NCBI GenBank assembly: GCA_937625935.1
Contig: OW569349.1
Location: 310,001 to 374,000, forward strand
Direction of reading: 5' to 3'
Source: Tetramitus jugosus
Lineage: Eukaryota > Heterolobosea > Eutetramitea > Acrasida > Vahlkampfiidae
Length of the DNA stretch: 64,000 bases
A program made the position numbers and the translations under genes. Shown one piece after another: positions 1-64,000 of the stretch. The notes beneath the pieces were generated by a model. The model had not been told where the DNA came from. It saw only the letters and a program-made list of their open reading frames with translations, and did no database searches. The stretch's first letter is position 1. Every line of letters begins with the position of its first letter.

Positions 1-340
1 ACAGCTGGTGCAAACCGTCAAATTTTATTTTTTTGAGCGAAGCAGCAATGGCCCGCCTGTGTCGCACAACGAAGTCGTTGGTTAGTTCAAGTATAATTCA
101 AGAGTTGTGGGGAGATGATGGCTCTGAAGTTTCTCCCCTGACACAGGTTGTCAATGAACGACATGATATTCCGAAACTCCCCGAACAAATTCGACTCTTC
201 TGTAGATGTCGGAAGTTTGACAAAAAGTTCAGCCAAAATCACTCTTGGAGCTCCAAATTCTTGATCAAGTTAAACAACATCAACAAGCAAAAAAATCTTT
301 GCTCACCAACAACAACAATAACCACAATAACAAACAACAA
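1..340. other. Left-edge intergenic / leader region
   Basis: No gene can be supported here. A short open frame from about position 33 has no recognisable domain and runs into the leader of the next gene. The last 40 bases are CAA/AAC-rich, like the leaders found before many start codons in this window, so they probably form the 5'UTR of the gene starting at 341. Confidence 0.4.
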
Positions 341-1249
341 ATGCAACGATTCACCAGATTAATAGTTTCAACAATCAACCGTTCTCATCACATACGGCGA
401 AACGCTACTCGTGCTCTACCACAACAAGAGATGTCAACAACACATCGTTGTTTCTCAAGATCACCATCACTACAATTCCGACAAAATGCAACAACAACAT
501 CGAAACTGAATAACAATAATAATAATACGATCATCAACCATTCACCTTCCAATTGTACTCTATCCAATCATCAATGTGTCACTTTTCACACGAGATTCAC
601 AAACAACAACAATAACAGTAGTGATCAAAATCATCAACAACAAAAAATGAATAGTTCTATTCTGTATGAGAGCAACTCATCTTCACCCATACTCGTTGCA
701 CAACAAGCCTACGTTCGACACCGAAACATTATTTGGCTCGTTGGTGCCAATGCTGCACTCCTCTATCTACCCATTGTAGCTCCAGCACTCAAAATCATTA
801 CAGTGTTGAGCAGTATAGTGTTTGGTTATTTTTCAAAGCAAAACAATCGAAATCATGTGCCTACGATATTGAAATCCATATCGATTGACTCTAGTGATGA
901 CAGTCGATTCTTGTTGGAGCGATTTGATGGAAGAAAGACAAGTGTTCCCATCAGAGATGTCATTATGGATCATGAGCCATTGTTTAAGGTGTATATGCCG
1001 TTTGGATCATTCTTTTGGAGGTCTTTCCTGTTGAATAAGAGTGATATGAGGAGTGCGAACGAGTTGCGATTCATGGTTGTAAAGTTGGGTGATAGCATGA
1101 GAGAGGACACGAGAAATTTGTCGTTTAATCGCGAGGGTGAAGTAGTGCGAACAGTGTACACTGTGAGGGCAGATGATGAAACGTTGGATGGGTTGAGGGA
1201 GCGATTGGAACAAGTGAGATCTCATCATGATCCACCATCGCAGTTTTAA
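341..1249 (+). CDS. Small membrane protein, probably mitochondrial (unrecognised)
   Basis: A single-exon protein of about 302 residues. I chose the ATG at 341 because it follows a CAA-rich leader and opens a basic, Ser/Thr-rich, acid-poor N-terminus (MQRFTRLIVSTINRSHHIRR) resembling a mitochondrial presequence. An upstream in-frame ATG at 245 would read through leader-like repeats. A long Asn/Gln/Ser low-complexity stretch follows. Then come one or two hydrophobic segments around residues 130-165 (IWLVGANAALLYLP and ALKIITVLSSIVFGYF) and a folded C-terminal tail of about 130 residues. The layout recalls small TMEM186/TMEM223-like mitochondrial inner-membrane proteins, but I cannot assign a family. 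Location is inference from the N-terminus. Confidence 0.6.
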   Translation: MQRFTRLIVSTINRSHHIRRNATRALPQQEMSTTHRCFSRSPSLQFRQNATTTSKLNNNNNNTIINHSPSNCTLSNHQCVTFHTRFTNNNNNSSDQNHQQQKMNSSILYESNSSSPILVAQQAYVRHRNIIWLVGANAALLYLPIVAPALKIITVLSSIVFGYFSKQNNRNHVPTILKSISIDSSDDSRFLLERFDGRKTSVPIRDVIMDHEPLFKVYMPFGSFFWRSFLLNKSDMRSANELRFMVVKLGDSMREDTRNLSFNREGEVVRTVYTVRADDETLDGLRERLEQVRSHHDPPSQF

Positions 1250-1342
1250 TAATGGATGGAGATGAGGGGTGAATAAAATTACAAATGTAAACAAGAATGA
1301 ATTTCAATTGTATATTTTCCTTTTTCCTTGAACAACTTTCAA

Positions 1343-2864
1343 TTAATTGAATTTGCTCTTGGTGTTGATCGATGAGAAGGATGCAGCTCTGGGGAACATC
1401 ATTTCCTTGATGTTGCTCAGAATGCCCTTGTCGTAAATGTTTGGCAACGATCTGAATCCTTTCTTGACATTTTCGCTCACGGTAATCAATTGTTTCAGTC
1501 TCCATTCCTTGTCGACTGGTATTGGAGCACGTTGTTTGATCACGGGTGCGTTATTATTGGACGATGTGGAGGATTTTCTCTGTGCAGATTTCTTATTCTT
1601 CTTGTTGTTCGATTCAGTTTCATTCACAGTTGCTTGTTGCTTCTGCTGTTGTTGATCTACTTCATCGTCGTCATCATAGATTCGATGATACAGTTCCTTC
1701 ATGTCATCCGGATTCTTTGTTGTTGGATTGTTGCGATACAGATACACGATTCGGTGCAACTTGCCAATATCGTCCCACTTGAACGTTTCATTAGTCGTTC
1801 TATTTTTCATGGTCAAATACATGTGATATCCCCAGAATCCAAACAACATCATTCCAATCGCAATCAAGAAGAACCACTGTGCAATCACAATCAAATACAT
1901 GGACAGCATGTACTGCACAATAATGATTGGAGTGGCTTGAATCTGTTGACCACTTGGTGTCATAAACACTGACTCCATCAAATTTTCCTGTTCGACAATA
2001 CCGTACAGCACAGCACCATACAGATAGGCACCATAGAAGCACGCCACATAATTCATCACCAAAAACAAGTGAAACCATCGATAGTTCAATTCACCGACAT
2101 CGTTATTCAACCAACCACAAAAGTGATCAAATCTAGCAATGCATTTACCAGTGATGGCACAGTGCTTGGATCTCGGAACTCTCTCCGTGCCGCACGTACG
2201 ACATTTTCTGTCGGGGAAATAGAGCGCAGAGTCGTAGTCGAAACTGGCGAGAAATTGATCTTGATTTTCGGTTGTGATGATACCAGGATTGGCGAAACAA
2301 GCTTTCCAATAGCTAATGTAAGCCAATGACAATGCTAATACACTGGCCACTCTGTCATGCATCAAAAAAGCACATGAGTAGAAAAAACAAACAAGATGAG
2401 AGAATTGTGTGGGTGAGTCAAAAATTCAGCAATCATAAATCCACAAAAAGACAACTTGTACTACTGCTACTACTACTATTCAAAAATAACTTTAAGCTTG
2501 TTAAACTAGAGTCTGAACACACGTACTTGTGATAAATGGGAACTGCAACGTTCGGTATCAGTGGAAACAGGTACATGAAGAACAAGAAGGCATTGACACC
2601 CATCAATGTCAAGTACACAATCTGAAGAATGGGATTCTTTTGATAACACATGTACTTTTCCCATGATTTACAAGTGTTGATGCCTTTTTGACCACAGAGT
2701 GATTGAATGAGTGAGTGAGACCACTTTTTTGGTGCCGTAGTAATCAACATGTGAATTCTACCAATGGTTCCATCTCTGTGATACTGTGTTTGACCCATCA
2801 ACAGTACATAGAGTATGAAAACTGTGATCAGAGTGTAAAGGTAGAGTAGAGTGAAGAGAAACAT
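1343..2864 (-). CDS. DHHC-family palmitoyltransferase with variant DHFC motif
   Basis: Two exons: 2864..2527 and 2351..1343, with a 175-base GT..AG intron; the joined frame reads ...YHKVASVLALS. The protein is about 448 residues and multi-pass. Two hydrophobic segments precede the cysteine-rich domain and two follow it, with a TTNE motif after the last. The cysteine-rich domain (CRTCG...SKHC...RFDHFCGW) resembles the ZDHHC4/plant PAT17 type. These enzymes S-acylate cytosolic cysteines at membranes. The catalytic Asp, first His and Cys remain, but the second His is Phe, the middle Cys of the usual CxxCxxC is Thr, and the usual NNC is NND. The C-terminal tail is Lys/Asn-rich. Family is certain; activity is less so. 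Confidence 0.88.
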
Positions 2865-3067
2865 GTTGTTGTTGTTGGTACTATTGTTGTTGGTGTTCTT
2901 GTTCTCTCTGCTTTTTCTTTTTTGTTTGAGGGAGATCGTTTTTGTTTTCGCTTTTGTCCGCTGCAGGGTCAGCGGAATACAACACAAGAAATGGTATGGG
3001 ATTGAACTATTTATTTTAGTTTTCTCCTTTGAAGCTTGAATAAGTTGAATGAACAGAGATTGGGTTG

Positions 3068-4312
3068 TTATTGAGTGGGGGTATACGATGGAGGAACATA
3101 GCCCAAGTTGGGATAAGGTACACCCATTTGTTGTTCGTCTGGAACTCTCTCTGGTTGATAGTTGGAAGGAAAAACCATCTCATTCTCGTTCTCCATCTTG
3201 ACGTAGTCTGATACAGTGAGAACTCCATGTTTGTCCAACCCGATCTTACTTCCTCGCTTGACCAGTCTAAGCAAAACGAAGCAACCACCAAAACACAGGA
3301 GTGAGTTCACTATCACAGGTACAATGATACTAATCGCCATCAATCTTCGATTGCTTTTGATAACATGAGGAGGGATTGGCCCAACAGGGTTTGGAGGTAC
3401 AGGACCAACTGGATCAGTTTTGTTCTTTTTCCAAAGCATGGGTTCATAAGCCAAATGGAGAGTTCTTTCCTGGGTGGTCTTGTATCCAATATTAACAACA
3501 TAGGAGACACTATTGTTGTATTTGCTGAAGTTGTACGTTGTTGGTATCACAAAGTCAGTGGTTTTAGAAATGAATCGCAGACCACAATCAGTGCCAATGT
3601 TGTACATCCCAGACTTGGCTTCTTCCAACAGAATCCAATAGATGGAATAAGAAACGATACCCTTGAGCTCTGAGCTCAAGACACATTTACCCTGGTTGTC
3701 CGCAGAGGTGCATCGCTTGGCTGCATGAAAAGAGACTGTGTTTGTCTTTGGATTCGATCCATCGACCGTTAACGAGTTGAGATAATTGTAAAACATTCCC
3801 TTTTCGTTGGCTAAGAATCGAAAGAATGAAATAGAAATGCTGATCCTATTATCATAAGAATGTGATGGTTTTCTCGGAGTGATACCAAAGTAATGATAAG
3901 TGGATGCAACAGCAGGAACCTTTTCAAATATGACTGGTCTCTGGGCATAATCACCAAACATGGTCGATTCATAATTGATGGCACTAAAGTTCTGAGAATT
4001 GCTCGGAAACCATTGTAAGCTGCCGTCATCACATGTTGAATCAGTGAGCTTGGAGCAAGATGTATAAAATACATCAATCGTTCCATCACATGCCTCAACT
4101 GCCAATGTAAAATATGCCATCGACCATGCCATGTACTTGTCCATATCAAACCTATAGAATATGACATTATCCTGGGCAATTCTCCTTCCTTGTGATCGAT
4201 CATTGTAATCGAACTCGGTCTCATAATAAGGCGCACAGTCAACCACTTGGTGTTGCTTCAGCAAAAAAGAGAACAGACAAAGGATAAACAGTGAAGATAA
4301 GATGGAGTTCAT
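3068..4312 (-). CDS. Type I single-pass membrane protein, signal peptide (unrecognised)
   Basis: A single-exon protein of 414 residues. The N-terminus is a clear signal peptide (MNSILSSLFILCLFSFLL). An extracellular or luminal region of about 300 residues follows, with several cysteines (for example CDGT, CSKL, STCDDGS, RCTSADNQGKC) and N-glycosylation sequons (NFS, NNS, NKT). A short Pro-rich linker (PVGPVPPNPVGP) leads to one transmembrane helix (ISIIVPVIVNSLLCFGGCF). The cytosolic tail of about 60 residues is Pro/Tyr-rich at its end. I do not recognise the family. The layout suggests a surface or endosomal receptor-like protein, but that is only inference from topology. Confidence 0.75.
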   Translation of the reverse strand: MNSILSSLFILCLFSFLLKQHQVVDCAPYYETEFDYNDRSQGRRIAQDNVIFYRFDMDKYMAWSMAYFTLAVEACDGTIDVFYTSCSKLTDSTCDDGSLQWFPSNSQNFSAINYESTMFGDYAQRPVIFEKVPAVASTYHYFGITPRKPSHSYDNRISISISFFRFLANEKGMFYNYLNSLTVDGSNPKTNTVSFHAAKRCTSADNQGKCVLSSELKGIVSYSIYWILLEEAKSGMYNIGTDCGLRFISKTTDFVIPTTYNFSKYNNSVSYVVNIGYKTTQERTLHLAYEPMLWKKNKTDPVGPVPPNPVGPIPPHVIKSNRRLMAISIIVPVIVNSLLCFGGCFVLLRLVKRGSKIGLDKHGVLTVSDYVKMENENEMVFPSNYQPERVPDEQQMGVPYPNLGYVPPSYTPTQ

Positions 4313-4746
4313 ATGTGACTAGAAAAATCGCGCTTTTGTGACACCCCGGATGGCCAGCCAGCAAAAACCTTTGTTTGTGTTTATGGTGTTGAAAGTTCGC
4401 GCTCGTTTGAGTTCGGGTTAATCTTCGTTTCTCAGGGGATTCTTCCGGTGGATAGTTTCCATCATGCAACTGGAGGAACACCTGATGGGATTGGGTTGAG
4501 TGGAACAAAGGTCAGGGATAAGATGAAGTTCAGTGACTTGAGAGCTCGCGCTTTTGTGAAACCTCGGTTTCATGTGTTGGGAAAGTTCAATCTCCGTGAA
4601 ATTCTTCCGTCGTCGGAATGGGCAAGTGGTGTCCAAGCAAAAACAACATCATGCACCTCAGAGGAAACACCTACCAACGATTGACTCACTTGATTTCTCA
4701 CTTGCATCCTTCATCCAAACAACAACAACAACATCAATTCATCACA
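4313..4746. promoter_or_regulatory. Divergent intergenic region with a partly duplicated motif
   Basis: This 434-base region separates the membrane protein (minus) from the first thioesterase (plus), so it should hold both promoters. The motif GCGCTTTTGTGA appears near 4331 and again near 4549. Similar flanking words follow each copy (GTTCGCGCTC/AAAGTTC, then ATTCTTCCG), so part of the region looks duplicated. The end (about 4720-4746) is a CAA-rich leader. No gene was found. Confidence 0.4.
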
Positions 4747-5457
4747 ATGACCACAACAACAGCAACGAGAAGTGCTTCTACGTCCCTCAGTAGTATCTAC
4801 CAAAAATTAGAGGTCATTCCACCAGTCGGAACGCACAAGTCCACTCTCATTTGGATGCACGGACTAGGAGATTCCAGTGCGGGATTTCAGTCCATGTTTG
4901 AGATGATGGCGCCAAAAAACACAAAAATTATTTTGCCGAACGCGCCAATGAGACCCATTACGGTGAATGACGGGTATGTGATGAGGGGTTGGTATGATAT
5001 TGTGAGCTTGAATGATCGATTAGAGGAACATGAAGACAAGCAGGGCATATACGAGAGCTGTGAAATGGTTCATCAGCTATTGGACAATGAGTTTGCAGAG
5101 ACGGATCGAGTTGTTTGTGGTGGGTTCAGTCAAGGAGCGGCCATGACATTGGCTAGTGTGCTTTCCTATGAGAAGCACAAGCTAGAGGCCATGATCATTG
5201 GGAGTGGATATGCACTGCTAGGCAAGAGTCTCCTGGGCAGTCGCTACCAGAGTATTCAAGACAATGTTCCCATCTATATTTTCCATGGAAAGATGGATCA
5301 AGTAGTGTCGTACCAGTATGCTATGAAGAGCTTTAATGAACTATTGGAGAAGAGAGGTGAGACGACTGAGGTGTTTATAGAGAAATATCAGGGTCATGAG
5401 ATTTCAGATGACGAGTACGCAAAGATTACTGAGCTGATTGAGAAGCATTGCTCTTGA
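4747..5457 (+). CDS. Acyl-protein thioesterase / lysophospholipase (LYPLA-like), copy 1
   Basis: An alpha/beta hydrolase of about 236 residues, full length for the acyl-protein thioesterase family. It hydrolyses thioester-linked palmitate from proteins. The oxyanion and substrate-loop signature is WMHGLGDSSAGF, the nucleophile elbow is GGFSQGAAM (catalytic Ser), the acid is in FHGKMD and the base is in GHEISDDE. The frame is open from 4618. I chose the ATG at 4747 because it follows a CAACAACAACAACATC leader and gives a normal-length N-terminus. A tandem paralogue lies 240 bases downstream. Distinguishing protein deacylase from lysophospholipase activity is not possible from sequence alone. 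Confidence 0.9.
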   Translation: MTTTTATRSASTSLSSIYQKLEVIPPVGTHKSTLIWMHGLGDSSAGFQSMFEMMAPKNTKIILPNAPMRPITVNDGYVMRGWYDIVSLNDRLEEHEDKQGIYESCEMVHQLLDNEFAETDRVVCGGFSQGAAMTLASVLSYEKHKLEAMIIGSGYALLGKSLLGSRYQSIQDNVPIYIFHGKMDQVVSYQYAMKSFNELLEKRGETTEVFIEKYQGHEISDDEYAKITELIEKHCS

Positions 5458-5696
5458 AGCGCTTATAAGTCTTTTGTCAGCAAATAAACACTTGCTCATG
5501 GACTTTGTGGCTTGTAAACTGTTGTAGAATCTTTCCGAAGCGTCGAAGACATTCTCGGACATTTTACTCCAATGGGCAATTCTTCTTCGAGTTGATATGT
5601 CCTTGACTAATTCAACAGGCACCCCACAAAATAAAGCAACAGACATAACAAGATCACTCAAATCAAACCTTTGAAATTATCCAAGAAACCAAAAGA

Positions 5697-6386
5697 ATGG
5701 CATCTAGTTCTGACATCTATGAACAACTTCAAGTCGAAGTGATTGAACCAATCGGTACCCACAAGTCCACACTCGTTTGGATGCACGGACTAGGAGATTC
5801 AAGCAAAGGCTTCCTATCCATGTTCCGCAACATGGCTCCAAAGAATACAAAGATTGTCTTGCCGAACGCTCCAAAAAGATCCATTACGGTAAGTAATGGT
5901 CGTGTCATGCGTGCATGGTATGACATTAAGAGCTTCACTGACAGATCTGAGGAGAAACAAGACCAAGAGGGCATTCACCAAAGTGCTTCACTCCTTCATC
6001 AACTACTGGACAGAGAGTTCTCCTACACGGACAAGGTAGTATGTGGAGGTTTCAGTCAAGGTGGTTCCATGACACTTGCAGGCTGTCTCTCCTATGAGAC
6101 TCACAAGTTAGAGGCATTGATCATTGCAAGTGGAATCGCACTGTTGGGTAAGAGTCTTCTGGGAAGTCGGTACAAGAACATGCAAGACAATGTTCCCATT
6201 TACATCTTCCACGGTGAAGTCGATCGTGTGATTCAGTATCAGCACGCCATGAAGAGCTTTGCAGAGTTAGTTGAGAGAAGAGGCGATAAAGTACAGATCT
6301 TTACGGAGCCCAATCAAGGTCACGAAATTACTGACAGCGAGTATTTGAAGCTCGTCGAACTTATCACAAAGCATTGTGCCAACTAA
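5697..6386 (+). CDS. Acyl-protein thioesterase (LYPLA-like), copy 2
   Basis: A protein of 229 residues and a close tandem paralogue of the preceding gene. It shares GTHKSTLVWMHGLGDSS, APKNTKIVLPNAP, VVCGGFSQG (catalytic Ser), IFHGEVD (Asp) and NQGHEITD (His). The start at 5697 follows an A-rich leader. The two copies differ most at the N-terminus and in surface positions such as AAMTLASVLSYE versus GSMTLAGCLSYE, so the duplication is not brand new. It likely acts as a cytosolic depalmitoylase. No intron is present. The next gene starts 26 bases after the stop. Confidence 0.9.
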   Translation: MASSSDIYEQLQVEVIEPIGTHKSTLVWMHGLGDSSKGFLSMFRNMAPKNTKIVLPNAPKRSITVSNGRVMRAWYDIKSFTDRSEEKQDQEGIHQSASLLHQLLDREFSYTDKVVCGGFSQGGSMTLAGCLSYETHKLEALIIASGIALLGKSLLGSRYKNMQDNVPIYIFHGEVDRVIQYQHAMKSFAELVERRGDKVQIFTEPNQGHEITDSEYLKLVELITKHCAN

Positions 6387-6412
6387 ACAACAAAAAAAAG
6401 AATCAAATAAAG

Positions 6413-7954
6413 ATGAGAACTTCCGGCGGTGATAACTATTGTTCTGTCCTTGAAGATTTGTACTTTGGTGATGTACAGTGTCATTTGGCTCATGTGGATG
6501 GGCATAGCTTTTCTGTCATGGCTGGTCAAACCATCAAACCGGGTCAATTCTCGGATATGGTTGATGAGGAAAGTGGAATAACTGTCGGGAATATCAAAAA
6601 CAGTGTGAACCAATATTTGGAGCCTTGCGTATTCCTGGGCAAAGAATATGAAAATCTGATTATGCCTGCTGTTCCTGGACTGCCGATGCAAGTGTCCAAT
6701 GATACCCAAGAGATGAAACACACTCTATTCCATAAACCATTGATCAAGGATGAGCATGGCTCGATTGTTGGAGTGCAGAGTGGTGTTAGATCTGCATTGG
6801 TCAAAGATATTAGTCAAACAGCGAAGAGTGATAACTGGATGCGATTGAAGGGCTGCGGCAACAATTATCATCGTTTTCCTCTGCATAATGTGAATCATAA
6901 GGCACAATATGCACATTGTGTCAATATTAGAGGATGTTCATTTGAAACAACTTGTTTCAGAGAGTTATACTTTTCTGAGAAGATTAATCAATTGTTGCAT
7001 CAGATGAATCGGCCTCTTGGGAATGAACCGATTGGTTGGTTTGAGTATCAGGAAGATTCCGATTGTCTGCCCGTCGTTAAACGATTATGTTCTATATTTG
7101 AGACACCAGGTGATAAAAGACTTAATGATCATCTGTTAGTAGGATTAGAGACGCTTCTCCAATTTGTTTCGTTTGACAGCAGTGACTTAGCTTTGCTGGT
7201 GTCACCTGCTCGTCGTAGCGATGATCAAGACAATTACATCGAGAGTACATGGTGGACAGTTCTGAAGAATGAGTCGGTTGGTGTATCATTTACAGACTTT
7301 ATAGATACCTATCGCTTGAAAATTGATCTAGGCTCATCCCAACCCGAATTGAATCACATGATTCCCTCAAAATATTCACAACTGTGGTATCGATGCCTCC
7401 AGCAATTGGACAATACGAAACTAATCTCTGACTTGGACTCACCTGGGAATTTGTTCTCATACTTATACTGGAGATTGGGAAGAGAAGTAGGCGAGATTCA
7501 GAAGCTTCTGCTAGATAATGAGATCAGTTGGGGTACTTATAGTGATCAGTTGGGAGACCATTGCAATGCTCATCCTAACAACTTTGTTATTCTACCTCCT
7601 AGTGACAACAACCACAATTGTTTCTTGGCTCCAGTAGATTTCGATATGGCCTATAGCAAGCAAGAGTTCACGAGAGAAGAGAATCTGTGGAAGCAGTGGC
7701 GAGATCAGGAAAAACAAGCACTTCTCATGGAGCTGGCGGGAGCTATGTTGTCTACGGGATTGAAAGAACTTGTACAGTATGAAAATGTTAGCACTGACAA
7801 CTTACGATGGTCATTGAGAGATACGATGGTTTTGGCCTACCTCGATGCTCTTCATGGAGTGAAAGATAAACATCCTGTGAAACCAGAGCTAGATGATGGA
7901 GTGCATGCACTGATACAGATGGCGTTGATTCTGACATCAAGTAATATTGCTTAA
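6413..7954 (+). CDS. Unrecognised 513-residue protein with kinase-like HxxN...DFD motif
   Basis: A single-exon protein of about 513 residues. The ATG at 6413 follows an A-rich leader; an in-frame ATG at 6374 would overlap the end of the thioesterase gene. I do not recognise the family. Near residue 390 it has GDHCNAHPNNFVIL, followed about 20 residues later by LAPVDFDMAY. This spacing resembles the catalytic loop and metal-binding Asp of atypical kinase or phosphotransferase folds (HGDxHxxN...DFD). That is a motif-level inference only. The N-terminal half has a Cys/His-containing stretch (GCGNNYHRF...CVNIRGCSFETTC). It is probably cytosolic: no signal peptide and no membrane segment are visible. 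Confidence 0.65.
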   Translation: MRTSGGDNYCSVLEDLYFGDVQCHLAHVDGHSFSVMAGQTIKPGQFSDMVDEESGITVGNIKNSVNQYLEPCVFLGKEYENLIMPAVPGLPMQVSNDTQEMKHTLFHKPLIKDEHGSIVGVQSGVRSALVKDISQTAKSDNWMRLKGCGNNYHRFPLHNVNHKAQYAHCVNIRGCSFETTCFRELYFSEKINQLLHQMNRPLGNEPIGWFEYQEDSDCLPVVKRLCSIFETPGDKRLNDHLLVGLETLLQFVSFDSSDLALLVSPARRSDDQDNYIESTWWTVLKNESVGVSFTDFIDTYRLKIDLGSSQPELNHMIPSKYSQLWYRCLQQLDNTKLISDLDSPGNLFSYLYWRLGREVGEIQKLLLDNEISWGTYSDQLGDHCNAHPNNFVILPPSDNNHNCFLAPVDFDMAYSKQEFTREENLWKQWRDQEKQALLMELAGAMLSTGLKELVQYENVSTDNLRWSLRDTMVLAYLDALHGVKDKHPVKPELDDGVHALIQMALILTSSNIA

Positions 7955-8020
7955 GATTATAATATTAACCTTCATTATTTATAATATATACACTTGTCCC
8001 AATCCTATTTCTTTTCTTTT

Positions 8021-9568
8021 CTAAAATCTGGAAATATCCCTACCAAAGAAGAATGTGATCATCCAATTGAATGGCACTAAGACCTTGTTCTTGAATGAAA
8101 CCAATTTTGTCAAATAAGCTGATCGCCAGAAAATCCAAGCCAGATAGCCGCCAAACTTGTGCTTGTGTTGTTTTTCACCCAGTTCAGTCACAGCTCGATA
8201 ATCACCAATATAGGCCATCAATCCCTGATGATGATAGATGAATTGCTTGTCATACTTGTCATCGTTCAGCAACTTTGACAGATACTTGCCTTGTTGTTGA
8301 GCAACTTGTGCCGTAGCGGCCAATGGTCTCGATTCAATCATGGAACAATCACCCATTGCATACACGTTATCAAATCCTTTCACTTTCAACGAATCATCCA
8401 CCAACAACTTTCTTGATCTGGGATCAATCGGCAATGTTTCATGACCCTTCATGAGCAATTCTCTTGCTTGAATACCTGCACTCCAAATAATCATGCCGCA
8501 CTCAACCTTTGATCCATCATCCAACAACAATGTATTCTTGTCCAACACTTGTTGAACCTTCTTGTGCAAACGAACCTTGATTCCATCTCTCATAAACACT
8601 TTCATGGTCTGTTTCTGCAACGTCGAGTCAAACGCACCCAACAGTGTTTCCGATGCCTCCAAGATGGTCATTCGAACATCGACAATAGTCTCTGGAGGGA
8701 AATAACGACGCAAATCTTGAGTAATCAAGTCATGAATCTCAGCACTCAGTTCCACGCCAGTTGGTCCTGCACCCACAACAACAATGTGCAACAATTGTTC
8801 CTTGAGGTGAACAGGTGTGTTCGGATTTGATGCTCTCTCAAAATTTTCAATCAACTTGGAGCGAACTCTTCGAGCATCTCCCAGTTCTTTCATAAAGTAG
8901 CTGTGTTCCTTGACGCCCGGTATGTTGAACGTGTTTACATCACATCCCACAGCAACCACAAGCTTGTCATACTTGAGTGTAAAGTGAGGATCACCCTTGT
9001 TCAACGGACTGCAGTCGACCGTTTGATTCGCAGTATCAATCTCCTCACAACTCGCCTCAAAAAAGTGATAATCAGGATGGACCCTCGCTCTTCTCAATGG
9101 TTCGATAATACTCCGAAATTCTACATTGTACTTGTTGAGATCGATGCCCTTAAGCAGACGGAAACCGCCCCAACCACCACCCAAAATGACTAGATTTTGT
9201 TTCTTGTCGTCAGAGCTCTGCACAGAGAAGAGAGTGCCCAATGTTCGCTTGGCACTTTGCGAGAACGATGATGACGATGAACTTGACTTGTTGTCGGCAG
9301 CGGTCGGCTCAGATGATGCTGTTGCTGCGGTTGCCATCAATGGTTGTTTACTGCTTGTGGTCGTGTTAAACATGGAGAATAGAGCGATCGATGATGATTT
9401 GTTATTGTTGTTCAATGTGGCAGAGAACAGTACATTGGAACTGTGATGTTGGTGCTTGTTGAGAAACAAGGAGGATGCATGTCTGATCCATCTGCCCTTC
9501 CACGCAGAAGCAGGTGTGAAAGTCAGGAGGAGTCGATGCTGATGGGACAAGATTGGTGCGATCATCAT
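8021..9568 (-). CDS. Type II (alternative) NADH:quinone oxidoreductase, with internal gap
   Basis: A protein of 515 residues with a basic/Ser-rich mitochondrial-type N-terminus of about 120 residues. FAD-binding GGGWGG lies at about 130-135 and NAD-binding VVVGAGPTGVELSAEI near 265. A C-terminal FAD motif (VYAMGDCSMIESRPLAATAQVA) and a YLAWIFWRSAYL membrane-contact tail follow. The enzyme passes electrons from NADH to quinone without pumping protons. Between residues about 149 and 150 (KYNV/EFRS) it lacks the block of roughly 20 residues that normally contains SPRNYFLFTPLLPS. The reading frame is kept and no intron-like sequence is present there. Whether the protein still binds FAD and quinone normally is open. 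Confidence 0.9.
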   Translation of the reverse strand: MMIAPILSHQHRLLLTFTPASAWKGRWIRHASSLFLNKHQHHSSNVLFSATLNNNNKSSSIALFSMFNTTTSSKQPLMATAATASSEPTAADNKSSSSSSSFSQSAKRTLGTLFSVQSSDDKKQNLVILGGGWGGFRLLKGIDLNKYNVEFRSIIEPLRRARVHPDYHFFEASCEEIDTANQTVDCSPLNKGDPHFTLKYDKLVVAVGCDVNTFNIPGVKEHSYFMKELGDARRVRSKLIENFERASNPNTPVHLKEQLLHIVVVGAGPTGVELSAEIHDLITQDLRRYFPPETIVDVRMTILEASETLLGAFDSTLQKQTMKVFMRDGIKVRLHKKVQQVLDKNTLLLDDGSKVECGMIIWSAGIQARELLMKGHETLPIDPRSRKLLVDDSLKVKGFDNVYAMGDCSMIESRPLAATAQVAQQQGKYLSKLLNDDKYDKQFIYHHQGLMAYIGDYRAVTELGEKQHKHKFGGYLAWIFWRSAYLTKLVSFKNKVLVPFNWMITFFFGRDISRF

Positions 9569-10908
9569 CTTGATTCGAAAAGTATGATGAGTGATGATAG
9601 TACGAGAAGTCAGTGTGAACGCTAAAATGGATCGGTATCAGTTATGAGTTCTTTGTTTCTCTTCGGAGATCGGTCTTGACTTTTCAATGAAAATTCCAAA
9701 GTTCTTCCGAATATGTTTAGGCTACTTTTAGTGTGAAAACAGTTCGTAATTTTTTTCCGAACTACAAAAGAGCGATTAACTTTACCCACCGAGTTGAATC
9801 GAATGGATGTCGTTGTGCTCTTCGTTGATTTCACTCCAAACTACTTCACCAGGTGGAGGATTGAAGCCTCGGGTTGTTCATCCGCCAAATACCGATATCA
9901 TCCTATGAGACCCGGCATTTCAACAGACCGATAGGCGGGTTACTTCGATTCGTTGATCAACACTATGACAAAATTACAGGTCTTGATTCGCAAATTGTTT
10001 ATTTGTTGAAAGTGCCTAAAAGCATTGTACAAAATCTTTATTGACTTGATCGTGAAAAGACATAAACCTCCAGAAATTCTCTTCTTACTCTAGCAAACAC
10101 TAGAGAAGTGGCATTCACTTACTCTAGGATTTGCCGGTTCTCCGCACTGACAGAGGTGTGGTACAATCCTTTGTCCTTCTACCCCCACTAACTCAGGAGT
10201 AGTCTCCATACTAGCAGTGGATTGGGCAACTCCTTATTCCGATATGGGAATAGATTTGTTGCCCACTTGACTTTTCCAATTCCTTGGTGAGTTCTGTGAC
10301 CTATCTAGGCGGTCCGTCAATCACCATCAACAACACCTCGTACATCTTGGTATTGTTGACAGCCTTGAGAGAATCATATAATCTCTTGACGTATCTAGTG
10401 ATCTCATTCCATCCCCTGAGCACTGCTCATGCATAGGTTTCATAACCACGAAAACAGTGATATGCTTTTTGAGCACACTGGCTACCTTCACAGGTCCCAG
10501 CAGCATATTGAAATGCAACTGAAAACTTGTAGTAGTTTAATGGGTAGCTTGACTGACCTTTTCTCTTGATGACTCTCCGTTGCTCTAGTCAACATCTTTC
10601 TTGTCAATGTTAATTGAGAGACCATTACCGTTACCATTAATGGAAGAAAGAGCGTTATCTCCTCCATTTCTTCTTAATTCTAATATAAGTGATGAAGAGT
10701 TTCGACCCACCTCCTTTTTACCTTGTTCACAAATGTTCTGGCTCTTTTCAGCAATAACTTTCTTGTTTCCGTTCTGGTTGCACTGTCAGCTGACCGCCTT
10801 TCCAACTTACAGTGCCAAACCGTAGATCTACCTGGTGTTTTGGATGGACTCCTAGACCACTCAGGCCATCACCTACCGACATAGCTTGAAAATTACAGAG
10901 AAGACAAC
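9569..10908. other. Gene-poor region, no intact gene
   Basis: About 1.3 kb between the NADH dehydrogenase gene and the nested LINE copies. No long open frame with a recognisable domain is present. Short coding-like stretches interrupted by stops and frameshifts occur on the minus strand around 10.3-10.5 kb, and a short segment near 10.69-10.76 kb resembles the C-terminal repeat of the LINE at 27.8 kb. It is probably decayed mobile-element or pseudogene DNA. Confidence 0.4.
10305..10420 (-). pseudogene. Short decayed coding fragment (unrecognised)
   Basis: Read on the minus strand this gives about 37 open residues, beginning LRGWNEITRYVKRLYDSL and continuing to VIDGPPR before a stop. Neighbouring frames continue with protein-like sequence (for example VTELTKELEKSSGQQIY just after the stop), which suggests frameshifts in an old gene. 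I cannot name the parent family. Confidence 0.25.
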
Positions 10909-10929
10909 ATTGATACTTGGCCTTCTTGC
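10909..10929. repeat. Left target-site duplication of LINE copy B
   Basis: A 21-base sequence beginning ATTGATACTTGG. It recurs at 12362-12382 with a single A/G difference. It sits directly before a T-run (poly(A) tail of a minus-strand element). Confidence 0.75.
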
Positions 10930-11209
10930 TTTTTTTTAAATACAACAAATGGTGCTCACGCACCACGTTGCGGAACTTTTATTTTTCTTTTGCGTGAGAG
11001 CAGGCTTGCCTGCTCTCAATTGTCTAACATGATGTGGTGTTTGCTCAGTGGAGTGGCAGGCCTACGCAACAGGATTCATTCTCTTCTTGGAATGTTGTTT
11101 TGATCCCTTCTTCAGGGATTCGTTGCGAGGGCCTCCACTACCATCTGGAGCACCACTGGTGAGGTCAGATGGCTCCGTAGTCCTAGCCAACAGTGTCACC
11201 GACTCCAAC
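10930..11209 (-). mobile_element. LINE copy B, 5'-truncated and internally deleted
   Basis: A minus-strand non-LTR retrotransposon fragment. It opens on the plus strand with eight Ts (the poly(A) tail), then AAATACAACAAATGG, a 3'-terminal word shared with three other copies in the window. About 100 bases (11088-11187) are nearly identical to 28471-28570 in the older LINE. After that it skips sequence present in the older copy before resuming with CAGTGTCACC. Flanked by a 21-base target-site duplication; the right copy was later split off by insertion of copy A. Confidence 0.7.
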
Positions 11210-11532
11210 ATTGATGCTTGTTTTTTTTTAAATACAACCAATGGTTGCGCTGTTTATTCGTTGTTGTTTCTCTTCTACATGATGTAGCTGTTTATGACGG
11301 CAGAATGCCGTCACTGTTGCATTGTTTGTTGCTGGTGCTCGTAGAGCATCAGCAACCAGCCATCTCTTTGGAGCTTGTGAAGAGGCGAAGCATCACCTCA
11401 ATACATCTCCTCTTAGTTCATATCTTGAAATGTTCAACTTAACCTTTTGGTTGTTGTTTGACTTGCGGTTGTGGAACTATAGGCCAAACATGTGATTTCT
11501 GTTGGGTTTCAGTTGGGTTTCGCATATCTGGT

Positions 11533-11735
11533 GGCCCGTAAACGGCCTCATATGACACCTTTTTTACTATGGCCCGTACGAAAAGTCTTTCACCTAGAAG
11601 TGAAACACTGTAGACTGCTACTATGGCCCGTTCACGGGCCACCTATTTATCAACTTTTCTCTAGCCCGTTCACGGGCGGCCGAGAGTTGTTTTTTTATGG
11701 CCTAACAGTTGATTACTATGGCCCGTTCACCGGCG
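11533..11735. repeat. Cluster of five GGCCCGTTCACGGGCC-type palindromes
   Basis: Five related words occur at about 11533, 11571, 11619-11640, 11661-11682 and 11713-11735. The best is TACTATGGCCCGTTCACGGG, whose core GGCCCGT/ACGGGCC is self-complementary. Three copies are preceded by TACTAT. They are more GC-rich than their surroundings. They have no counterpart in the intact LINE at 29-32 kb, so they may be a separate insertion or a local expansion. Confidence 0.6.
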
Positions 11736-11941
11736 CTGTTTTTTTTCCGTGACTTCAAAGTTATCCCTGTACATTAGTACCGGCGGAGCTGCGACCCTGT
11801 TCTCGTGCTTTTCATTGCACTGAAGCATTTCTAGATCCAAGAGGATGTTCCTATAACGCAAAGCACTGATTCCGAAGTTGCCGTGAACTTTAACTAGCAC
11901 ACTGTGCTTAATCCACTTACCTTCTCTTGTCAGCTGTTTCC

Positions 11942-12334
11942 TCAGACTGATACCCATCTTGAAGAACTTCTTGGCCACATCATTTGGTTGAGACAAAGAG
12001 AGATTGCAACCAAGACAATCGACTTCATCACATCATATGAGATTGTTAAACAGTTACTGTGCATCCGCTCCGCACACCATCTGAGATATGTGTGCTTGAC
12101 CAACTCCAACCTATTGTTGGACTGAAAGACATTCTCCTTTTGGAATGTTTGCTGAAACTTGATCTCCTCAAGCGAGTCCAACATAAGTTTGTGAGCTTCG
12201 GTGTCACTCTTACATCTCACCATATCCTTGATGAACCAGGCGGTTCTCACAAGGATTGACTGCTCGATTTTGCGCAGACCAAATCCACCATTTTCACTTG
12301 AGACCTGCAACAAATCAGACGGGTACCGCCTCAT
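11942..12334 (-). pseudogene. LINE reverse-transcriptase C-terminal remnant
   Basis: About 130 open residues align by eye with the C-terminal half of the intact LINE protein at 29.2-32.1 kb. Here: RYPSDLLQVSSENGGFGL and VKHTYLRWCAERMHS. There: RFPSVLLSVDRDKGGVGL and VKHTYLAWCAKLLHS. The upstream polymerase core is missing, and the sequence is too divergent from the intact copy to be a recent duplicate. Confidence 0.75.
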
Positions 12335-12413
12335 AGCAACGGAGCCTTGTTTGATGCCAAGATTGATGCTTGGCCTTCTTGCATCTATTTTCAGACAAAA
12401 ACATTGATATCCA

Positions 12414-12484
12414 GCATCTGTAGTGTAGGGGTATCATGCAGCGTTGCCATCGCTGCGACCCGGGTTCGAATCCCGGCAGATGCA
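12414..12484 (+). tRNA. tRNA-Gly (GCC)
   Basis: A 71-base cloverleaf without intron. The acceptor stem is GCATCTG/CAGATGC, all seven pairs perfect. The anticodon arm is CAGCG-TTGCCAT-CGCTG, giving anticodon GCC. The T arm is CCGGG-TTCGAAT-CCCGG, and the discriminator is A. Internal A-box and B-box (GGTTCGAATCC) promoter elements are visible. Two LINE insertions lie 32-52 bases upstream. Confidence 0.96.
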
Positions 12485-15442
12485 TTTCCGATTGGATTTT
12501 TGAAAGTTCTTTACAAAAACGCAGACTGTATCACCATGACCCAGCAACTAGCCGATGGAAATGGTGGTAGCACTGTGGTTAATGTCCTTTTCGAAGACTT
12601 TTTTCACCTAAACATACCTGCAACAAACATGCCGACAACCGTTGTCAACAAGGGTCCCATTTTCATGTCAATGCTGTCCATTAATGCTCCTGAAGTTTTT
12701 AAAAAATTCACATATTCCACCCACGTTGCTCTGATTTGATGACTTCGAAGAACAGCTGATGTTTATGTGATACCACCACATTAGATTTCAAACCGGCAAC
12801 AGTATAGTCGACATTCTGAAATCCAGGATATTGACGTAAACAGTTCTTGCGAGCACATAATTCGTCGAAAATGCAACGATATTTGAATCAAAATCAATCA
12901 ACAGCATCGTCTGAATAAAATGGCATTTTTGTCTGATCTATAGTACTTTCGTTGCTTGGCCGCTGGCTTATCAATTGGATGAATTGTACCATCAATTACG
13001 AAGAGGGAACTTGAACTCGAAGATGATGAGATATCACTGACTTGTTTGTTCGGAATCTGAGAGGAGAAGTCTTAGATCAGGGAGGGAACCGTTTCACAGT
13101 ACAAACTCTGATGAGAGTTGTGAGTACCGAGGATACTGGATCACCCAATAGAGAGTCATAATGACGCGAGTCTTAAAAGATGCACATAGTTTTTGTGCTT
13201 GTGAAGGGGAGCTTGATAAGCCTTCAAGTTGTTGACCAATTCAATTAGCTCATGATTGTTGATCCTGAAAAGCTGAATAGTCGTCCGGATGAACACAATC
13301 ATTTTTCGTACATTGAATGTTCGAAATTCAAAGATATAATCGAAGTGGATGGAGTTGGGGTGAGTTAGAGACAAAATCAAAAAAGCAGTGATGGCATCGT
13401 GCATGAACTACAAAAAGAATGAATCACTTGAGCAGCGTGTGATCTCCCTTGAATCAATTTCAATCAAATCAAGGATTCTTTAACCGAAGTGAAGGAGCAC
13501 CTGTGCTCTTTGATCGATCAAAATCATTAATAGCTGGCAACCTTCCATTTCAATTATCGTTTCATTCCACGAATAATTTGTTGCTCGCAACACAGCAAAA
13601 GCACCTTCTGAGAAAAGGCGTGAATAAAAGCTCTAGTGGGCGCTTTAGCGTTTTCTAAACTACTGAAGGTAGTCGTTGATAGTCCATTTCTATTTCATTG
13701 CGCGGTTTTTTCAATGCAGTATTTTTCAAATAGTTCTTCGCCTATAGGAATGTTTTGCTCAGAAGAAGTAAGATTTGAGTGACATGATGAAGACGAAATT
13801 CTTGAAGACAAGAGGATCAAGAATCGCCCTGATGAAGGATATGAATGATCGATTCATCACAATACCTTGAAAGTTGAATCGTTCAATGATCATCAATCTA
13901 TTTCATATCAATTACAACATGGTGTGTCCAAAGATCAAAAAACAATTGCTTGTATGATGTACAACATAGATAGTATGGTGACTATTTAGAATTAAGAAAA
14001 CAAAACTTTGTTGAAAATCAGATGGATGTATTCTCGGAGAAAAAAATTCTATCAACTTTGAAATTTCCATTTTTTGGACTTGATCCGACCAATTATTTCT
14101 CCGAGAATACCGGAAAAACACATGTTTGTCGATACAAAATCGAGAGACGGCATGGACTGGACGCTGCAGAGATTCATTCTCATTAAAGAGAGTACTCAGT
14201 TCGATTCGCAGGGCAGCAAAATAAGGGACTCAAAAAACTTGAAAAGGATCTCCCCATACAAACCAGTCGTTGCTAGCTTGGTGGCCCTTAATAAAAGGTC
14301 CATGGTTTTCTACAGGCGAAGTTTTAATTCTTGATTTTGGTCATCAGGATCGAAACAACAAAAACGCGAAAGTTATCGGAAGTGGATAAAGTTTGGAGAG
14401 TCTGTGCGATCGAGTATTCGCTATTTTTTTCGAACATATTCTGGTTGTATCCTGAATGTGCCGATCGTTTTCATCATAAATTATTGGATTTAAGACACAT
14501 TAGTCAACAAACTACCTTTGATAAAATTTCTGTTTATGAATAAATGATTGTATTCGATTAGTAGTTGTTCATCGCTACTCTTTTGATCGGTCAAGCTGTA
14601 AAAACATATTGTCGCGAATTTTATTTTAATTTGGTTGTGGACATCTATGCCAATTGTTAGTACCATTCTGAGTCAAAAAATTGGCATGAAGTCGTAAGGG
14701 ATATCATTATTATTGTTCAATGTCGTATTAAGACAGAAGAATATAATACCAACATACATGAATATCCTGGATCAACTCGTATGTAAGTATGTGAATTGAA
14801 GCTAGTGAAGAACATTAAGTACATTTTCCGTTCTTCCACATCTTGAATCTTGCGTGTGTCCTCACAAGAAGAAGGGGGAGAAACTTAGATGACTGTTCAA
14901 TTACTCCACAGGAGTGTGTTTGTGTAATTGTTGAACAGACCATATGCGGGGATCACCCTTTGTCTCCAATTGATCAGTGGAGATGCTAGAATGGTCAAAT
15001 TTGCCAATTAACCACAAACAATATTGCTTGTGTCTCCATCAACTCTGAAAACTTTCTTGAGAATGTGGAATGTCTTGACCATAATTAGTTGTTCGACGGA
15101 CTTCGTCAACAAATCACAGGGTTCACCAACGAACTGAAGAACGAGGAATAAGAGGGCAACAAAGTAGTACATGTATCGGAACAAGACATTGTATCAGCGG
15201 TCTTAAGATGTATTCACTTCCCGGAATTTCACTCTTGGAAACAACCTATTCAAGTTGATGTTACTGAAGGATGTACCTTCCCAGATCATTCTCATGGACG
15301 GAACCATTGAGATCACAACTGTTCTTTTTTAAGTCTTCGCATGTGGGATCCCTTTTCACAACAACCGCAAATAACAAGTGTTCCAAATGAGCATCTTCCA
15401 CCAATTCAGGTGTAGGAAAGATGATTTGAATTGCCTCACAAC
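12485..15442. other. Long gene-poor region downstream of tRNA-Gly
   Basis: About 3 kb without a gene I can support. Open frames are all short (under about 90 codons, apart from one that reads through the tRNA). A coding-like stretch at about 12495-12738 (plus; NADCITMTQQLADGNGG, then VNVLFEDFFHLNIP) is the best candidate remnant of a gene but has no recognisable domain. A 15-bp inverted repeat lies at 14028-14110. It is probably decayed accessory DNA. Confidence 0.35.
14028..14110. repeat. Perfect 15-bp inverted repeat (foldback)
   Basis: GTATTCTCGGAGAAA at 14028-14042 is the exact reverse complement of TTTCTCCGAGAATAC at 14096-14110, with 53 bases between. It could be the two ends of a very small foldback element or a chance hairpin; no obvious target-site duplication flanks it. 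Confidence 0.6.
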
Positions 15443-17653
15443 TTATTGTGTCCTAAATGACTCCTTGAAAAGCATGTTGGAAGCTCCTGTTGTTGAACTA
15501 ACTGCTCGGTCTGACAGAACAAAAATTTTAGTGAGTAGTTTCTCTAAGCGTGAAGGAAGAGTTGGGTAGTGTGTTTTGAAAGGCGGACTACTATACACAG
15601 TATTCGCAATATCAATCAGCGCTTTTTCAAATGACTCATATGTCAAAGTATCTTCCTTCTTGGGAAAGAATTTGGATTCATCTTGGGCTAGAGCTCTGGA
15701 GGAGTAGATAGCTGCTAGGTCTTTTTTAGTTATAAATCTTAAGATGCCATTCTCTTGACAAAGTTCCATCAAACTCTTCATGGACATTCCACAGTCAGAT
15801 GTACTAAATCCTGAATTGTTAGTTTTTAGGTTGATCGAGTTTTTCAACACTCGACCTCTCTTAATCGTTGCAAACTTTCTAAACAGTACTTGCAATTCCT
15901 TCTTAAATTTTCTCAATATCCGGTCTACCATTCCCTTCATATCATCATCGGAAAATTCTGCATTGGTGTTGGAGGAAATGATTGCCCCTCCTTTAGTTAA
16001 TTGATTTGACTCTTCTTGTAATTGGGCAGTTTCAAGTAGTGGAGTTAAGTTAGGTACTACATGAGATAGGAGGAATGATTCTACTTTTTGAGCCTCTGAG
16101 TATGAAGGAGACTTTTTGTATACCCTATTGGCGATTAGAACGATAGCCCTCTCGAAGTGTTTTTCAGCAAGTTCTTTTCCGTTCGCTTCGCTGGCGTGGT
16201 TGGATTTTACAAGATCGCACTCCCTTAAGATCTTAGTCCACATGAGTTCATAGGAAGTTTCCTTTAACGCGACTGACAGACCACAATCCCTGTAAAATTT
16301 CATGAATTGAGTCTTGTTGAGTGAAGCCCTCCCTTTAGTGTAACCTCCGTAAATCTTGCAATAAAAGTTGTAGATGTCGAGGAGAATTGGTCTGTAAGTC
16401 TCAATCACATAAAAAGGATCTCTAGACATTCTCTTAGGATCAATGGGAGGGGTCTTTGGAATAAGAGAGAACTTCCTTTCTCCCTCCACTTCCAAATGAA
16501 AATTCTCTATCTTCTCCTCTTCTTGCGATTGCGATACCAATTCCTTTTCTCTCTCTAACTCGGAATTCAAGAGATTGTCCTCTGTCTTACTAGTCTTGTC
16601 CTTATTCTCAGCTTTTCGTTCCGTGAGATGTCTCTTTCTGATTTGTTCAATCCTCGAGTTGGATTTTGGTGATTCACTACCATCGCCGGATTCAGAGAAG
16701 ATACTCAATTTTCCACTTGACTGAGGTTGAGATGAATTCTCATGTGTATTGAGAGTGGGAACTTCGATTTGCCTCTTTTGTAACTGACCTAATGATATTG
16801 TACACCGAGGAGGCTCATTTGTGTCTATCATAAGAGCCTGTGGCTCGTCGGTATTGATAATTTCCTCTACTTGGGAATCTGATGAAGACATTGCAGGGAT
16901 ACTCGATGTGTTTCTGGGAGTCTTAAAAGGGTTAATCGGTGTTGTTACTTGATTCTTGTACCCCAACTTTGGACCCATGGTTGCTTCTTGAGTAAATAAT
17001 CGAGATGTACTATTCTGCCTAATCGTCCCGATGGGAGAAAAAATTCTCTTATCTTCTAGATATCGTTCGTTGCTTTGTTGGATAAAGTTGTCCAACTTCT
17101 TTTCAAGAAACGAAACTCGATTTAGGAAATAATTTTCCTGGTTTTGAAACTCTGACCTCGTGACCTTATCTGAGATCAACCAATCGTTAGAAAATTTGTG
17201 AAATTCATTGTGAAGTAAGGAAACCAAACCTAATTGAATCTTACTTTGTTCTTCAGTTGTTTTCTTGATGTCAGAAACCTGGGCCGATATCAACTTCTTC
17301 ATAATCTTCATTTGATTGTTCAAATGTCCACATACATCCTCTAAGATACGAATCCTTAAGAATGCTTCATTTAGGGTCGTCCCTCCCTCTAATTCATCCT
17401 CCTGTATCTCGTTATGGATTCTTTCCCGACGAATAGGATGTATCTTTTGCCCATGAGGTTCAGTAGAGCTCTCGAAATCTCCCTTACTTTCACTAGTCAT
17501 TGACTCCTCCATTAATTGCTTGTAGCAGATGTATGGTGTGTATTCTCCCTCGTCTCCATTCGGGTCGTCTTGTTTAGTAATCGATTGCTCAGTGTTACCT
17601 CCACCCTCTTGTGAAGAGTAACTTGGTTTTTGAGTATAAATGATTCTACCCAT
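15443..17653 (-). CDS. Coiled-coil protein with two related C-terminal helical domains (unrecognised)
   Basis: A single-exon protein of 736 residues. Residues about 90-205 are predicted coiled coil (LNEAFLRIRILEDVCGHLNN, then FLEKKLDNFIQQSNERYLED). A polar Ser/Glu-rich linker follows. Two related helical domains lie at about 420-560 and 590-725. They share the pattern LxxxFxK...MxxCxxxGL/I...FExAxxxIAxxVYxxxP...LExLLxxxV. The pattern resembles paired EF-hand-like (p25-alpha/TPPP-type) domains without obvious calcium loops, but that is only inference. The gene is divergent from the CEP44 homologue with about 100 bases between starts, so a cytoskeletal or basal-body role is plausible but unproven. 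The last exon seems complete; an upstream exon cannot be excluded. Confidence 0.65.
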   Translation of the reverse strand: MGRIIYTQKPSYSSQEGGGNTEQSITKQDDPNGDEGEYTPYICYKQLMEESMTSESKGDFESSTEPHGQKIHPIRRERIHNEIQEDELEGGTTLNEAFLRIRILEDVCGHLNNQMKIMKKLISAQVSDIKKTTEEQSKIQLGLVSLLHNEFHKFSNDWLISDKVTRSEFQNQENYFLNRVSFLEKKLDNFIQQSNERYLEDKRIFSPIGTIRQNSTSRLFTQEATMGPKLGYKNQVTTPINPFKTPRNTSSIPAMSSSDSQVEEIINTDEPQALMIDTNEPPRCTISLGQLQKRQIEVPTLNTHENSSQPQSSGKLSIFSESGDGSESPKSNSRIEQIRKRHLTERKAENKDKTSKTEDNLLNSELEREKELVSQSQEEEKIENFHLEVEGERKFSLIPKTPPIDPKRMSRDPFYVIETYRPILLDIYNFYCKIYGGYTKGRASLNKTQFMKFYRDCGLSVALKETSYELMWTKILRECDLVKSNHASEANGKELAEKHFERAIVLIANRVYKKSPSYSEAQKVESFLLSHVVPNLTPLLETAQLQEESNQLTKGGAIISSNTNAEFSDDDMKGMVDRILRKFKKELQVLFRKFATIKRGRVLKNSINLKTNNSGFSTSDCGMSMKSLMELCQENGILRFITKKDLAAIYSSRALAQDESKFFPKKEDTLTYESFEKALIDIANTVYSSPPFKTHYPTLPSRLEKLLTKIFVLSDRAVSSTTGASNMLFKESFRTQ

Positions 17654-17755
17654 GTCAGAGGTGAGGTTAGCTTTTGTCCTTTTTCAACGTGGCGCCAAAT
17701 CTCGTTTACAAGCAACAATTTGATCAAAAATTTGGCCACAGCACACTTGTGAAGA
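17654..17755. promoter_or_regulatory. Short bidirectional promoter region
   Basis: Only about 100 bases separate the start codons of the coiled-coil gene (minus) and the CEP44 homologue (plus). Both promoters and leaders must lie here or overlap the genes. I see no distinctive factor site. Confidence 0.45.
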
Positions 17756-18985
17756 ATGCCCTCCACAGTAAATAGCTCCACAGGAGATATAAAGAACAAT
17801 ATCGAGAAACTCAAATCTCAATTAAAATCAATTCATTACTCTGGAGTGTTTGACTTGGATGGGTATGCTTTCTTAACTGTATTTACTCCCAACTTTCTGA
17901 CTTAAACTTCTTGCTTCCATACTAGACTAATAGCTGGAAGAACGGAAACATATCTTCCATTGCTCAGCTACACTCTTGCTCACTTTAGTCGGTACTTATC
18001 AACCTTCTATGTGGAGAGAGGGTATGAATTCCGCCACAAGTCAGATTTAAAATTTGTTCAAACGGTGTACAAATTATTGTTGAATGAATTTCAATTCCGG
18101 CCTTCGATATCAACTACTATGTTCCTTTCGACAGGGTATGCAGAGAGGAAATTAATAATGCTTTGTCAAGTCATTCATCTCTGTAAGAAGAAACACAATG
18201 AGTTGTGCAGAGAAGCCAAAGAAAACTCGCCCAAGGTAATGTCATCTGAGACATCAGCTCGTTTATCACAAATTCCAGACAGGTATAGAACAACAGATGG
18301 CAACGAAGAAATGAGGTTATCTAGAACAAAATCACCAGGGAAGAAGAGCACGAGAAGGTCAACACCTAACAAAGAGGAATTATCAGATAGAGAGGAGGTT
18401 TTGGTACCAGATGTCTCAGATGAAGATAGGAAGAATGTTCGAGTGATGAAAGCCACTCCGTTGGAGAATGAAAACTCCAGCCAGGAGATGATTCATGAAA
18501 GAGGTAGCGAACACAGTGTCCACGATGAAGAACGAACCGAATTAATAGAATGTATATTTGAACAAATGAGATCTCAATTTCAATTATTTGAGAAGAAGAT
18601 CGATGGTAGGTTATTAAATATTGAAGAGAGTATTCATAAACTTCGAATGAAAGTCGAAAACATGGAATCGAGTCAATCACCTGAAGTTAACAATCATACC
18701 GAAGCCAAGTACAATGAGAAGAGGGAAGAAGATGATAAAAAGAGCAACAATACGGACGAACGACTGCTTGAGAGAAGAACTATCAGAGAAACGAACAGTC
18801 AAAGTTCTGAAGAGCCACCTGTCGATCGAACGATGCCAATGCGATATGTGACAGCATATAAGCCGCCACCTCAGAACAATGACACTCGGGCGTTCATTCA
18901 AGCGATAACTGAGAGAACAAGACAAACCAACAATTTCCTTGAAGAGATTCGAAATAAATACCAACAGGGCAACCTGACAAGCTAA
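17756..18985 (+). CDS. CEP44: CEP44-like centrosomal/basal-body protein
   Basis: Two exons, 17756..17862 and 17926..18985, with a 63-base intron (GTATGC..ACTAG); about 388 residues. Joining the exons restores DLDGLIAGRTETYLPLLSYT. The N-terminal ~125 residues match the CEP44 domain: a conserved PLLSYTL, then LKFVQTVYKLLLNEFQFRP, then GYAERKLIMLCQVI and KKKHNEL. The remainder is charged and disordered, with a predicted coiled coil around FEQMRSQFQLFEKKIDGRLL and a C-terminal helix. In animals CEP44 binds microtubules and helps centrioles convert to centrosomes. Naegleria forms basal bodies de novo only on flagellate differentiation, so this gene would fit that programme. Family assignment rests on the N-terminal domain. 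Confidence 0.85.
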
Positions 18986-19250
18986 ACGTTGTTCCGAGCA
19001 AGACTACCCACTCCGAAAAATATATCCCAGGCACAATCTGTTCCATCACCACAGAAGCATTCTCTCCAATCATCATGTTCATATACCTCACACAACAAGT
19101 CCAATGGTCTTCAAAATATTGTACTCGTCCTAGGATTGTATCATATTACTTTATTTTCAATCTTGTTTTCACCGGAGAATTGTAATTCTCTCGAGTTCAT
19201 GAGAGGTGGAAAAATGGAGCAGAGTGAACATATAACAAAATAATGTTGTA
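18986..19250. other. Intergenic, convergent 3' ends
   Basis: About 265 bases between the 3' ends of the CEP44 and V-ATPase genes. No coding or structural signal was seen. Confidence 0.4.
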
Positions 19251-19574
19251 TTATTGAACATTGCATCCTCCATGCTCGCTACTACGTTGAGGTGTTTCCA
19301 ACAAGTTCATTTGAGAAATAAAGACCATAATCCACCTGTGAAAAAAAACGAAAGCGTTGTTAGCAAACATCAACTCAAATTGAATGACCATCAAAAAAGG
19401 GTCATAATCTTTAACTTACATTGACCAAGTGCAAACAGCGGTTGTGAGAGTCATCATTCGGATGAGAGGTCCTTGCTTTCCACATAGAACAGTAAATGGA
19501 AGAATGACAATAGCCAATCCCCAGAAAATACAAGTTCCGATAATCAATGTCCTAGCGTCTGTGCTCAATGCCAT
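19251..19574 (-). CDS. V-type H+-ATPase subunit e (small Vo subunit)
   Basis: Two exons, 19574..19420 and 19335..19251, with an 84-base GTAAGT..CACAG intron; about 79 residues, the usual size for subunit e (Vma9/ATP6V0E). The joined protein has two membrane helices, LIIGTCIFWGLAIVILPF and TLTTAVCTWSMWIMVFISQM, separated by a short basic loop. It ends QMNLLETPQRSSEH, matching the AxLNPLxGP position of animal homologues. It is part of the membrane Vo sector of the proton pump on acidic organelles and the contractile vacuole. I chose the ATG at 19574; a longer upstream frame lacks support. Confidence 0.85.
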
Positions 19575-20087
19575 TGTTCGTTTGTGCGTTTCTTGTGTGT
19601 GTTTTTTTTGTAAGGAAGATTTTTGCGAGCCTTCCAATCGGTGAAAATTCTGTTTCTCCTCCAGAAGATACTTTATTATTCCGCCCAAAATGGAGCTTAC
19701 AAAACAGACTGGTTTGTGATCTACACAGCCAGCACATGTTCTATTTCTGAACGAGGAAGAAGATCGACTTCATGGTTTCTCCAGCATACAGAGTACATTT
19801 CGTTAGACCAAAGATTTAAAGGTGATTGTCTCTTCCTTACAATTTCTTTCTGCACGCTCAAAAAACATCAGCACAATTACCACAAGAGAACTCTCACCAG
19901 AGAACAATTGGTGGAACTTGATCCAACAACAAAAAAAGCCGTCCTCAAAAGTTTTTTCCACCAAAAAAAAGATTATTCAACAACACACTCACATATCAAT
20001 CAGCGTTTTTTTGTTTTCAATTGTTGTTCACAACGCCAGTCACTCGACACACTTAACAAGTTTATAGCAAGCAAAACAAAGAAAAAC

Positions 20088-23000
20088 ATGGCTCAAAGAG
20101 ACCAACCAATGCCTGGTGATAATGTCGTTGGTGATGACGAGCATCTTCACAGCAACAACAACAATAATGATGAGGCAATTATTCAACAACATCCACAATC
20201 TCTGCAGAATACTACATTTGATAACCAAATGGACAATGATGACGAGGCATTGTATGATAACGATGATCAATTGCCTATTCGAACTGTTCAACCAGCACAG
20301 CAACCTCAGTACTATCACAATGACAATCCATCATTGTCTGAAGGTGACGACGACGATGATGACGATGATGATGAAGACTCGTATTATCCAGCTCAATACA
20401 ATCAACAGAGACAGCAACAATACAATGTTCAGAATACGAACAGAACCAATCAACAAGCAATGGCACAGTTGCAAGAACAGCAGAAGCAGAGAGAAGAAGA
20501 GGAAGAAGCCAGAAAATATTATGGTAGGTTTGCAATCCTTTTTTAGACATTGTCTGATAACGAACAGTAGAACAACGCCAACTCACTCTGTCCATCTTTT
20601 TTTGTTGTGTTTCTGATTCAATTTTTTTTTTCGCATATCAAAGAACCTATCGAGGAGGATAATGGTGAAGATTGCGTCTATTTCGTAAAGACCATGGATG
20701 AAAACACGGAGAAACTGAGATGGCGTGTTAGAAATTTGAGTCACATCAAACAAAAGCTCTACAGTCCAGAATTTGAGGCCTGTGGTGGTAGATGGAGAAT
20801 TCTCTTGTTCCCCAATGGAAACAATGTCAATTCAGTGAGCATTTATTTGGATGTGGCTGATGCGAAAACAATGGAGAATGGATGGACACGTTATGCACGA
20901 TTCCAATTGTCTATGCTGAACCAATTTGATATTGCTAAGACTCATGGACAAGGTTAGTTTTTTTTCTATTGTTTTTGTGTATGTTGCAAGGAAGGAATTT
21001 TTACTGACAGGTCTGTCAAACCATTTTAATAGATGCTGAGAAGCGATTCAATGCACAGGAGACTGACTGGGGCTTCAGAGAGTTTGTTCCTCTGTCAAAG
21101 TTCAGAAATCCATCATTGGGATTTATTGTTGATGATTCATGCGTGATTGAAGCTGTTATCCACGTGTCTCATGACCCTTATCTCTCTAATCCTCACAATT
21201 ACAATTCAAAGAGAGAAACTGGATTTATTGGATTTAAGAATCAGGGTGCTACTTGCTACATGAATTCATTGTTGCAAACATTGTATCATATTGCTTATTT
21301 CAGAAAAGCTGTGTATCAAATGCCAACAGAGGAGGAGAAACCAGCTTCCTCTATTCCTTTGGCACTGCAGAGAGTCTTCCACAAATTACAATATGATTCT
21401 ATTGCAGTGGACACCAAGGAGTTGACTCGATCATTCGGATGGGACACTATCGATTCATTTTTGCAGCATGACGTGCAAGAGTTGGCCAGAGTTTTGATGG
21501 ATAACTTGGAGAAGAAGATGGAGAACACTCCATCCAAAGGTACCATGAAGGACCTGTTTGAAGGTGTCTGCAAAAACTATATCAAGTGTATCAATGTTGA
21601 GTATGAGTCATCTCGTAAGGAAACATATTTAGATCTTCAATTGAATGTCAAAGGATGCAAGGATGTAATGCAATCGTTTGAACAGTATATCGAAGTTGAA
21701 ACATTGGAGGGCGAGAATCAATACCAGGCTGAGGGTCATGGCCTCCAAGATGCAAAGAAGGGAAGCATTTTCTTGTCGTTCCCTCCAGTTTTGATGCTTC
21801 ATCTGAAGAGATTCGAGTATGACATTCAACGTGATGTAATGTACAAGATTAATGATCGATATGAGTTCCCATTGGAAATGGATCTCACGAGGTTTTTAGA
21901 TCCTAGCAGCGATAGTATTCACGAGGATAACACATACTGTTTGTTCAGTATTCTTGTTCATAGTGGTGATGTAAGCGGAGGTCATTATTATGCCTACATT
22001 AAGCCATATCACGACACTGACAATTGGTTCAAGTTTGATGACGAGAAGGTTTATGGTGTAAGAAAGCACGACGCTATCGATGAGTCATTCGGAGGTGGAG
22101 AAGAGAAGAAGACAAAGTACTTTTGGCTCAACTCCTCCGGCAACAGTATTTACAAGAGATTTACTAATGCTTATATGTTAGTCTACATCCATAAGTCGAG
22201 AATACATGAGATTTTGAAAAGAGTTGAGCTTCAGGATGTACCACCTCATTTGACCACTCGTTTTGAAGAAGAGAAGGAACAAAAAGAAAAGGACAAGCGT
22301 GACAAAGCAGAAGCATGGAAGTTCTGTAGTGTTAAAATTTCAACTGACGAAGATTTGCGTAACTACCAAGGAGTGGATTTGTTGAAGTTAAGTTCATTGG
22401 AGTCCATAAGAATTCTTAAAGATGCACCTGTTTCAGAATTGAAGAAGATTGTACAAGAAAAGTACGGCGTTGTTCCAGAGAAACAAAGATTTTGGAGATG
22501 GGAGAGAAGACAAAACAAAACAAACAGACCTGATCATCCGTTTGATCTGACACGCGAGCACCAAATTCCAGTCGAAAAATTGTTTACTCATAATTCTTCT
22601 GAAGTTGTCTTGCATCTCGAAGTATCAAAAGCACCAGAAGATGAGCCTTCATTCAAGCAAATCACCAAAAGGGATCTGCTTCTCTTTGTCAAATTCTATG
22701 ATCCAGAGGCTCGCAAAATTTCTTATGTCGGATCCATGATATTCCAAAAAGAAATGACTGTGCCTGATGTCATGAAAGATATGAAACAGTTAGCAGGACT
22801 GCCTGAAGATGAATCTATCGTCCTTTACGAAGAAATCAGACCTGATATGATCGAACCTATTCCTGACGATTCCACTCTGAAGAAGGCAGAGTTAATACAC
22901 GGTGATATTGTGATTATCCAGAAACAATTAACTCCTGCTGATGAAGGCAAGTACGAATATCCAACACCAGTAGCCTACTTTGAATACTTGAACCAGCGTG

Positions 23001-23935
23001 TCGATATTGAAGTGAGCAAGTTGGAAGAGCCAGATAAGGTTCAATTTAATGTAGAACTGCTCAAAACATATTCGTTCGAGAAAGTGGCGACTGAATTGGC
23101 CAAGCACTTGAATACTGAACCCCAATTCATTCGCTTAACCGGTAATAATCCATATGGAAGCCATCCAGTTCGTCCATCTCCTTTCAGAAGCACTGAGGTG
23201 AGAACTTTGAAGGATATGCTTGTTTCTCAACAACAAATAACATCCAAGCTGTATTATGAGATTCTGGATGTTCCTCTGACCGAAGTTGAAAACAAGAAGG
23301 AAGTCTTTGTATCATGGTTCAATAACAAGGTGGAAATTGTGGAACGATTCAAGATTTTGCTTCCAAAAGACTCCACAGTTTCTGACTTAAAGAAAGCACT
23401 TGTCGATAAGATTGGTGACAGAACTGATTACCCGATCGAGCAGTTGTCATCCATCCGTATCTCTACTGTTCACAATAACAAATACAGTCGAATCTGGCCT
23501 GATCAGGAACCGATTGACAAAATGAATTCGATTATGACACCAGAGCTCAGAGCTGAGTTGGTAGATCCGATGGAATTGACAGCTTCTCACATTGTGCAAG
23601 TGCAACACTTTTGTAAGGATGGTATGGGAATTCGTACATTTGGTCATCCATTCCTGTTGGTCATCAACGAGGAGGAAACTGTTGGCCAGGTTAAGAGTCG
23701 CATCCAAGCCAAATTACAAATCAAGGACGAAGATTACAAAAAGTACAAATTTGCTCCTTTGAGTGGAATTCATCAACACTCTCACTTGGTTGACGATGAT
23801 GTAAAGTTTGTGGAGGCACTGCAGAACAAGCAAACGATTCAAGGAATGGAAACAACACTTGGTCTCGAGCACAAGGATCCAACACCGCGCAACCATTCAC
23901 GATATTATGACAAGGCAATTGTCATCAAGAACTAA
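20088..23935 (+). CDS. USP7: Ubiquitin-specific protease 7 (USP7/HAUSP) homologue
   Basis: Three exons (20088..20523, 20644..20952, 21033..23935) with introns of 120 and 80 bases; about 1215 residues, close to animal USP7. Order: an acidic, Gln/Asn-rich N-terminus; a MATH domain at about 150-290 (GWTRYARFQLSML...DWGFREFVPLSKF); and a USP catalytic domain with Cys at about 323 (NQGATCYMNSLLQTLY), the DNWFKFDD loop and catalytic His in GGHYYAYI. A long C-terminus of tandem ubiquitin-like folds follows (for example KQRFWRWERRQNKTNRP). It removes ubiquitin from proteins. Splice junctions are phase-consistent, which supports the model. The N-terminal acidic stretch has a GAC/GAT run. Confidence 0.95.
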
Positions 23936-24158
23936 ACACTCTTTGTAATTTTGATTGTAAAGAAAAACTATCCATACAACCAAGAACCACAACAACCTCT
24001 TCAAGACAAATCCTTGCTCTACTCAAATTTCAAAAAAGTTTTTGAAGCAAAGTTCCCGCCTTTTTTTCGAATCATGAAGAATGAGGTTCTCTGTTGATTG
24101 AAGCGACCACCAAAAAAAAAACCAAAACACAACACACACCAACAACAACAATAAAAAC

Positions 24159-24689
24159 ATGTCTGAAGAAACTGCCACCGTCACCACCACTACCCCAATC
24201 GAAAACGAAGCAACTACCATCACCACCAGTGAAGAAAATGTTGAAGAAGAGTGCAATGCTACTTTTACTCCACTTGTTGATTTGAACCAATTGCCAGAGG
24301 TTGAAGTCAAGTCTCACGAAGAAAACGAGAATGTTCTTGGCAAATTCAAGACCAAGATGTTCAGATATGACAATGACTCCAAGGAATGGAAGGAACGTGG
24401 TTTTGGTGACCTAAAGTTCCTCCAAAGCAAGGAAGACAGCACCAAGATTAGAGTTTTGATGAGAAGAGACAAGACTTTGAAGATTTGTGCTAACCATTAC
24501 ATTCTACCAGAGATGGAATTGAAGGAAAATGTGGGAAGCGACAGATCATGGGTGTACACCACTCCTGCTGACTTTTCTGAAGAGGAGACAAAGTCTGAAT
24601 TGTTGGCCATTCGTTTCCAAACTGCTGATGTCGCAAAGCAATTCAAGGAAAAGTTTGAGGAAGCTCAAGCTCTTGTCGACAAGGAATAA
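24159..24689 (+). CDS. RANBP1: Ran-binding protein 1 (RanBP1)
   Basis: A single-exon protein of 176 residues. An acidic Thr-rich N-terminus of about 40 residues leads into one RanBD1 domain: VDLNQLPEVEVKSHEENENV, then FKTKMFRYDNDSKEWKERG, GDLKFLQ, RVLMRRDKTLKICANH and LLAIRFQTADVAKQFKEKFE. It binds Ran-GTP and with RanGAP promotes GTP hydrolysis in nucleocytoplasmic transport. The start at 24159 follows an ACAACAACAATAAAAAC leader. The size and single domain fit RanBP1 rather than the large nucleoporin RanBP2. Confidence 0.95.
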   Translation: MSEETATVTTTTPIENEATTITTSEENVEEECNATFTPLVDLNQLPEVEVKSHEENENVLGKFKTKMFRYDNDSKEWKERGFGDLKFLQSKEDSTKIRVLMRRDKTLKICANHYILPEMELKENVGSDRSWVYTTPADFSEEETKSELLAIRFQTADVAKQFKEKFEEAQALVDKE

Positions 24690-24948
24690 ATTTCAGCAAA
24701 TTTGTCATTTTTTTTTGAATCCTACTTTGTGCTTGTCGTTGTTGTTTGTATTCACTTGGTGCTGTTGATCGATGGAATGAGCAATTAGATAAGCTTGTGA
24801 TCGAGTGATGATCCGTGTGAAAATTTAATCGGACCAAATTTCAGAGACAGATCATGGAGGCGACTTTCACACAGAGCATTCCTATCCGATCTGCGTCCAC
24901 TGTTAACAAACAACAAAAGCCACCGAACCATAAAAACAAACAACAATC

Positions 24949-26313
24949 ATGATTCACATCAAAAATGCGACACTGATCAACGAGGGTCAACTGATCCCAT
25001 CCACTGATATTTTCATCAATTCCACAACAGGTAAAATTGACTCGATTACGAGCAGTAGCAACAACAATGACCACCACGCGAACGTCACAAGAACAATTGA
25101 TGCCACTGGAAAATACATCATGCCAGGTGTGATTGACACCCATGTTCATTTCCGCGAACCCGGTCTCACACAAAAAGCCGACATGCGAACAGAGTCCATG
25201 GCGGCTGTTTACGGCGGGACAACTACCGTGTTTGATATGCCCAACACGGTTCCTCAAGCTCTCGATCAGCAAACATTGCAAAACAAGTATGACTTGGCAG
25301 AGACCAAATGTCTTGCCAATTATTCATTCTATATGGGATTGTCTGATACGAATTTGGACAGTGAAGTGATGAAAACGGATGAAAAGGCTGTTTGTGCACT
25401 CAAGGTGTTCATGTGTCACTCTACAGGCAACATGAAAGTGGATGAGAACTTGTTGGATAGCTTGTTTTCAAAGTACAAGGGCATGATTTGCACTCATTGT
25501 GAAGATGAGTGCGTTGTCAATCAAAATGCACAAGTTGTCAAACAAAAGTACTCTGATCCAGCTCAAATTCCATGGAGTTGTCATGCAGAGATTCGGAGTG
25601 AGGAAGCATGTGTGAAGTCGACAGAATTGGCGATTCGGATGGCCAAGAAACACAATGCTAGATTGCACGTTGTTCATTTGACAAGTGCTGGTGAGTTGGA
25701 GTTGTTTGATGATGAGAATGTACCGCTCACTAACAAGAGAATTACTTGTGAAGTGGCACCTCATCATCTTTGGTTTGACAAGTCTGATTATGAAAAGTAT
25801 GGTAGCTTGATCAAGTGTAATCCATCCATCAAGGAAGCAAGACACAAGGGAGCTCTATTGGATGCCCTGTTGCATGACAAGATTGACATGATTGCTACGG
25901 ATCATGCACCTCATTTGCTGTCTGAGAAGAATGATAATTATTGGAATGCACCTTCAGGAATCCCTACCATTCAACATTCACTCTATATGATGCTTCAATT
26001 TTATAAGCAGGGAAAGATTAGTTTGGAAAAGCTCGTAGAGAAGATGTGTCACAGTCCTGCATTGTGCTTCCAAGTGAGCAAGAGAGGATTTGTTCGTGAG
26101 GGCTACTGGGCAGACTTGGTATTGTTGGATCTCGATGCAAAGACAACTGTAACCAAGGAGAGCATACTGTACAAGTGTGGTTGGTCACCATTTGAAGGAT
26201 ACACATTCGATTCCAACATTACTCACACATTTGTCAATGGACAAATAGCATGCGAGAATGGAGTTGTGAACGAGAATGTTCGCGGACAACGAGTCTTATT
26301 CGACAGATCATAA
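24949..26313 (+). CDS. Dihydroorotase (bacterial-type, class I amidohydrolase)
   Basis: A single-exon protein of 454 residues. It closes carbamoyl-aspartate to dihydroorotate, the third step of pyrimidine synthesis. Visible motifs: metal-binding DTHVHFREPGLTQKADMRTE, MPNTVPQ, ALKVFMCHSTGNM, THCEDE, HVVHLTSAGELELF, the final metal-ligand loop IATDHAPH, and NAPSGIPTIQHSL. The KVFM..STGNM and HAEIRSEEACVKSTE words resemble Bacteroidetes-type dihydroorotases more than the animal CAD domain, which hints at bacterial ancestry (inference). Hydantoinase or dihydropyrimidinase are alternatives, but the next gene is aspartate carbamoyltransferase in the same direction, 230 bases downstream. Confidence 0.9.
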   Translation: MIHIKNATLINEGQLIPSTDIFINSTTGKIDSITSSSNNNDHHANVTRTIDATGKYIMPGVIDTHVHFREPGLTQKADMRTESMAAVYGGTTTVFDMPNTVPQALDQQTLQNKYDLAETKCLANYSFYMGLSDTNLDSEVMKTDEKAVCALKVFMCHSTGNMKVDENLLDSLFSKYKGMICTHCEDECVVNQNAQVVKQKYSDPAQIPWSCHAEIRSEEACVKSTELAIRMAKKHNARLHVVHLTSAGELELFDDENVPLTNKRITCEVAPHHLWFDKSDYEKYGSLIKCNPSIKEARHKGALLDALLHDKIDMIATDHAPHLLSEKNDNYWNAPSGIPTIQHSLYMMLQFYKQGKISLEKLVEKMCHSPALCFQVSKRGFVREGYWADLVLLDLDAKTTVTKESILYKCGWSPFEGYTFDSNITHTFVNGQIACENGVVNENVRGQRVLFDRS

Positions 26314-26543
26314 ACAACACACAGCTCTTATGAAGAGCATGCATTTTGTTCATGTATTCCACAGCCATCCTGCTTGCCCCATTGGTTGTATTCCTCGTGA
26401 AATTTAATCCGTCCAACACCGATCTCCCCGACAAGAATCTGACCTGGCTTCTTTTCTAGAGAGCGACGAGTGAATATTCACACCGACCGACTCAACAACA
26501 ACCACCATAAAGAAACAAACAACAACAACAACAATACAGAAGA

Positions 26544-27527
26544 ATGACCAAGGGAGAATCAACAGAGCGATCCATCATCCGTCACATTTACACATCAGAC
26601 AACTACTCTAGAGAAGACATCATCTCCCTGTGTCAGCAAGCATCTCAATACAGAGAGACATGCTCCACAATGGACGGCAGAAAACGGATGCTCAAAGTAC
26701 TCAAGGGTCGTGTCATTTCTCTCCTCTTTTATGAACCATCGACACGTACTTGTTGTAGCTTCCACAGTGCTGCACTTCAATTGGGTGCTTCGGTCATTCC
26801 TGTTGATGTTGGTCATTCTAGTGTAGTCAAGGGAGAGACACTTCAGGACACATTGCGCACACTGGAGCAATACAGTGACGCCATTGTAATGAGGCATCCC
26901 GAGAGCGGAGTTTTTCAGAGAATGATTCCGTTTGTGAAAGTTCCACTCATTTCTGGAGGCGATGGAAGTGGAGAACATCCGACACAGGCGTTGCTCGACA
27001 TGTTTACCATTTATTCACACAGGAACAATGTGTTGGATGGGTTGACTGTGACGATGGTGGGTGATTTAAAGTATGGAAGAACAGTTCATTCACTGAGCAG
27101 ATTATTGAGCAGATTTAGCGGCATTACGATTCATTATGTCTCACCAGACGAGCTCAAGATGCCACAAGAGTGCATGCAATGGGTTCGTCAGCAATCAGAG
27201 ACGCGAGGAACAGGAGATTTACAACAATTTGAACACTCTGAGCTAAGTGCTGAGCTCATTGCCAAAACAGATGTGTTGTATGTGACACGAATGCAAAAGG
27301 AGCGTTTCTTGAATGTGGAGGACTTTGAGGCAGTCAAGGACACATTTGTCATCAATGCAAAAACATTGTCACATGCCAAGAAGGATATGATTGTCATGCA
27401 TCCATTGCCTCGAGTGAATGAACTGGCTGAAGAGATTGACAATGATGAGAGATGCGTGTATTTTGATCAGATGAAGTGTGGCGTGTATATGCGCATGGCT
27501 TTACTGGCCAATACACTTTCAGAATAA
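26544..27527 (+). CDS. Aspartate carbamoyltransferase catalytic subunit
   Basis: A single-exon protein of 327 residues, full length for the catalytic chain. It makes carbamoyl-aspartate from carbamoyl phosphate and aspartate, the step before dihydroorotase. Carbamoyl-phosphate motif FYEPSTRTCCSFHSAALQLG keeps Ser-Thr-Arg-Thr. Also visible: SVVKGETLQDTLRTL, MRHPESG, GDGSGEHPTQALLDMFT, MVGDLKYGRTVHSL, VTRMQKERF and MHPLPRVNEL. There is no fused dihydroorotase or carbamoyl-phosphate synthetase domain. The start follows a long CAACAACAACAACAATAC leader. No regulatory chain gene is seen nearby. The LINE at 27.6 kb begins about 65 bases after the stop. Confidence 0.95.
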   Translation: MTKGESTERSIIRHIYTSDNYSREDIISLCQQASQYRETCSTMDGRKRMLKVLKGRVISLLFYEPSTRTCCSFHSAALQLGASVIPVDVGHSSVVKGETLQDTLRTLEQYSDAIVMRHPESGVFQRMIPFVKVPLISGGDGSGEHPTQALLDMFTIYSHRNNVLDGLTVTMVGDLKYGRTVHSLSRLLSRFSGITIHYVSPDELKMPQECMQWVRQQSETRGTGDLQQFEHSELSAELIAKTDVLYVTRMQKERFLNVEDFEAVKDTFVINAKTLSHAKKDMIVMHPLPRVNELAEEIDNDERCVYFDQMKCGVYMRMALLANTLSE

Positions 27528-27593
27528 AATTTGATCCCAAAGGTGATCCACCTGCAGTGGCATCTGTTTCAAGACCCGTAGATGAGCGTTGGC

Positions 27594-29121
27594 TTTTTTT
27601 AACAATACAACCGATGGTTGCGAATGCCATCACTAATTTTTTGTTGCGAGCATCAGCAACCAACCATCTCCTTGGAGCTTGTGAAGAGCCTTTATCCTAG
27701 AGTACCTTGCGGGACCTACTCCTTTCAGCTTGAACTCTTCTTGGCCTCATCCAATTTGATGACCAATATTCCTCATCGAACGGTTGTGAGTTTTTCGTGA
27801 TTCCGTAGAGCGTCATTGTTATGTGTCTTCCTTGTGGGAGATGAATAGGCAATGGAGGGTGTGGACGCACCTCCTCTTCACCCTGTTCACGAATGATTTT
27901 GCTTTCTTTTCCGCCATGACCTTCTTCACACCTACCAAAAGAGCGTTGGCCCTGGTTATCTGTACATTATTTCCCAATGAGGCTCGTAGAGCCTCATTGC
28001 TTCTGTTTCTCCTTGGTTGACGTGAACAGTTGATGGAGGTCGTGAGACATCTCCGCTTCACACTGTTCACGAACGTTTTTGCTTTTTTTGCGGCTTGTGA
28101 CTTCGTCATCCCGTTGAGCACCAATCCATCTGTTACCTGCTCGTTGGCATCTACCTCGATGCCCATCATTCCTTGAAGGTATTCTTTGCTAGTTTTCCTT
28201 ATAGGTCTTCGCGACAACTTGCCTTCCATCAGTCGCAAGTTGTCAAACCATATGTCTATATAACTCTGTCGTGACACTCCTAACTCCACTAACTCGTCTC
28301 CTACTGTCATTGCAAGTAATCTTCGGCATTTCACTGCTCTGGGGCATCGAATCAGACAGTGAAGGACACTTTCAGCTTCAATCTGACACCACACACTTTT
28401 TGGACTTCCCAGATGTGTTGTAAAGGTAATGTACCACTTCTTCTGTGTGTAATGTGCCACTTCGGACCTGTACTTGGAATGTTGTTTTGATCCCTTCTTC
28501 AGGGATTCGTTGCGAGAGCCTCCACTACCATCTGGAGCACCACTGGTGAGGTCAGATGGCTCCGTAGTCCTAGCCAGTTGGTAGGACCTACGGAGAGCAC
28601 CTGACTTGATACTGGCCAACCTGGCCGGAATCTTGTTGGCAGCAGTGTCACCAACGGTGACACGTGCTGATCGCTTCTTGTGTTCGTTGAGTTGGGGACT
28701 CTGTAACTCACAGTCGGGGTTACTGAGATCCAACTCAACTGGATCTTCTTCGGTGGCTGTGCTTCTTGCACGGTCCACCATGATTGCTCGGGCAGCAATC
28801 TCTTTCTTGACTTTCTTGAACACCTCGGAGGTGTTCAATACTAGCTCGAGGATTGCTCTGTTACGAGCATCCTCATCATTGGTGTTGTTGGTTGGCTCTT
28901 GGGTGACCGTAGTTGGAGTGGCGGGATGGGACTCCGGCATGATCGACTCCCAGTCATCGGTCGTAGACGGAGTCGAAGGTTCGAATTCGGAGATTCGCTC
29001 CGGCGTCCTTGGAGACGGGGATGCGAGGGGAATCCGGTTGACGGAAGCCATATCTTTTAACACACTGACTTGGTGGCGCAGGTCGTCCACCACAGCCAGG
29101 AGCTCTTGAATACCAAGGGTG
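27594..29121 (-). mobile_element. Older LINE copy, internally rearranged, interrupted by a younger LINE
   Basis: Minus-strand non-LTR element. The plus strand begins with a T-run at 27594-27600 followed by ACAATACAACCGATGG, the 3'-terminal word shared with copies A and B. Sequence at about 27650-27685 (CATCAGCAACCAACCATCTC) matches copy A. Sequence at 28471-28570 matches copy B. The young LINE inserted at its 5' end (29122-29137 duplication), so the older copy's original 5' boundary probably lies in 32140-32166, next to tRNA-His. It lacks the reverse-transcriptase core. Confidence 0.75.
27819..29051 (-). CDS. LINE-derived ORF lacking the polymerase core (chimeric)
   Basis: An open frame of about 410 residues from the ATG at 29051; a longer frame starts only inside the poly(A) of the neighbouring LINE. 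The N-terminal half is Pro/Ser/Thr-rich (SPSPRTPERISEFEPSTPST) and of unknown origin. The C-terminal half carries a zinc-knuckle region (WCQIEAESVLHCLIRC), comparable with CSLCGKSPETIIHLLVEC in the intact LINE protein. Two copies of KKAK(T/S)FVN(S/R)VKRRC end it, comparable with EKRIKGVVDSTKRAC there. The reverse-transcriptase domain in between is absent, so this looks like an internal deletion that kept the frame open. It could encode a nucleic-acid-binding protein or be non-functional. Confidence 0.55.
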   Translation of the reverse strand: MASVNRIPLASPSPRTPERISEFEPSTPSTTDDWESIMPESHPATPTTVTQEPTNNTNDEDARNRAILELVLNTSEVFKKVKKEIAARAIMVDRARSTATEEDPVELDLSNPDCELQSPQLNEHKKRSARVTVGDTAANKIPARLASIKSGALRRSYQLARTTEPSDLTSGAPDGSGGSRNESLKKGSKQHSKYRSEVAHYTQKKWYITFTTHLGSPKSVWCQIEAESVLHCLIRCPRAVKCRRLLAMTVGDELVELGVSRQSYIDIWFDNLRLMEGKLSRRPIRKTSKEYLQGMMGIEVDANEQVTDGLVLNGMTKSQAAKKAKTFVNSVKRRCLTTSINCSRQPRRNRSNEALRASLGNNVQITRANALLVGVKKVMAEKKAKSFVNRVKRRCVHTLHCLFISHKEDT

Positions 29122-29137
29122 AGAGTATAAGCTTGGT
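29122..29137. repeat. Left target-site duplication of the young LINE
   Basis: AGAGTATAAGCTTGGT, identical to 32124-32139. It is directly followed by a T-run to 29155, the poly(A) tail of the minus-strand element. Confidence 0.93.
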
Positions 29138-32123
29138 TTTTTTTTTTTTTTTTTTCCATACAACATTTGTTGCCACTTTATTCTATACACCACAGTGAGA
29201 CATGATTCCGCTCAGCACCGTTAGGTGATGAGCAGTGTTTCATCTCTCTTCACAACAGAATTGATATACACCTTGTATAGTGCCTTGATGCAGGCACGTT
29301 TGGTTGAGTCGACGACTCCCTTAATCCTTTTCTCTGCCTCCCTCTCCTTGCGTCCTTTAAGCTTCAGTTCCTCCAGAAGTTCCCCCCTAAAGTCTTCCTC
29401 TTTACCCATCAGACCTTCCAGAAGTCCCTCGGCAGATCTTTTGACGTTTCGTGGTTGGATCTCCCCTCCCACAAACAGTGCATCGTCGAACCATAGAACC
29501 AACTTGGCAGTGTCTGGTGGTTTCATCCTTTTCAACTTGTCTTTTAGTTCCTCTGCCACTTTACTTCTTGCTGCTTTGGCATAATCACACTCAACCAGCA
29601 GATGAATGATGGTCTCGGGGCTTTTGCCGCAAAGAGAACATGTAACATCACCTATGGCATTGTACAACTTCTGCATGACCACTTTCGTATGCAAGGTACC
29701 ACTCCTGACCTGGTGGTAGAACCACAGCTCCTTCCTATCCAGTCCAAAAGGACATTTCAAGAAATAGTTCCACTCCACTGACTTCTGTAACTCCGAATCA
29801 AGCCACCATCCTCCATTCAATCCAATAAATTCTGTCCTCTGTTTTACAAATGATTCCACTACTCCTTCTCGAATGTTGGGATTCTCGTTGACCACACCAT
29901 TAGCTAGCACTTTGATTTCCGTCTTACTAGTTCTTCTAGCAAGCAGCGACTCATTGCACGGTTTTCCAAGCAGTTCCAGGTAGGCTTGCACTATTCTGTA
30001 CTTTGCCGGACCAATCCCTTTCATATGGTATCTTTTCTTTGCCTCCATGTAAGGTATGACCATAACTCCGTCCCCATCGAAGAGTTGGGAGTTTCTCGAG
30101 ATGCCAGACCGCAAGAGTATTCTTGACACATGAGTTGGGAGGCACCAAGCAATGCTACACTTCTCACACTCGTGAGCATTGTCAGTATTGATGATAATTC
30201 GCGACGAGTGGAGGAGTTTGGCACACCAGGCGAGGTATGTATGCTTAACTTCACGAAGGCGAGTGCTGGATTTGAATAGGCTCGATCTAACGAGCGTTTG
30301 GCATTGCTTGACATCATCAAGCGTATCCAGCAGTAGTGTTCGTGCTTCAGTGTCCTTCTTTCCAGACAACATACTGGCGACAAATGCGGCGGTCCTTGCA
30401 ATTAAACTTTCCTTGAAGTCATTGAGTCCAACGCCACCCTTGTCCCTATCAACCGAGAGTAGAACCGAGGGGAACCTCTTGAGGGAACCTGACCCGTGCT
30501 TCACTGCTTTGCGTCCGATTCCTTCCACCTCATTAAGCCACTTCTTGGGCCAATGGGTGAACTCGGAAGCAAAAAGGAACACGGGATGAACACAGGTGTT
30601 GATAATCCTAGCTGTTTGACTTGGACTCAACTTCATAAACCTCAGTCTGTTCAATATCCGCAACACCTTAGCCTTAGCTTGTTTCTTTTGGACTTCCGTG
30701 TCCCCACTCAGATTAGTGAAAAGCCCCAGTGCACGGAACCCCGTGTATCTGTCTTTTGCCGCAATTTCTTTGTTGGCCACTCTGATCACTGGTTTGTTCT
30801 CGCTCTTACGTGCAAAGAACTCCAGCTTATCAGGATGCATACTAAGACCCAGCCAACCAAGAGCTCTGTGCATCTCATTGGCCGTTCTTTCAATATCCCC
30901 AAGGTCATCACTGAATAGATTGCAATCATCAACGTATGCCACATTCCAAATTCGTTGTGACATAGCACGATATCCGGAGGACTTCATCCGAGCATAGAGC
31001 AGCACCAGTTGATGCACGATGACGTACGTTGTCGGCGATAACGAGTCACCTTGTCTTGTTCCGCGGTCGATGAAGATCCTACGCGACCGACACTGTGTTC
31101 CAATCGTAGCCACATTTGACTCCAACATATTTTGTATGAGAGATACGATGTGCTCAGGGTAGTTAAAGAACCGGTAGGCCGCTGTGATAGCATTGTGAGG
31201 GACGCTATCAAATGCCTTGGAGATATCAGTTAACAGCACATACAACTGTCCATCCTTCCTGTTAGCATGGTCGATTACACCACGTATGATAGAGAGCTTT
31301 TCTCTAATGTCTCTCATCTTTCTCCCCCCTCCTTGCGTATTGGTGAAGACTCCTGCCTTCTCAGCCGCATCAGAAATTCTCTGGTTTAGCAATCTGGTGA
31401 AAACCTTTGATAGACCACTGAGTAGGCAAATGGGGCGGAAATTGGATATAGTCATAGGACACCCCTTCTTATACGCTGGTACAATAATACATTGCTTCCA
31501 CTTGCTTGGGAAAATTCCTGTCTGAACTATCCTATTGAATAGCGTTGTCAGCACCTCCGCGAATTCATGACTGTAGTCTCTCTTCTTAGTAGAGCTCAGC
31601 TTCAGCATTTCATTGCATACTCTATCAATTCCCGGGGCCTTGCCGTTCCGCAGCCATTTCAAGGACTGCTTCACTTCTGCCACTTTGAATTGGGAGAAAG
31701 ACTGCTCCATGTCTTTTCCATTGCGTGGCAATTCGTTGAGGAAAGATATATCAGCTATATCATACTCAAACACTTCTTCGAAGTACCTAGCGGCATGTTC
31801 AGCCACTTTACTCGGGTCGGTTACAATGCACTCTCCCTCTTTATAGCTCTTAAACCTCAGCCTCTGTGACCTCTTACCCGTTGCTGCATTGAAGAAAAAT
31901 CTCGGGTCGATGAACTCAGTTGTTCTGGCTTTGTACAGCCATTTGGCAAACTTTTTGTTCGCTCTACGAGCCCTTTCCTCTTGTATTAACAACTCTATCT
32001 TCGCCAGGGTTAACAAGATCCCCTCCTGAGAGTGCACCTCACCATAGGCCTTACACACTCGCTCCGCCCCTGGTGAACCTAACCAGTCAGAGGACAATCG
32101 CTCCACAAGACTCTTTCTATCTC
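29138..32123 (-). mobile_element. Young LINE insertion with poly(A) and perfect target-site duplication
   Basis: A 2986-base minus-strand non-LTR retrotransposon. Both ends are defined: perfect 16-base duplications (29122-29137, 32124-32139) and an 18-19-base poly(A) at the 3' end (plus-strand T-run). The body is one intact open frame of 961 residues. There is no ORF1 or apurinic endonuclease region, so the copy is probably 5'-truncated at the start of the polymerase part. The 5' end lies 27-43 bases from the tRNA-His gene. Undecayed tail, duplication and frame indicate a recent insertion. Confidence 0.93.
29221..32106 (-). CDS. LINE reverse transcriptase
   Basis: 961 residues, uninterrupted. 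Reverse-transcriptase motifs: GKAPGIDRVCNEML (~155-170), SNFRPICLLSGLSKVF (~221-236), the first catalytic Asp in LTDISKAFDSVPH (~300), RGTRQGDSLSP (~350) and AYVDD (~390-394). A thumb and linker follow, then a zinc knuckle CSLCGKSPETIIHLLVEC. The tail is Lys/Glu-rich. It would copy the element's RNA into the genome by target-primed reverse transcription. The endonuclease domain that usually precedes the polymerase in tRNA-targeting LINEs is not present here, so this copy alone may be immobile. The ATG at 32106 is only 17 bases from the insertion boundary and may not be the native start. Confidence 0.95.
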   Translation of the reverse strand: MERLSSDWLGSPGAERVCKAYGEVHSQEGILLTLAKIELLIQEERARRANKKFAKWLYKARTTEFIDPRFFFNAATGKRSQRLRFKSYKEGECIVTDPSKVAEHAARYFEEVFEYDIADISFLNELPRNGKDMEQSFSQFKVAEVKQSLKWLRNGKAPGIDRVCNEMLKLSSTKKRDYSHEFAEVLTTLFNRIVQTGIFPSKWKQCIIVPAYKKGCPMTISNFRPICLLSGLSKVFTRLLNQRISDAAEKAGVFTNTQGGGRKMRDIREKLSIIRGVIDHANRKDGQLYVLLTDISKAFDSVPHNAITAAYRFFNYPEHIVSLIQNMLESNVATIGTQCRSRRIFIDRGTRQGDSLSPTTYVIVHQLVLLYARMKSSGYRAMSQRIWNVAYVDDCNLFSDDLGDIERTANEMHRALGWLGLSMHPDKLEFFARKSENKPVIRVANKEIAAKDRYTGFRALGLFTNLSGDTEVQKKQAKAKVLRILNRLRFMKLSPSQTARIINTCVHPVFLFASEFTHWPKKWLNEVEGIGRKAVKHGSGSLKRFPSVLLSVDRDKGGVGLNDFKESLIARTAAFVASMLSGKKDTEARTLLLDTLDDVKQCQTLVRSSLFKSSTRLREVKHTYLAWCAKLLHSSRIIINTDNAHECEKCSIAWCLPTHVSRILLRSGISRNSQLFDGDGVMVIPYMEAKKRYHMKGIGPAKYRIVQAYLELLGKPCNESLLARRTSKTEIKVLANGVVNENPNIREGVVESFVKQRTEFIGLNGGWWLDSELQKSVEWNYFLKCPFGLDRKELWFYHQVRSGTLHTKVVMQKLYNAIGDVTCSLCGKSPETIIHLLVECDYAKAARSKVAEELKDKLKRMKPPDTAKLVLWFDDALFVGGEIQPRNVKRSAEGLLEGLMGKEEDFRGELLEELKLKGRKEREAEKRIKGVVDSTKRACIKALYKVYINSVVKRDETLLIT

Positions 32124-32139
32124 AGAGTATAAGCTTGGT
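32124..32139. repeat. Right target-site duplication of the young LINE
   Basis: AGAGTATAAGCTTGGT, identical to 29122-29137, marks the 5' end of the minus-strand LINE. It lies 28 bases before the tRNA-His gene. Confidence 0.93.
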
Positions 32140-32166
32140 GTAATTTTAGGATTTGCAATTACATCA

Positions 32167-32237
32167 GCTGCTTTAGTATAGTGGTAGTACACGGGATTGT
32201 GGCTCCCGCAACACCGGTTCGATTCCGGTAGGCGGCA
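32167..32237 (+). tRNA. tRNA-His (GTG)
   Basis: A 71-base cloverleaf, no intron. Acceptor stem GCTGCTT/AGGCGGC with two G-U pairs. Anticodon arm CGGGA-TTGTGGC-TCCCG gives anticodon GTG. T arm ACCGG-TTCGATT-CCGGT, discriminator A. B-box GGTTCGATTCC. The extra G at -1 typical of tRNA-His is not genome-encoded here (the base before is A), so it would be added after transcription, as in most eukaryotes. The SDR gene starts 65 bases downstream. Confidence 0.96.
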
Positions 32238-32302
32238 ACTTTTGCTCGTGAGCACAAACCATTTCTTGGCCAAAAAACCAGCAAACAATTCCACGCTTGA
32301 TC

Positions 32303-33238
32303 ATGTTACTTCTTCTCGTTTCAATCCTTTGGGTATTATTGCCTCTATATGTTTGGTACGACCGTTTCTATCGTTATAGTCGAACCCTCGCCCAGACTCA
32401 CTCATCTGGCTACTACAAGGACAAGCATGTGTTGATCACTGGTGCCACATCTGGAATTGGAGAAGGCCTCGTCTACAGGTATGCCAAGGGAGGAGCCAAG
32501 ATTGTGATTACTGCCCGAAGAGAAAACGAACTGCAGAGGGTCAAGGACACATGCCAAACAAAGTATGGCAACAATCAAGTGAACATTGCTGTTTGTGATT
32601 TGGCAAAGGAAGAGGACTGTGAGAGACTGATCAGAGAGAGCTTGCAATTCTTGGAGCAGAGGATTGATGTCATTGTATTGAATGCTGGTCTGGGATCGTT
32701 GCTTCGATTCCGTGATATCAAAGATCTGAGTGGTCATCATCAAGTGATGGATGTGAATTTTTGGGGCTGTGTGAACACAACGTTCTATGCACTGCCTCAT
32801 CTGAAGAAACAGGAGAAGGGAGCAAAGATTGTTGTAGTCTCAAGTGTTTTAGGAAAGACGGGAACTGTGTTCAGAACGGCTTATGCAGCCAGTAAGCACG
32901 CTCTGCATGGATTCTATGATAGCTTGCGCGTGGAATTCGTGAATGAAAAAGTTCCTATTCAAGTTCAAATCCTTTGTCCTGGCTTCGTGAAGACAAACAT
33001 TCATGTGGCAGCACTCGGAAGCACAAAGCAAAATTTGAAGAGAGATCTTAGTCGATTCATGTCCGTGGAGGAGTGTGTCGATAGAATGCTCGTTGCAATG
33101 GAAGGAAACCAATTTGAAGTGTTCTTGGACACTTTGGGTCTGATGGCAGCCTATGTGACTCCATTTATGCCTCAATTCCTCTCAGATCGCATCCGTATTC
33201 GTGCTGCATTAAAAGCAGTGAGCACCGACACAAACTAG
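32303..33238 (+). CDS. Membrane-anchored short-chain dehydrogenase/reductase
   Basis: A single-exon protein of about 311 residues. I chose the ATG at 32303; two codons upstream is only a TTG. The N-terminal helix LLLLVSILWVLLPLYVWY anchors the protein in a membrane, probably the ER. The SDR core follows: cofactor motif TGATSGIGEG, the CDLA pocket, VLNAGLG, catalytic Ser in VVSSVLG and YAASKHA (Tyr/Lys). ARRENEL after strand 2 suggests NADP(H) preference through its arginines. The layout resembles the 11-beta-HSD/DHRS7 group, which reduces or oxidises lipids and steroids. The substrate cannot be assigned. Confidence 0.9.
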   Translation: MLLLLVSILWVLLPLYVWYDRFYRYSRTLAQTHSSGYYKDKHVLITGATSGIGEGLVYRYAKGGAKIVITARRENELQRVKDTCQTKYGNNQVNIAVCDLAKEEDCERLIRESLQFLEQRIDVIVLNAGLGSLLRFRDIKDLSGHHQVMDVNFWGCVNTTFYALPHLKKQEKGAKIVVVSSVLGKTGTVFRTAYAASKHALHGFYDSLRVEFVNEKVPIQVQILCPGFVKTNIHVAALGSTKQNLKRDLSRFMSVEECVDRMLVAMEGNQFEVFLDTLGLMAAYVTPFMPQFLSDRIRIRAALKAVSTDTN

Positions 33239-33282
33239 TTGCTAAAAAGCAAAAACATATTAAATAAATTATTATATTTTCA

Positions 33283-34662
33283 CTAATCAATTACAATGAC
33301 TTCTGATCTAGTGACCTCTGCTTTACTCGCAGACTCCTCTCCTTCCTTCAGCACTGCTTTCTTATAAATCTTCACATTGACAAAGGCATCCTTGCACGCA
33401 TACTGCACTTGTTGCTGTGTTAGATGTACGCGGGACCACCTCTCTATTCTGACACCTTCTGCATCATCCTTCAACGAATGACTCAAGTACTGTTTACATA
33501 TCGAATTGACACCTCCTCGACCTAATTTGCTCAAATCAAACGATCCTTCTCTCAACGCTCGTATCACCGGTTCTACGACTTGAGCTCCCCAATGAGCAGT
33601 CATCCAATGAGACAATTTCGGAATATCGTTCGAATAATCGTACCACACTTTTGTGATGCGAGTGTCCTTGATCAATCGAATAAACAGGGAACTCGGTTCA
33701 ATGTTGCCCTCAAACACCTTGTACAACAAGCATGATTTTTCCGTAGAGACTGTAATGACATCGGGCATACGAACGGATGGAATTACTTGACCATCGTGCA
33801 ACACTCGAAACGAGTCCCATTCACAGTCAATGCCCACTGCAAACTTGCCTGAAACATCACTCTTTAATGAGCCATCATCACCATCAGTGTCATCACGTGT
33901 TGAGTCACTCGTATCATTGCCTGAATGCTTTCTGTTTCTTTGTTGCGATCCATCGTGTTTCTTCTCATCCGAATTGACATGTTGTTCAACGTCTTTCGTG
34001 CGTTTACTACTCGTCGCACTTTTACTACTACTAGTGCTGCTGCTCGTATCTTTCTTTTGATGACTCACAGAGAAGACATACTGTTCAAACCATTGATTCA
34101 CTTCATGTGACTCACTTGCAATCACCAATTGAAAATCAGTTGGAAGTTGCAAAATTGGTAAATTCTCATCAGCGCCATCATCTTCATCATTGTGATTGTT
34201 ATTGTACTCTCTTTCTTCTTGCTTCTTTTGTTGTCTTCGAAGCAAACTTCGTTGAATGATGCGATGCAAATAACACTTGTAAAACAATTGTTCTCGTTGC
34301 TTGTCTTGACTCGTGTAGTGCGTCAATAGATCGGCATGATTCTTAAATTTTTGAATCGCTTCCAACGAAGATTGTTCCTCACCATGATCATCACTTTGCT
34401 TATTCTTCTTGTTCTTCTGCTTCTTCTTGTTGTTGTTGTACTGGTTGTTGTTGTGTCTCTGCGCATAATGGGTCTGCTGATGATGATTTGGTTTGAATCG
34501 TTTGTTGCGATTGTACTTTGATTGTTGGAAGGATGACGAAGAAGAGGAGGAGTGTGTGCCATAGCAGTTGTTGTCATTGTTGTTGTGTGACTCTGAGGGA
34601 GTCCGTTGTCTCTTTCCAGTGTATTGACTCGTTCGTGCTTTATTATGGTTGTTGTTGGTCAT
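33283..34662 (-). CDS. DEDD-type 3'-5' exonuclease domain protein
   Basis: A single exon of about 459 residues. I chose the ATG at 34662 (MTNNNHNK) because the longer frame to 34827 would overlap the end of the next kinase gene. The N-terminal ~250 residues are Asn/Gln/Lys/Ser low complexity. The C-terminal ~200 residues form an RNase D/WRN-type exonuclease: AVGIDCEW (Exo I Asp, Glu), VWYDYSNDIPKL (Exo II Asp) and VQYACKDAFVNVKIYKK (Exo III Tyr, Asp). All four acidic positions are present, so activity is likely. The substrate (RNA or DNA) is not clear; there is no HRDC or helicase domain. Confidence 0.85.
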   Translation of the reverse strand: MTNNNHNKARTSQYTGKRQRTPSESHNNNDNNCYGTHSSSSSSSFQQSKYNRNKRFKPNHHQQTHYAQRHNNNQYNNNKKKQKNKKNKQSDDHGEEQSSLEAIQKFKNHADLLTHYTSQDKQREQLFYKCYLHRIIQRSLLRRQQKKQEEREYNNNHNDEDDGADENLPILQLPTDFQLVIASESHEVNQWFEQYVFSVSHQKKDTSSSTSSSKSATSSKRTKDVEQHVNSDEKKHDGSQQRNRKHSGNDTSDSTRDDTDGDDGSLKSDVSGKFAVGIDCEWDSFRVLHDGQVIPSVRMPDVITVSTEKSCLLYKVFEGNIEPSSLFIRLIKDTRITKVWYDYSNDIPKLSHWMTAHWGAQVVEPVIRALREGSFDLSKLGRGGVNSICKQYLSHSLKDDAEGVRIERWSRVHLTQQQVQYACKDAFVNVKIYKKAVLKEGEESASKAEVTRSEVIVID

Positions 34663-34759
34663 TTTTGTGTCTGATGATATCGTTGCTGTCTGATTTGTTT
34701 GACATGGAAAAATCTGAAGTGATTTTGTCACATGCAATTTTGAGCGACTGCCCAACTTT

Positions 34760-36465
34760 CTATTCTTCTTCGTCTTCCAAGAGCTCCTCTGCTGCCAATG
34801 TCTGAAACTCATGGTAGGAGCCGACAATTTCTTCGTACATTAATCTCTTTGCATTTCCACTCATCAAGTTCTCATCGTACCACATGTGCAATCTGTCACA
34901 TGACGGCTCTTCACCGTCGTAGCAAGCCTTCAGGAATGGGTGCTTCAATGCTTCATCCACCGAAATTCTCTTGTGTGGATTGAACTGAAGCATTCCTTCC
35001 AATAGATTGATCGCATCAGCACTCGCATGTGGCAGCAGTGTTCGCAGACTCTTCTTGGGTGTGTTTGAGTATCTTCTCTTGACAAAGTCAACACCTTTGC
35101 GGCAACCGACCAAATCTTCGTCTTTCTGTGAGCCTACGAGTTGCATCGTGAGCTCTAATTGATGCAAGTAGTCTCTGCCCTTAAGTAATGGAACTCTTTG
35201 ACCCTTTGGCATGAGCATCTCAGCAAATATACATCCAACAGACCAAACATCGACCTCAAAGGATGACTTTTCGTACATGAGAAGAAGTTCAGGGGCTCTG
35301 TACCACCTGGATACCACATACATGGTTCGTTTTTCATCATCGGCTTCGTCTTCAAATTGAATGACACGAGCTAGACCAAAATCACAAATCTTAATATCCA
35401 TATCAGAATTTAACAAAATGTTGCTTGGCTTAATCTGGATATCAGTGCATGAAAGAAATTGTTGTTGTCAGTGTCACTTGCGTTTCCCTAAAACAAAACA
35501 GCAAACAGTTAGAAAATACGCACATCTCTATGCACAATACCAGCTGTGTGGATATATTTCAATCCTCTCAGAATCTGATAAATAAAATATTGAACATTCT
35601 CTTCTGTAAACTCCTGATCACTCCGTATCAAATTATTCAAATTCCATCCCATTAGCTCCAACACAATATACACATCCTGAAACTCTTTCATTGAGACAGG
35701 TGGTGGCAAATCCTTCAAATGAACAATATTGTCATGCCCTCTCAAATGTTTTGTTATAATCACCTCTCTCAATATTCTCTTCTGGTATTCCAAGTCTTTC
35801 TCAAAAAGAGCGGGAATTTTCTTTACGGCCACATGCTTGTTCAAAACAGTGTCAAATGCTTTCACAACAGTTCCATAGGAGCCCTCTCCCAAACTCTTCT
35901 CCACTCTGTATCGATCAGGCAACACATAGGTCGTTCCTGCACACATTGCACTTGTGCGATTGATCACGGCTGGCACTGGCGTCGGTTTCTTCAACAACAA
36001 TTGATAAATTTCTTCTTGGTAAGAGTTACGGTTCTTGCTCTTTTCGAAATGTCGGTCATAATGATGCGAGTAGATGAGGTCATGATGTGGTGGATGACGA
36101 CTGCCACTGCTGCTACGACGTCGTTGATGATGAGTATCTGTTGATTCCTTGCTACTATTGTTGTTGTTGTCGTTGTTTCCAGTGTTGGCTGCTTGAGAGG
36201 ATGACACTGGTTTCTCTTCATGGAAAATCTCTGCACGATTACGCTTCAAGTACTCCTTGCCGGCAATGGTCTTGAGATTGGATGGATGCCTATGAATGAA
36301 CTCCTCGAGTGCAGTGTTGCTTGCCTTGAGCACTTGTTCCTGAGATGGATGCTCAGGCAGTCTTTCATCCTCCTGCACTGGATCATGTGACTTTGGTGAA
36401 GGTTGTTTACTGGATTTTGGAATCGATTTCAAAAGATTTCTCAGAAAATTGGTCATTTTGTTCAC
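34760..36465 (-). CDS. MAP-kinase-like CMGC protein kinase with TMY activation motif
   Basis: Two exons, 36465..35524 and 35434..34760, with an 89-base intron exactly at HRD/IKPSNIL; about 538 residues. A charged N-terminal extension of ~180 residues (Asn/Ser/His-rich) precedes a full kinase domain: GEGSYGTVVKAF, VAVKKIP, VHRD-IKPSNILLN, KICDFGLAR, SRWYRAPELLL, DVWSVGCIFAEML. Between DFG and APE it has RTMYVVSRWYRAPE, so the TxY activation motif of MAP kinases is present as Thr-Met-Tyr (~351-353). This indicates dual phosphorylation by an upstream MAP2K. The tail ends EELLEDEEE, possibly a docking region. TEY, TPY, TGY and TDY are the usual forms. Confidence 0.9.
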
Positions 36466-36629
36466 ACTGTCCTCTTGTTTGTTTGTTGTTTGTAGGGGTA
36501 ATTTCGGGAAGTGTCAACGCTTTTTCTTCTGTTGTGAATCTTTCAGTTATTCTGTTTGTTGTTTTGGGCTCAGTTTTTGTAATCGCGAAATTATCTGTTT
36601 ATGGTACACGAGTCTGTTCCAAGCGAGTC

Positions 36630-37649
36630 TTATTGGTTTGGAGCTGACCTAGTTCTTACGATTGAAGTTGTTCGGGTTCGGGAGGTGAGTGTTGCGGCAG
36701 CTCTTGGAGGTGGCCTTGCTCTCGTAGCTGCTGGTCGGGATGCCTTCATTGCTGGAATCTCCTTATTGTTAGGGCGAGGAATGGATTTTGAGGTTGTCGA
36801 CAATCTGGGCATAGGTGGTTGGTACTTTGGCTGATTAGGGATATTTGAGATATTTGACAAGATAGGTTTTGTCTTTGGTGTTGTGTTGTTGCTCTTTTGA
36901 ACCGATGGTCTCTTCATAGGACCAATGAACTTCGCAGAAGCGTTGGAGGAATTCTCTGTAGTTTCTATTGGATTGGATACCTCAATGATCTCAACCTCAA
37001 CTTTAGGAGTCGTAGTTTCAATGGTCTCAACCTTAGGTTGATCGGTCGTTTGTTCGATCGGTTGTTCGATCGGTTGTTCTGCTGGTGGTGATACAACTTC
37101 AAACACTTCTACCTTCTCTTGAATGGCTGGCGGGAACACAAGAGGGGTTGGCTCTTGGACAGTGATCCCCTTTGCTAGACTGACAGGAGGTTTGCGCTTG
37201 CCAAGAACGAAAGCAACTGGGGATGTCAAATTCTTGGAAGATGGCTTCAGTTTGAATGGGACACTCTTTGGTGCAGGTCGAGCCTTAAACTTTGGTGCGT
37301 TTTGCAGCTTTTCCAGAGCAATTTCTTCAGAGGACAAAAGCTGCTTTGATCTAGGAGCGGTATGGAGCCTAAACTCTTGTGGAACAGTGCGAGTAAGTTG
37401 CTGAGGGGAAATTTTGGGCTCATTTGCATCTTGTACTTTCACTGTGGTTGTTGGCTTGGGGTTTGGCTTTGTCCTCGAGATTGGAGGAACTGAGGTGCTC
37501 TTTCTGGTGGTGGATTTTCTGACATCTGTTTTGAGACCAAAGCCCTGTAGTGCAGTCAGTCTTTTAGTGCCAACCTTCTGTCGTTTGGCAGATGGACCGT
37601 TGTCCGTATCGTTGAAAGATAACTTTCTCTTGCAAGTAGCAGTATTCAT
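36630..37649 (-). CDS. Disordered basic/proline-rich protein (unrecognised)
   Basis: A single-exon protein of about 339 residues. I chose the ATG at 37649 (MNTATCKRKLSFNDTDNG); the frame opens further upstream without support. The composition is almost wholly disordered: Lys/Arg/Pro/Thr-rich, with two NLS-like clusters (CKRK near the start and AKRQK) and an acidic middle with PIEQPIEQ and PKVE repeats. No folded domain is visible. It is possibly nuclear or microtubule-associated, but I do not recognise it. Confidence 0.55.
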   Translation of the reverse strand: MNTATCKRKLSFNDTDNGPSAKRQKVGTKRLTALQGFGLKTDVRKSTTRKSTSVPPISRTKPNPKPTTTVKVQDANEPKISPQQLTRTVPQEFRLHTAPRSKQLLSSEEIALEKLQNAPKFKARPAPKSVPFKLKPSSKNLTSPVAFVLGKRKPPVSLAKGITVQEPTPLVFPPAIQEKVEVFEVVSPPAEQPIEQPIEQTTDQPKVETIETTTPKVEVEIIEVSNPIETTENSSNASAKFIGPMKRPSVQKSNNTTPKTKPILSNISNIPNQPKYQPPMPRLSTTSKSIPRPNNKEIPAMKASRPAATRARPPPRAAATLTSRTRTTSIVRTRSAPNQ

Positions 37650-37903
37650 TGATAATAGGTGTTGATCTGTTGGTGTGAGAGTTTTTTTTTCTCTTTTCTG
37701 TTTGAGCACAACAAAATATGTAACGTCCAGGCTTGGCGCGAAACCCATCATTACATTACAACCGGTTTCATGTTGAGTAGCACTGTTGTTTCGATGTCAG
37801 AAGCAAATTCCATATCCTTGACGTAGTTTGGATGGGAACTCTGAAATCCATCACTATTCTTTCTTGGACCAAGATCAAATAAAAATAAGAAAAACAAACG
37901 ATA

Positions 37904-38338
37904 ATGTTCTTATTCCACAGAAGAAAGAAGGAGATTGATACCAAAGAAGTTGACGACTTGATTGGGAGACTTCGACGCATTCAGGAAGATATTGGGAGGT
38001 ATGACGATGAAAGAGAAGCTCAAGGCATTAGCAGAGTGTATGAAAGACCAGATAGCAGTGTCATCGGGGAGAATGCAACTCAATTGTTGGATGACTTGGA
38101 ACAGCGATCTGGACAGCACAACCTGGAGGAATCAGGACCTGTGATCAGTCAAGAACTGGAAGAGATGACCACCAATACAAACAACCAGAGTTCTTCTACG
38201 ATAAGAGCCATGAGAGACGAGTCTCCCATTCCCATTGAAATAGAGGACGACTGGAGGCTTAACTTTATGTCGAATGAAGAAGTGGAAAGACAAAGTCTAC
38301 TGAACCAGTTTTCATCCAATAAAAGGAATGATTCATAG
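37904..38338 (+). CDS. Small acidic helical protein (unrecognised)
   Basis: A protein of 144 residues in a single exon, preceded by an A-rich leader (AAAAACAAACGATA). The N-terminal ~50 residues are helical and charged (KEVDDLIGRLRRIQEDIGRY). The rest is acidic with Asn/Ser-rich linkers. No domain is recognised. It ends seven bases before the stop codon of the convergent membrane protein gene, which is typical spacing for this window and supports it as a real gene. Confidence 0.5.
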   Translation: MFLFHRRKKEIDTKEVDDLIGRLRRIQEDIGRYDDEREAQGISRVYERPDSSVIGENATQLLDDLEQRSGQHNLEESGPVISQELEEMTTNTNNQSSSTIRAMRDESPIPIEIEDDWRLNFMSNEEVERQSLLNQFSSNKRNDS

Positions 38339-38344
38339 CCATGT

Positions 38345-38969
38345 TTATTGATTTGGTTCAGGTTCGACCATTTCTGAGGTAACATTTTGGTCTGTGGTCT
38401 TGTTTGAGACTTGATCTTCATCGAGAAGCTTCACATACCTGTGTCGAATACCGAACACACAGTACACTGTGAGGTACATGAGACTAAAGAAAATTGCAAA
38501 GCACGTCCATACGATATCAGCAGCATACTTCCTCTTCCAAAGAACTCCAAATAAAACTGTGAATGTTATAGCCACCACGCAAAATGCAATAGCTATGAGC
38601 AAGCGAGTAATCAGAGATATCTTTTGAATCAATGTTAGGTGAAACAAATGATATGATCTCGATGCGGGGTTCCTCCAGTAAACCCAGTAGTCGATAACAA
38701 AGAGCACACAAACGATGCCACTATAGAGGGAACTAAATGCTGACACATATCTTGGAGCAATTTTCCCTCCACTCTTTGGTACTAACATGTAAACAAAGAA
38801 TGACACGATGGTGAGAATGAACCACCCTCTGTAAGTGGAAAAAACAAGTATGAGTGGGCTCCCTTTCGAATGAACATGAAAAATTTTCAATTGTGCCATA
38901 CATTGGAATAGCTGTGACAACGAGAGCAATCCAGGGGAATCTCTTAATTCTATCGACAAATGGACTCAT
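38345..38969 (-). CDS. Multi-pass membrane protein (unrecognised)
   Basis: Two exons, 38969..38902 and 38828..38345, with a 73-base GTATGG..TTACAG intron; about 183 residues. The joined N-terminus reads FPWIALVVTAIPIGWFILTI. About five hydrophobic segments follow, including VSAFSSLYSGIVCVLFVIDY, ISLITRLLIAIAFCVV and IVWTCFAIFFSLMYLTVYCV, then a short acidic cytosolic tail. The FPW start and five helices faintly recall the Frag1/DRAM/Sfk1 group, but I cannot confirm it. The intron is supported because the longer unspliced frame would lose the first membrane helix. Confidence 0.6.
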
Positions 38970-39421
38970 CTTTTAGCTTTAGGTAATTCTTTGGTATTTC
39001 TGGAGTACTTTGTTAGGTTTGTTGATTATTGTTGCCAAAGAACAACAACTTTCTGCATGCCAACCTTTAACGAAACGTGTCGACATTGGCATCACGTGGG
39101 ATTTGGAAGATTGAGCTGCCCTCCTGGCAGTAATTCCCTCAGTCGGTATAAGGTCCAAAGAACCATAATAAGAACAACAACAGTTTTTCCACCACGGAGT
39201 TTCCGAGTTGTCACACTCAACAGCTGTGTTTATCCATAGATATTGCGTGCTGCAGCGATTGCATTGTAGGGTTCACCGCACAAGGTTCATTCTCACACAC
39301 TGAGCTTCTATAGTCAGGCAGCTCGAATCGTTCGAAAGCCAATTGTAATAACTCCTTTTACTAAATTTGATCCCATTTTGGTTGCGCCGCTTGGAAAACT
39401 CAAGAAAAACATCAAACAACA
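38970..39421. other. Divergent intergenic region
   Basis: About 450 bases between two divergent genes, so it holds both promoters. No coding or RNA structure was recognised. The end is A-rich (AAAAACATCAAACAACA) just before the tomosyn-like start. Confidence 0.4.
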
Positions 39422-42400
39422 ATGTTCCAAAAATTGAAGAATGCTCTGAAGGGAGGTACCAATTCCAACAGCACCAAATCAGGATCTACTCCAGAGGTTC
39501 CACTTGCTGCATTTGACAAGAAATGGGGAATTGCTCGTGTAGCTCTTCACTCTGTTCCTTCACAGATCCAGAGTGTAGCTTACGATTGTGTCCAGGTTCG
39601 TTATGGTCTCATTTCCTCTGCTTGCTGTTTCTTGCTGCAAAAACTCTAACCATTTTTTTGGTTTCATGTGATATGGTTGATCATGTTATATCTATATTTA
39701 CAGGGTGTTGTAGCTCTCGGTTCCAACAATGGAATGCTTTACTTGTATGGGAGATATGGTATTGATTATGTGTATTTTATGCCACCGAGTGTTTCGATCC
39801 AACAGTTGGAATTTGCTGTGAATCAAGGTTGGTTGATTGGTGTTTGTGTCAAGGTCACTCAAGCGCAACAACATTCAACAATCATTGAAGGATACTCTCT
39901 ATGTATGTGGAATATGAAAACATGTGCACTTCAGTTTCAAATCGAGATGCCCAAAGTGGGACGGTAAGTTTTTACACGTTTGAAATGAATTTGTTGTTGT
40001 TATGTATGATTGTTGTCTGTAACACTTTCTTTCGTTTTAGAATCACCTGCATTCATTGTCCGATTGGATCTTCGTACTGTTACATGGGATTACAAATGTT
40101 GGACGGATCTTGTGCTATTCGTGCAGTCAATGTTTCGAACGGAGAACTTTCAAAGACTGTTTGTTTAGTGAAACCAACGTTCGATCAAGCGAATACACTA
40201 CAGCCTGTGACACATGTTGACTGTGTGACTAGTATCGAGACTCATCCTCTATTTGATCAATATTTACTCGTGGGATATGAGAGTGGTGACGTTGCAGTGT
40301 TCAATCTTGCACAGCATTTTATTCAAAAGAGCGCTCTCGTGTTTCGAACTTCATCCACACTCGGTGCTGTCAGAGTAACATCAGTGAGTTGGCATCCAAA
40401 GGGAACATTCTTCATTGCAGCAACAACAAGCAATCACCTACTTATCTATAATTTCGATCAGATCAGAGAGAAACAACTAAATTCGAATTCGAGCATGATT
40501 TATGTACAACCTGACATTCAGATCACTAGTTTTGATGCGAAGGCTATCATTACATCTGTTTCTTGTTTACATCAGAATGCATATGTCTCGGTGCAACATC
40601 TAGATGATGAGACTCAGTCAATGGATGGTATTTATAATTTAGTGTTTCCACCGACATGGCTTGAGGCTTCCAGTATTAAGGTGTTGCACGGTACAATGAA
40701 TCAATTTATCTTAATGCCTTCCCTGATGCCACACAAATGCGATTTTCCAAATTCCATTTCATTCGGTGGTGTAATTACGGCCAGTGGCTCCTTCCAAATA
40801 GTGAATCTACAGCGAGAGAGCGAACATAATAGTGGATTTACTATTGGTAATTTTTTAAATGAGGATGCAACTGATAGTACTGCTTCCAATCAGCCGACAT
40901 CGATGACGATTATAAAAAATGTTGAGTTTGTGGACAAAATATTTAAGCAGAGAAGAGGAGCCAATACATCATTTCCGCTATTCGGAGGGGATATTGATTT
41001 TAAGAATTCTTGGTCAACTTCTCATTTGATTGCTGTAAAGTATAATGATGGATCAGCGAATGTTTGGGCTGTGAAAAGTGATATGGGCGCCTTAGCAAAG
41101 GTATTTGGAGTGAAGTGCACTGGAAAGCGCGTCTTATTTATTGATTCATGGTCAAACGAAGCTTTTATATTTGCATTCAGTGATGGTTCAGTACAATTCT
41201 TGAGTACAAGAACTTTAAAGTGGTTTCCTGTCGAGTTTGAGAAAGTTCCCCAGTATTTAGATGAGAATTTGACGGTACCTGTTGAGCCTATAGCTCCGCC
41301 ATTATATGACAACTCAGGAAATAGTGAATCGAGCCTCGAAAATGTTAATAGTGGTAATGTAACCTTTGTTACTCCCGTACAGTTTTTGAATAGAATGATC
41401 ATTGCATACGATTGTGGGAGACTTGATATCGTTGATCTCACGGGTGATATCCACCGTGTATTATTTAGTTACTCCCCCTGTATTGATAACGAGGAGATAA
41501 TGTGTGCTGAGGTAGTATTTGCGCCTTCAAAAGATAGCACGGATACGAGTTGGTACGCTTATGTTGGTTTATCTTCTGGACGTATCGTATGTGTGGATAT
41601 TGAAAAGCATAATCAATCATCTACTTCGTTCTCAAAGTTTGTCAACAACGGTACCCCTCCAGCACCCATAAGGTCTGGATATGAGTGTGTCTCCATAGAT
41701 TCTTTAGATGAAGCCCTGGATATTTTTCCATGTATTGAACCGTGTACAACTGATTTGCCCTATTATATACAGGAGCAACTGCAAAGCGGTGGAGCCAAAC
41801 AATCAATATTTGGAATCAATAATTATGCAAAGGTCAACAAACAATCATTTGTGCCTTCAGATGTCAAATTATTCAATATTGATCAGAAAGGATTTGTTTG
41901 TCCATTGACAATACAAATTTCCTTGAATCCACACAGTGGTTTAAGACTAATGAATGGTGAAGTTGACATACGATTAGTTGGTGAGGATGGCAGTATTTTG
42001 TTTTGGGCAGAAGTTCATCCACTGAAGGTTCTCGTTGGTCATTTGCCTCAAAATGCTACTTCGACTGCTGATCTAATTGAGGTTGAATTCGACTATGACT
42101 TGCAAAATATAATCCTTGATGGTGCCAAAACTGTTTCGATTATTCACGACGTAGCTCAAAAGAAGTACCGAATATACAATGACACTAATTTGGCTGGAGT
42201 GCAATCATATGAAGAAGATCCTCCAAAGAACAGTTCCTTGAAAGATGTAAAGGTGTCTGTCAAGGGAACTGCTCCTTCTAATATGGATTATGACTCTCAT
42301 GATGAATATGTACAGGATTATGTGAGATCGATTGCTCTGAATTTCAAGTCAGTTGTTGCTGTACAGGACATTAATAGTTCTTCGGCAGACGTGATGTGCG

Positions 42401-43461
42401 TGTGGCAAGAGGATATTATCACAGAGGCAACATATTTGGTGTGTTTGAGAGAACAACATCTTCAACTGATTCGAATTAAGAGTAACAAAGAGCTAAAGAG
42501 ATTACACTCGATTGAATTACCTTCAAAGGTTGTAAGTGGTGGTATTATATCTGTGAATTACAAGTTGTACTATAGTGTATTATGTCAGGATGGACATGTA
42601 CGTATTTTTACTCTTCCTCAACTGCAATTATGTATGTCAAAGTCGATTGATCAATCACACCTGTGCAGAGATTCTTCTCCAACAGTCATGTGCATAGCAG
42701 AGCAGGACCAACTTTTGTTCGCTTCTGAGGGAGTTTTGCTTCAGGCAAGTATTGTGCCCGAAACTCCATCTAGCACCAGTGTAGTCATAGAACCAACGTT
42801 CTATGCGCAGCATCAAATGCCCGTGAAGTCATCCAAGGTTCAAGCAACGCCTCAAGTGGTTAATCAGGTTCTAGGTGGCTTACAACAGTTGGGCGGGTTC
42901 CTGTTTGGAACTAATCAGCCAGCACAGACCACCCAAGTCATAGATAGATCATTTGATATAAGACTACAAGATTTCTTTGAGCGCTTACCCGAAAGATATG
43001 CTTCCACTCATCAGCACACTCTTATCCAGAAGGATTACGATATATCTGAGTATGAGAAGCAATATGCAAGTGGCAACAAGCGCCGTCTGTTTGGTCACGA
43101 AGAGCCTTTAAGGATCAAGCAAATTCAACCCCAATTTCCATCACAATCACCACCACAGTCTTCGAACCAGGCAAATGTCGAACCGAAATCACAAGACGAG
43201 AAATTAACCAAACTTCTTGCTGGTCCTCGCAGCGGTGGTCGGAATGAGGAGCGATCTTCTGAATCTAAGTCGGCTTCTTTGCAGCAGCGTACCAACGAAG
43301 CGCGCAATGCAATGCAAGAGAGTTTGCAAAAGTTAGATGAACGTGGAGAAAGATTACGAAATGTAGAACAAAGAAGCAGTGATCTAGCTCTAGCTGCTCA
43401 GAATTTTGCTGCTAATGCTGCAAAATTGAAGAAACAGAACAACACATTTGGATTCTTTTAG
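39422..43461 (+). CDS. Tomosyn/Lgl/Sro7-family WD40 protein with C-terminal R-SNARE motif
   Basis: Three exons (39422..39595, 39704..39963, 40041..43461) with introns of 108 and 77 bases; about 1284 residues. The N-terminus reads KWGIARVALHSVPSQIQSVA, then GVVALGSNNGMLYLYGRYGI, the typical Lgl/tomosyn opening. Two beta-propellers follow. The last ~55 residues form an R-SNARE-like helix (NEARNAMQESLQKLDERGER, then RNVEQRSSDLALAAQNFAAN), with Arg at the likely zero layer and no membrane anchor. These proteins bind Q-SNAREs and Rab GTPases to control exocytosis. The SNARE tail points to tomosyn rather than Lgl. A Gln/Pro/Ser-rich linker precedes it. Confidence 0.9.
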
Positions 43462-43492
43462 TAAATATTTATCAATTTCAGGGGTTACAAAC

Positions 43493-45055
43493 TTAGTTCG
43501 AGGATCTTTTTAGTTTGTTTAATAATCCTCCAATCACGGAGTGACGCCTTGCGACAGTAGCATTTTCCACGTTGTAGATGAACGATTTGGTCATCAAGAT
43601 ATCCTGAGATTTGCTGTTGGGGTCTGTACTTCCATGGAGAGTTAGTTCAACCCGAGTCAATGAAACTTTGGAATACTTGACATTCTTTGGAGGAATAAGA
43701 ATGGTGTGAGCCCTCTGTTTAGAGAGGGTGTTCAATTTTCCTATTTGTGTCGTGAAGACACATGTTCTAAAAGCTGTCTCGACTCGTTCCACAAGTACAC
43801 AATTGTAAATTGGTTGACTAACGAAAAATTTCACAACAATACTGTAAGAGGCATCCTTTGATGGCATCATAATTGTAGGTTCTAACTGTTCCGTTATGTC
43901 CACTTGTCTTTCGGTATGAACTTGTTCAACGACTGCATCAGAAGGGGAAAATGGTGAATCACTGTGGGCAGAACTATGTCTTCTCTTCAATTGCGATCTT
44001 TGCATCAGAGTAGATTGTTCTTGTTCAGATACTGTCACTTCCTTCACATTCAGAAACACAGACTCTATTGTTATTAAACTATCTGCCTTATCTATTTGCT
44101 TGTTGAGAATAAATTGCATGGATCCCTTACTCAACGTCGAAAAATCGATCAAGCAGTCAGTACCAACTTCGAGACACTTGCGCGAAGAGGTCATTTGCTC
44201 AGTGTACTCCATCTGACCAAAAGAGACATCCACATCCTTCCACTTGAATTCACAATCAATCACCTGTACCAGAGGATGTGTATCAATGTCGGATCCAATG
44301 ATGGGTGCTTGCTTCAATGCATGAATGAACTCTGTTTTCTTATCTGTATGAACTACAATCGAGTTTTGATGAGATTCATCGTCGTTTGTCAAATGAAGCA
44401 CCAAGAAATTGTCTCTAAATCGACTCACTGCAACAGTCTTGATACTTGTTAATGGGACTGATTCATAGCTCTTGAATCGAGCAATATTCATATCAATGTG
44501 GGAATTTGATACTGATCCATAGCTTGTAGTCTTTCTTTTCAGTCCTTGATTGCTACCATCCCCTCGCGTTTCTGCAATACCAAAATTCTTAGAATCACCA
44601 GTAATGAGATAGAGATTCAAATCTGACAACAAAAGCAAAACCCTTTCTTTCGATAGTGTCTCCTTGTCCGAACTCATGGTAATTTGGGTGACTTGGGCAT
44701 TAAAAAACAAATCCTGGTCCCCATTCACCTTAAATAGACTTTGCACAGGTTCACTATCTAACTGATACATGTAATTGTGGACTAATATAGCAGAAGGTGA
44801 GAGAGCGTTGGGAGATGTGCAATCAGGAGCCAACTTGGAATTTCGCAGTCTTTCGGCCCTTACAAGAGACAACCTTCTCCTTTCTTTTTCTCCAGAGTAA
44901 GGATCTAGCATCAACTGGAAATTGGGATCTACAGTTTTTGTGTCGCACTGTGTTTGAAAGTCATTGCGAGCGTACTCTCCCTCATACATGACTGGCGACG
45001 CCACATTGTTCATAGAGATTTGTTCACTGCCGATATGATATGTACTTGTGTTCAT
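43493..45055 (-). CDS. PH-like / myosin-tail-like lipid-binding protein (tentative)
   Basis: A single-exon protein of 520 residues. The region ~120-260 has the pattern of a PH-like or myosin-I TH1 fold: KERVLLLLSDLNLYLITGD, a loop, then SVPLTSIKTVAVSRFRDNFL and SIVVHTDKKTEFIHALKQA. A second beta-rich region lies at ~270-500. The N-terminus contains a basic helix ERRRLSLVRAERLRNSKL. No motor domain is present. The fold assignment is a tentative reading of strand pattern, not a motif match. The gene is convergent with the tomosyn-like gene (32 bases between stops), and its start faces the 3' end of the next minus-strand gene. Confidence 0.55.
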   Translation of the reverse strand: MNTSTYHIGSEQISMNNVASPVMYEGEYARNDFQTQCDTKTVDPNFQLMLDPYSGEKERRRLSLVRAERLRNSKLAPDCTSPNALSPSAILVHNYMYQLDSEPVQSLFKVNGDQDLFFNAQVTQITMSSDKETLSKERVLLLLSDLNLYLITGDSKNFGIAETRGDGSNQGLKRKTTSYGSVSNSHIDMNIARFKSYESVPLTSIKTVAVSRFRDNFLVLHLTNDDESHQNSIVVHTDKKTEFIHALKQAPIIGSDIDTHPLVQVIDCEFKWKDVDVSFGQMEYTEQMTSSRKCLEVGTDCLIDFSTLSKGSMQFILNKQIDKADSLITIESVFLNVKEVTVSEQEQSTLMQRSQLKRRHSSAHSDSPFSPSDAVVEQVHTERQVDITEQLEPTIMMPSKDASYSIVVKFFVSQPIYNCVLVERVETAFRTCVFTTQIGKLNTLSKQRAHTILIPPKNVKYSKVSLTRVELTLHGSTDPNSKSQDILMTKSFIYNVENATVARRHSVIGGLLNKLKRSSN

Positions 45056-45215
45056 TTTCGTGGGTTGTTGTTCAGGTTATCCACACAATCTAGCTTGGGT
45101 GGGCCACTTTATTGACCTAATCTTTTCTAAAGTTAGGCCAACCTGAGAAAAAGTAAATTTAGCCACTGTGTCTCAATGTTGACATAATTGGCCAGTCATC
45201 AAGGGAACTACGCAA

Positions 45216-47972
45216 CTAATCCTGCCCTCTGGTTTTTGCCTTCCATTTAGCGACAAAATGACTGTCGATGGGTGGTAGTTTTTTGGCCCCACCACTATTG
45301 GACACTGAAAACGATCCCTTTTGCCGAACCGAATTGTTGGATGGTTGCTTTCTTGGCACGAGGGGTGGGATATGGTCAAGAGGCATTAAAGTTTCGAGGC
45401 CAAGTGCGAAAGATCCTGAATTCTCAGCTCTTAGTTCTGCTGTAATGCTCTTCCTGCGATGATTCTTCTTGAGCTGTGAGAGAAACAAGGATTTCTTGGT
45501 GCTCTTTTTGTCCTTTTGATCAGGGAAAGCATTTCCAGTCATCCATTCGTGAGAACTTGAACCGTAAACCGTAGAGACCACAATAGCTCGTTTTTTAAAT
45601 GATTCCAATCTTTGATTCCTTATTCTAGCACCTTTCCTTTGTTGTGTATCGAGTTGGGACGAACTTGCGGAATATCTTGGGCTTTCATGAATAACACTTT
45701 CAGTAGTTGGATGAGTATTTGATGAGTGATAACCCTCTGACAGAGGACGATGCCCCTCAATGTGCTTCATCATCTCAGTACTCGAGTTCTCAGAGATTCT
45801 TGGCTGCAAAGACTTGTACAGCAATATTTGAGGTTCGCTATTCACCCTCTTTACTCGCTGAAAGGAACCATAAACTGTTACATGACCTACCTCGGCGTCC
45901 CCATTGGGTTGAGAAGTGTTATCGTCACTGATTGATACGAAGTTGTTCATTGAACTCGATTGTAAGTATTGAACAGTATCAAATGCAGGAAGGTCATTCT
46001 TTTTCTCGTCAGTTTGGTAAAAATCAATCGCTTCGATAGGGTAGCTCTTTACAGAACTCGTTTCACTATCAGTGTCATCGAAGTATTCATAAGCGGGTGG
46101 TACCGTATTTTCCGAAGGAAGAGTCCCCGGATAGGAAGTGTTGATTAGATCATGGTCTTGTACACTATGAGTTGAATCAGCTCTCCTGATACGAGAAACG
46201 GCTGCTTGATTCTTTCTTTGCGGCAACCACTTGGACTTGTCTCCAGTTACTTCATTCTTGCCCTCGTCTTCCTCATACATAAAATCAACGTCATAATTCC
46301 CTTCATTTCCTCGAGCACTTAATTGTTCTTCCCTATCATCAACCTGATCAGTAATCTGACTCGTAGAATCAGAAGATGATTCAATAGATGAGACATTTCC
46401 AATTTTATCCACAGTAACCGAACCATTTTGAAATACTTGGGCTGTAACATCGCTCTCAAAAACAACCTTTTTCTTCCATGACCAAAAGATACTTCTCTTA
46501 GTCACAAGGGAAATTTGATGTTGGGCTCTGACTACCTTCTTCTGGAATAATAATCGTTTCTTCAGCTCTTCCAAGAATATCATCTTGATCAGATTGTTTT
46601 CCCTCTTCATCTTCCTCTTTTCAAAATAATCTCTTTTAAGAGCGATGAATCCTTTGTTGAGAAGTGAAACATTCTTTCTTTCAGAAAATAATTGGTGTCT
46701 CGTTTTAAGAAACTTGTTTTGCAGAGCATACTGACGAAGTTCCGTGAATATCTTACCCATCCAATATCCTTTCTCGACGGCCTGAATTTTCTTCATGCAT
46801 CTCACCCGATTTTCAAACTTTTGAACAAATAAGTCATATCCCTCGAGAGAAGAAAATTTCGGTGGAGGTTCATTATTTCGATATGCTGTCACATATCTCG
46901 TGTATCGATACCAGAATTGCAAACAAAATAATTGAAGTCTCTTGATATACACTGATCGTATCATAATGGCATGTCGTTGCCTGCATACGAACATATAATA
47001 TACGAATTTGACCCAGTTTGTGAATGCAGATCTCTGAATACGGAACTTGCTGTATCTTCGGGCTTTAGCATTCCGCAGCCAAGCTTTAAACAGTTCTCGA
47101 AGTTTAAAACGATTGATGCACGTTTTGACCCGGGGCATAACAATTGAACATATTTGATATCTTCTCCAATGTTTCTGAATTACTATAGCTGCCTTATCTC
47201 TTTCGCTCATCTCTGCTTGCTCTCTTCGATCCCAGATCAACTTTTGCATTAGTCTCATGCCCTCCCTCCGCTGCTTCGCTGTCATATGTGTTGATTGGTA
47301 TTGAGATAGCAGAACATTAGTCATTATTTGAAGAGTCTTATCATCTAGAACCTCGAAATCGATATTCTCTTCCGTGTCCTTGAAAGACTTGAGTTCTATA
47401 GGAGAAGTATGATATCCTTGTTGAGATTCGAATTCTTCCTGTCTCTGATTTAACTTCTGAAGATGAAATCGCTTCCCTAATGATTTCAAGCTCTTTGATA
47501 AAATGGAAGTTCTTAACCGATTCTGATAGAGTTCTTCATTAGGTGTTTGCTTAATGTTGGAGGAACTCGGTAGAACGATTGATTTAGCCTTCTTATTCTT
47601 TCTCTCTTGTTGATACTTTCTATACTGATCCATGAATAAGTTGTACTGGAGTGCCCAAGCATCACTCGAAGAACCTTGAATGTAAGAATCCAGGTTATTG
47701 AAATCAATGGCCTTAGAGTTCACATTCACATGTCTCTGTCTCAACGGAGATGGATTTACCAGATGACTCCTATCTAAGAAATCGCTGGCAACGCAACTCG
47801 TTGTAATCGAATGCAACAGAATCAAGTGTTGATTCATCATTGCATGTTGCATAGCAGCCAAATCGATTTGCTTTGGTTGTGCCGTGTTCGACGGAGTTTG
47901 ATTTTCATGAAAATCTCTGACTATATTGAAACTTTGTTGATCCACTGCTGTGTTGTCATCTACATGATCCAT
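45216..47972 (-). CDS. IQ-motif / SFI1-like repeat protein
   Basis: A single-exon protein of 918 residues. After a polar N-terminus, an IQ motif (KAAIVIQKHWRRY, ~261-273) is followed to about residue 500 by basic helical repeats with regularly spaced Trp (LFKAWLRNAKARRY, AFTNWVKFVYYM, FCLQFWYRYTRY, SIFWSWKKKV). This pattern resembles SFI1/centrin-binding repeats of centrosome and cilium proteins. The C-terminal ~400 residues are disordered, with no domain. Calmodulin or centrin binding is a reasonable inference. The gene starts 266 bases from divergent NUP35. Confidence 0.7.
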   Translation of the reverse strand: MDHVDDNTAVDQQSFNIVRDFHENQTPSNTAQPKQIDLAAMQHAMMNQHLILLHSITTSCVASDFLDRSHLVNPSPLRQRHVNVNSKAIDFNNLDSYIQGSSSDAWALQYNLFMDQYRKYQQERKNKKAKSIVLPSSSNIKQTPNEELYQNRLRTSILSKSLKSLGKRFHLQKLNQRQEEFESQQGYHTSPIELKSFKDTEENIDFEVLDDKTLQIMTNVLLSQYQSTHMTAKQRREGMRLMQKLIWDRREQAEMSERDKAAIVIQKHWRRYQICSIVMPRVKTCINRFKLRELFKAWLRNAKARRYSKFRIQRSAFTNWVKFVYYMFVCRQRHAIMIRSVYIKRLQLFCLQFWYRYTRYVTAYRNNEPPPKFSSLEGYDLFVQKFENRVRCMKKIQAVEKGYWMGKIFTELRQYALQNKFLKTRHQLFSERKNVSLLNKGFIALKRDYFEKRKMKRENNLIKMIFLEELKKRLLFQKKVVRAQHQISLVTKRSIFWSWKKKVVFESDVTAQVFQNGSVTVDKIGNVSSIESSSDSTSQITDQVDDREEQLSARGNEGNYDVDFMYEEDEGKNEVTGDKSKWLPQRKNQAAVSRIRRADSTHSVQDHDLINTSYPGTLPSENTVPPAYEYFDDTDSETSSVKSYPIEAIDFYQTDEKKNDLPAFDTVQYLQSSSMNNFVSISDDNTSQPNGDAEVGHVTVYGSFQRVKRVNSEPQILLYKSLQPRISENSSTEMMKHIEGHRPLSEGYHSSNTHPTTESVIHESPRYSASSSQLDTQQRKGARIRNQRLESFKKRAIVVSTVYGSSSHEWMTGNAFPDQKDKKSTKKSLFLSQLKKNHRRKSITAELRAENSGSFALGLETLMPLDHIPPLVPRKQPSNNSVRQKGSFSVSNSGGAKKLPPIDSHFVAKWKAKTRGQD

Positions 47973-48238
47973 TTGTCATATGTGTGACTCCTTCCTCCCT
48001 CTGACAACAACCGGCGCAGATCATCCACTTTCGTACTGTGATTTTTGGCGCTCAAAAACCAAAAACGCCCGACTTTTTTTGCGAGCTTCAACAAACACCG
48101 ACTTCTTCTTGAAGAAGCCATTCTATTTCTCCCTGATCGCTCTGTTTCCCCACACACAAAAACAAAACGACAACAAACCATCCCTAAGAGCTTCACGAAG
48201 TACACGACAACAAGTCATCGAAAACACAAAGCAAAAAA
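47973..48238. promoter_or_regulatory. Bidirectional promoter between IQ protein and NUP35
   Basis: A 266-base divergent region. The NUP35 side is A-rich (ACACAAAGCAAAAAA) just before the start, and a GGCGCTCAAAAACC word lies near 48048. No other signal was recognised. Confidence 0.4.
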
Positions 48239-49582
48239 ATGAACTATCCTAGCAACAGCAATTTAACACTGGACGCAACTAGACATCTCTCCTCCTACAC
48301 TCCCACACACTTTCAACAACAACAACAATACAATAGCAACAACACGATGCTGCAACGCCCTCAAACACCACTCTACTCTGCTGCCGCAGCATCTACAATG
48401 GACATTCGCTCGACTCTCTCTCCCTCCACAGGCTACTATCTATCACCATCAGCAGCAGCATTAGCCAACAATCAACAACAACAACAACAATTACCTACCA
48501 CATCATGGGGTGTCTCATCATTATCACCTTCACCCTTTTCACGAAATTCAATGACAAATCGCATCCCAGGATTAACAACAACAGCAATGGCAGCCTCTGC
48601 GACTTCGCTCTCTCCTACCACTCATCATCAATTGATGAAACCCTTGGCTACTACTACTACTGCCACGAGTCCAATGATGGGTTTCATGGTAGGACCAATC
48701 TCTCCATCAGCAACAGCTACCATTGCACCAACAGCAGTTGCACCAGACTCTGCTTTCAAGCTCTCGAAATTCTTGCAACGCAGTGCATCCAAGCAATCAC
48801 CTTCGATGACAACAATGATGCCACAACAACAACAACAACAATTGCAGTCACAAGCTCAACAACAACAACAACAGTATTCCTTTAGCTTCTCTTCACCTGC
48901 ACCAACAATGACTACGGCTGCTGCTACTACTGCGACTACGACTGCTGCAGAGACAAAAGACACACCTCCACCAACAGAGAGTATCACTGATTTGTTGACA
49001 CTGAACGCACCAATTACATTGGACAGTGGCAGTAGCTCAAAACCATCATCTGCTGCTGCTGCTGTATCAAAGCAGTATTGGGTCAGAATATTCGGATTTC
49101 CATCCTCCAAAATATCGATTGTGCTATCTGATTTCTCCGCACTCTGTGGTGGAAGAATATTGAATCATGTGTCCAGTGAAGGCAACTGGGTAGATGTCGC
49201 ATTCGATAGTGAGAGTGCTCGTATGAAAGCACTGGAGAGAAACGGACAAATGTTGGACAGTTTGAAGCACTTTGTGATTGGTGTGTTGAAATTGAGTGAT
49301 GATGTTCACGGCAGTAGTGCCCATGTGGACAATAGCAGCAGCAGTGATGAGCGAGCAGTGCCAAAGAGACTGTACATGATTAAGCGACCAAATGATATTG
49401 TGATGAGTGATGAACGAGGTGAGCAAACCCTAAAGAGAAAGAGAAGCATGTACGATGACGAACCGACAACAGAGATAACTGCATCATCGTCCTCACTATT
49501 AACAACAATGGCAGACGAAAGACCATTGAAACGACAAAGATCATTCTTTTATCAAATGTTGGAAAACATTTTCAAGTTTTGA
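48239..49582 (+). CDS. NUP35: Nucleoporin NUP35/Nup53 homologue
   Basis: A single-exon protein of 447 residues. The N-terminal ~270 residues are Gln/Ser/Thr/Ala low complexity, encoded by CAA, ACA and GCA runs. Residues ~279-350 form the MPPN (Nup35-type RRM) domain: YWVRIFGFPSSKISIVLSDF, GNWVDVAFDSESARMKALER and GQMLDSLKHFVIGV. The final 20 residues (PLKRQRSFFYQMLENIFKF) form an amphipathic helix like the membrane-binding tail of Nup53. It is a structural part of the nuclear pore inner ring. The stop codon lies five bases from the TTAA at the left end of the Fanzor element, so its 3'UTR is now provided by, or disrupted by, that insertion. Confidence 0.88.
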   Translation: MNYPSNSNLTLDATRHLSSYTPTHFQQQQQYNSNNTMLQRPQTPLYSAAAASTMDIRSTLSPSTGYYLSPSAAALANNQQQQQQLPTTSWGVSSLSPSPFSRNSMTNRIPGLTTTAMAASATSLSPTTHHQLMKPLATTTTATSPMMGFMVGPISPSATATIAPTAVAPDSAFKLSKFLQRSASKQSPSMTTMMPQQQQQQLQSQAQQQQQQYSFSFSSPAPTMTTAAATTATTTAAETKDTPPPTESITDLLTLNAPITLDSGSSSKPSSAAAAVSKQYWVRIFGFPSSKISIVLSDFSALCGGRILNHVSSEGNWVDVAFDSESARMKALERNGQMLDSLKHFVIGVLKLSDDVHGSSAHVDNSSSSDERAVPKRLYMIKRPNDIVMSDERGEQTLKRKRSMYDDEPTTEITASSSSLLTTMADERPLKRQRSFFYQMLENIFKF

Positions 49583-49587
49583 GTAAA

Positions 49588-49591
49588 TTAA
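49588..49591. repeat. TTAA target-site duplication, left
   Basis: TTAA directly before the left terminal inverted repeat; the matching TTAA is at 52804-52807. The pair is the expected footprint of a TTAA-specific (piggyBac- or Sola3-like) transposase. Confidence 0.75.
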
Positions 49592-49606
49592 GGTGGCGGT
49601 CCACTG
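49592..49606 (+). repeat. Left terminal inverted repeat
   Basis: GGTGGCGGTCCACTG, one mismatch to the reverse complement of the right end. The core GTGG/CCAC is itself self-complementary. Confidence 0.85.
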
Positions 49607-49671
49607 TCGATCAAACCATAATAAAAAAATTATGATTTCCCGACACCTTAACGCTCCTACATAATCGGGAT
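49592..49671 (-). ncRNA. Candidate omega-RNA (guide RNA scaffold) 3' of Fanzor
   Basis: The 80 bases between the Fanzor stop and the transposon end, read on the minus strand, can fold into two hairpins. One pairs 49665-49670 with 49638-49643 (TCCCGA/TCGGGA, six pairs). The other pairs 49630-49638 with 49613-49621 (nine pairs around a T-rich loop). The second contains a G-U pair on the minus strand that would be a C-A mismatch on the plus strand, favouring a minus-strand RNA. Bacterial TnpB omega-RNAs overlap the 3' end of tnpB and the transposon end, with the guide just outside. By analogy the guide would be the antisense of the NUP35 3' end. This is inference. Confidence 0.4.
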
Positions 49672-51558
49672 TTACATAGCAGCTTGATGGAGTGAGCCTT
49701 GGAGGTGTTCCACCATTTTGATTAATTCTTTTGCGACCTTTTTCTTCCTCTTGAAGGCATCGGGACGTGACTGTCCATCCATTTCTGTTCTCAGTAGATG
49801 GAGCATGTTCTTGGCCGCATTGATGTCTCTGTTGTGAGTCACTAAACATTTAGTGGTTGCACACTGTTTAACTCCTCGGACGACAGAGACATTCAACGTT
49901 CCATTCTTGTCTATTCTCTTATGCTTGACTGGCTTGAGTTGACAATGACAGCCATTGCAAATCTGAGAAGTCTTATACTCATCCACCATATGGACTTGGA
50001 AATGTTCAGTCATTCTCTTCAACAATTTGACTTTAGGACTAACCATGTTACCCTTATAACTATTCTTGAATCCACCATTGCCCATCCCAATCAACATACT
50101 TCTTCCTTTCGACTTCTTTTTCAAATCATTCATCACACCAGAAAGAGTCTTGTCTCTCATCATGTAACTGTCCCAATTCAGTTTCTTCACCTTTGAAGAA
50201 CAATAAAAGTCCAACAAATCTTCCTCGACTTCCAAAACCGAATCAATATGTTCTAGGTACAAGTCATTAGACGAGACATTAGAAGTCTTGATCGAGTTGT
50301 GGAGTTGATCAACATTCTTCCCACTCTTCTCATTCCACTGCTTTTGGAATTTCAATAATCGTTTCTTGTTCTTGGAATGGTGAGAGAGGTGATGGTACGT
50401 CTTGTTACTCAACTCCCATTTGTTACCATCATTATCAACACAAGACAATAAGGTAACAATACCGGGATCAATACCCACCAAGTATTCGGATTGAGGGATT
50501 GGAGGTTTTGGATCAACCTTTTTCTTCTTGGGTGCCTTTTCCTCTGACTTCTTCTTTTTCACCTTGTGGTTCACATGGTTATCAATCAATTGATGTCTAA
50601 CAACCACAGAGGCCTGTATACCATCTGTTCTCACAGAGTCAATCTGCAACTTTCTTGAACCGACATTCAAACAATCAAGGTTGTATGAAAATACTGGGCC
50701 TTTTTGGATCTTGTCTAACAATTTTTGAAATTCTTTGGTTCCAATTTCGATACATCTACACCTAAAATGACACTGTGGTAACAAAGTAAATGATTTCCTG
50801 TCTTTAGAGATCAAATATTTTTGAATGTGCCAGTAAAGTTTGAGAATTTGATTAGGATTCTTTTCGATGTAATCTTCACTCATTGGTTCTTTTGTGCCAA
50901 CAACGTCATTCACTTCTTTGATCAATTGAGGGATTAAATAAATCAATTCTTGAGGAGGCAGTTTTTGAAAGTCATACACCTCAGCCGTAAAGATTAATTT
51001 TCTAATGATGAAATCAATCACTCTTCTTTGTTCACTTTTTGGAATCTTTAAAGATGGATCAATCAATTCTTCCATTCTCAGTCTCAAATAGCGCTTCAAT
51101 CTTTGCTCCAAAGTGAATTGAAACATATTGGAGATATTAGTGGCCAATGATTTGGCAACATAATTGAATGAATCTGAATAGCCATTGTATATTTTTCGCA
51201 ACTTTTCGATTTCATCATTCATGTTGATGGTGGCATTGATTCTTTCAACATTCTTGGTTCTATCAACAGAGTTTCTTCCAAAAAGGACAGAACAAATTCT
51301 TTGAATGAAGCCTTGATTCACCTCAGGAATATTCACTCGTGATTCCAAGCACTTCAAAACAAAGGAACTGAGGAGCCTAGAGATTCTAATAGCTGCTCTA
51401 GTAATTCCTTTTGCTCTTTCTTCAATCACTGGAACTAAAGAAGGATGATTCTTCAATAGAGATTTCAAACCAACCTTGATGACATAATGAGAAGAATAGT
51501 TTTCCTTATTGACTCTTGTTCTCTTCCTCTTCCCACTCTTGGGTACTCCTCGAGGCAT
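49672..51558 (-). CDS. Fanzor: eukaryotic TnpB-like RNA-guided endonuclease
   Basis: About 628 residues from the ATG at 51558 (MPRGVPKSGKRKRTRVNK, a basic NLS-like start); the frame is open to 51660. The C-terminal half is the RuvC nuclease. RuvC-I: EYLVGIDPGIVTLL (Asp ~364). The segment GMGNGGFKNSYKGN at ~491 sits where TnpB has its RuvC-II Glu. VDEYKTSQICNGCHC follows (Glu ~527, the shifted catalytic Glu described for Fanzors). Four zinc-ribbon cysteines lie at ~534, 537, 566 and 571. RuvC-III is THNRDINAAKNML (Asp ~578). A Lys-rich linker precedes RuvC. All catalytic positions are present and the frame is intact, so activity is plausible. Codon use looks AT-richer than neighbours. Confidence 0.93.
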   Translation of the reverse strand: MPRGVPKSGKRKRTRVNKENYSSHYVIKVGLKSLLKNHPSLVPVIEERAKGITRAAIRISRLLSSFVLKCLESRVNIPEVNQGFIQRICSVLFGRNSVDRTKNVERINATINMNDEIEKLRKIYNGYSDSFNYVAKSLATNISNMFQFTLEQRLKRYLRLRMEELIDPSLKIPKSEQRRVIDFIIRKLIFTAEVYDFQKLPPQELIYLIPQLIKEVNDVVGTKEPMSEDYIEKNPNQILKLYWHIQKYLISKDRKSFTLLPQCHFRCRCIEIGTKEFQKLLDKIQKGPVFSYNLDCLNVGSRKLQIDSVRTDGIQASVVVRHQLIDNHVNHKVKKKKSEEKAPKKKKVDPKPPIPQSEYLVGIDPGIVTLLSCVDNDGNKWELSNKTYHHLSHHSKNKKRLLKFQKQWNEKSGKNVDQLHNSIKTSNVSSNDLYLEHIDSVLEVEEDLLDFYCSSKVKKLNWDSYMMRDKTLSGVMNDLKKKSKGRSMLIGMGNGGFKNSYKGNMVSPKVKLLKRMTEHFQVHMVDEYKTSQICNGCHCQLKPVKHKRIDKNGTLNVSVVRGVKQCATTKCLVTHNRDINAAKNMLHLLRTEMDGQSRPDAFKRKKKVAKELIKMVEHLQGSLHQAAM

Positions 51559-51785
51559 ACTAATGGTTGTTTGGTTTGATAAAAATGAGATATGATTGTT
51601 ATTGTATTTGTTGTATGGTGTATTTGTTGTGTGTTGTATTTGTTGTGTGAGATGAATCAAACAGCGAAAAAGACAGCGCTTTTTAAACCGAGGTAGATGG
51701 CCGTTGCCGTTGTAAAGACAGTCTCAACGGAAATTTTTACAACTGCACCAATTCCGCAGCTTAGAGGAAACTGATACAACATTTA

Positions 51786-51957
51786 TTGTATTTTTTTATA
51801 ATATATCCACCTATCTATCCAATCTTGAACCAACGAAAAACTTTCTCTCTGACACGACAACAACAACAACGAAAAACACAAGTCGCACAACGAACATCAA
51901 CAACAACAACAACAACAACCAAATCAATCAAAAAAGATGGAGAGTCGACAAGAGGTG
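51786..51957 (+). other. Leader-like segment with ATG, probably captured 5' end of another gene
   Basis: On the plus strand this has a (CAACAA)-rich tract, ACCAAATCAATCAAAAAAG, then ATG (51937) reading MESRQEV. This is just how host genes in this window begin. The frame then enters the antisense VPS35-like fragment and stops after about 36 codons. It looks like the promoter, leader and first codons of a host gene joined to another fragment inside the transposon. Confidence 0.45.
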
Positions 51958-51958
51958 T

Positions 51959-52594
51959 CTATTCGCAGTGTGCATTGTAGATTCTCTGAGCAAGTTTCAA
52001 GTAGGAGAATACAAGCGGTACCAATGTGTATTGAATTCTCTTGACACCACCCTGACCAAAGTGCTTTCTGGCTGCGGCCAAAACTTTAAACAATTGATCA
52101 GTATCGCTATTATCAAACAAATGAACCAATCTGGCAATCAAGTTCTGTTCTTCTTCGAAATCTTCGAGCAATGTTGCAGCTATAGGTGAGTCGTCAGAAG
52201 GTGAGAATGTTGTCTGGTCTTCCTCATCCTTCAACAGTGGACGAATCAAATCAAACAGTTTGTTCACTTGTTCAAATGTTGAAATCTTGTGTCCATTGTC
52301 AAGTGCGCATCTCACAATGCTCAGTACAATAAACTTTCTCTGTTCATATCCAAGAGAATGAATAATATCACCATACTTCTCCAACTTCAAAACTGTTAGC
52401 ACATTGTTGTATGACTCGAGTGGCACCAACAACAATCGCTTCAACATGTCTACAATTTCATCTGAAGCAAGTGCAGTGCTATTCAATTGACTAGCAATGT
52501 TATTAATAATCTTGTTGACATAGTCAGTGTTATCAGGATATGTTTGAAGAGCAAGTGTCATCAATGAGATCTGAATACTCAAGTTATCGGACAA
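51959..52594 (-). pseudogene. Fragment of retromer subunit VPS35 inside the transposon
   Basis: About 211 open residues match an internal part of VPS35: SLMTLALQTYPDNTDYVNKI, then YNNVLTVLKLEKYGDIIHSL, QNLIARLVHLF, ARKHFGQGGVKRIQYTLVPL and VFSYLKLAQRI. Complete VPS35 is about 800 residues; here only the region equivalent to roughly the middle is present. There is no proper ATG (the frame opens at a TTG) and the stop comes right after the homology. Upstream, another frame (SDLMMSMSFLTFVKFCPTI) is open before a stop. It is most simply a captured gene fragment, antisense to the leader-like segment. It could yield antisense RNA to the true gene. Confidence 0.7.
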
Positions 52595-52788
52595 TTCAAC
52601 ACCTCTCTAATGGTATCAATAGTAGGACAGAATTTGACAAACGTCAGAAAACTCATACTCATCATCAGGTCACTCGCATTCACGATGTCCTTCAGAGTGT
52701 TTGTTTTCTGTTTTTTGCAAGTTTTTTTTGATGAAAAAAATCAATGATGGGTAAATTTATACGATTTCTCCTATTAAAACGATTTCTT

Positions 52789-52803
52789 CAGTGGACGGCC
52801 ACC
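52789..52803 (-). repeat. Right terminal inverted repeat
   Basis: CAGTGGACGGCCACC, inverted relative to 49592-49606 with one mismatch, followed by TTAA at 52804-52807. Confidence 0.85.
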
Positions 52804-52849
52804 TTAAACAACATTTATTTTTGAGAGCAATATCCATGATACACTCTTT

Positions 52850-55800
52850 CTATTGCATCAGCTTACCTGATCTTCTTTCCTTGCTCTCCTTGGCCTTCTT
52901 GACTGGTTGATTCATGTCTTCTCTCTTGTCACCATACTGTTTGTCTCCTCTTGTTGCCTTGGGTCCGTACACGTCGAGATCGCTCGATTCAACAGCCAAA
53001 TTCTTGAGGAATCTCTTCTTTCTTCTCGTTTCATAGCCATAGAATCGCTTAGAGAATTCAGTGCTCAAGTCACGAATGGCCAAAAGAAGAATATCGTCCT
53101 CTGGTATATTCATGCTGTCCAAAGAGTTTCTCAAATTACGCAAATCATTGTTCACTTGATTCAAGTGAGTTTTGGCAACGTTAGCAGAATGGAAGGAATT
53201 ATCTCGGCAGAGTCTCTGAATGTGACCATGTGAGAAGAAATCAACAGCATATGAGTTGAGCATTTCAGATTCGAGAGACACGTGAGGAATGATTGATGAG
53301 TCGATCACCATAGTGTGCTTCACAGTAGCCAACAATTTCTCAACAGTTGAGTATTGGTCATTGTTACCAGACAAGGCAGCAAATGAGGAAGTTGAGTGGT
53401 TTTGATGTCTTTGTTCCTTCAATCTTCGAACAATCTCTCCTTCATCAACCTCTGGCTCCTCTTCTTCCTTCGTTGCTGGTTCTTCTTGAACAACTTCGAC
53501 TGGCTCTGGAATCTCCTCCTTCTCTTCTTCTTCTTCGTCTTCATCCCACATCAAGTCTTCGTCATTGATCTCTTCCTCTGCAGGCTCTTGTGGCTCTTCC
53601 GGCTCCTCTTCCAATGTACCACCTGCAATCGTTTCACCTGGTACATACTTAAATTGAATCTTACTCAATGGGAGCTCTGTATCAATATTTTCTTGAGGAT
53701 GAGCACAGGAATAGCTTCTGACAAACTCTGAATAAATTTGCTTCACAAGAGTCGAGTAACCATGGTAGGCATCAGAGATACCACTTGGTAATGGAGCAAC
53801 AGTTCTACACATGACATCCTTCTTGAAAATCTTGATTCTGCCAAAGAAATAGGCAAGTACTGCCAGCAATCCCTCCAATCTCTTCTCATACGCAATTTCC
53901 TCATCCTTCAACAAGTTGTGCAGCATGTCGTTTCTAGCAAAGAAGGTCATCATGAAGTTATATGGCTCGTGATAGTGCATACGAGAAATGAAGCTTGCAA
54001 AATTGAGAGGAGTTCCATTGGGATCAACATAACCATTTCGAAGCAAAAATTCTGTAGAATATCTAAAGTAGTGCTTGACCTGATGCAAAGATTGAGGCAT
54101 AATCTTACCCAACACGAACAAAGGTTGCTGAAGAACTCTCAGATAGTCCGTACGAACATTTTCTTCCTTCTCTGGACTATGCTTCAAAGTTTCATAGTAT
54201 GAGATGAGCATTCTCAAGAGGAAACTTGGCTTTAAACCCATGGATCCCATAATATTTGGAGGAGCAGACGTCATATATCTGTTAATGGTTGCTTGATCGA
54301 TACCGTAGAGGCAAACTCTTCCCAAACTGTCAAACCCTCTTCTACCCGCTCTACCAGCACATTGGTAAAATAGAGTTGTATCCAAGTATTTAGATTTTCC
54401 AACAATAACAACAGTTCTCGCAGGCATGTGAATACCAAGAGCAAGAGTACTGGTGGCAATTACAACAGGCAATGCTCTTTGTCTGAATAAGCGCTCAACT
54501 GCTTTTTGATAGTTTTCGTGAATAGCGGTGTAATGCACCGAGATACCATACTTCAAACCTTCAATAAACATTTCATCAACTAGTCCAGTTAACTCATCAC
54601 AAACAGATGCAATTTGCAACAATGCTTGAGATCTGTCTTTGTCAGTCTCCCAGAGATTGATTCTATTTGCTTTCACATAAATTAATAGAGTCTCGAGCAA
54701 CTTATCGATAAAGTATCTAGAGAAGTAGAAACAGATTGCAGGCAATTGTCGTTGTTGTCTCAAGGACATAATCAACTGGCAGAAGTGTTGTTTGAGGAAG
54801 TGCTGACTTTCAAAAACACGCTTGCTGTAATGACTGTTCATCAATGAGAACGATGAATCCAAGTCTTTTCTGATATCTGCGAAAATACTCAACATTAACT
54901 CTTGATGTGCTTGAGATCTAGCATACTTTTGAACTGTACTTGTCACAAGCTTGCGGTATTGGAGTAACTTGTTTCTATCTATCAATCCAAAGTCCTGTGA
55001 TAATTTAGATGGATCACACTCTTCAAAAATGTTCTCAACACCCATCATAGCACACACTCTGTTGGCAGAATCAAAGAATTGAAGACATTCAGCAGCTGAG
55101 AATGTTTGCAGTCTGTCAATCTCCTGATCAACAATTCTATATGCATTCAATACAGAGAGTGGATGAATGGAATGTAGCTTGCTAGGTTGATCTTCAAGAG
55201 CTGGTTGGAACACCTGGAATTCTAGAGGTTGTGGTCTATCCTTGTGTTCGACGAGTTGCACATCAGATTTGTTTAGACTTAACCATTGAGTGAACTCCTT
55301 AGGATTTCCAATTGTAGCAGATAAGGCCAAAAATGGGCACTTAACCATCAACAAAATATGTTCCCAAACATCTCCTCCATCTGAACTCATACAGTGAACC
55401 TCATCAAGAATAATATATCTAAGTCTTTCTCTCCACTCAATATGCTCCTTTGTATGAGAGAACAACATAATCTCCAAACACTGAGGAATGGTAATCAGAA
55501 TTTGAGATGTTGTTACATTGATACGGTCGGACGATGTAAACATGCCCAACATTTGTCTAGACTCAGGATGAGCATACTTCTTCGCATATTTACTGTATAA
55601 CTCAGCAAATACTTGATTCGTCAGTGCTTTTGTTGGCAAACAAAATACAACCACAGAATCATCATTCTCTCTCAATATCTTCTCGATCACGTAAAATGCA
55701 ATAAAAGTCTTACCAGAGGAAGTAGGAGCAGAAACAAGAATAGATCGATCTCTATCAACATGTTCTATTAGCTCGTTTTGCCACGGATCTGGTCTGAATC

Positions 55801-58441
55801 CAAGATCAACCATTTTCTCTTTAATTGCTCTCTGTTTGGTACCCAAGTCCTCCATATGCACAACAGGGGCTGGTTCATCAGGGAAAAATTGGTTGATGGA
55901 TCTAAAGTTATAATTGTACTTCAGCTGCAATACATTCGGATCCCAAATATCTTCATCTCCATCAATCTTGATTGAAGAGCGCAAGTTAGGATGTTCGTCC
56001 AACATGTGCTCAGCCATCTTTCTAAATCCTACCTGATTTAAACTGCTAATTAACAGCTTATAGTGAGCATCAAAGGAGGTATCCCTCGTCTGTGACAATC
56101 TCTCTAAATACTCATAGATAAGGTTCACCACCTCTGTAACCTTATAGTAATCAAATTCTGATTTTGTCTGTGCAGCAACTGACACACAAACTTGAAGTTC
56201 ATATGAGAACAATTCGATGAGCGTATCTTCTAAACGTCGAACCAACTTCTCAATCGCTTGAGCTTCTGGGTTTGGTTTAGGAGCCTTCTTTCCCTTAACT
56301 GGTGCACTATTTGACTCCGCCACAAGAGCTTCAATCTTCCATGAGGAGCGTAGTAGGGCAGCTACTCCCTTCACATAGTCCTCTAAACTTCTTAATAGTC
56401 CGGGACTATTATCAGGAGAAATTTTGGAGACTGAAAGTGTCTTATACTGCTTTAAGATTGACTCCAACTCATCACTGTTCTTCTTAATGCTATTCTTAAG
56501 AATAATCGCCTCTGCACCCTTGGATGTCTTTGGCTTCTTTGGCTCTTTTTTCTTTGGTGCTGGTCTGCCACCCTTCTTACCGTTTGTATCCTCTTCTTCA
56601 ACAGGAATATCCTCAGTTTTATCAGTTTCGATAGCTCTCTTCTCATTGACCTTACCTAAACTCTCAGCATAATCATGAAGTCTCTTCAGAGAATAGTCTT
56701 GTGCCTCCTTTCTTCTCTTGAGAGCTCTCTGACTCAACTTAACATCTACTTCCTGCTTTGCTTTCCAGCTTTCGATCGCATAACCAGTGTGCTGGTCTTC
56801 TTCCTCAATAACAACACTACTCTTTAACTCTGAAAATTTTTCATCCTTCAGATAGTCATCGATCAATAAATTATGAATTGGGAGAAGCTTTGGTAAGCTA
56901 TTACCCACAGTCGACGATTGATCTTCAACCTCACAGTTCTCTTTTCTTGACAACAGATTCCAAACTGACTCAGGAATCTGACCGTCAATAGCAGCCTTCG
57001 ATGCCACAAATTGTTTCAGATGTTGTTGGCAGAGAGAGAATGCTCCGCTCAATGATGGCGGCAAATCCAAGTGTATGAATGTAGGTGTGCTATCTGGCTT
57101 TCCAACACCCTGCATTCTTTCATTCTGAATATGGAATAAAGTGTGAATTAATCTTCCATCATATCCGTCATAAAAATCAGGGAAAACTTCGGACTCTTGA
57201 ACTACGCGCAAGAGCTCTCCACTGAACTCATTCAGGAAAGAGTTAATCTCTGGATAAATATAATCGATCTTCTGAGATCTGTAAGCAAGAGGGATATTTG
57301 TTTGGAGCAACATGGAAGCCAATAACAGTTGGGAAAGATACAATCTAGAATAAAGTTCATCTGTCGTATTTGTCAATAGCTTACAACAAGCTACCAGCGC
57401 TGTTGCAATTCTAGCTCCATCAACTGAAAACAACTCGTCTTGTTTGGTCAATGTTTCCACTTCACCTTTTGTTTGTGTATCTGGAGTTGTCACAGCAATA
57501 TTTGAGGCATGAATAGCGCCAAAGCTCTGTATCGCATCAGGAACCATACCCATAACAACAGATGGAATATCAGTGTATAATTCAGTTGAAAACCCATATG
57601 CTCCCAATCCTTTGAAAGTCACATCACAAACAACTGGCACATTGTTCAATAGGAACGAATGATACATGAACAACAAGTTGTCATTCTCTCCAACAACGAA
57701 AGCTGGTCTAGATTGGAACAAGAATTGCTTCCAATCATCGTTTAGCCAATGGTCAAAAATATGACACTTCACATTCAACTTTGTCTTCAAATGGTTAAGC
57801 ATTGCTGAACGGGCAAGCAAGTATCGGTTGTTCATCTTCTCTGATCTAACTGTTACATTGTATCTCTTGAAACTGGTGAAATCAGGTCGAGATTGTATCT
57901 CTGCTGTCACATCGCATGGCGCTCTACCGGCCTTTTCAAAACAAACAATGTCAAATCGAATGGATCGATCCAACAAACTTTGAACAAAAGTTTCCAATCG
58001 ATATGTCAAGTGCAAAAATTGACCACCATGTTCGTCCCAATCAATAAAGTGAGACTTGGAGAGCAACTCTTGAAGAATTGCATCAATATCAACCAGAATA
58101 AAATCTCTGGCACCAGACTGACTCGGTAAATTATAGTATTCCATTCTCACATTTTTGTAGCATATATGAAGAATAAATTGATTCTTTAGCTCCGGTTCCA
58201 CATTCTCAAAATCCTTTAGATCCACGCCCTCTTCCTGCTTTAGCATGAGAGCTTCTGCTTCTTCTTCATCCCTCTCATCTTCTGAATTCTTGTCTTCACC
58301 TTCAAAATTTCTCTCGGCAGCCTCCACTTCTTCTGCGTCCACGTCTTCATCGGGCTCCTCGGCAACACTCCGAACGGGTTTGGTAGATGATTGAACTTGC
58401 GATGAACGTTCATCATCGTCATAACTATCTTCAAAATCCAT
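52850..58441 (-). CDS. DDX60-like SKI2-family DExH-box RNA helicase
   Basis: A single exon encoding 1863 residues, the size of DDX60 proteins. An acidic N-terminus precedes a ~850-residue DDX60-type N-terminal region. The helicase core follows: PDPWQNELIEH, Walker A SAPTSSGKT (~907), LPTKALTNQVFAEL, DEVH box YIILDEVHCMSS (~1014), LSATIGNP, then ATSTLALGIHMPARTVV and QCAGRAGRRGFDSLG (motifs V and VI). A winged-helix/ratchet C-terminus is interrupted by an acidic insert (EEEEKEEIPEPVEVV), and the tail is basic. SKI2-like helicases unwind RNA; animal DDX60 is linked to antiviral RNA sensing and translation control. A protist role is unknown. Its 3' end is about 45 bases from the Fanzor element. 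Confidence 0.92.
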   Translation of the reverse strand: MDFEDSYDDDERSSQVQSSTKPVRSVAEEPDEDVDAEEVEAAERNFEGEDKNSEDERDEEEAEALMLKQEEGVDLKDFENVEPELKNQFILHICYKNVRMEYYNLPSQSGARDFILVDIDAILQELLSKSHFIDWDEHGGQFLHLTYRLETFVQSLLDRSIRFDIVCFEKAGRAPCDVTAEIQSRPDFTSFKRYNVTVRSEKMNNRYLLARSAMLNHLKTKLNVKCHIFDHWLNDDWKQFLFQSRPAFVVGENDNLLFMYHSFLLNNVPVVCDVTFKGLGAYGFSTELYTDIPSVVMGMVPDAIQSFGAIHASNIAVTTPDTQTKGEVETLTKQDELFSVDGARIATALVACCKLLTNTTDELYSRLYLSQLLLASMLLQTNIPLAYRSQKIDYIYPEINSFLNEFSGELLRVVQESEVFPDFYDGYDGRLIHTLFHIQNERMQGVGKPDSTPTFIHLDLPPSLSGAFSLCQQHLKQFVASKAAIDGQIPESVWNLLSRKENCEVEDQSSTVGNSLPKLLPIHNLLIDDYLKDEKFSELKSSVVIEEEDQHTGYAIESWKAKQEVDVKLSQRALKRRKEAQDYSLKRLHDYAESLGKVNEKRAIETDKTEDIPVEEEDTNGKKGGRPAPKKKEPKKPKTSKGAEAIILKNSIKKNSDELESILKQYKTLSVSKISPDNSPGLLRSLEDYVKGVAALLRSSWKIEALVAESNSAPVKGKKAPKPNPEAQAIEKLVRRLEDTLIELFSYELQVCVSVAAQTKSEFDYYKVTEVVNLIYEYLERLSQTRDTSFDAHYKLLISSLNQVGFRKMAEHMLDEHPNLRSSIKIDGDEDIWDPNVLQLKYNYNFRSINQFFPDEPAPVVHMEDLGTKQRAIKEKMVDLGFRPDPWQNELIEHVDRDRSILVSAPTSSGKTFIAFYVIEKILRENDDSVVVFCLPTKALTNQVFAELYSKYAKKYAHPESRQMLGMFTSSDRINVTTSQILITIPQCLEIMLFSHTKEHIEWRERLRYIILDEVHCMSSDGGDVWEHILLMVKCPFLALSATIGNPKEFTQWLSLNKSDVQLVEHKDRPQPLEFQVFQPALEDQPSKLHSIHPLSVLNAYRIVDQEIDRLQTFSAAECLQFFDSANRVCAMMGVENIFEECDPSKLSQDFGLIDRNKLLQYRKLVTSTVQKYARSQAHQELMLSIFADIRKDLDSSFSLMNSHYSKRVFESQHFLKQHFCQLIMSLRQQRQLPAICFYFSRYFIDKLLETLLIYVKANRINLWETDKDRSQALLQIASVCDELTGLVDEMFIEGLKYGISVHYTAIHENYQKAVERLFRQRALPVVIATSTLALGIHMPARTVVIVGKSKYLDTTLFYQCAGRAGRRGFDSLGRVCLYGIDQATINRYMTSAPPNIMGSMGLKPSFLLRMLISYYETLKHSPEKEENVRTDYLRVLQQPLFVLGKIMPQSLHQVKHYFRYSTEFLLRNGYVDPNGTPLNFASFISRMHYHEPYNFMMTFFARNDMLHNLLKDEEIAYEKRLEGLLAVLAYFFGRIKIFKKDVMCRTVAPLPSGISDAYHGYSTLVKQIYSEFVRSYSCAHPQENIDTELPLSKIQFKYVPGETIAGGTLEEEPEEPQEPAEEEINDEDLMWDEDEEEEEKEEIPEPVEVVQEEPATKEEEEPEVDEGEIVRRLKEQRHQNHSTSSFAALSGNNDQYSTVEKLLATVKHTMVIDSSIIPHVSLESEMLNSYAVDFFSHGHIQRLCRDNSFHSANVAKTHLNQVNNDLRNLRNSLDSMNIPEDDILLLAIRDLSTEFSKRFYGYETRRKKRFLKNLAVESSDLDVYGPKATRGDKQYGDKREDMNQPVKKAKESKERRSGKLMQ

Positions 58442-58860
58442 ATTTGTTTGATATTGTTTGAGACTGAAGAAGTTTTTTTATGCAAAACAATTTTTAAATA
58501 CTGGGTGATTGAAGGAGGTTCACACCGAGATTGATCTCGCAACGTCTGACTCGAAGCTCGTCACATGCTCGTTCCTCCTTGCTCGAACTTCTCGGCCACC
58601 AAAGTCGAAGGCTCATCTTGAGCAATGGAAAGCTGTGATGTTGGTCGAGCATGCCTGGGGTGATCATGTGAAGACGGCAGAAAACTCACCATGTGAAAAC
58701 AAAGAGCGAAACTTCACCTCGCGGATTTTCTTGTCATGAACTTTCAATGACTTCAATGAACAAGGTCAACCACGCAAAAAGTCAACTTGCACAAAATTTG
58801 TTCACCAAAGAAACACAAAAACAAACTTTTCAAACAAACAATCACATTCGTCATAACAAG
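58442..58860. promoter_or_regulatory. Divergent promoter region and RPL8 5' leader exon
   Basis: A region of 419 bases between the DDX60-like start and the RPL8 5'UTR intron. The last ~60 bases are a CAAA-rich leader ending at the splice donor, so the RPL8 transcript probably starts within 58.7-58.8 kb. No other gene was found. Confidence 0.45.
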
Positions 58861-58993
58861 GTAAGTTCATGTCAAAATGCGTGGGTGATATTTGAATGAA
58901 CTTTGCGAAAAACAGCAAGATCTATTCAGAATAATCCATTTCACATTGAATAAAATCGTAGAGCGTCACACTAATATTATTATTTTTCTATAG
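58861..58993 (+). other. 5'UTR intron of RPL8
   Basis: Donor CATAACAAG/GTAAGT at 58861, and acceptor TTTTTCTATAG/AAACA at 58993, five bases before the RPL8 start codon. At 133 bases it is within the intron sizes seen in this window. Leader introns directly before ribosomal-protein start codons are common in eukaryotes. Confidence 0.8.
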
Positions 58994-58998
58994 AAACA

Positions 58999-59772
58999 AT
59001 GGGTAAAGTCATTAGAGCACAGAGAAAGGGTGGTAGTACCGTCTTCCAAGTCAGAAACAAGAGCGCTATTGGAAAGCCACAACACAGACACTTGGACTTC
59101 TCCGAAAGAAATGGATACATGAAGGGAGTTGTCAGAGAGATTCTCCATGACCCTGGCCGTGGTGCACCAGTTGCAAAGGTTGTCTTCAAGCACCCATATA
59201 AGACTAGAAGAACCACCCAATTGATGCTTGCTACCGAAGGTATGTACTCTGGCCAATTCGTCTATGCCGGAAGAAAGGCAAAGTTGACCATTGGTAACAT
59301 CATGCCTGTTGGTTTGATGCCTGAGGGTACCGTTATCTCCAACTGTGAAGCCAAGGCTGGTGACCGTGGTAAGCTCGCAAGATCTTCTGGTGAATCCGCC
59401 GTTATCATTTCCCACAACGAAGATGAGGCTAGAACCAGAATAAAGCTTCCATCTGGTATGAAGAAGGTCATCGACTCCAAGTGCAGAGCTCAAGTTGGTG
59501 TTATTGCTGGTGGTGGTAGAACTGAAAAGCCATTGTTGAAGGCTGGTGCTAACTACTTCAGATACAAGGCAAAGGGTAAGAAGGTCTGGCCACACGTTAG
59601 AGGTGTTGCTATGAATCCTGTTGAGCATCCTCATGGTGGTGGTAACCATCAACATATTGGTAAGCCATCTACTGTCGGCAGACACACTCCTGCAGGTAGA
59701 AAGGTTGGTCTCATTGCCGCCAGAAGAACCGGTAGAATTCGTGGTGGTAAGGGAGAAAGCTCCAATGAGTAA
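58999..59772 (+). CDS. RPL8: Cytosolic 60S ribosomal protein L8 (uL2)
   Basis: 257 residues, full length and collinear with eukaryotic uL2: [82 protein letters not shown] and [15 protein letters not shown]. The conserved C-terminal His-rich loop near the peptidyl-transferase centre is intact. Codon use is strongly biased (GGT, AAG, AGA), as expected for high expression. Expression is probably aided by the intron directly before the start. It is convergent with MON2; the stop codons are 155 bases apart. Confidence 0.97.
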
Positions 59773-59927
59773 ATTCTCTATCAAAAATAAAACATCCTAT
59801 TGTTTATTAACTTGTAAATCGTTGTTTCAACACCCAATTTTCGACACGGGATGTCTCATTGCATTGACATCCATTAAAAAATTGTTGGCAAGTTGCTCGA
59901 CAATGAAAGTTCCAACGCAACGAAAAT

Positions 59928-62900
59928 TTATTGGGAGTCTGTTGATGCAGACAATCCAAGTTCAGATGACATTGTCCTAAACATATCGAGCAAAACAGTC
60001 TTCATATTGTTGTCGGACGTTGTCACAAACTCACAAAGGATTGGGAAAAGTCTAACAATCATGCCCTTTGGTCCAGATATGATTGCATCAGTCAGGCGTG
60101 TCTGCGCCGTTTCAGATTGAGCTGAACACTTGGAAAACAACGAGTGATGCACTTTCGAACTGCGAAGTTCCTGAAGTACGTTCAACACCTCCTCACGTCT
60201 ATATCTAGGAAGTGGCATTAATCCTGTGCGTTGATCCTCTCGTAAGAAGTTTCTCAATATTTCTGAGCAGCGATCTAACAACATTGGGATCACGTATTGA
60301 CCAATCTCAACCAGATGATCTGATTCTTCACCGCTGACTGAACAATGCTCAGAGGCTTCCTGACTCAACCTGAAAAGGCATTTCAGTGATTCAGCAGCAA
60401 TGGGCTTTGGTGATGTTCTTGTGGCTCTCTCAAGAATAGATAATATTCTTCTTTTGACTTGACCTGAGGCTGCCCGACAATGTGGCAGTGCATGCTTCTC
60501 GATCAGGTGAACGAGTTGAATTTCTTCATCCTCTCCCAGTTCGTCATCCGACTCGTCCGAGTCGTCATCAGAATTTGCGTTCTTGTGATTTTCCAATTCA
60601 CTCGCGTCGCCTGTGGCAGATGGGAACAGGAATGTTTCAATGGCTTGACAAAAATCAAACCACATTTGATTCACTGTTTCTTCGTCACTCTCCTTGTCGA
60701 AATGCTTTGATGAGTTCGAGATTACGGATTCAAACAACTTGATTGTTGATTTCCAAAGTGGATAAAAGAATGGAGGTGATGCGTTTCTCATGCTCTTCGA
60801 GCTAGGATCCACTCTTCTAAATATAATGTACTTTGTGAGCATCATGGTACCGAGGACACCAACGAGGCGATGGTAGAGCTTCTTTTGTACGTTGTCAGGT
60901 GCATTTACGATGCATTCTACTAACTCCTTTTGTACAGCAATAGCTAGTTTGACAGGTGGATGCAGAGACTTGGGAGGAGGCAAATTTTTTGCGTATTTCT
61001 CTCGCTCCTGCACCTCCAGTTGTTCATCGATATCAGATCGAGATGGAAGCAAGGATGATAACTCTTCAAACACGTGATCATATGTCTCTTCGGAATATGA
61101 GCTAATTGTTGATATGAGTACTAAACAAGCCTTTTGAATTGATGAGGGATGCATAATTACATCCATAGCAGTAGGACATCTGAGTAGCTTGTGAGTCAAT
61201 TCTATCATCTGTATAACGTCACTTTGACTGAATATGTTTTGTCTATTCTTATACAGTTCAGTTAGTCCTTCAACAAGCATCATAATCGTGTTATTGTCTG
61301 TGAGTGTAGCAGTGTGGGCGCCATCAGCTATCGTTCTCCAGACACCCCAAGATCCATCCCAAATGATTGTTAGGGCAGGTTCCTCACAAGTATTAAGCAT
61401 CTCTAGAAGATAACGAACTGAACTCTTGCAAATTTCGGCTGTTCTTGTTTGAACTGAGTGATAAACAAATTTCATGAATTTGGAGCACAACTCTTCAAAG
61501 GTTTGAACGTCTTTCAATGTTTTGCTTCCGTGCTCTTTGATAACACGAGAAACACTCTCAATTGTCAAACTACGAGTTTCACTCCATTGTTTTGCTGCGG
61601 TATTTCTGCTATGATGAACCATGATCTGTACCTGCTTTCTGCTTGATACATCAGTTTGACTCGTTTCAGTTACGGCATTAGGCTCTGATTCGGCTTTTCC
61701 TGCTTGATTGTCAATGTTTTGAAGAGCAGGGAGTAAAACTTGATTAATCAGAGCACTCCATGAGTCAATATCAAACTTCTCTCCACAGGAGGTCATGCAA
61801 AAGGTTAATGTACGTAGGGATGCATGCCTAACTTCGGGTCTTCCATCTGTTATCGTATTAACAAGTCGAGAGAACAATTTGATCCACAGTTCAGTTTGAT
61901 TTCTTTCGACAGCCAAGTAATCCGCAATGCTCATGAAAATACCAACAGCAACCAAATTAATGTTGACATCTGTGGCTCTCGATTGAGTAGCATATGCGCC
62001 CACGGTGTCAATATATTGGATCAAATAGTCTGTAGAAAGACTTGAAAGGAACTCGTTACCAATCTGTTGCACTCCCTTGAAGGCAATAGCGAGATACTTT
62101 GGATCCAGAGGAATCTTGTTTGAGTCAGGTGATGGCTCCTCGCAGCATGAGGACAATATTGGCAAAATAATAGGCCATGAGCCAGAGAGTACTTGACCAC
62201 ACTTATGAATTAGATTATTGATCGCATGTAAAACTTTTTCTCTGACATCTTTGTGCTCAGAGTCAAACATGAGTGCTAGAACCGAGAAAACATTTTGTTC
62301 TAATGCAGAGTCAATTGACTTTGGTTTTTCATCTGTTTCAGACACAAATTTGTTATACTCGGGTCTTACTATAGCAAGAATTACACTGGTAACACTATCC
62401 ACACCAAACTTTCGAACATTTTCTTCTGGATGATCCACCAAGAACAAAATATGCGCAGAGAAATAGCTCCAAATTAAATCGACTCGACTTGCATTAATCT
62501 GAACAGTTTCAACCAGTTTTTGAGCTCCAAATAAGCGGGGCATTTCGTTTGGTGGTGTATTTTTCATTGTATCCTTCGAAAGACTACATAGAGCCTTAAG
62601 GACAATGATCAAAGATTCTGAATCTAAATGTTCTGTGCTCTTGAATAGATTGTTGAGAGCTGCGTTCAAAATTTTCAAGTCCTCTTCCAATTCTCCCTTA
62701 AAGTTATCGCGTGTCATTATAGATTCGAACAGTTGAAAATTCTTGAGTAGTAAATACCAGGACGATCCAAGCAAGCCTCCCAAGCAATGAGCAAAGTTGA
62801 ATAAAATCTTGATCACTTGAACATTTTTTCTTGTAATTGGTGATAGTAGTTGATTGTTCGCGATATGAGGAGTAAACTTGCAGAGAGAAGTAAGGAAGGC

Positions 62901-64000
62901 ATCACGTGGTGTCGCAAGGGCAGTCACTCCACAGGTATGAGTAAATAATAAATAGGTTCTCAAAATTAATTGTATCGTTTCCTCTTCTTCGCATCGTTCC
63001 AGCATTTGAGACAAAGCTGCCAGAACAGGGCACCATACATGTTCGATCATAATTTCACAAATCTATTGATTGTTTTGGTTAGATTGAAGTGCTCGATGAT
63101 CATAGGGTAGCATAAATTCACTAATTTCACGTTTATACATACTTCTCTGTTATGTTTAATCTTCTTTGCTGCTTCTTCTGACACTTCTTCATCAAGATCC
63201 AATTTGTGAATATCAGCCAGAATGCTCATTGATGTAGCTGTTACAGATATTGTTTCTAGAGCTAAAGCGAGGCATTCTTCCAGACTTGACATTGGAGCAC
63301 TTCGTTCAAGTAGCGTGTCCAATCGACTTTCTCGTCTTAAGTATTGCTGAAGGGAGAGCACAGAGGTTTGACTTTCTCTGATCATTCGCTGCACAAAATT
63401 ACAAATTGCGTTCACTAAATCGACAATAATGTATCCCTCATTGCTTGAGGATGATGTTTCAGAATTCTGTGGTATTTCCTCATATAATTGTTTAAAGACT
63501 GTTTGTTTCTGGACAATGGCTTTGATCACTTCAAAAGCTAATAGCTTGTACCACAACACACACTCAATATTTACCAAATTATAAATCCGCTGAAGCAATT
63601 CTTTACATTGCACTTTCTAATAATCAATTAAAATTCGAGTCAACAATCACATTTTGCTTTCAACAACAACAACAAAACACAAACATATGCAATATCACCG
63701 TACCATCACTCCATAATAGTATTGTACGATTGAAGATGCAATTCGATAGCATCTTACAATAAAAGTAAAGTCATTGATCGTTGCTGATGGATTATAAATG
63801 TTGCTCGAGATCAATGGACACACTTTTTCCTCAATGATCTGAACGAGTTGAGGATATTGAATAAGAAGTGTTGAATGAGTACTCAATATCGAATCCAACA
63901 ATTCCAATGCAAATAACTGAGACACTCCAGTGACATTGAGCCACATGGATGTATTTCCCTCCACAAACAAACAATAGTCGCGTAATAATAAATACAGGTT
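59928..64000 (-). CDS. MON2: MON2 homologue (Golgi/endosome scaffold), 5' end outside window
   Basis: Three exons seen: >64000..63704, 63616..63143 and 63062..59928, with introns of 87 and 80 bases, all in consistent phase. About 1300 residues of the C-terminal part are present; the N-terminus lies beyond the right edge. The sequence is HEAT/armadillo-like throughout. Features that fit MON2/Sec7-like large scaffolds: FALELLDSIL, EEKVCPLISSNIYN, LWYKLLAFEVIKAI, VDLVNAICNFVQRM, CPVLAALSQMLERC and TPRDAFLTSLCKFT. There is no Sec7 catalytic domain in the part seen, as expected for MON2. In other eukaryotes it works with DOPEY and flippases in endosome-to-Golgi traffic. A BIG-type Arf-GEF is a less likely alternative. 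Confidence 0.82.

Follow-up and report, generated by a model that had tools for sequence, protein, structure and literature searches.

A TTAA-flanked transposon family carrying a Fanzor1 nuclease and captured host-gene pieces in the amoeba Tetramitus jugosus

The element and its Fanzor1 gene

The window analysed here, a stretch of 64,000 nucleotides of the Tetramitus jugosus genome (C6:310001-374000), contains a NUP35-like ORF (48239-49582, plus strand) and a DDX60-like ORF (52850-58441, minus strand) that converge on each other. Between them lies an element that spans 49588-52807 in window coordinates when both copies of TTAA are counted. Its features are the following:

49588..49591, no strand: TTAA target-site copy on the left (Fanzor 3′) side, read directly; 33 of the 34 family left ends compared start with TTAA
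49588..49655, minus strand: hairpin predicted at the 3′ end of the Fanzor guide RNA (putative role), with an inner GTTAAGGTG opposite a terminal CACCTTAA, from folding against shuffles
49592..49606, plus strand: left terminal inverted repeat GGTGGCGGTCCACTG, from repeat comparison and genome searches with end patterns
49672..51558, minus strand: ORF of a Fanzor1 RNA-guided nuclease of 628 amino acids with D364, E527 and D578, from the ORF list, Pfam, alignments and a structure model; cleavage is predicted
49672..49887, minus strand: C-terminal part of Fanzor, 96-100% identical at the DNA level to the other Fanzor lineage, from a stepwise identity comparison; the upper limit is approximate
51796..51940, plus strand: captured 5′ leader of a BTB/POZ gene of the host, extending to the ATG (source C11:502404-502547, 90%), from genome comparison
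51969..52646, minus strand: piece captured from the host VPS35 gene (source C22:83229-83909, 98.7%), made up of about 43 bp of apparent intron and of exon sequence, from Pfam and genome comparison
52789..52803, minus strand: right terminal inverted repeat, with one mismatch to the left one, from repeat comparison
52804..52807, no strand: TTAA target-site copy on the right side, from direct reading and comparison of complete copies

The inverted repeats at 49588-49606 and 52789-52807 are complementary at 18 of 19 positions, corresponding to TTAA plus 15 bp with one mismatch. TTAAGGTGGCGGTCCACTG is read at 49588 and its inverted copy ends at 52807. When pairs of TTAA around the Fanzor ORF were compared in a 4.4-kb slice, only one of 20 reached the cut-off, which was the 49588/52807 pair. 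If the element is removed and one TTAA is left, the stop codons of the NUP35-like and DDX60-like ORFs are by arithmetic 51 bp apart. No transposase ORF was seen inside the element, either in the ORF list or by Pfam on the two long ORFs, and Rfam gave no match at E 0.1 over 49000-53400. A virus origin of the element was also considered and rejected: no relative was found among the viral contigs searched, where six stretches fitted a pattern and none was confirmed.

The Fanzor ORF is unbroken from the ATG at 51558 to the stop at 49672. Pfam gave a match to Cas12f1-like_TNB (35.4 bits, cut-off 26.3), and OrfB_IS605 scored 24.2 bits, which is under its cut-off of 30.5. The closest solved relative by sequence is the Spizellomyces Fanzor 8gkh (E 1.1e-16), and in the alignment to this protein the RuvC Asp, the Glu of DEYKTS, the zinc ribbon and the Asp of NRD all line up. 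The best matches of the structure model were the three solved Fanzor1 proteins, and the modelled protein has the Fanzor1 fold, with an identity to SpuFz1, PpFz1 and GtFz1 of only 16-20% in structural alignments. The Fanzor1 motif as given in the accessible part of PMC3627910, D-X(125,275)-[TS][TS]-X-X-C4 zinc finger-X(5,50)-RD, is found here as D364, T530-S531-Q-I-C534, CxxC...CxxxxC, five residues and R577-D578. The relocated RuvC-II Glu directly precedes the zinc ribbon: E527 aligns with the DEYKTS of SpuFz1. This residue, like the whole catalytic triad, is invariant in all 13 aligned proteins; nine of 11 database matches were used in this alignment, and P0005 (partial) and P0011 (19% coverage) were left out. 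The original prediction of 15-bp repeats with one mismatch and TTAA outside both, of an intact Fanzor with RuvC Asp, shifted Glu, zinc ribbon and final Asp, and of the lack of an internal transposase is thus borne out. Overlooked at that stage, and described below, were the pieces taken from VPS35 and a BTB gene, the mosaic structure of the nuclease and a further set of ends.

A dispersed family with two sets of ends

When searching the assembly (26.35 Mb, 56 contigs) with the DNA of the element, at least 62 pieces were found; the family copy counts are lower bounds, since 40 of 81 candidates were scored in this search. Allowing up to three mismatches, the 19-bp end occurred at 41 genome sites, compared to four for the reversed pattern used as a control. 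A pattern from which TTAA had been omitted was found at 25 sites, and all 25 were preceded by TTAA and coincided with sites of the TTAA-bearing 19-bp end. The end matches are therefore not due to chance. Among the left ends compared, 27 were of the window's type (first type) and seven of a second type (TTAAGGATGTAGTTCGGTG), all with unrelated flanks; the single end that lacks the TTAA start, C24:244713, starts with CCAA. The second-type left end was present at 12 genome sites, nine of them exact, and seven copies had right ends reading CTACATCCTTAA. Five first-type copies, ranging from 3220 to 4634 bp, are complete on both sides and have TTAA at each outer edge.

The window element belongs to a family of which at least 36 insertions can be recognised in the genome, a count made up of the 27 left ends of the first type and of nine second-type sites that contain Fanzor-related sequence. 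Terminal inverted repeats and TTAA occur together at many unrelated sites, and the family consists of non-autonomous DNA transposons of the cut-and-paste kind, with TTAA as the insertion site and Fanzor1 as cargo. The same features family-wide, together with the ORF lists, in which an IS607-type recombinase was sought by eye and not seen, identify it as a eukaryotic transposon with terminal inverted repeats and not an IS607 element. The genome search for further copies with the same ends that had been proposed at the outset yielded dozens with unrelated flanks, which gives good support to the view of a non-autonomous TTAA transposon with an intact Fanzor. The family has probably been active recently.

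We did not recognise a transposase with either set of ends in the copies read, using ORF lists by eye and Pfam for 13 ORFs of C22, second-type copies and C47, an approach by which a diverged or intron-split enzyme could be missed. Four copies with the same ends but no Fanzor (C47, C52:91097, C31 and C38:404k) were read as possible autonomous partners. C31 and C38 turned out to be remnants of 95 bp and 57 bp, and C47 and C52:91097 have only the first 35 bp in common with the element. For the C47 ORF beside the end (three genome matches) no Pfam family exceeded its cut-off, another four ORFs of C47 were without a Pfam match at E 0.01, and none of eight ORFs of the long copy C22 scored above the Pfam cut-off. 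The piggyBac domain (DDE_Tnp_1_7) has 12 matches in the genome, none at sites with these ends, and no TTAA-ended inverted repeats were found around the three piggyBac loci read. A mover of piggyBac or Sola3 type, as originally suggested, is hypothetical, and the TTAA-specific transposase that was to be looked for was not recognised in the copies read.

The Fanzor gene is free of stops in 19 of 20 full-span copies, two of which (C16 and C48) are represented by partial sequence only. Omega was 0.14-0.16 between Fanzor lineages and 0.09-0.28 within them. Recent changes were counted in 16 of the 18 full copies (C2b and C26a were left out as they are not in a tight cluster), giving 67 nonsynonymous and 68 synonymous changes and one stop. 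About 3.8 nonsynonymous changes per synonymous change are expected from site counts in a model without transition bias (p 3e-14). At the level of sequence, this shows that the recent Fanzor copies are under purifying selection.

Captured host-gene pieces and a mosaic nuclease

The VPS35 piece makes up about one fifth of the element. The ORF at 51959-52594 matches positions 330-526 of the 726 positions of the Pfam VPS35 family (E 5.7e-44). The resident VPS35 gene is on C22 (best match 82336-84489, 777 bits), and over 681 columns the element is 98.7% identical to it; the nearest named match of the resident exon is from Naegleria gruberi (56%). Judging from the reading frames, the match begins about 43 bp ahead of the frame that opens the exon, in an apparent intron; if this is right, DNA and not spliced RNA was captured. 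The fragment is present in at least 20 element copies, and 17 of the 20 compared have identical host VPS35 limits. In C34 an internal deletion leaves the fragment in frame and the piece reaches just beyond the VPS35 stop, and C27 contains a different, longer stretch. The simplest reading of these sequences is one VPS35 capture followed by differing deletions.

Long copies contain an extra 439 bp matching C21:322109-322547 (97%) and a further 78 bp with complete identity to a section of a HAT/TPR-repeat ORF at C13:247706-247783, a gene which we take to be PRPF6-like. Fragments of unlinked host genes are thus enclosed by the terminal repeats, with the parents elsewhere in the genome (VPS35 on C22, BTB on C11, and those on C21 and C13). 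The long copies also have an ORF of 161 amino acids with weak F-box-like and chromo scores; its 22 genome matches all adjoin element copies, and three database proteins match it at 98-100%.

The nuclease itself is a mosaic. When the window copy was compared with C22 in 100-bp steps, identity was 96-99% over positions 1-300, 49-77% over 300-2000 and 97-100% over 2000-3100. The same pattern was observed with C8b, except for a differing first 25 bp and one step of 93% at 2000-2100. At the protein level, the window Fanzor is 60.6% identical to three lineage-B copies over residues 1-550 and 100% identical over the remainder, whereas the metagenomic protein P0001 compared with lineage B (L023) has a core identity of 77% and a C-terminal identity of only 62%. 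This discordance between core and C-terminus is best explained by a recombination near codon 550. Lineage A was found in only three of the 20 full-span copies. All four copies read without the VPS35 module (C19b, C4a, C4b and C33) belong to lineage B, so the capture probably took place in a lineage-B element and a different core entered this shell afterwards.

The ends vary as well. C1 has a lineage-A Fanzor (99% identical to that of the window) behind a second-type left end, its right end not being recognised. Within lineage B, both ends of C34 are of the first type and both ends of C23 of the second, and the Fanzor cores of these two copies are 97.5% identical. These copies indicate that ends have been exchanged around near-identical nucleases. 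Modular Fanzor families with one part in common and another differing are already described in the part of PMC3627910 accessible to us, so modularity itself is not new.

Predicted guide RNA, mode of spread and known systems

The minus strand of 49588-49659 folds better than any of 200 shuffles (z -3.59). The second-type left end (z -3.39) and the left end of a Fanzor relative of about 40% identity (z -3.43) likewise had none of 200 shuffles as good, and for the lineage-B left end (z -2.78) one was as good. As a control, the right end gave a z of -1.22, with 21 of 200 shuffles as good. The lowest-energy left-end fold differs among copies, including the window's own. The inner GTTAAGGTG is able to pair with a terminal CACCTTAA or CATCCTTAA, so that the stem would be closed by the duplicated TTAA directly ahead of the guide; 31 of 37 left ends contain an inner GTTAAGG. 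According to the accessible text of PMC10711439, published Fanzor1 guide RNAs take in the terminal inverted repeat and the target-site duplication and reach about 15 nt beyond. For GtFz1 a TAM of TTAAN is given in PMC10432273, which we followed; in the portion of PMC11423790 available to us the TAMs of GtFz1 and SpuFz1 appear in the opposite order. For the Fanzor studied here TTAA is the predicted TAM because of the excision product. We infer a guide RNA from the left end, TTAA as the TAM and mobilisation in trans.

Taken together, we propose that a TTAA-specific transposase made elsewhere would move the element. A guide RNA would arise from the 3′ UTR of Fanzor together with the left end, its scaffold being closed by the terminal repeat and TTAA, and the next 15-20 nt or so, which are flanking DNA, would serve as the guide. 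Once the element is excised, the empty site, re-joined as flank-TTAA-guide, would be a perfect target, since the guide would be flanking DNA and TTAA the TAM. Cutting of this site could then lead the cell to copy the element back from the sister or homologous chromosome. The host-gene pieces would most likely be passengers gained during repair, and the shells would swap Fanzor cores via recombination between copies. We consider this model likely as a whole.

Alternatively, Fanzor might have no guide-RNA role today, with the left-end hairpin serving to bind a transposase and the protein being kept for another reason. This would agree with the lack of compensatory covariation, which was absent from all ten retained pairs in an alignment of 16 of the 37 left ends (the others were omitted as near-duplicates or hairpin-less, and the C39 row is short at its 5′ side). 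It would also agree with the six of 37 left ends that miss the inner motif, including C3, C34 and C11, these three with long Fanzor ORFs. Moreover, the 25 nt beside the predicted guide appear interchangeable: they differ between the terminal types, though the C1 and window Fanzors are nearly identical, which would be odd for a scaffold stretch that is read base by base. The purifying selection in recent copies, the invariant catalytic triad and the significant hairpin at the Fanzor 3′ end only, and not at the other end, all argue against this explanation, which we regard as unlikely. That no transposase is needed and the element is copied by Fanzor-cut homing alone seems hardly credible to us. 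It would account for the transposase not being recognised in any copy read, yet homing needs sites matching the guide, and the flanks are unrelated while the ends and TTAA (25 of 25) are kept, as is characteristic of an integration enzyme specific for TTAA.

VPS35 and the other pieces might instead be cargo with a function, such as a truncated retromer protein or a VPS35-interfering RNA, selected together with Fanzor. Besides the number of copies with the fragment and the in-frame deletion in C34, 14 of the 17 copies that share the common fragment (C27 and C34, whose fragments differ, and the partial C50 were left out) are without frame-breaking indels, and the ratio of nonsynonymous to synonymous changes does not differ significantly from that of Fanzor (Fisher p 0.24). 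However, the changes within elements, 13 nonsynonymous and seven synonymous, are indistinguishable from neutral (p 0.12), three of the 17 fragments (C3, C2a and C26a) have frame-breaking indels, and limits and deletions differ in C27 and C34. Four exon substitutions set host VPS35 apart from all 17 elements, and all are synonymous, as expected for a constrained host gene if the changes arose there. In this small sample, the VPS35 piece looks like a passenger, and a cargo function seems improbable.

The reshuffling could be driven by RNA-guided breaks made by Fanzor itself: the guide of one copy would match the flank or body of another, and repair from copies or host genes would swap nuclease cores among shells, exchange ends among transposase systems and add host pieces. 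We hold this to be doubtful, but if true, the nuclease would serve its own transposon as an engine of diversification as well as a retention device.

In one genome, this family offers 20 full-span, mostly intact Fanzor copies under purifying selection with the parent genes of the captures still present, as well as two interchangeable end sets and two deep nuclease lineages in one shell. The roles of terminal repeat, duplication and TAM are directly testable here, since a guide can be predicted from each flank, and from each empty site a target that begins with TTAA.

The combination of TTAA ends and Fanzor, originally seen as less described, is not new by itself, since the accessible parts of PMC3627910 and PMC10432273 already contain TTAN-duplicating Fanzor1 transposons with terminal inverted repeats and a TTAA TAM for GtFz1. 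As far as PMC3627910 and PMC10711439 were accessible, SfAV-type insect-virus transposons similarly carry Fanzor1 only, without transposase, and have short terminal inverted repeats, a 4-bp TTAN duplication and a predicted guide RNA that includes both. In contrast, the present family resides in a cellular genome in dozens of copies, with two end sets, captured host pieces and a recombinant Fanzor. The Sola2-Fanzor1 families of Dictyostelium and Polysphondylium, in the same part of PMC3627910, are alike in having amoeba hosts, terminal inverted repeats, a 4-bp AT-rich duplication and one part in common with another wholly different. Those families code for a Sola2 transposase or are derived from one, and their duplications are of the AWWT type, whereas here the duplication is TTAA and no transposase was recognised. 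Relative to SpuFz1, PpFz1 and GtFz1 (PMC10432273 and PMC11423790, as accessible), the window Fanzor shows only the low identity given above, and its TAM is predicted.

A literature search, mostly of openly available papers and their main texts, found no Fanzor element with captured host-gene fragments. Pack-MULE and Pack-TYPE transposons contain fragments of several host genes enclosed by terminal repeats. The element described here resembles them in this arrangement, but differs in having a conserved RNA-guided nuclease as well and in duplicating TTAA. Gene-fragment capture is added to the known cargo range of Fanzor elements. Fanzor1 transposons are already known; the captured host pieces, the mosaic nuclease and the two end sets set this family apart.

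Short remnants and an exceptional left end

Besides the full elements, the family has left two remnants on other contigs (C numbers) of the same assembly:

C31:454916-455010, 95 bp, two facing ends, first-type-like
C38:404462-404518, 57 bp, two facing ends, first-type-like

Both hold hardly anything besides these paired facing ends, which are similar to the first terminal type, and are internal-deletion derivatives. The C31 remnant finishes with the bases TTAG. Among the left ends listed, only that at C24:244713 starts with CCAA instead of TTAA, which may reflect a mutation of the outer target copy.

Additional ORF and tRNA genes

C22:244011-244493, 161-aa ORF in long element copies
window 12414-12484, tRNA-Gly (gcc) gene
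window 32167-32237, tRNA-His (gtg) gene

The F-box-like and chromodomain scores of the 161-aa ORF are weak, and neither reaches the cut-off; its matches in this genome were found only beside elements.

Second-type ends in other contexts

C32:2808-4866, Fanzor relative, only ~40% identical, with a second-type end
C47:119538, 35-bp second-type end, interior otherwise unrelated
C52:91097, 35-bp second-type end, interior otherwise unrelated

A strong hairpin is predicted at the left end of the C32 relative. Similar ORFs flank both 35-bp ends, and these two sites lie within an apparent diverged segmental duplication that includes those ORFs.
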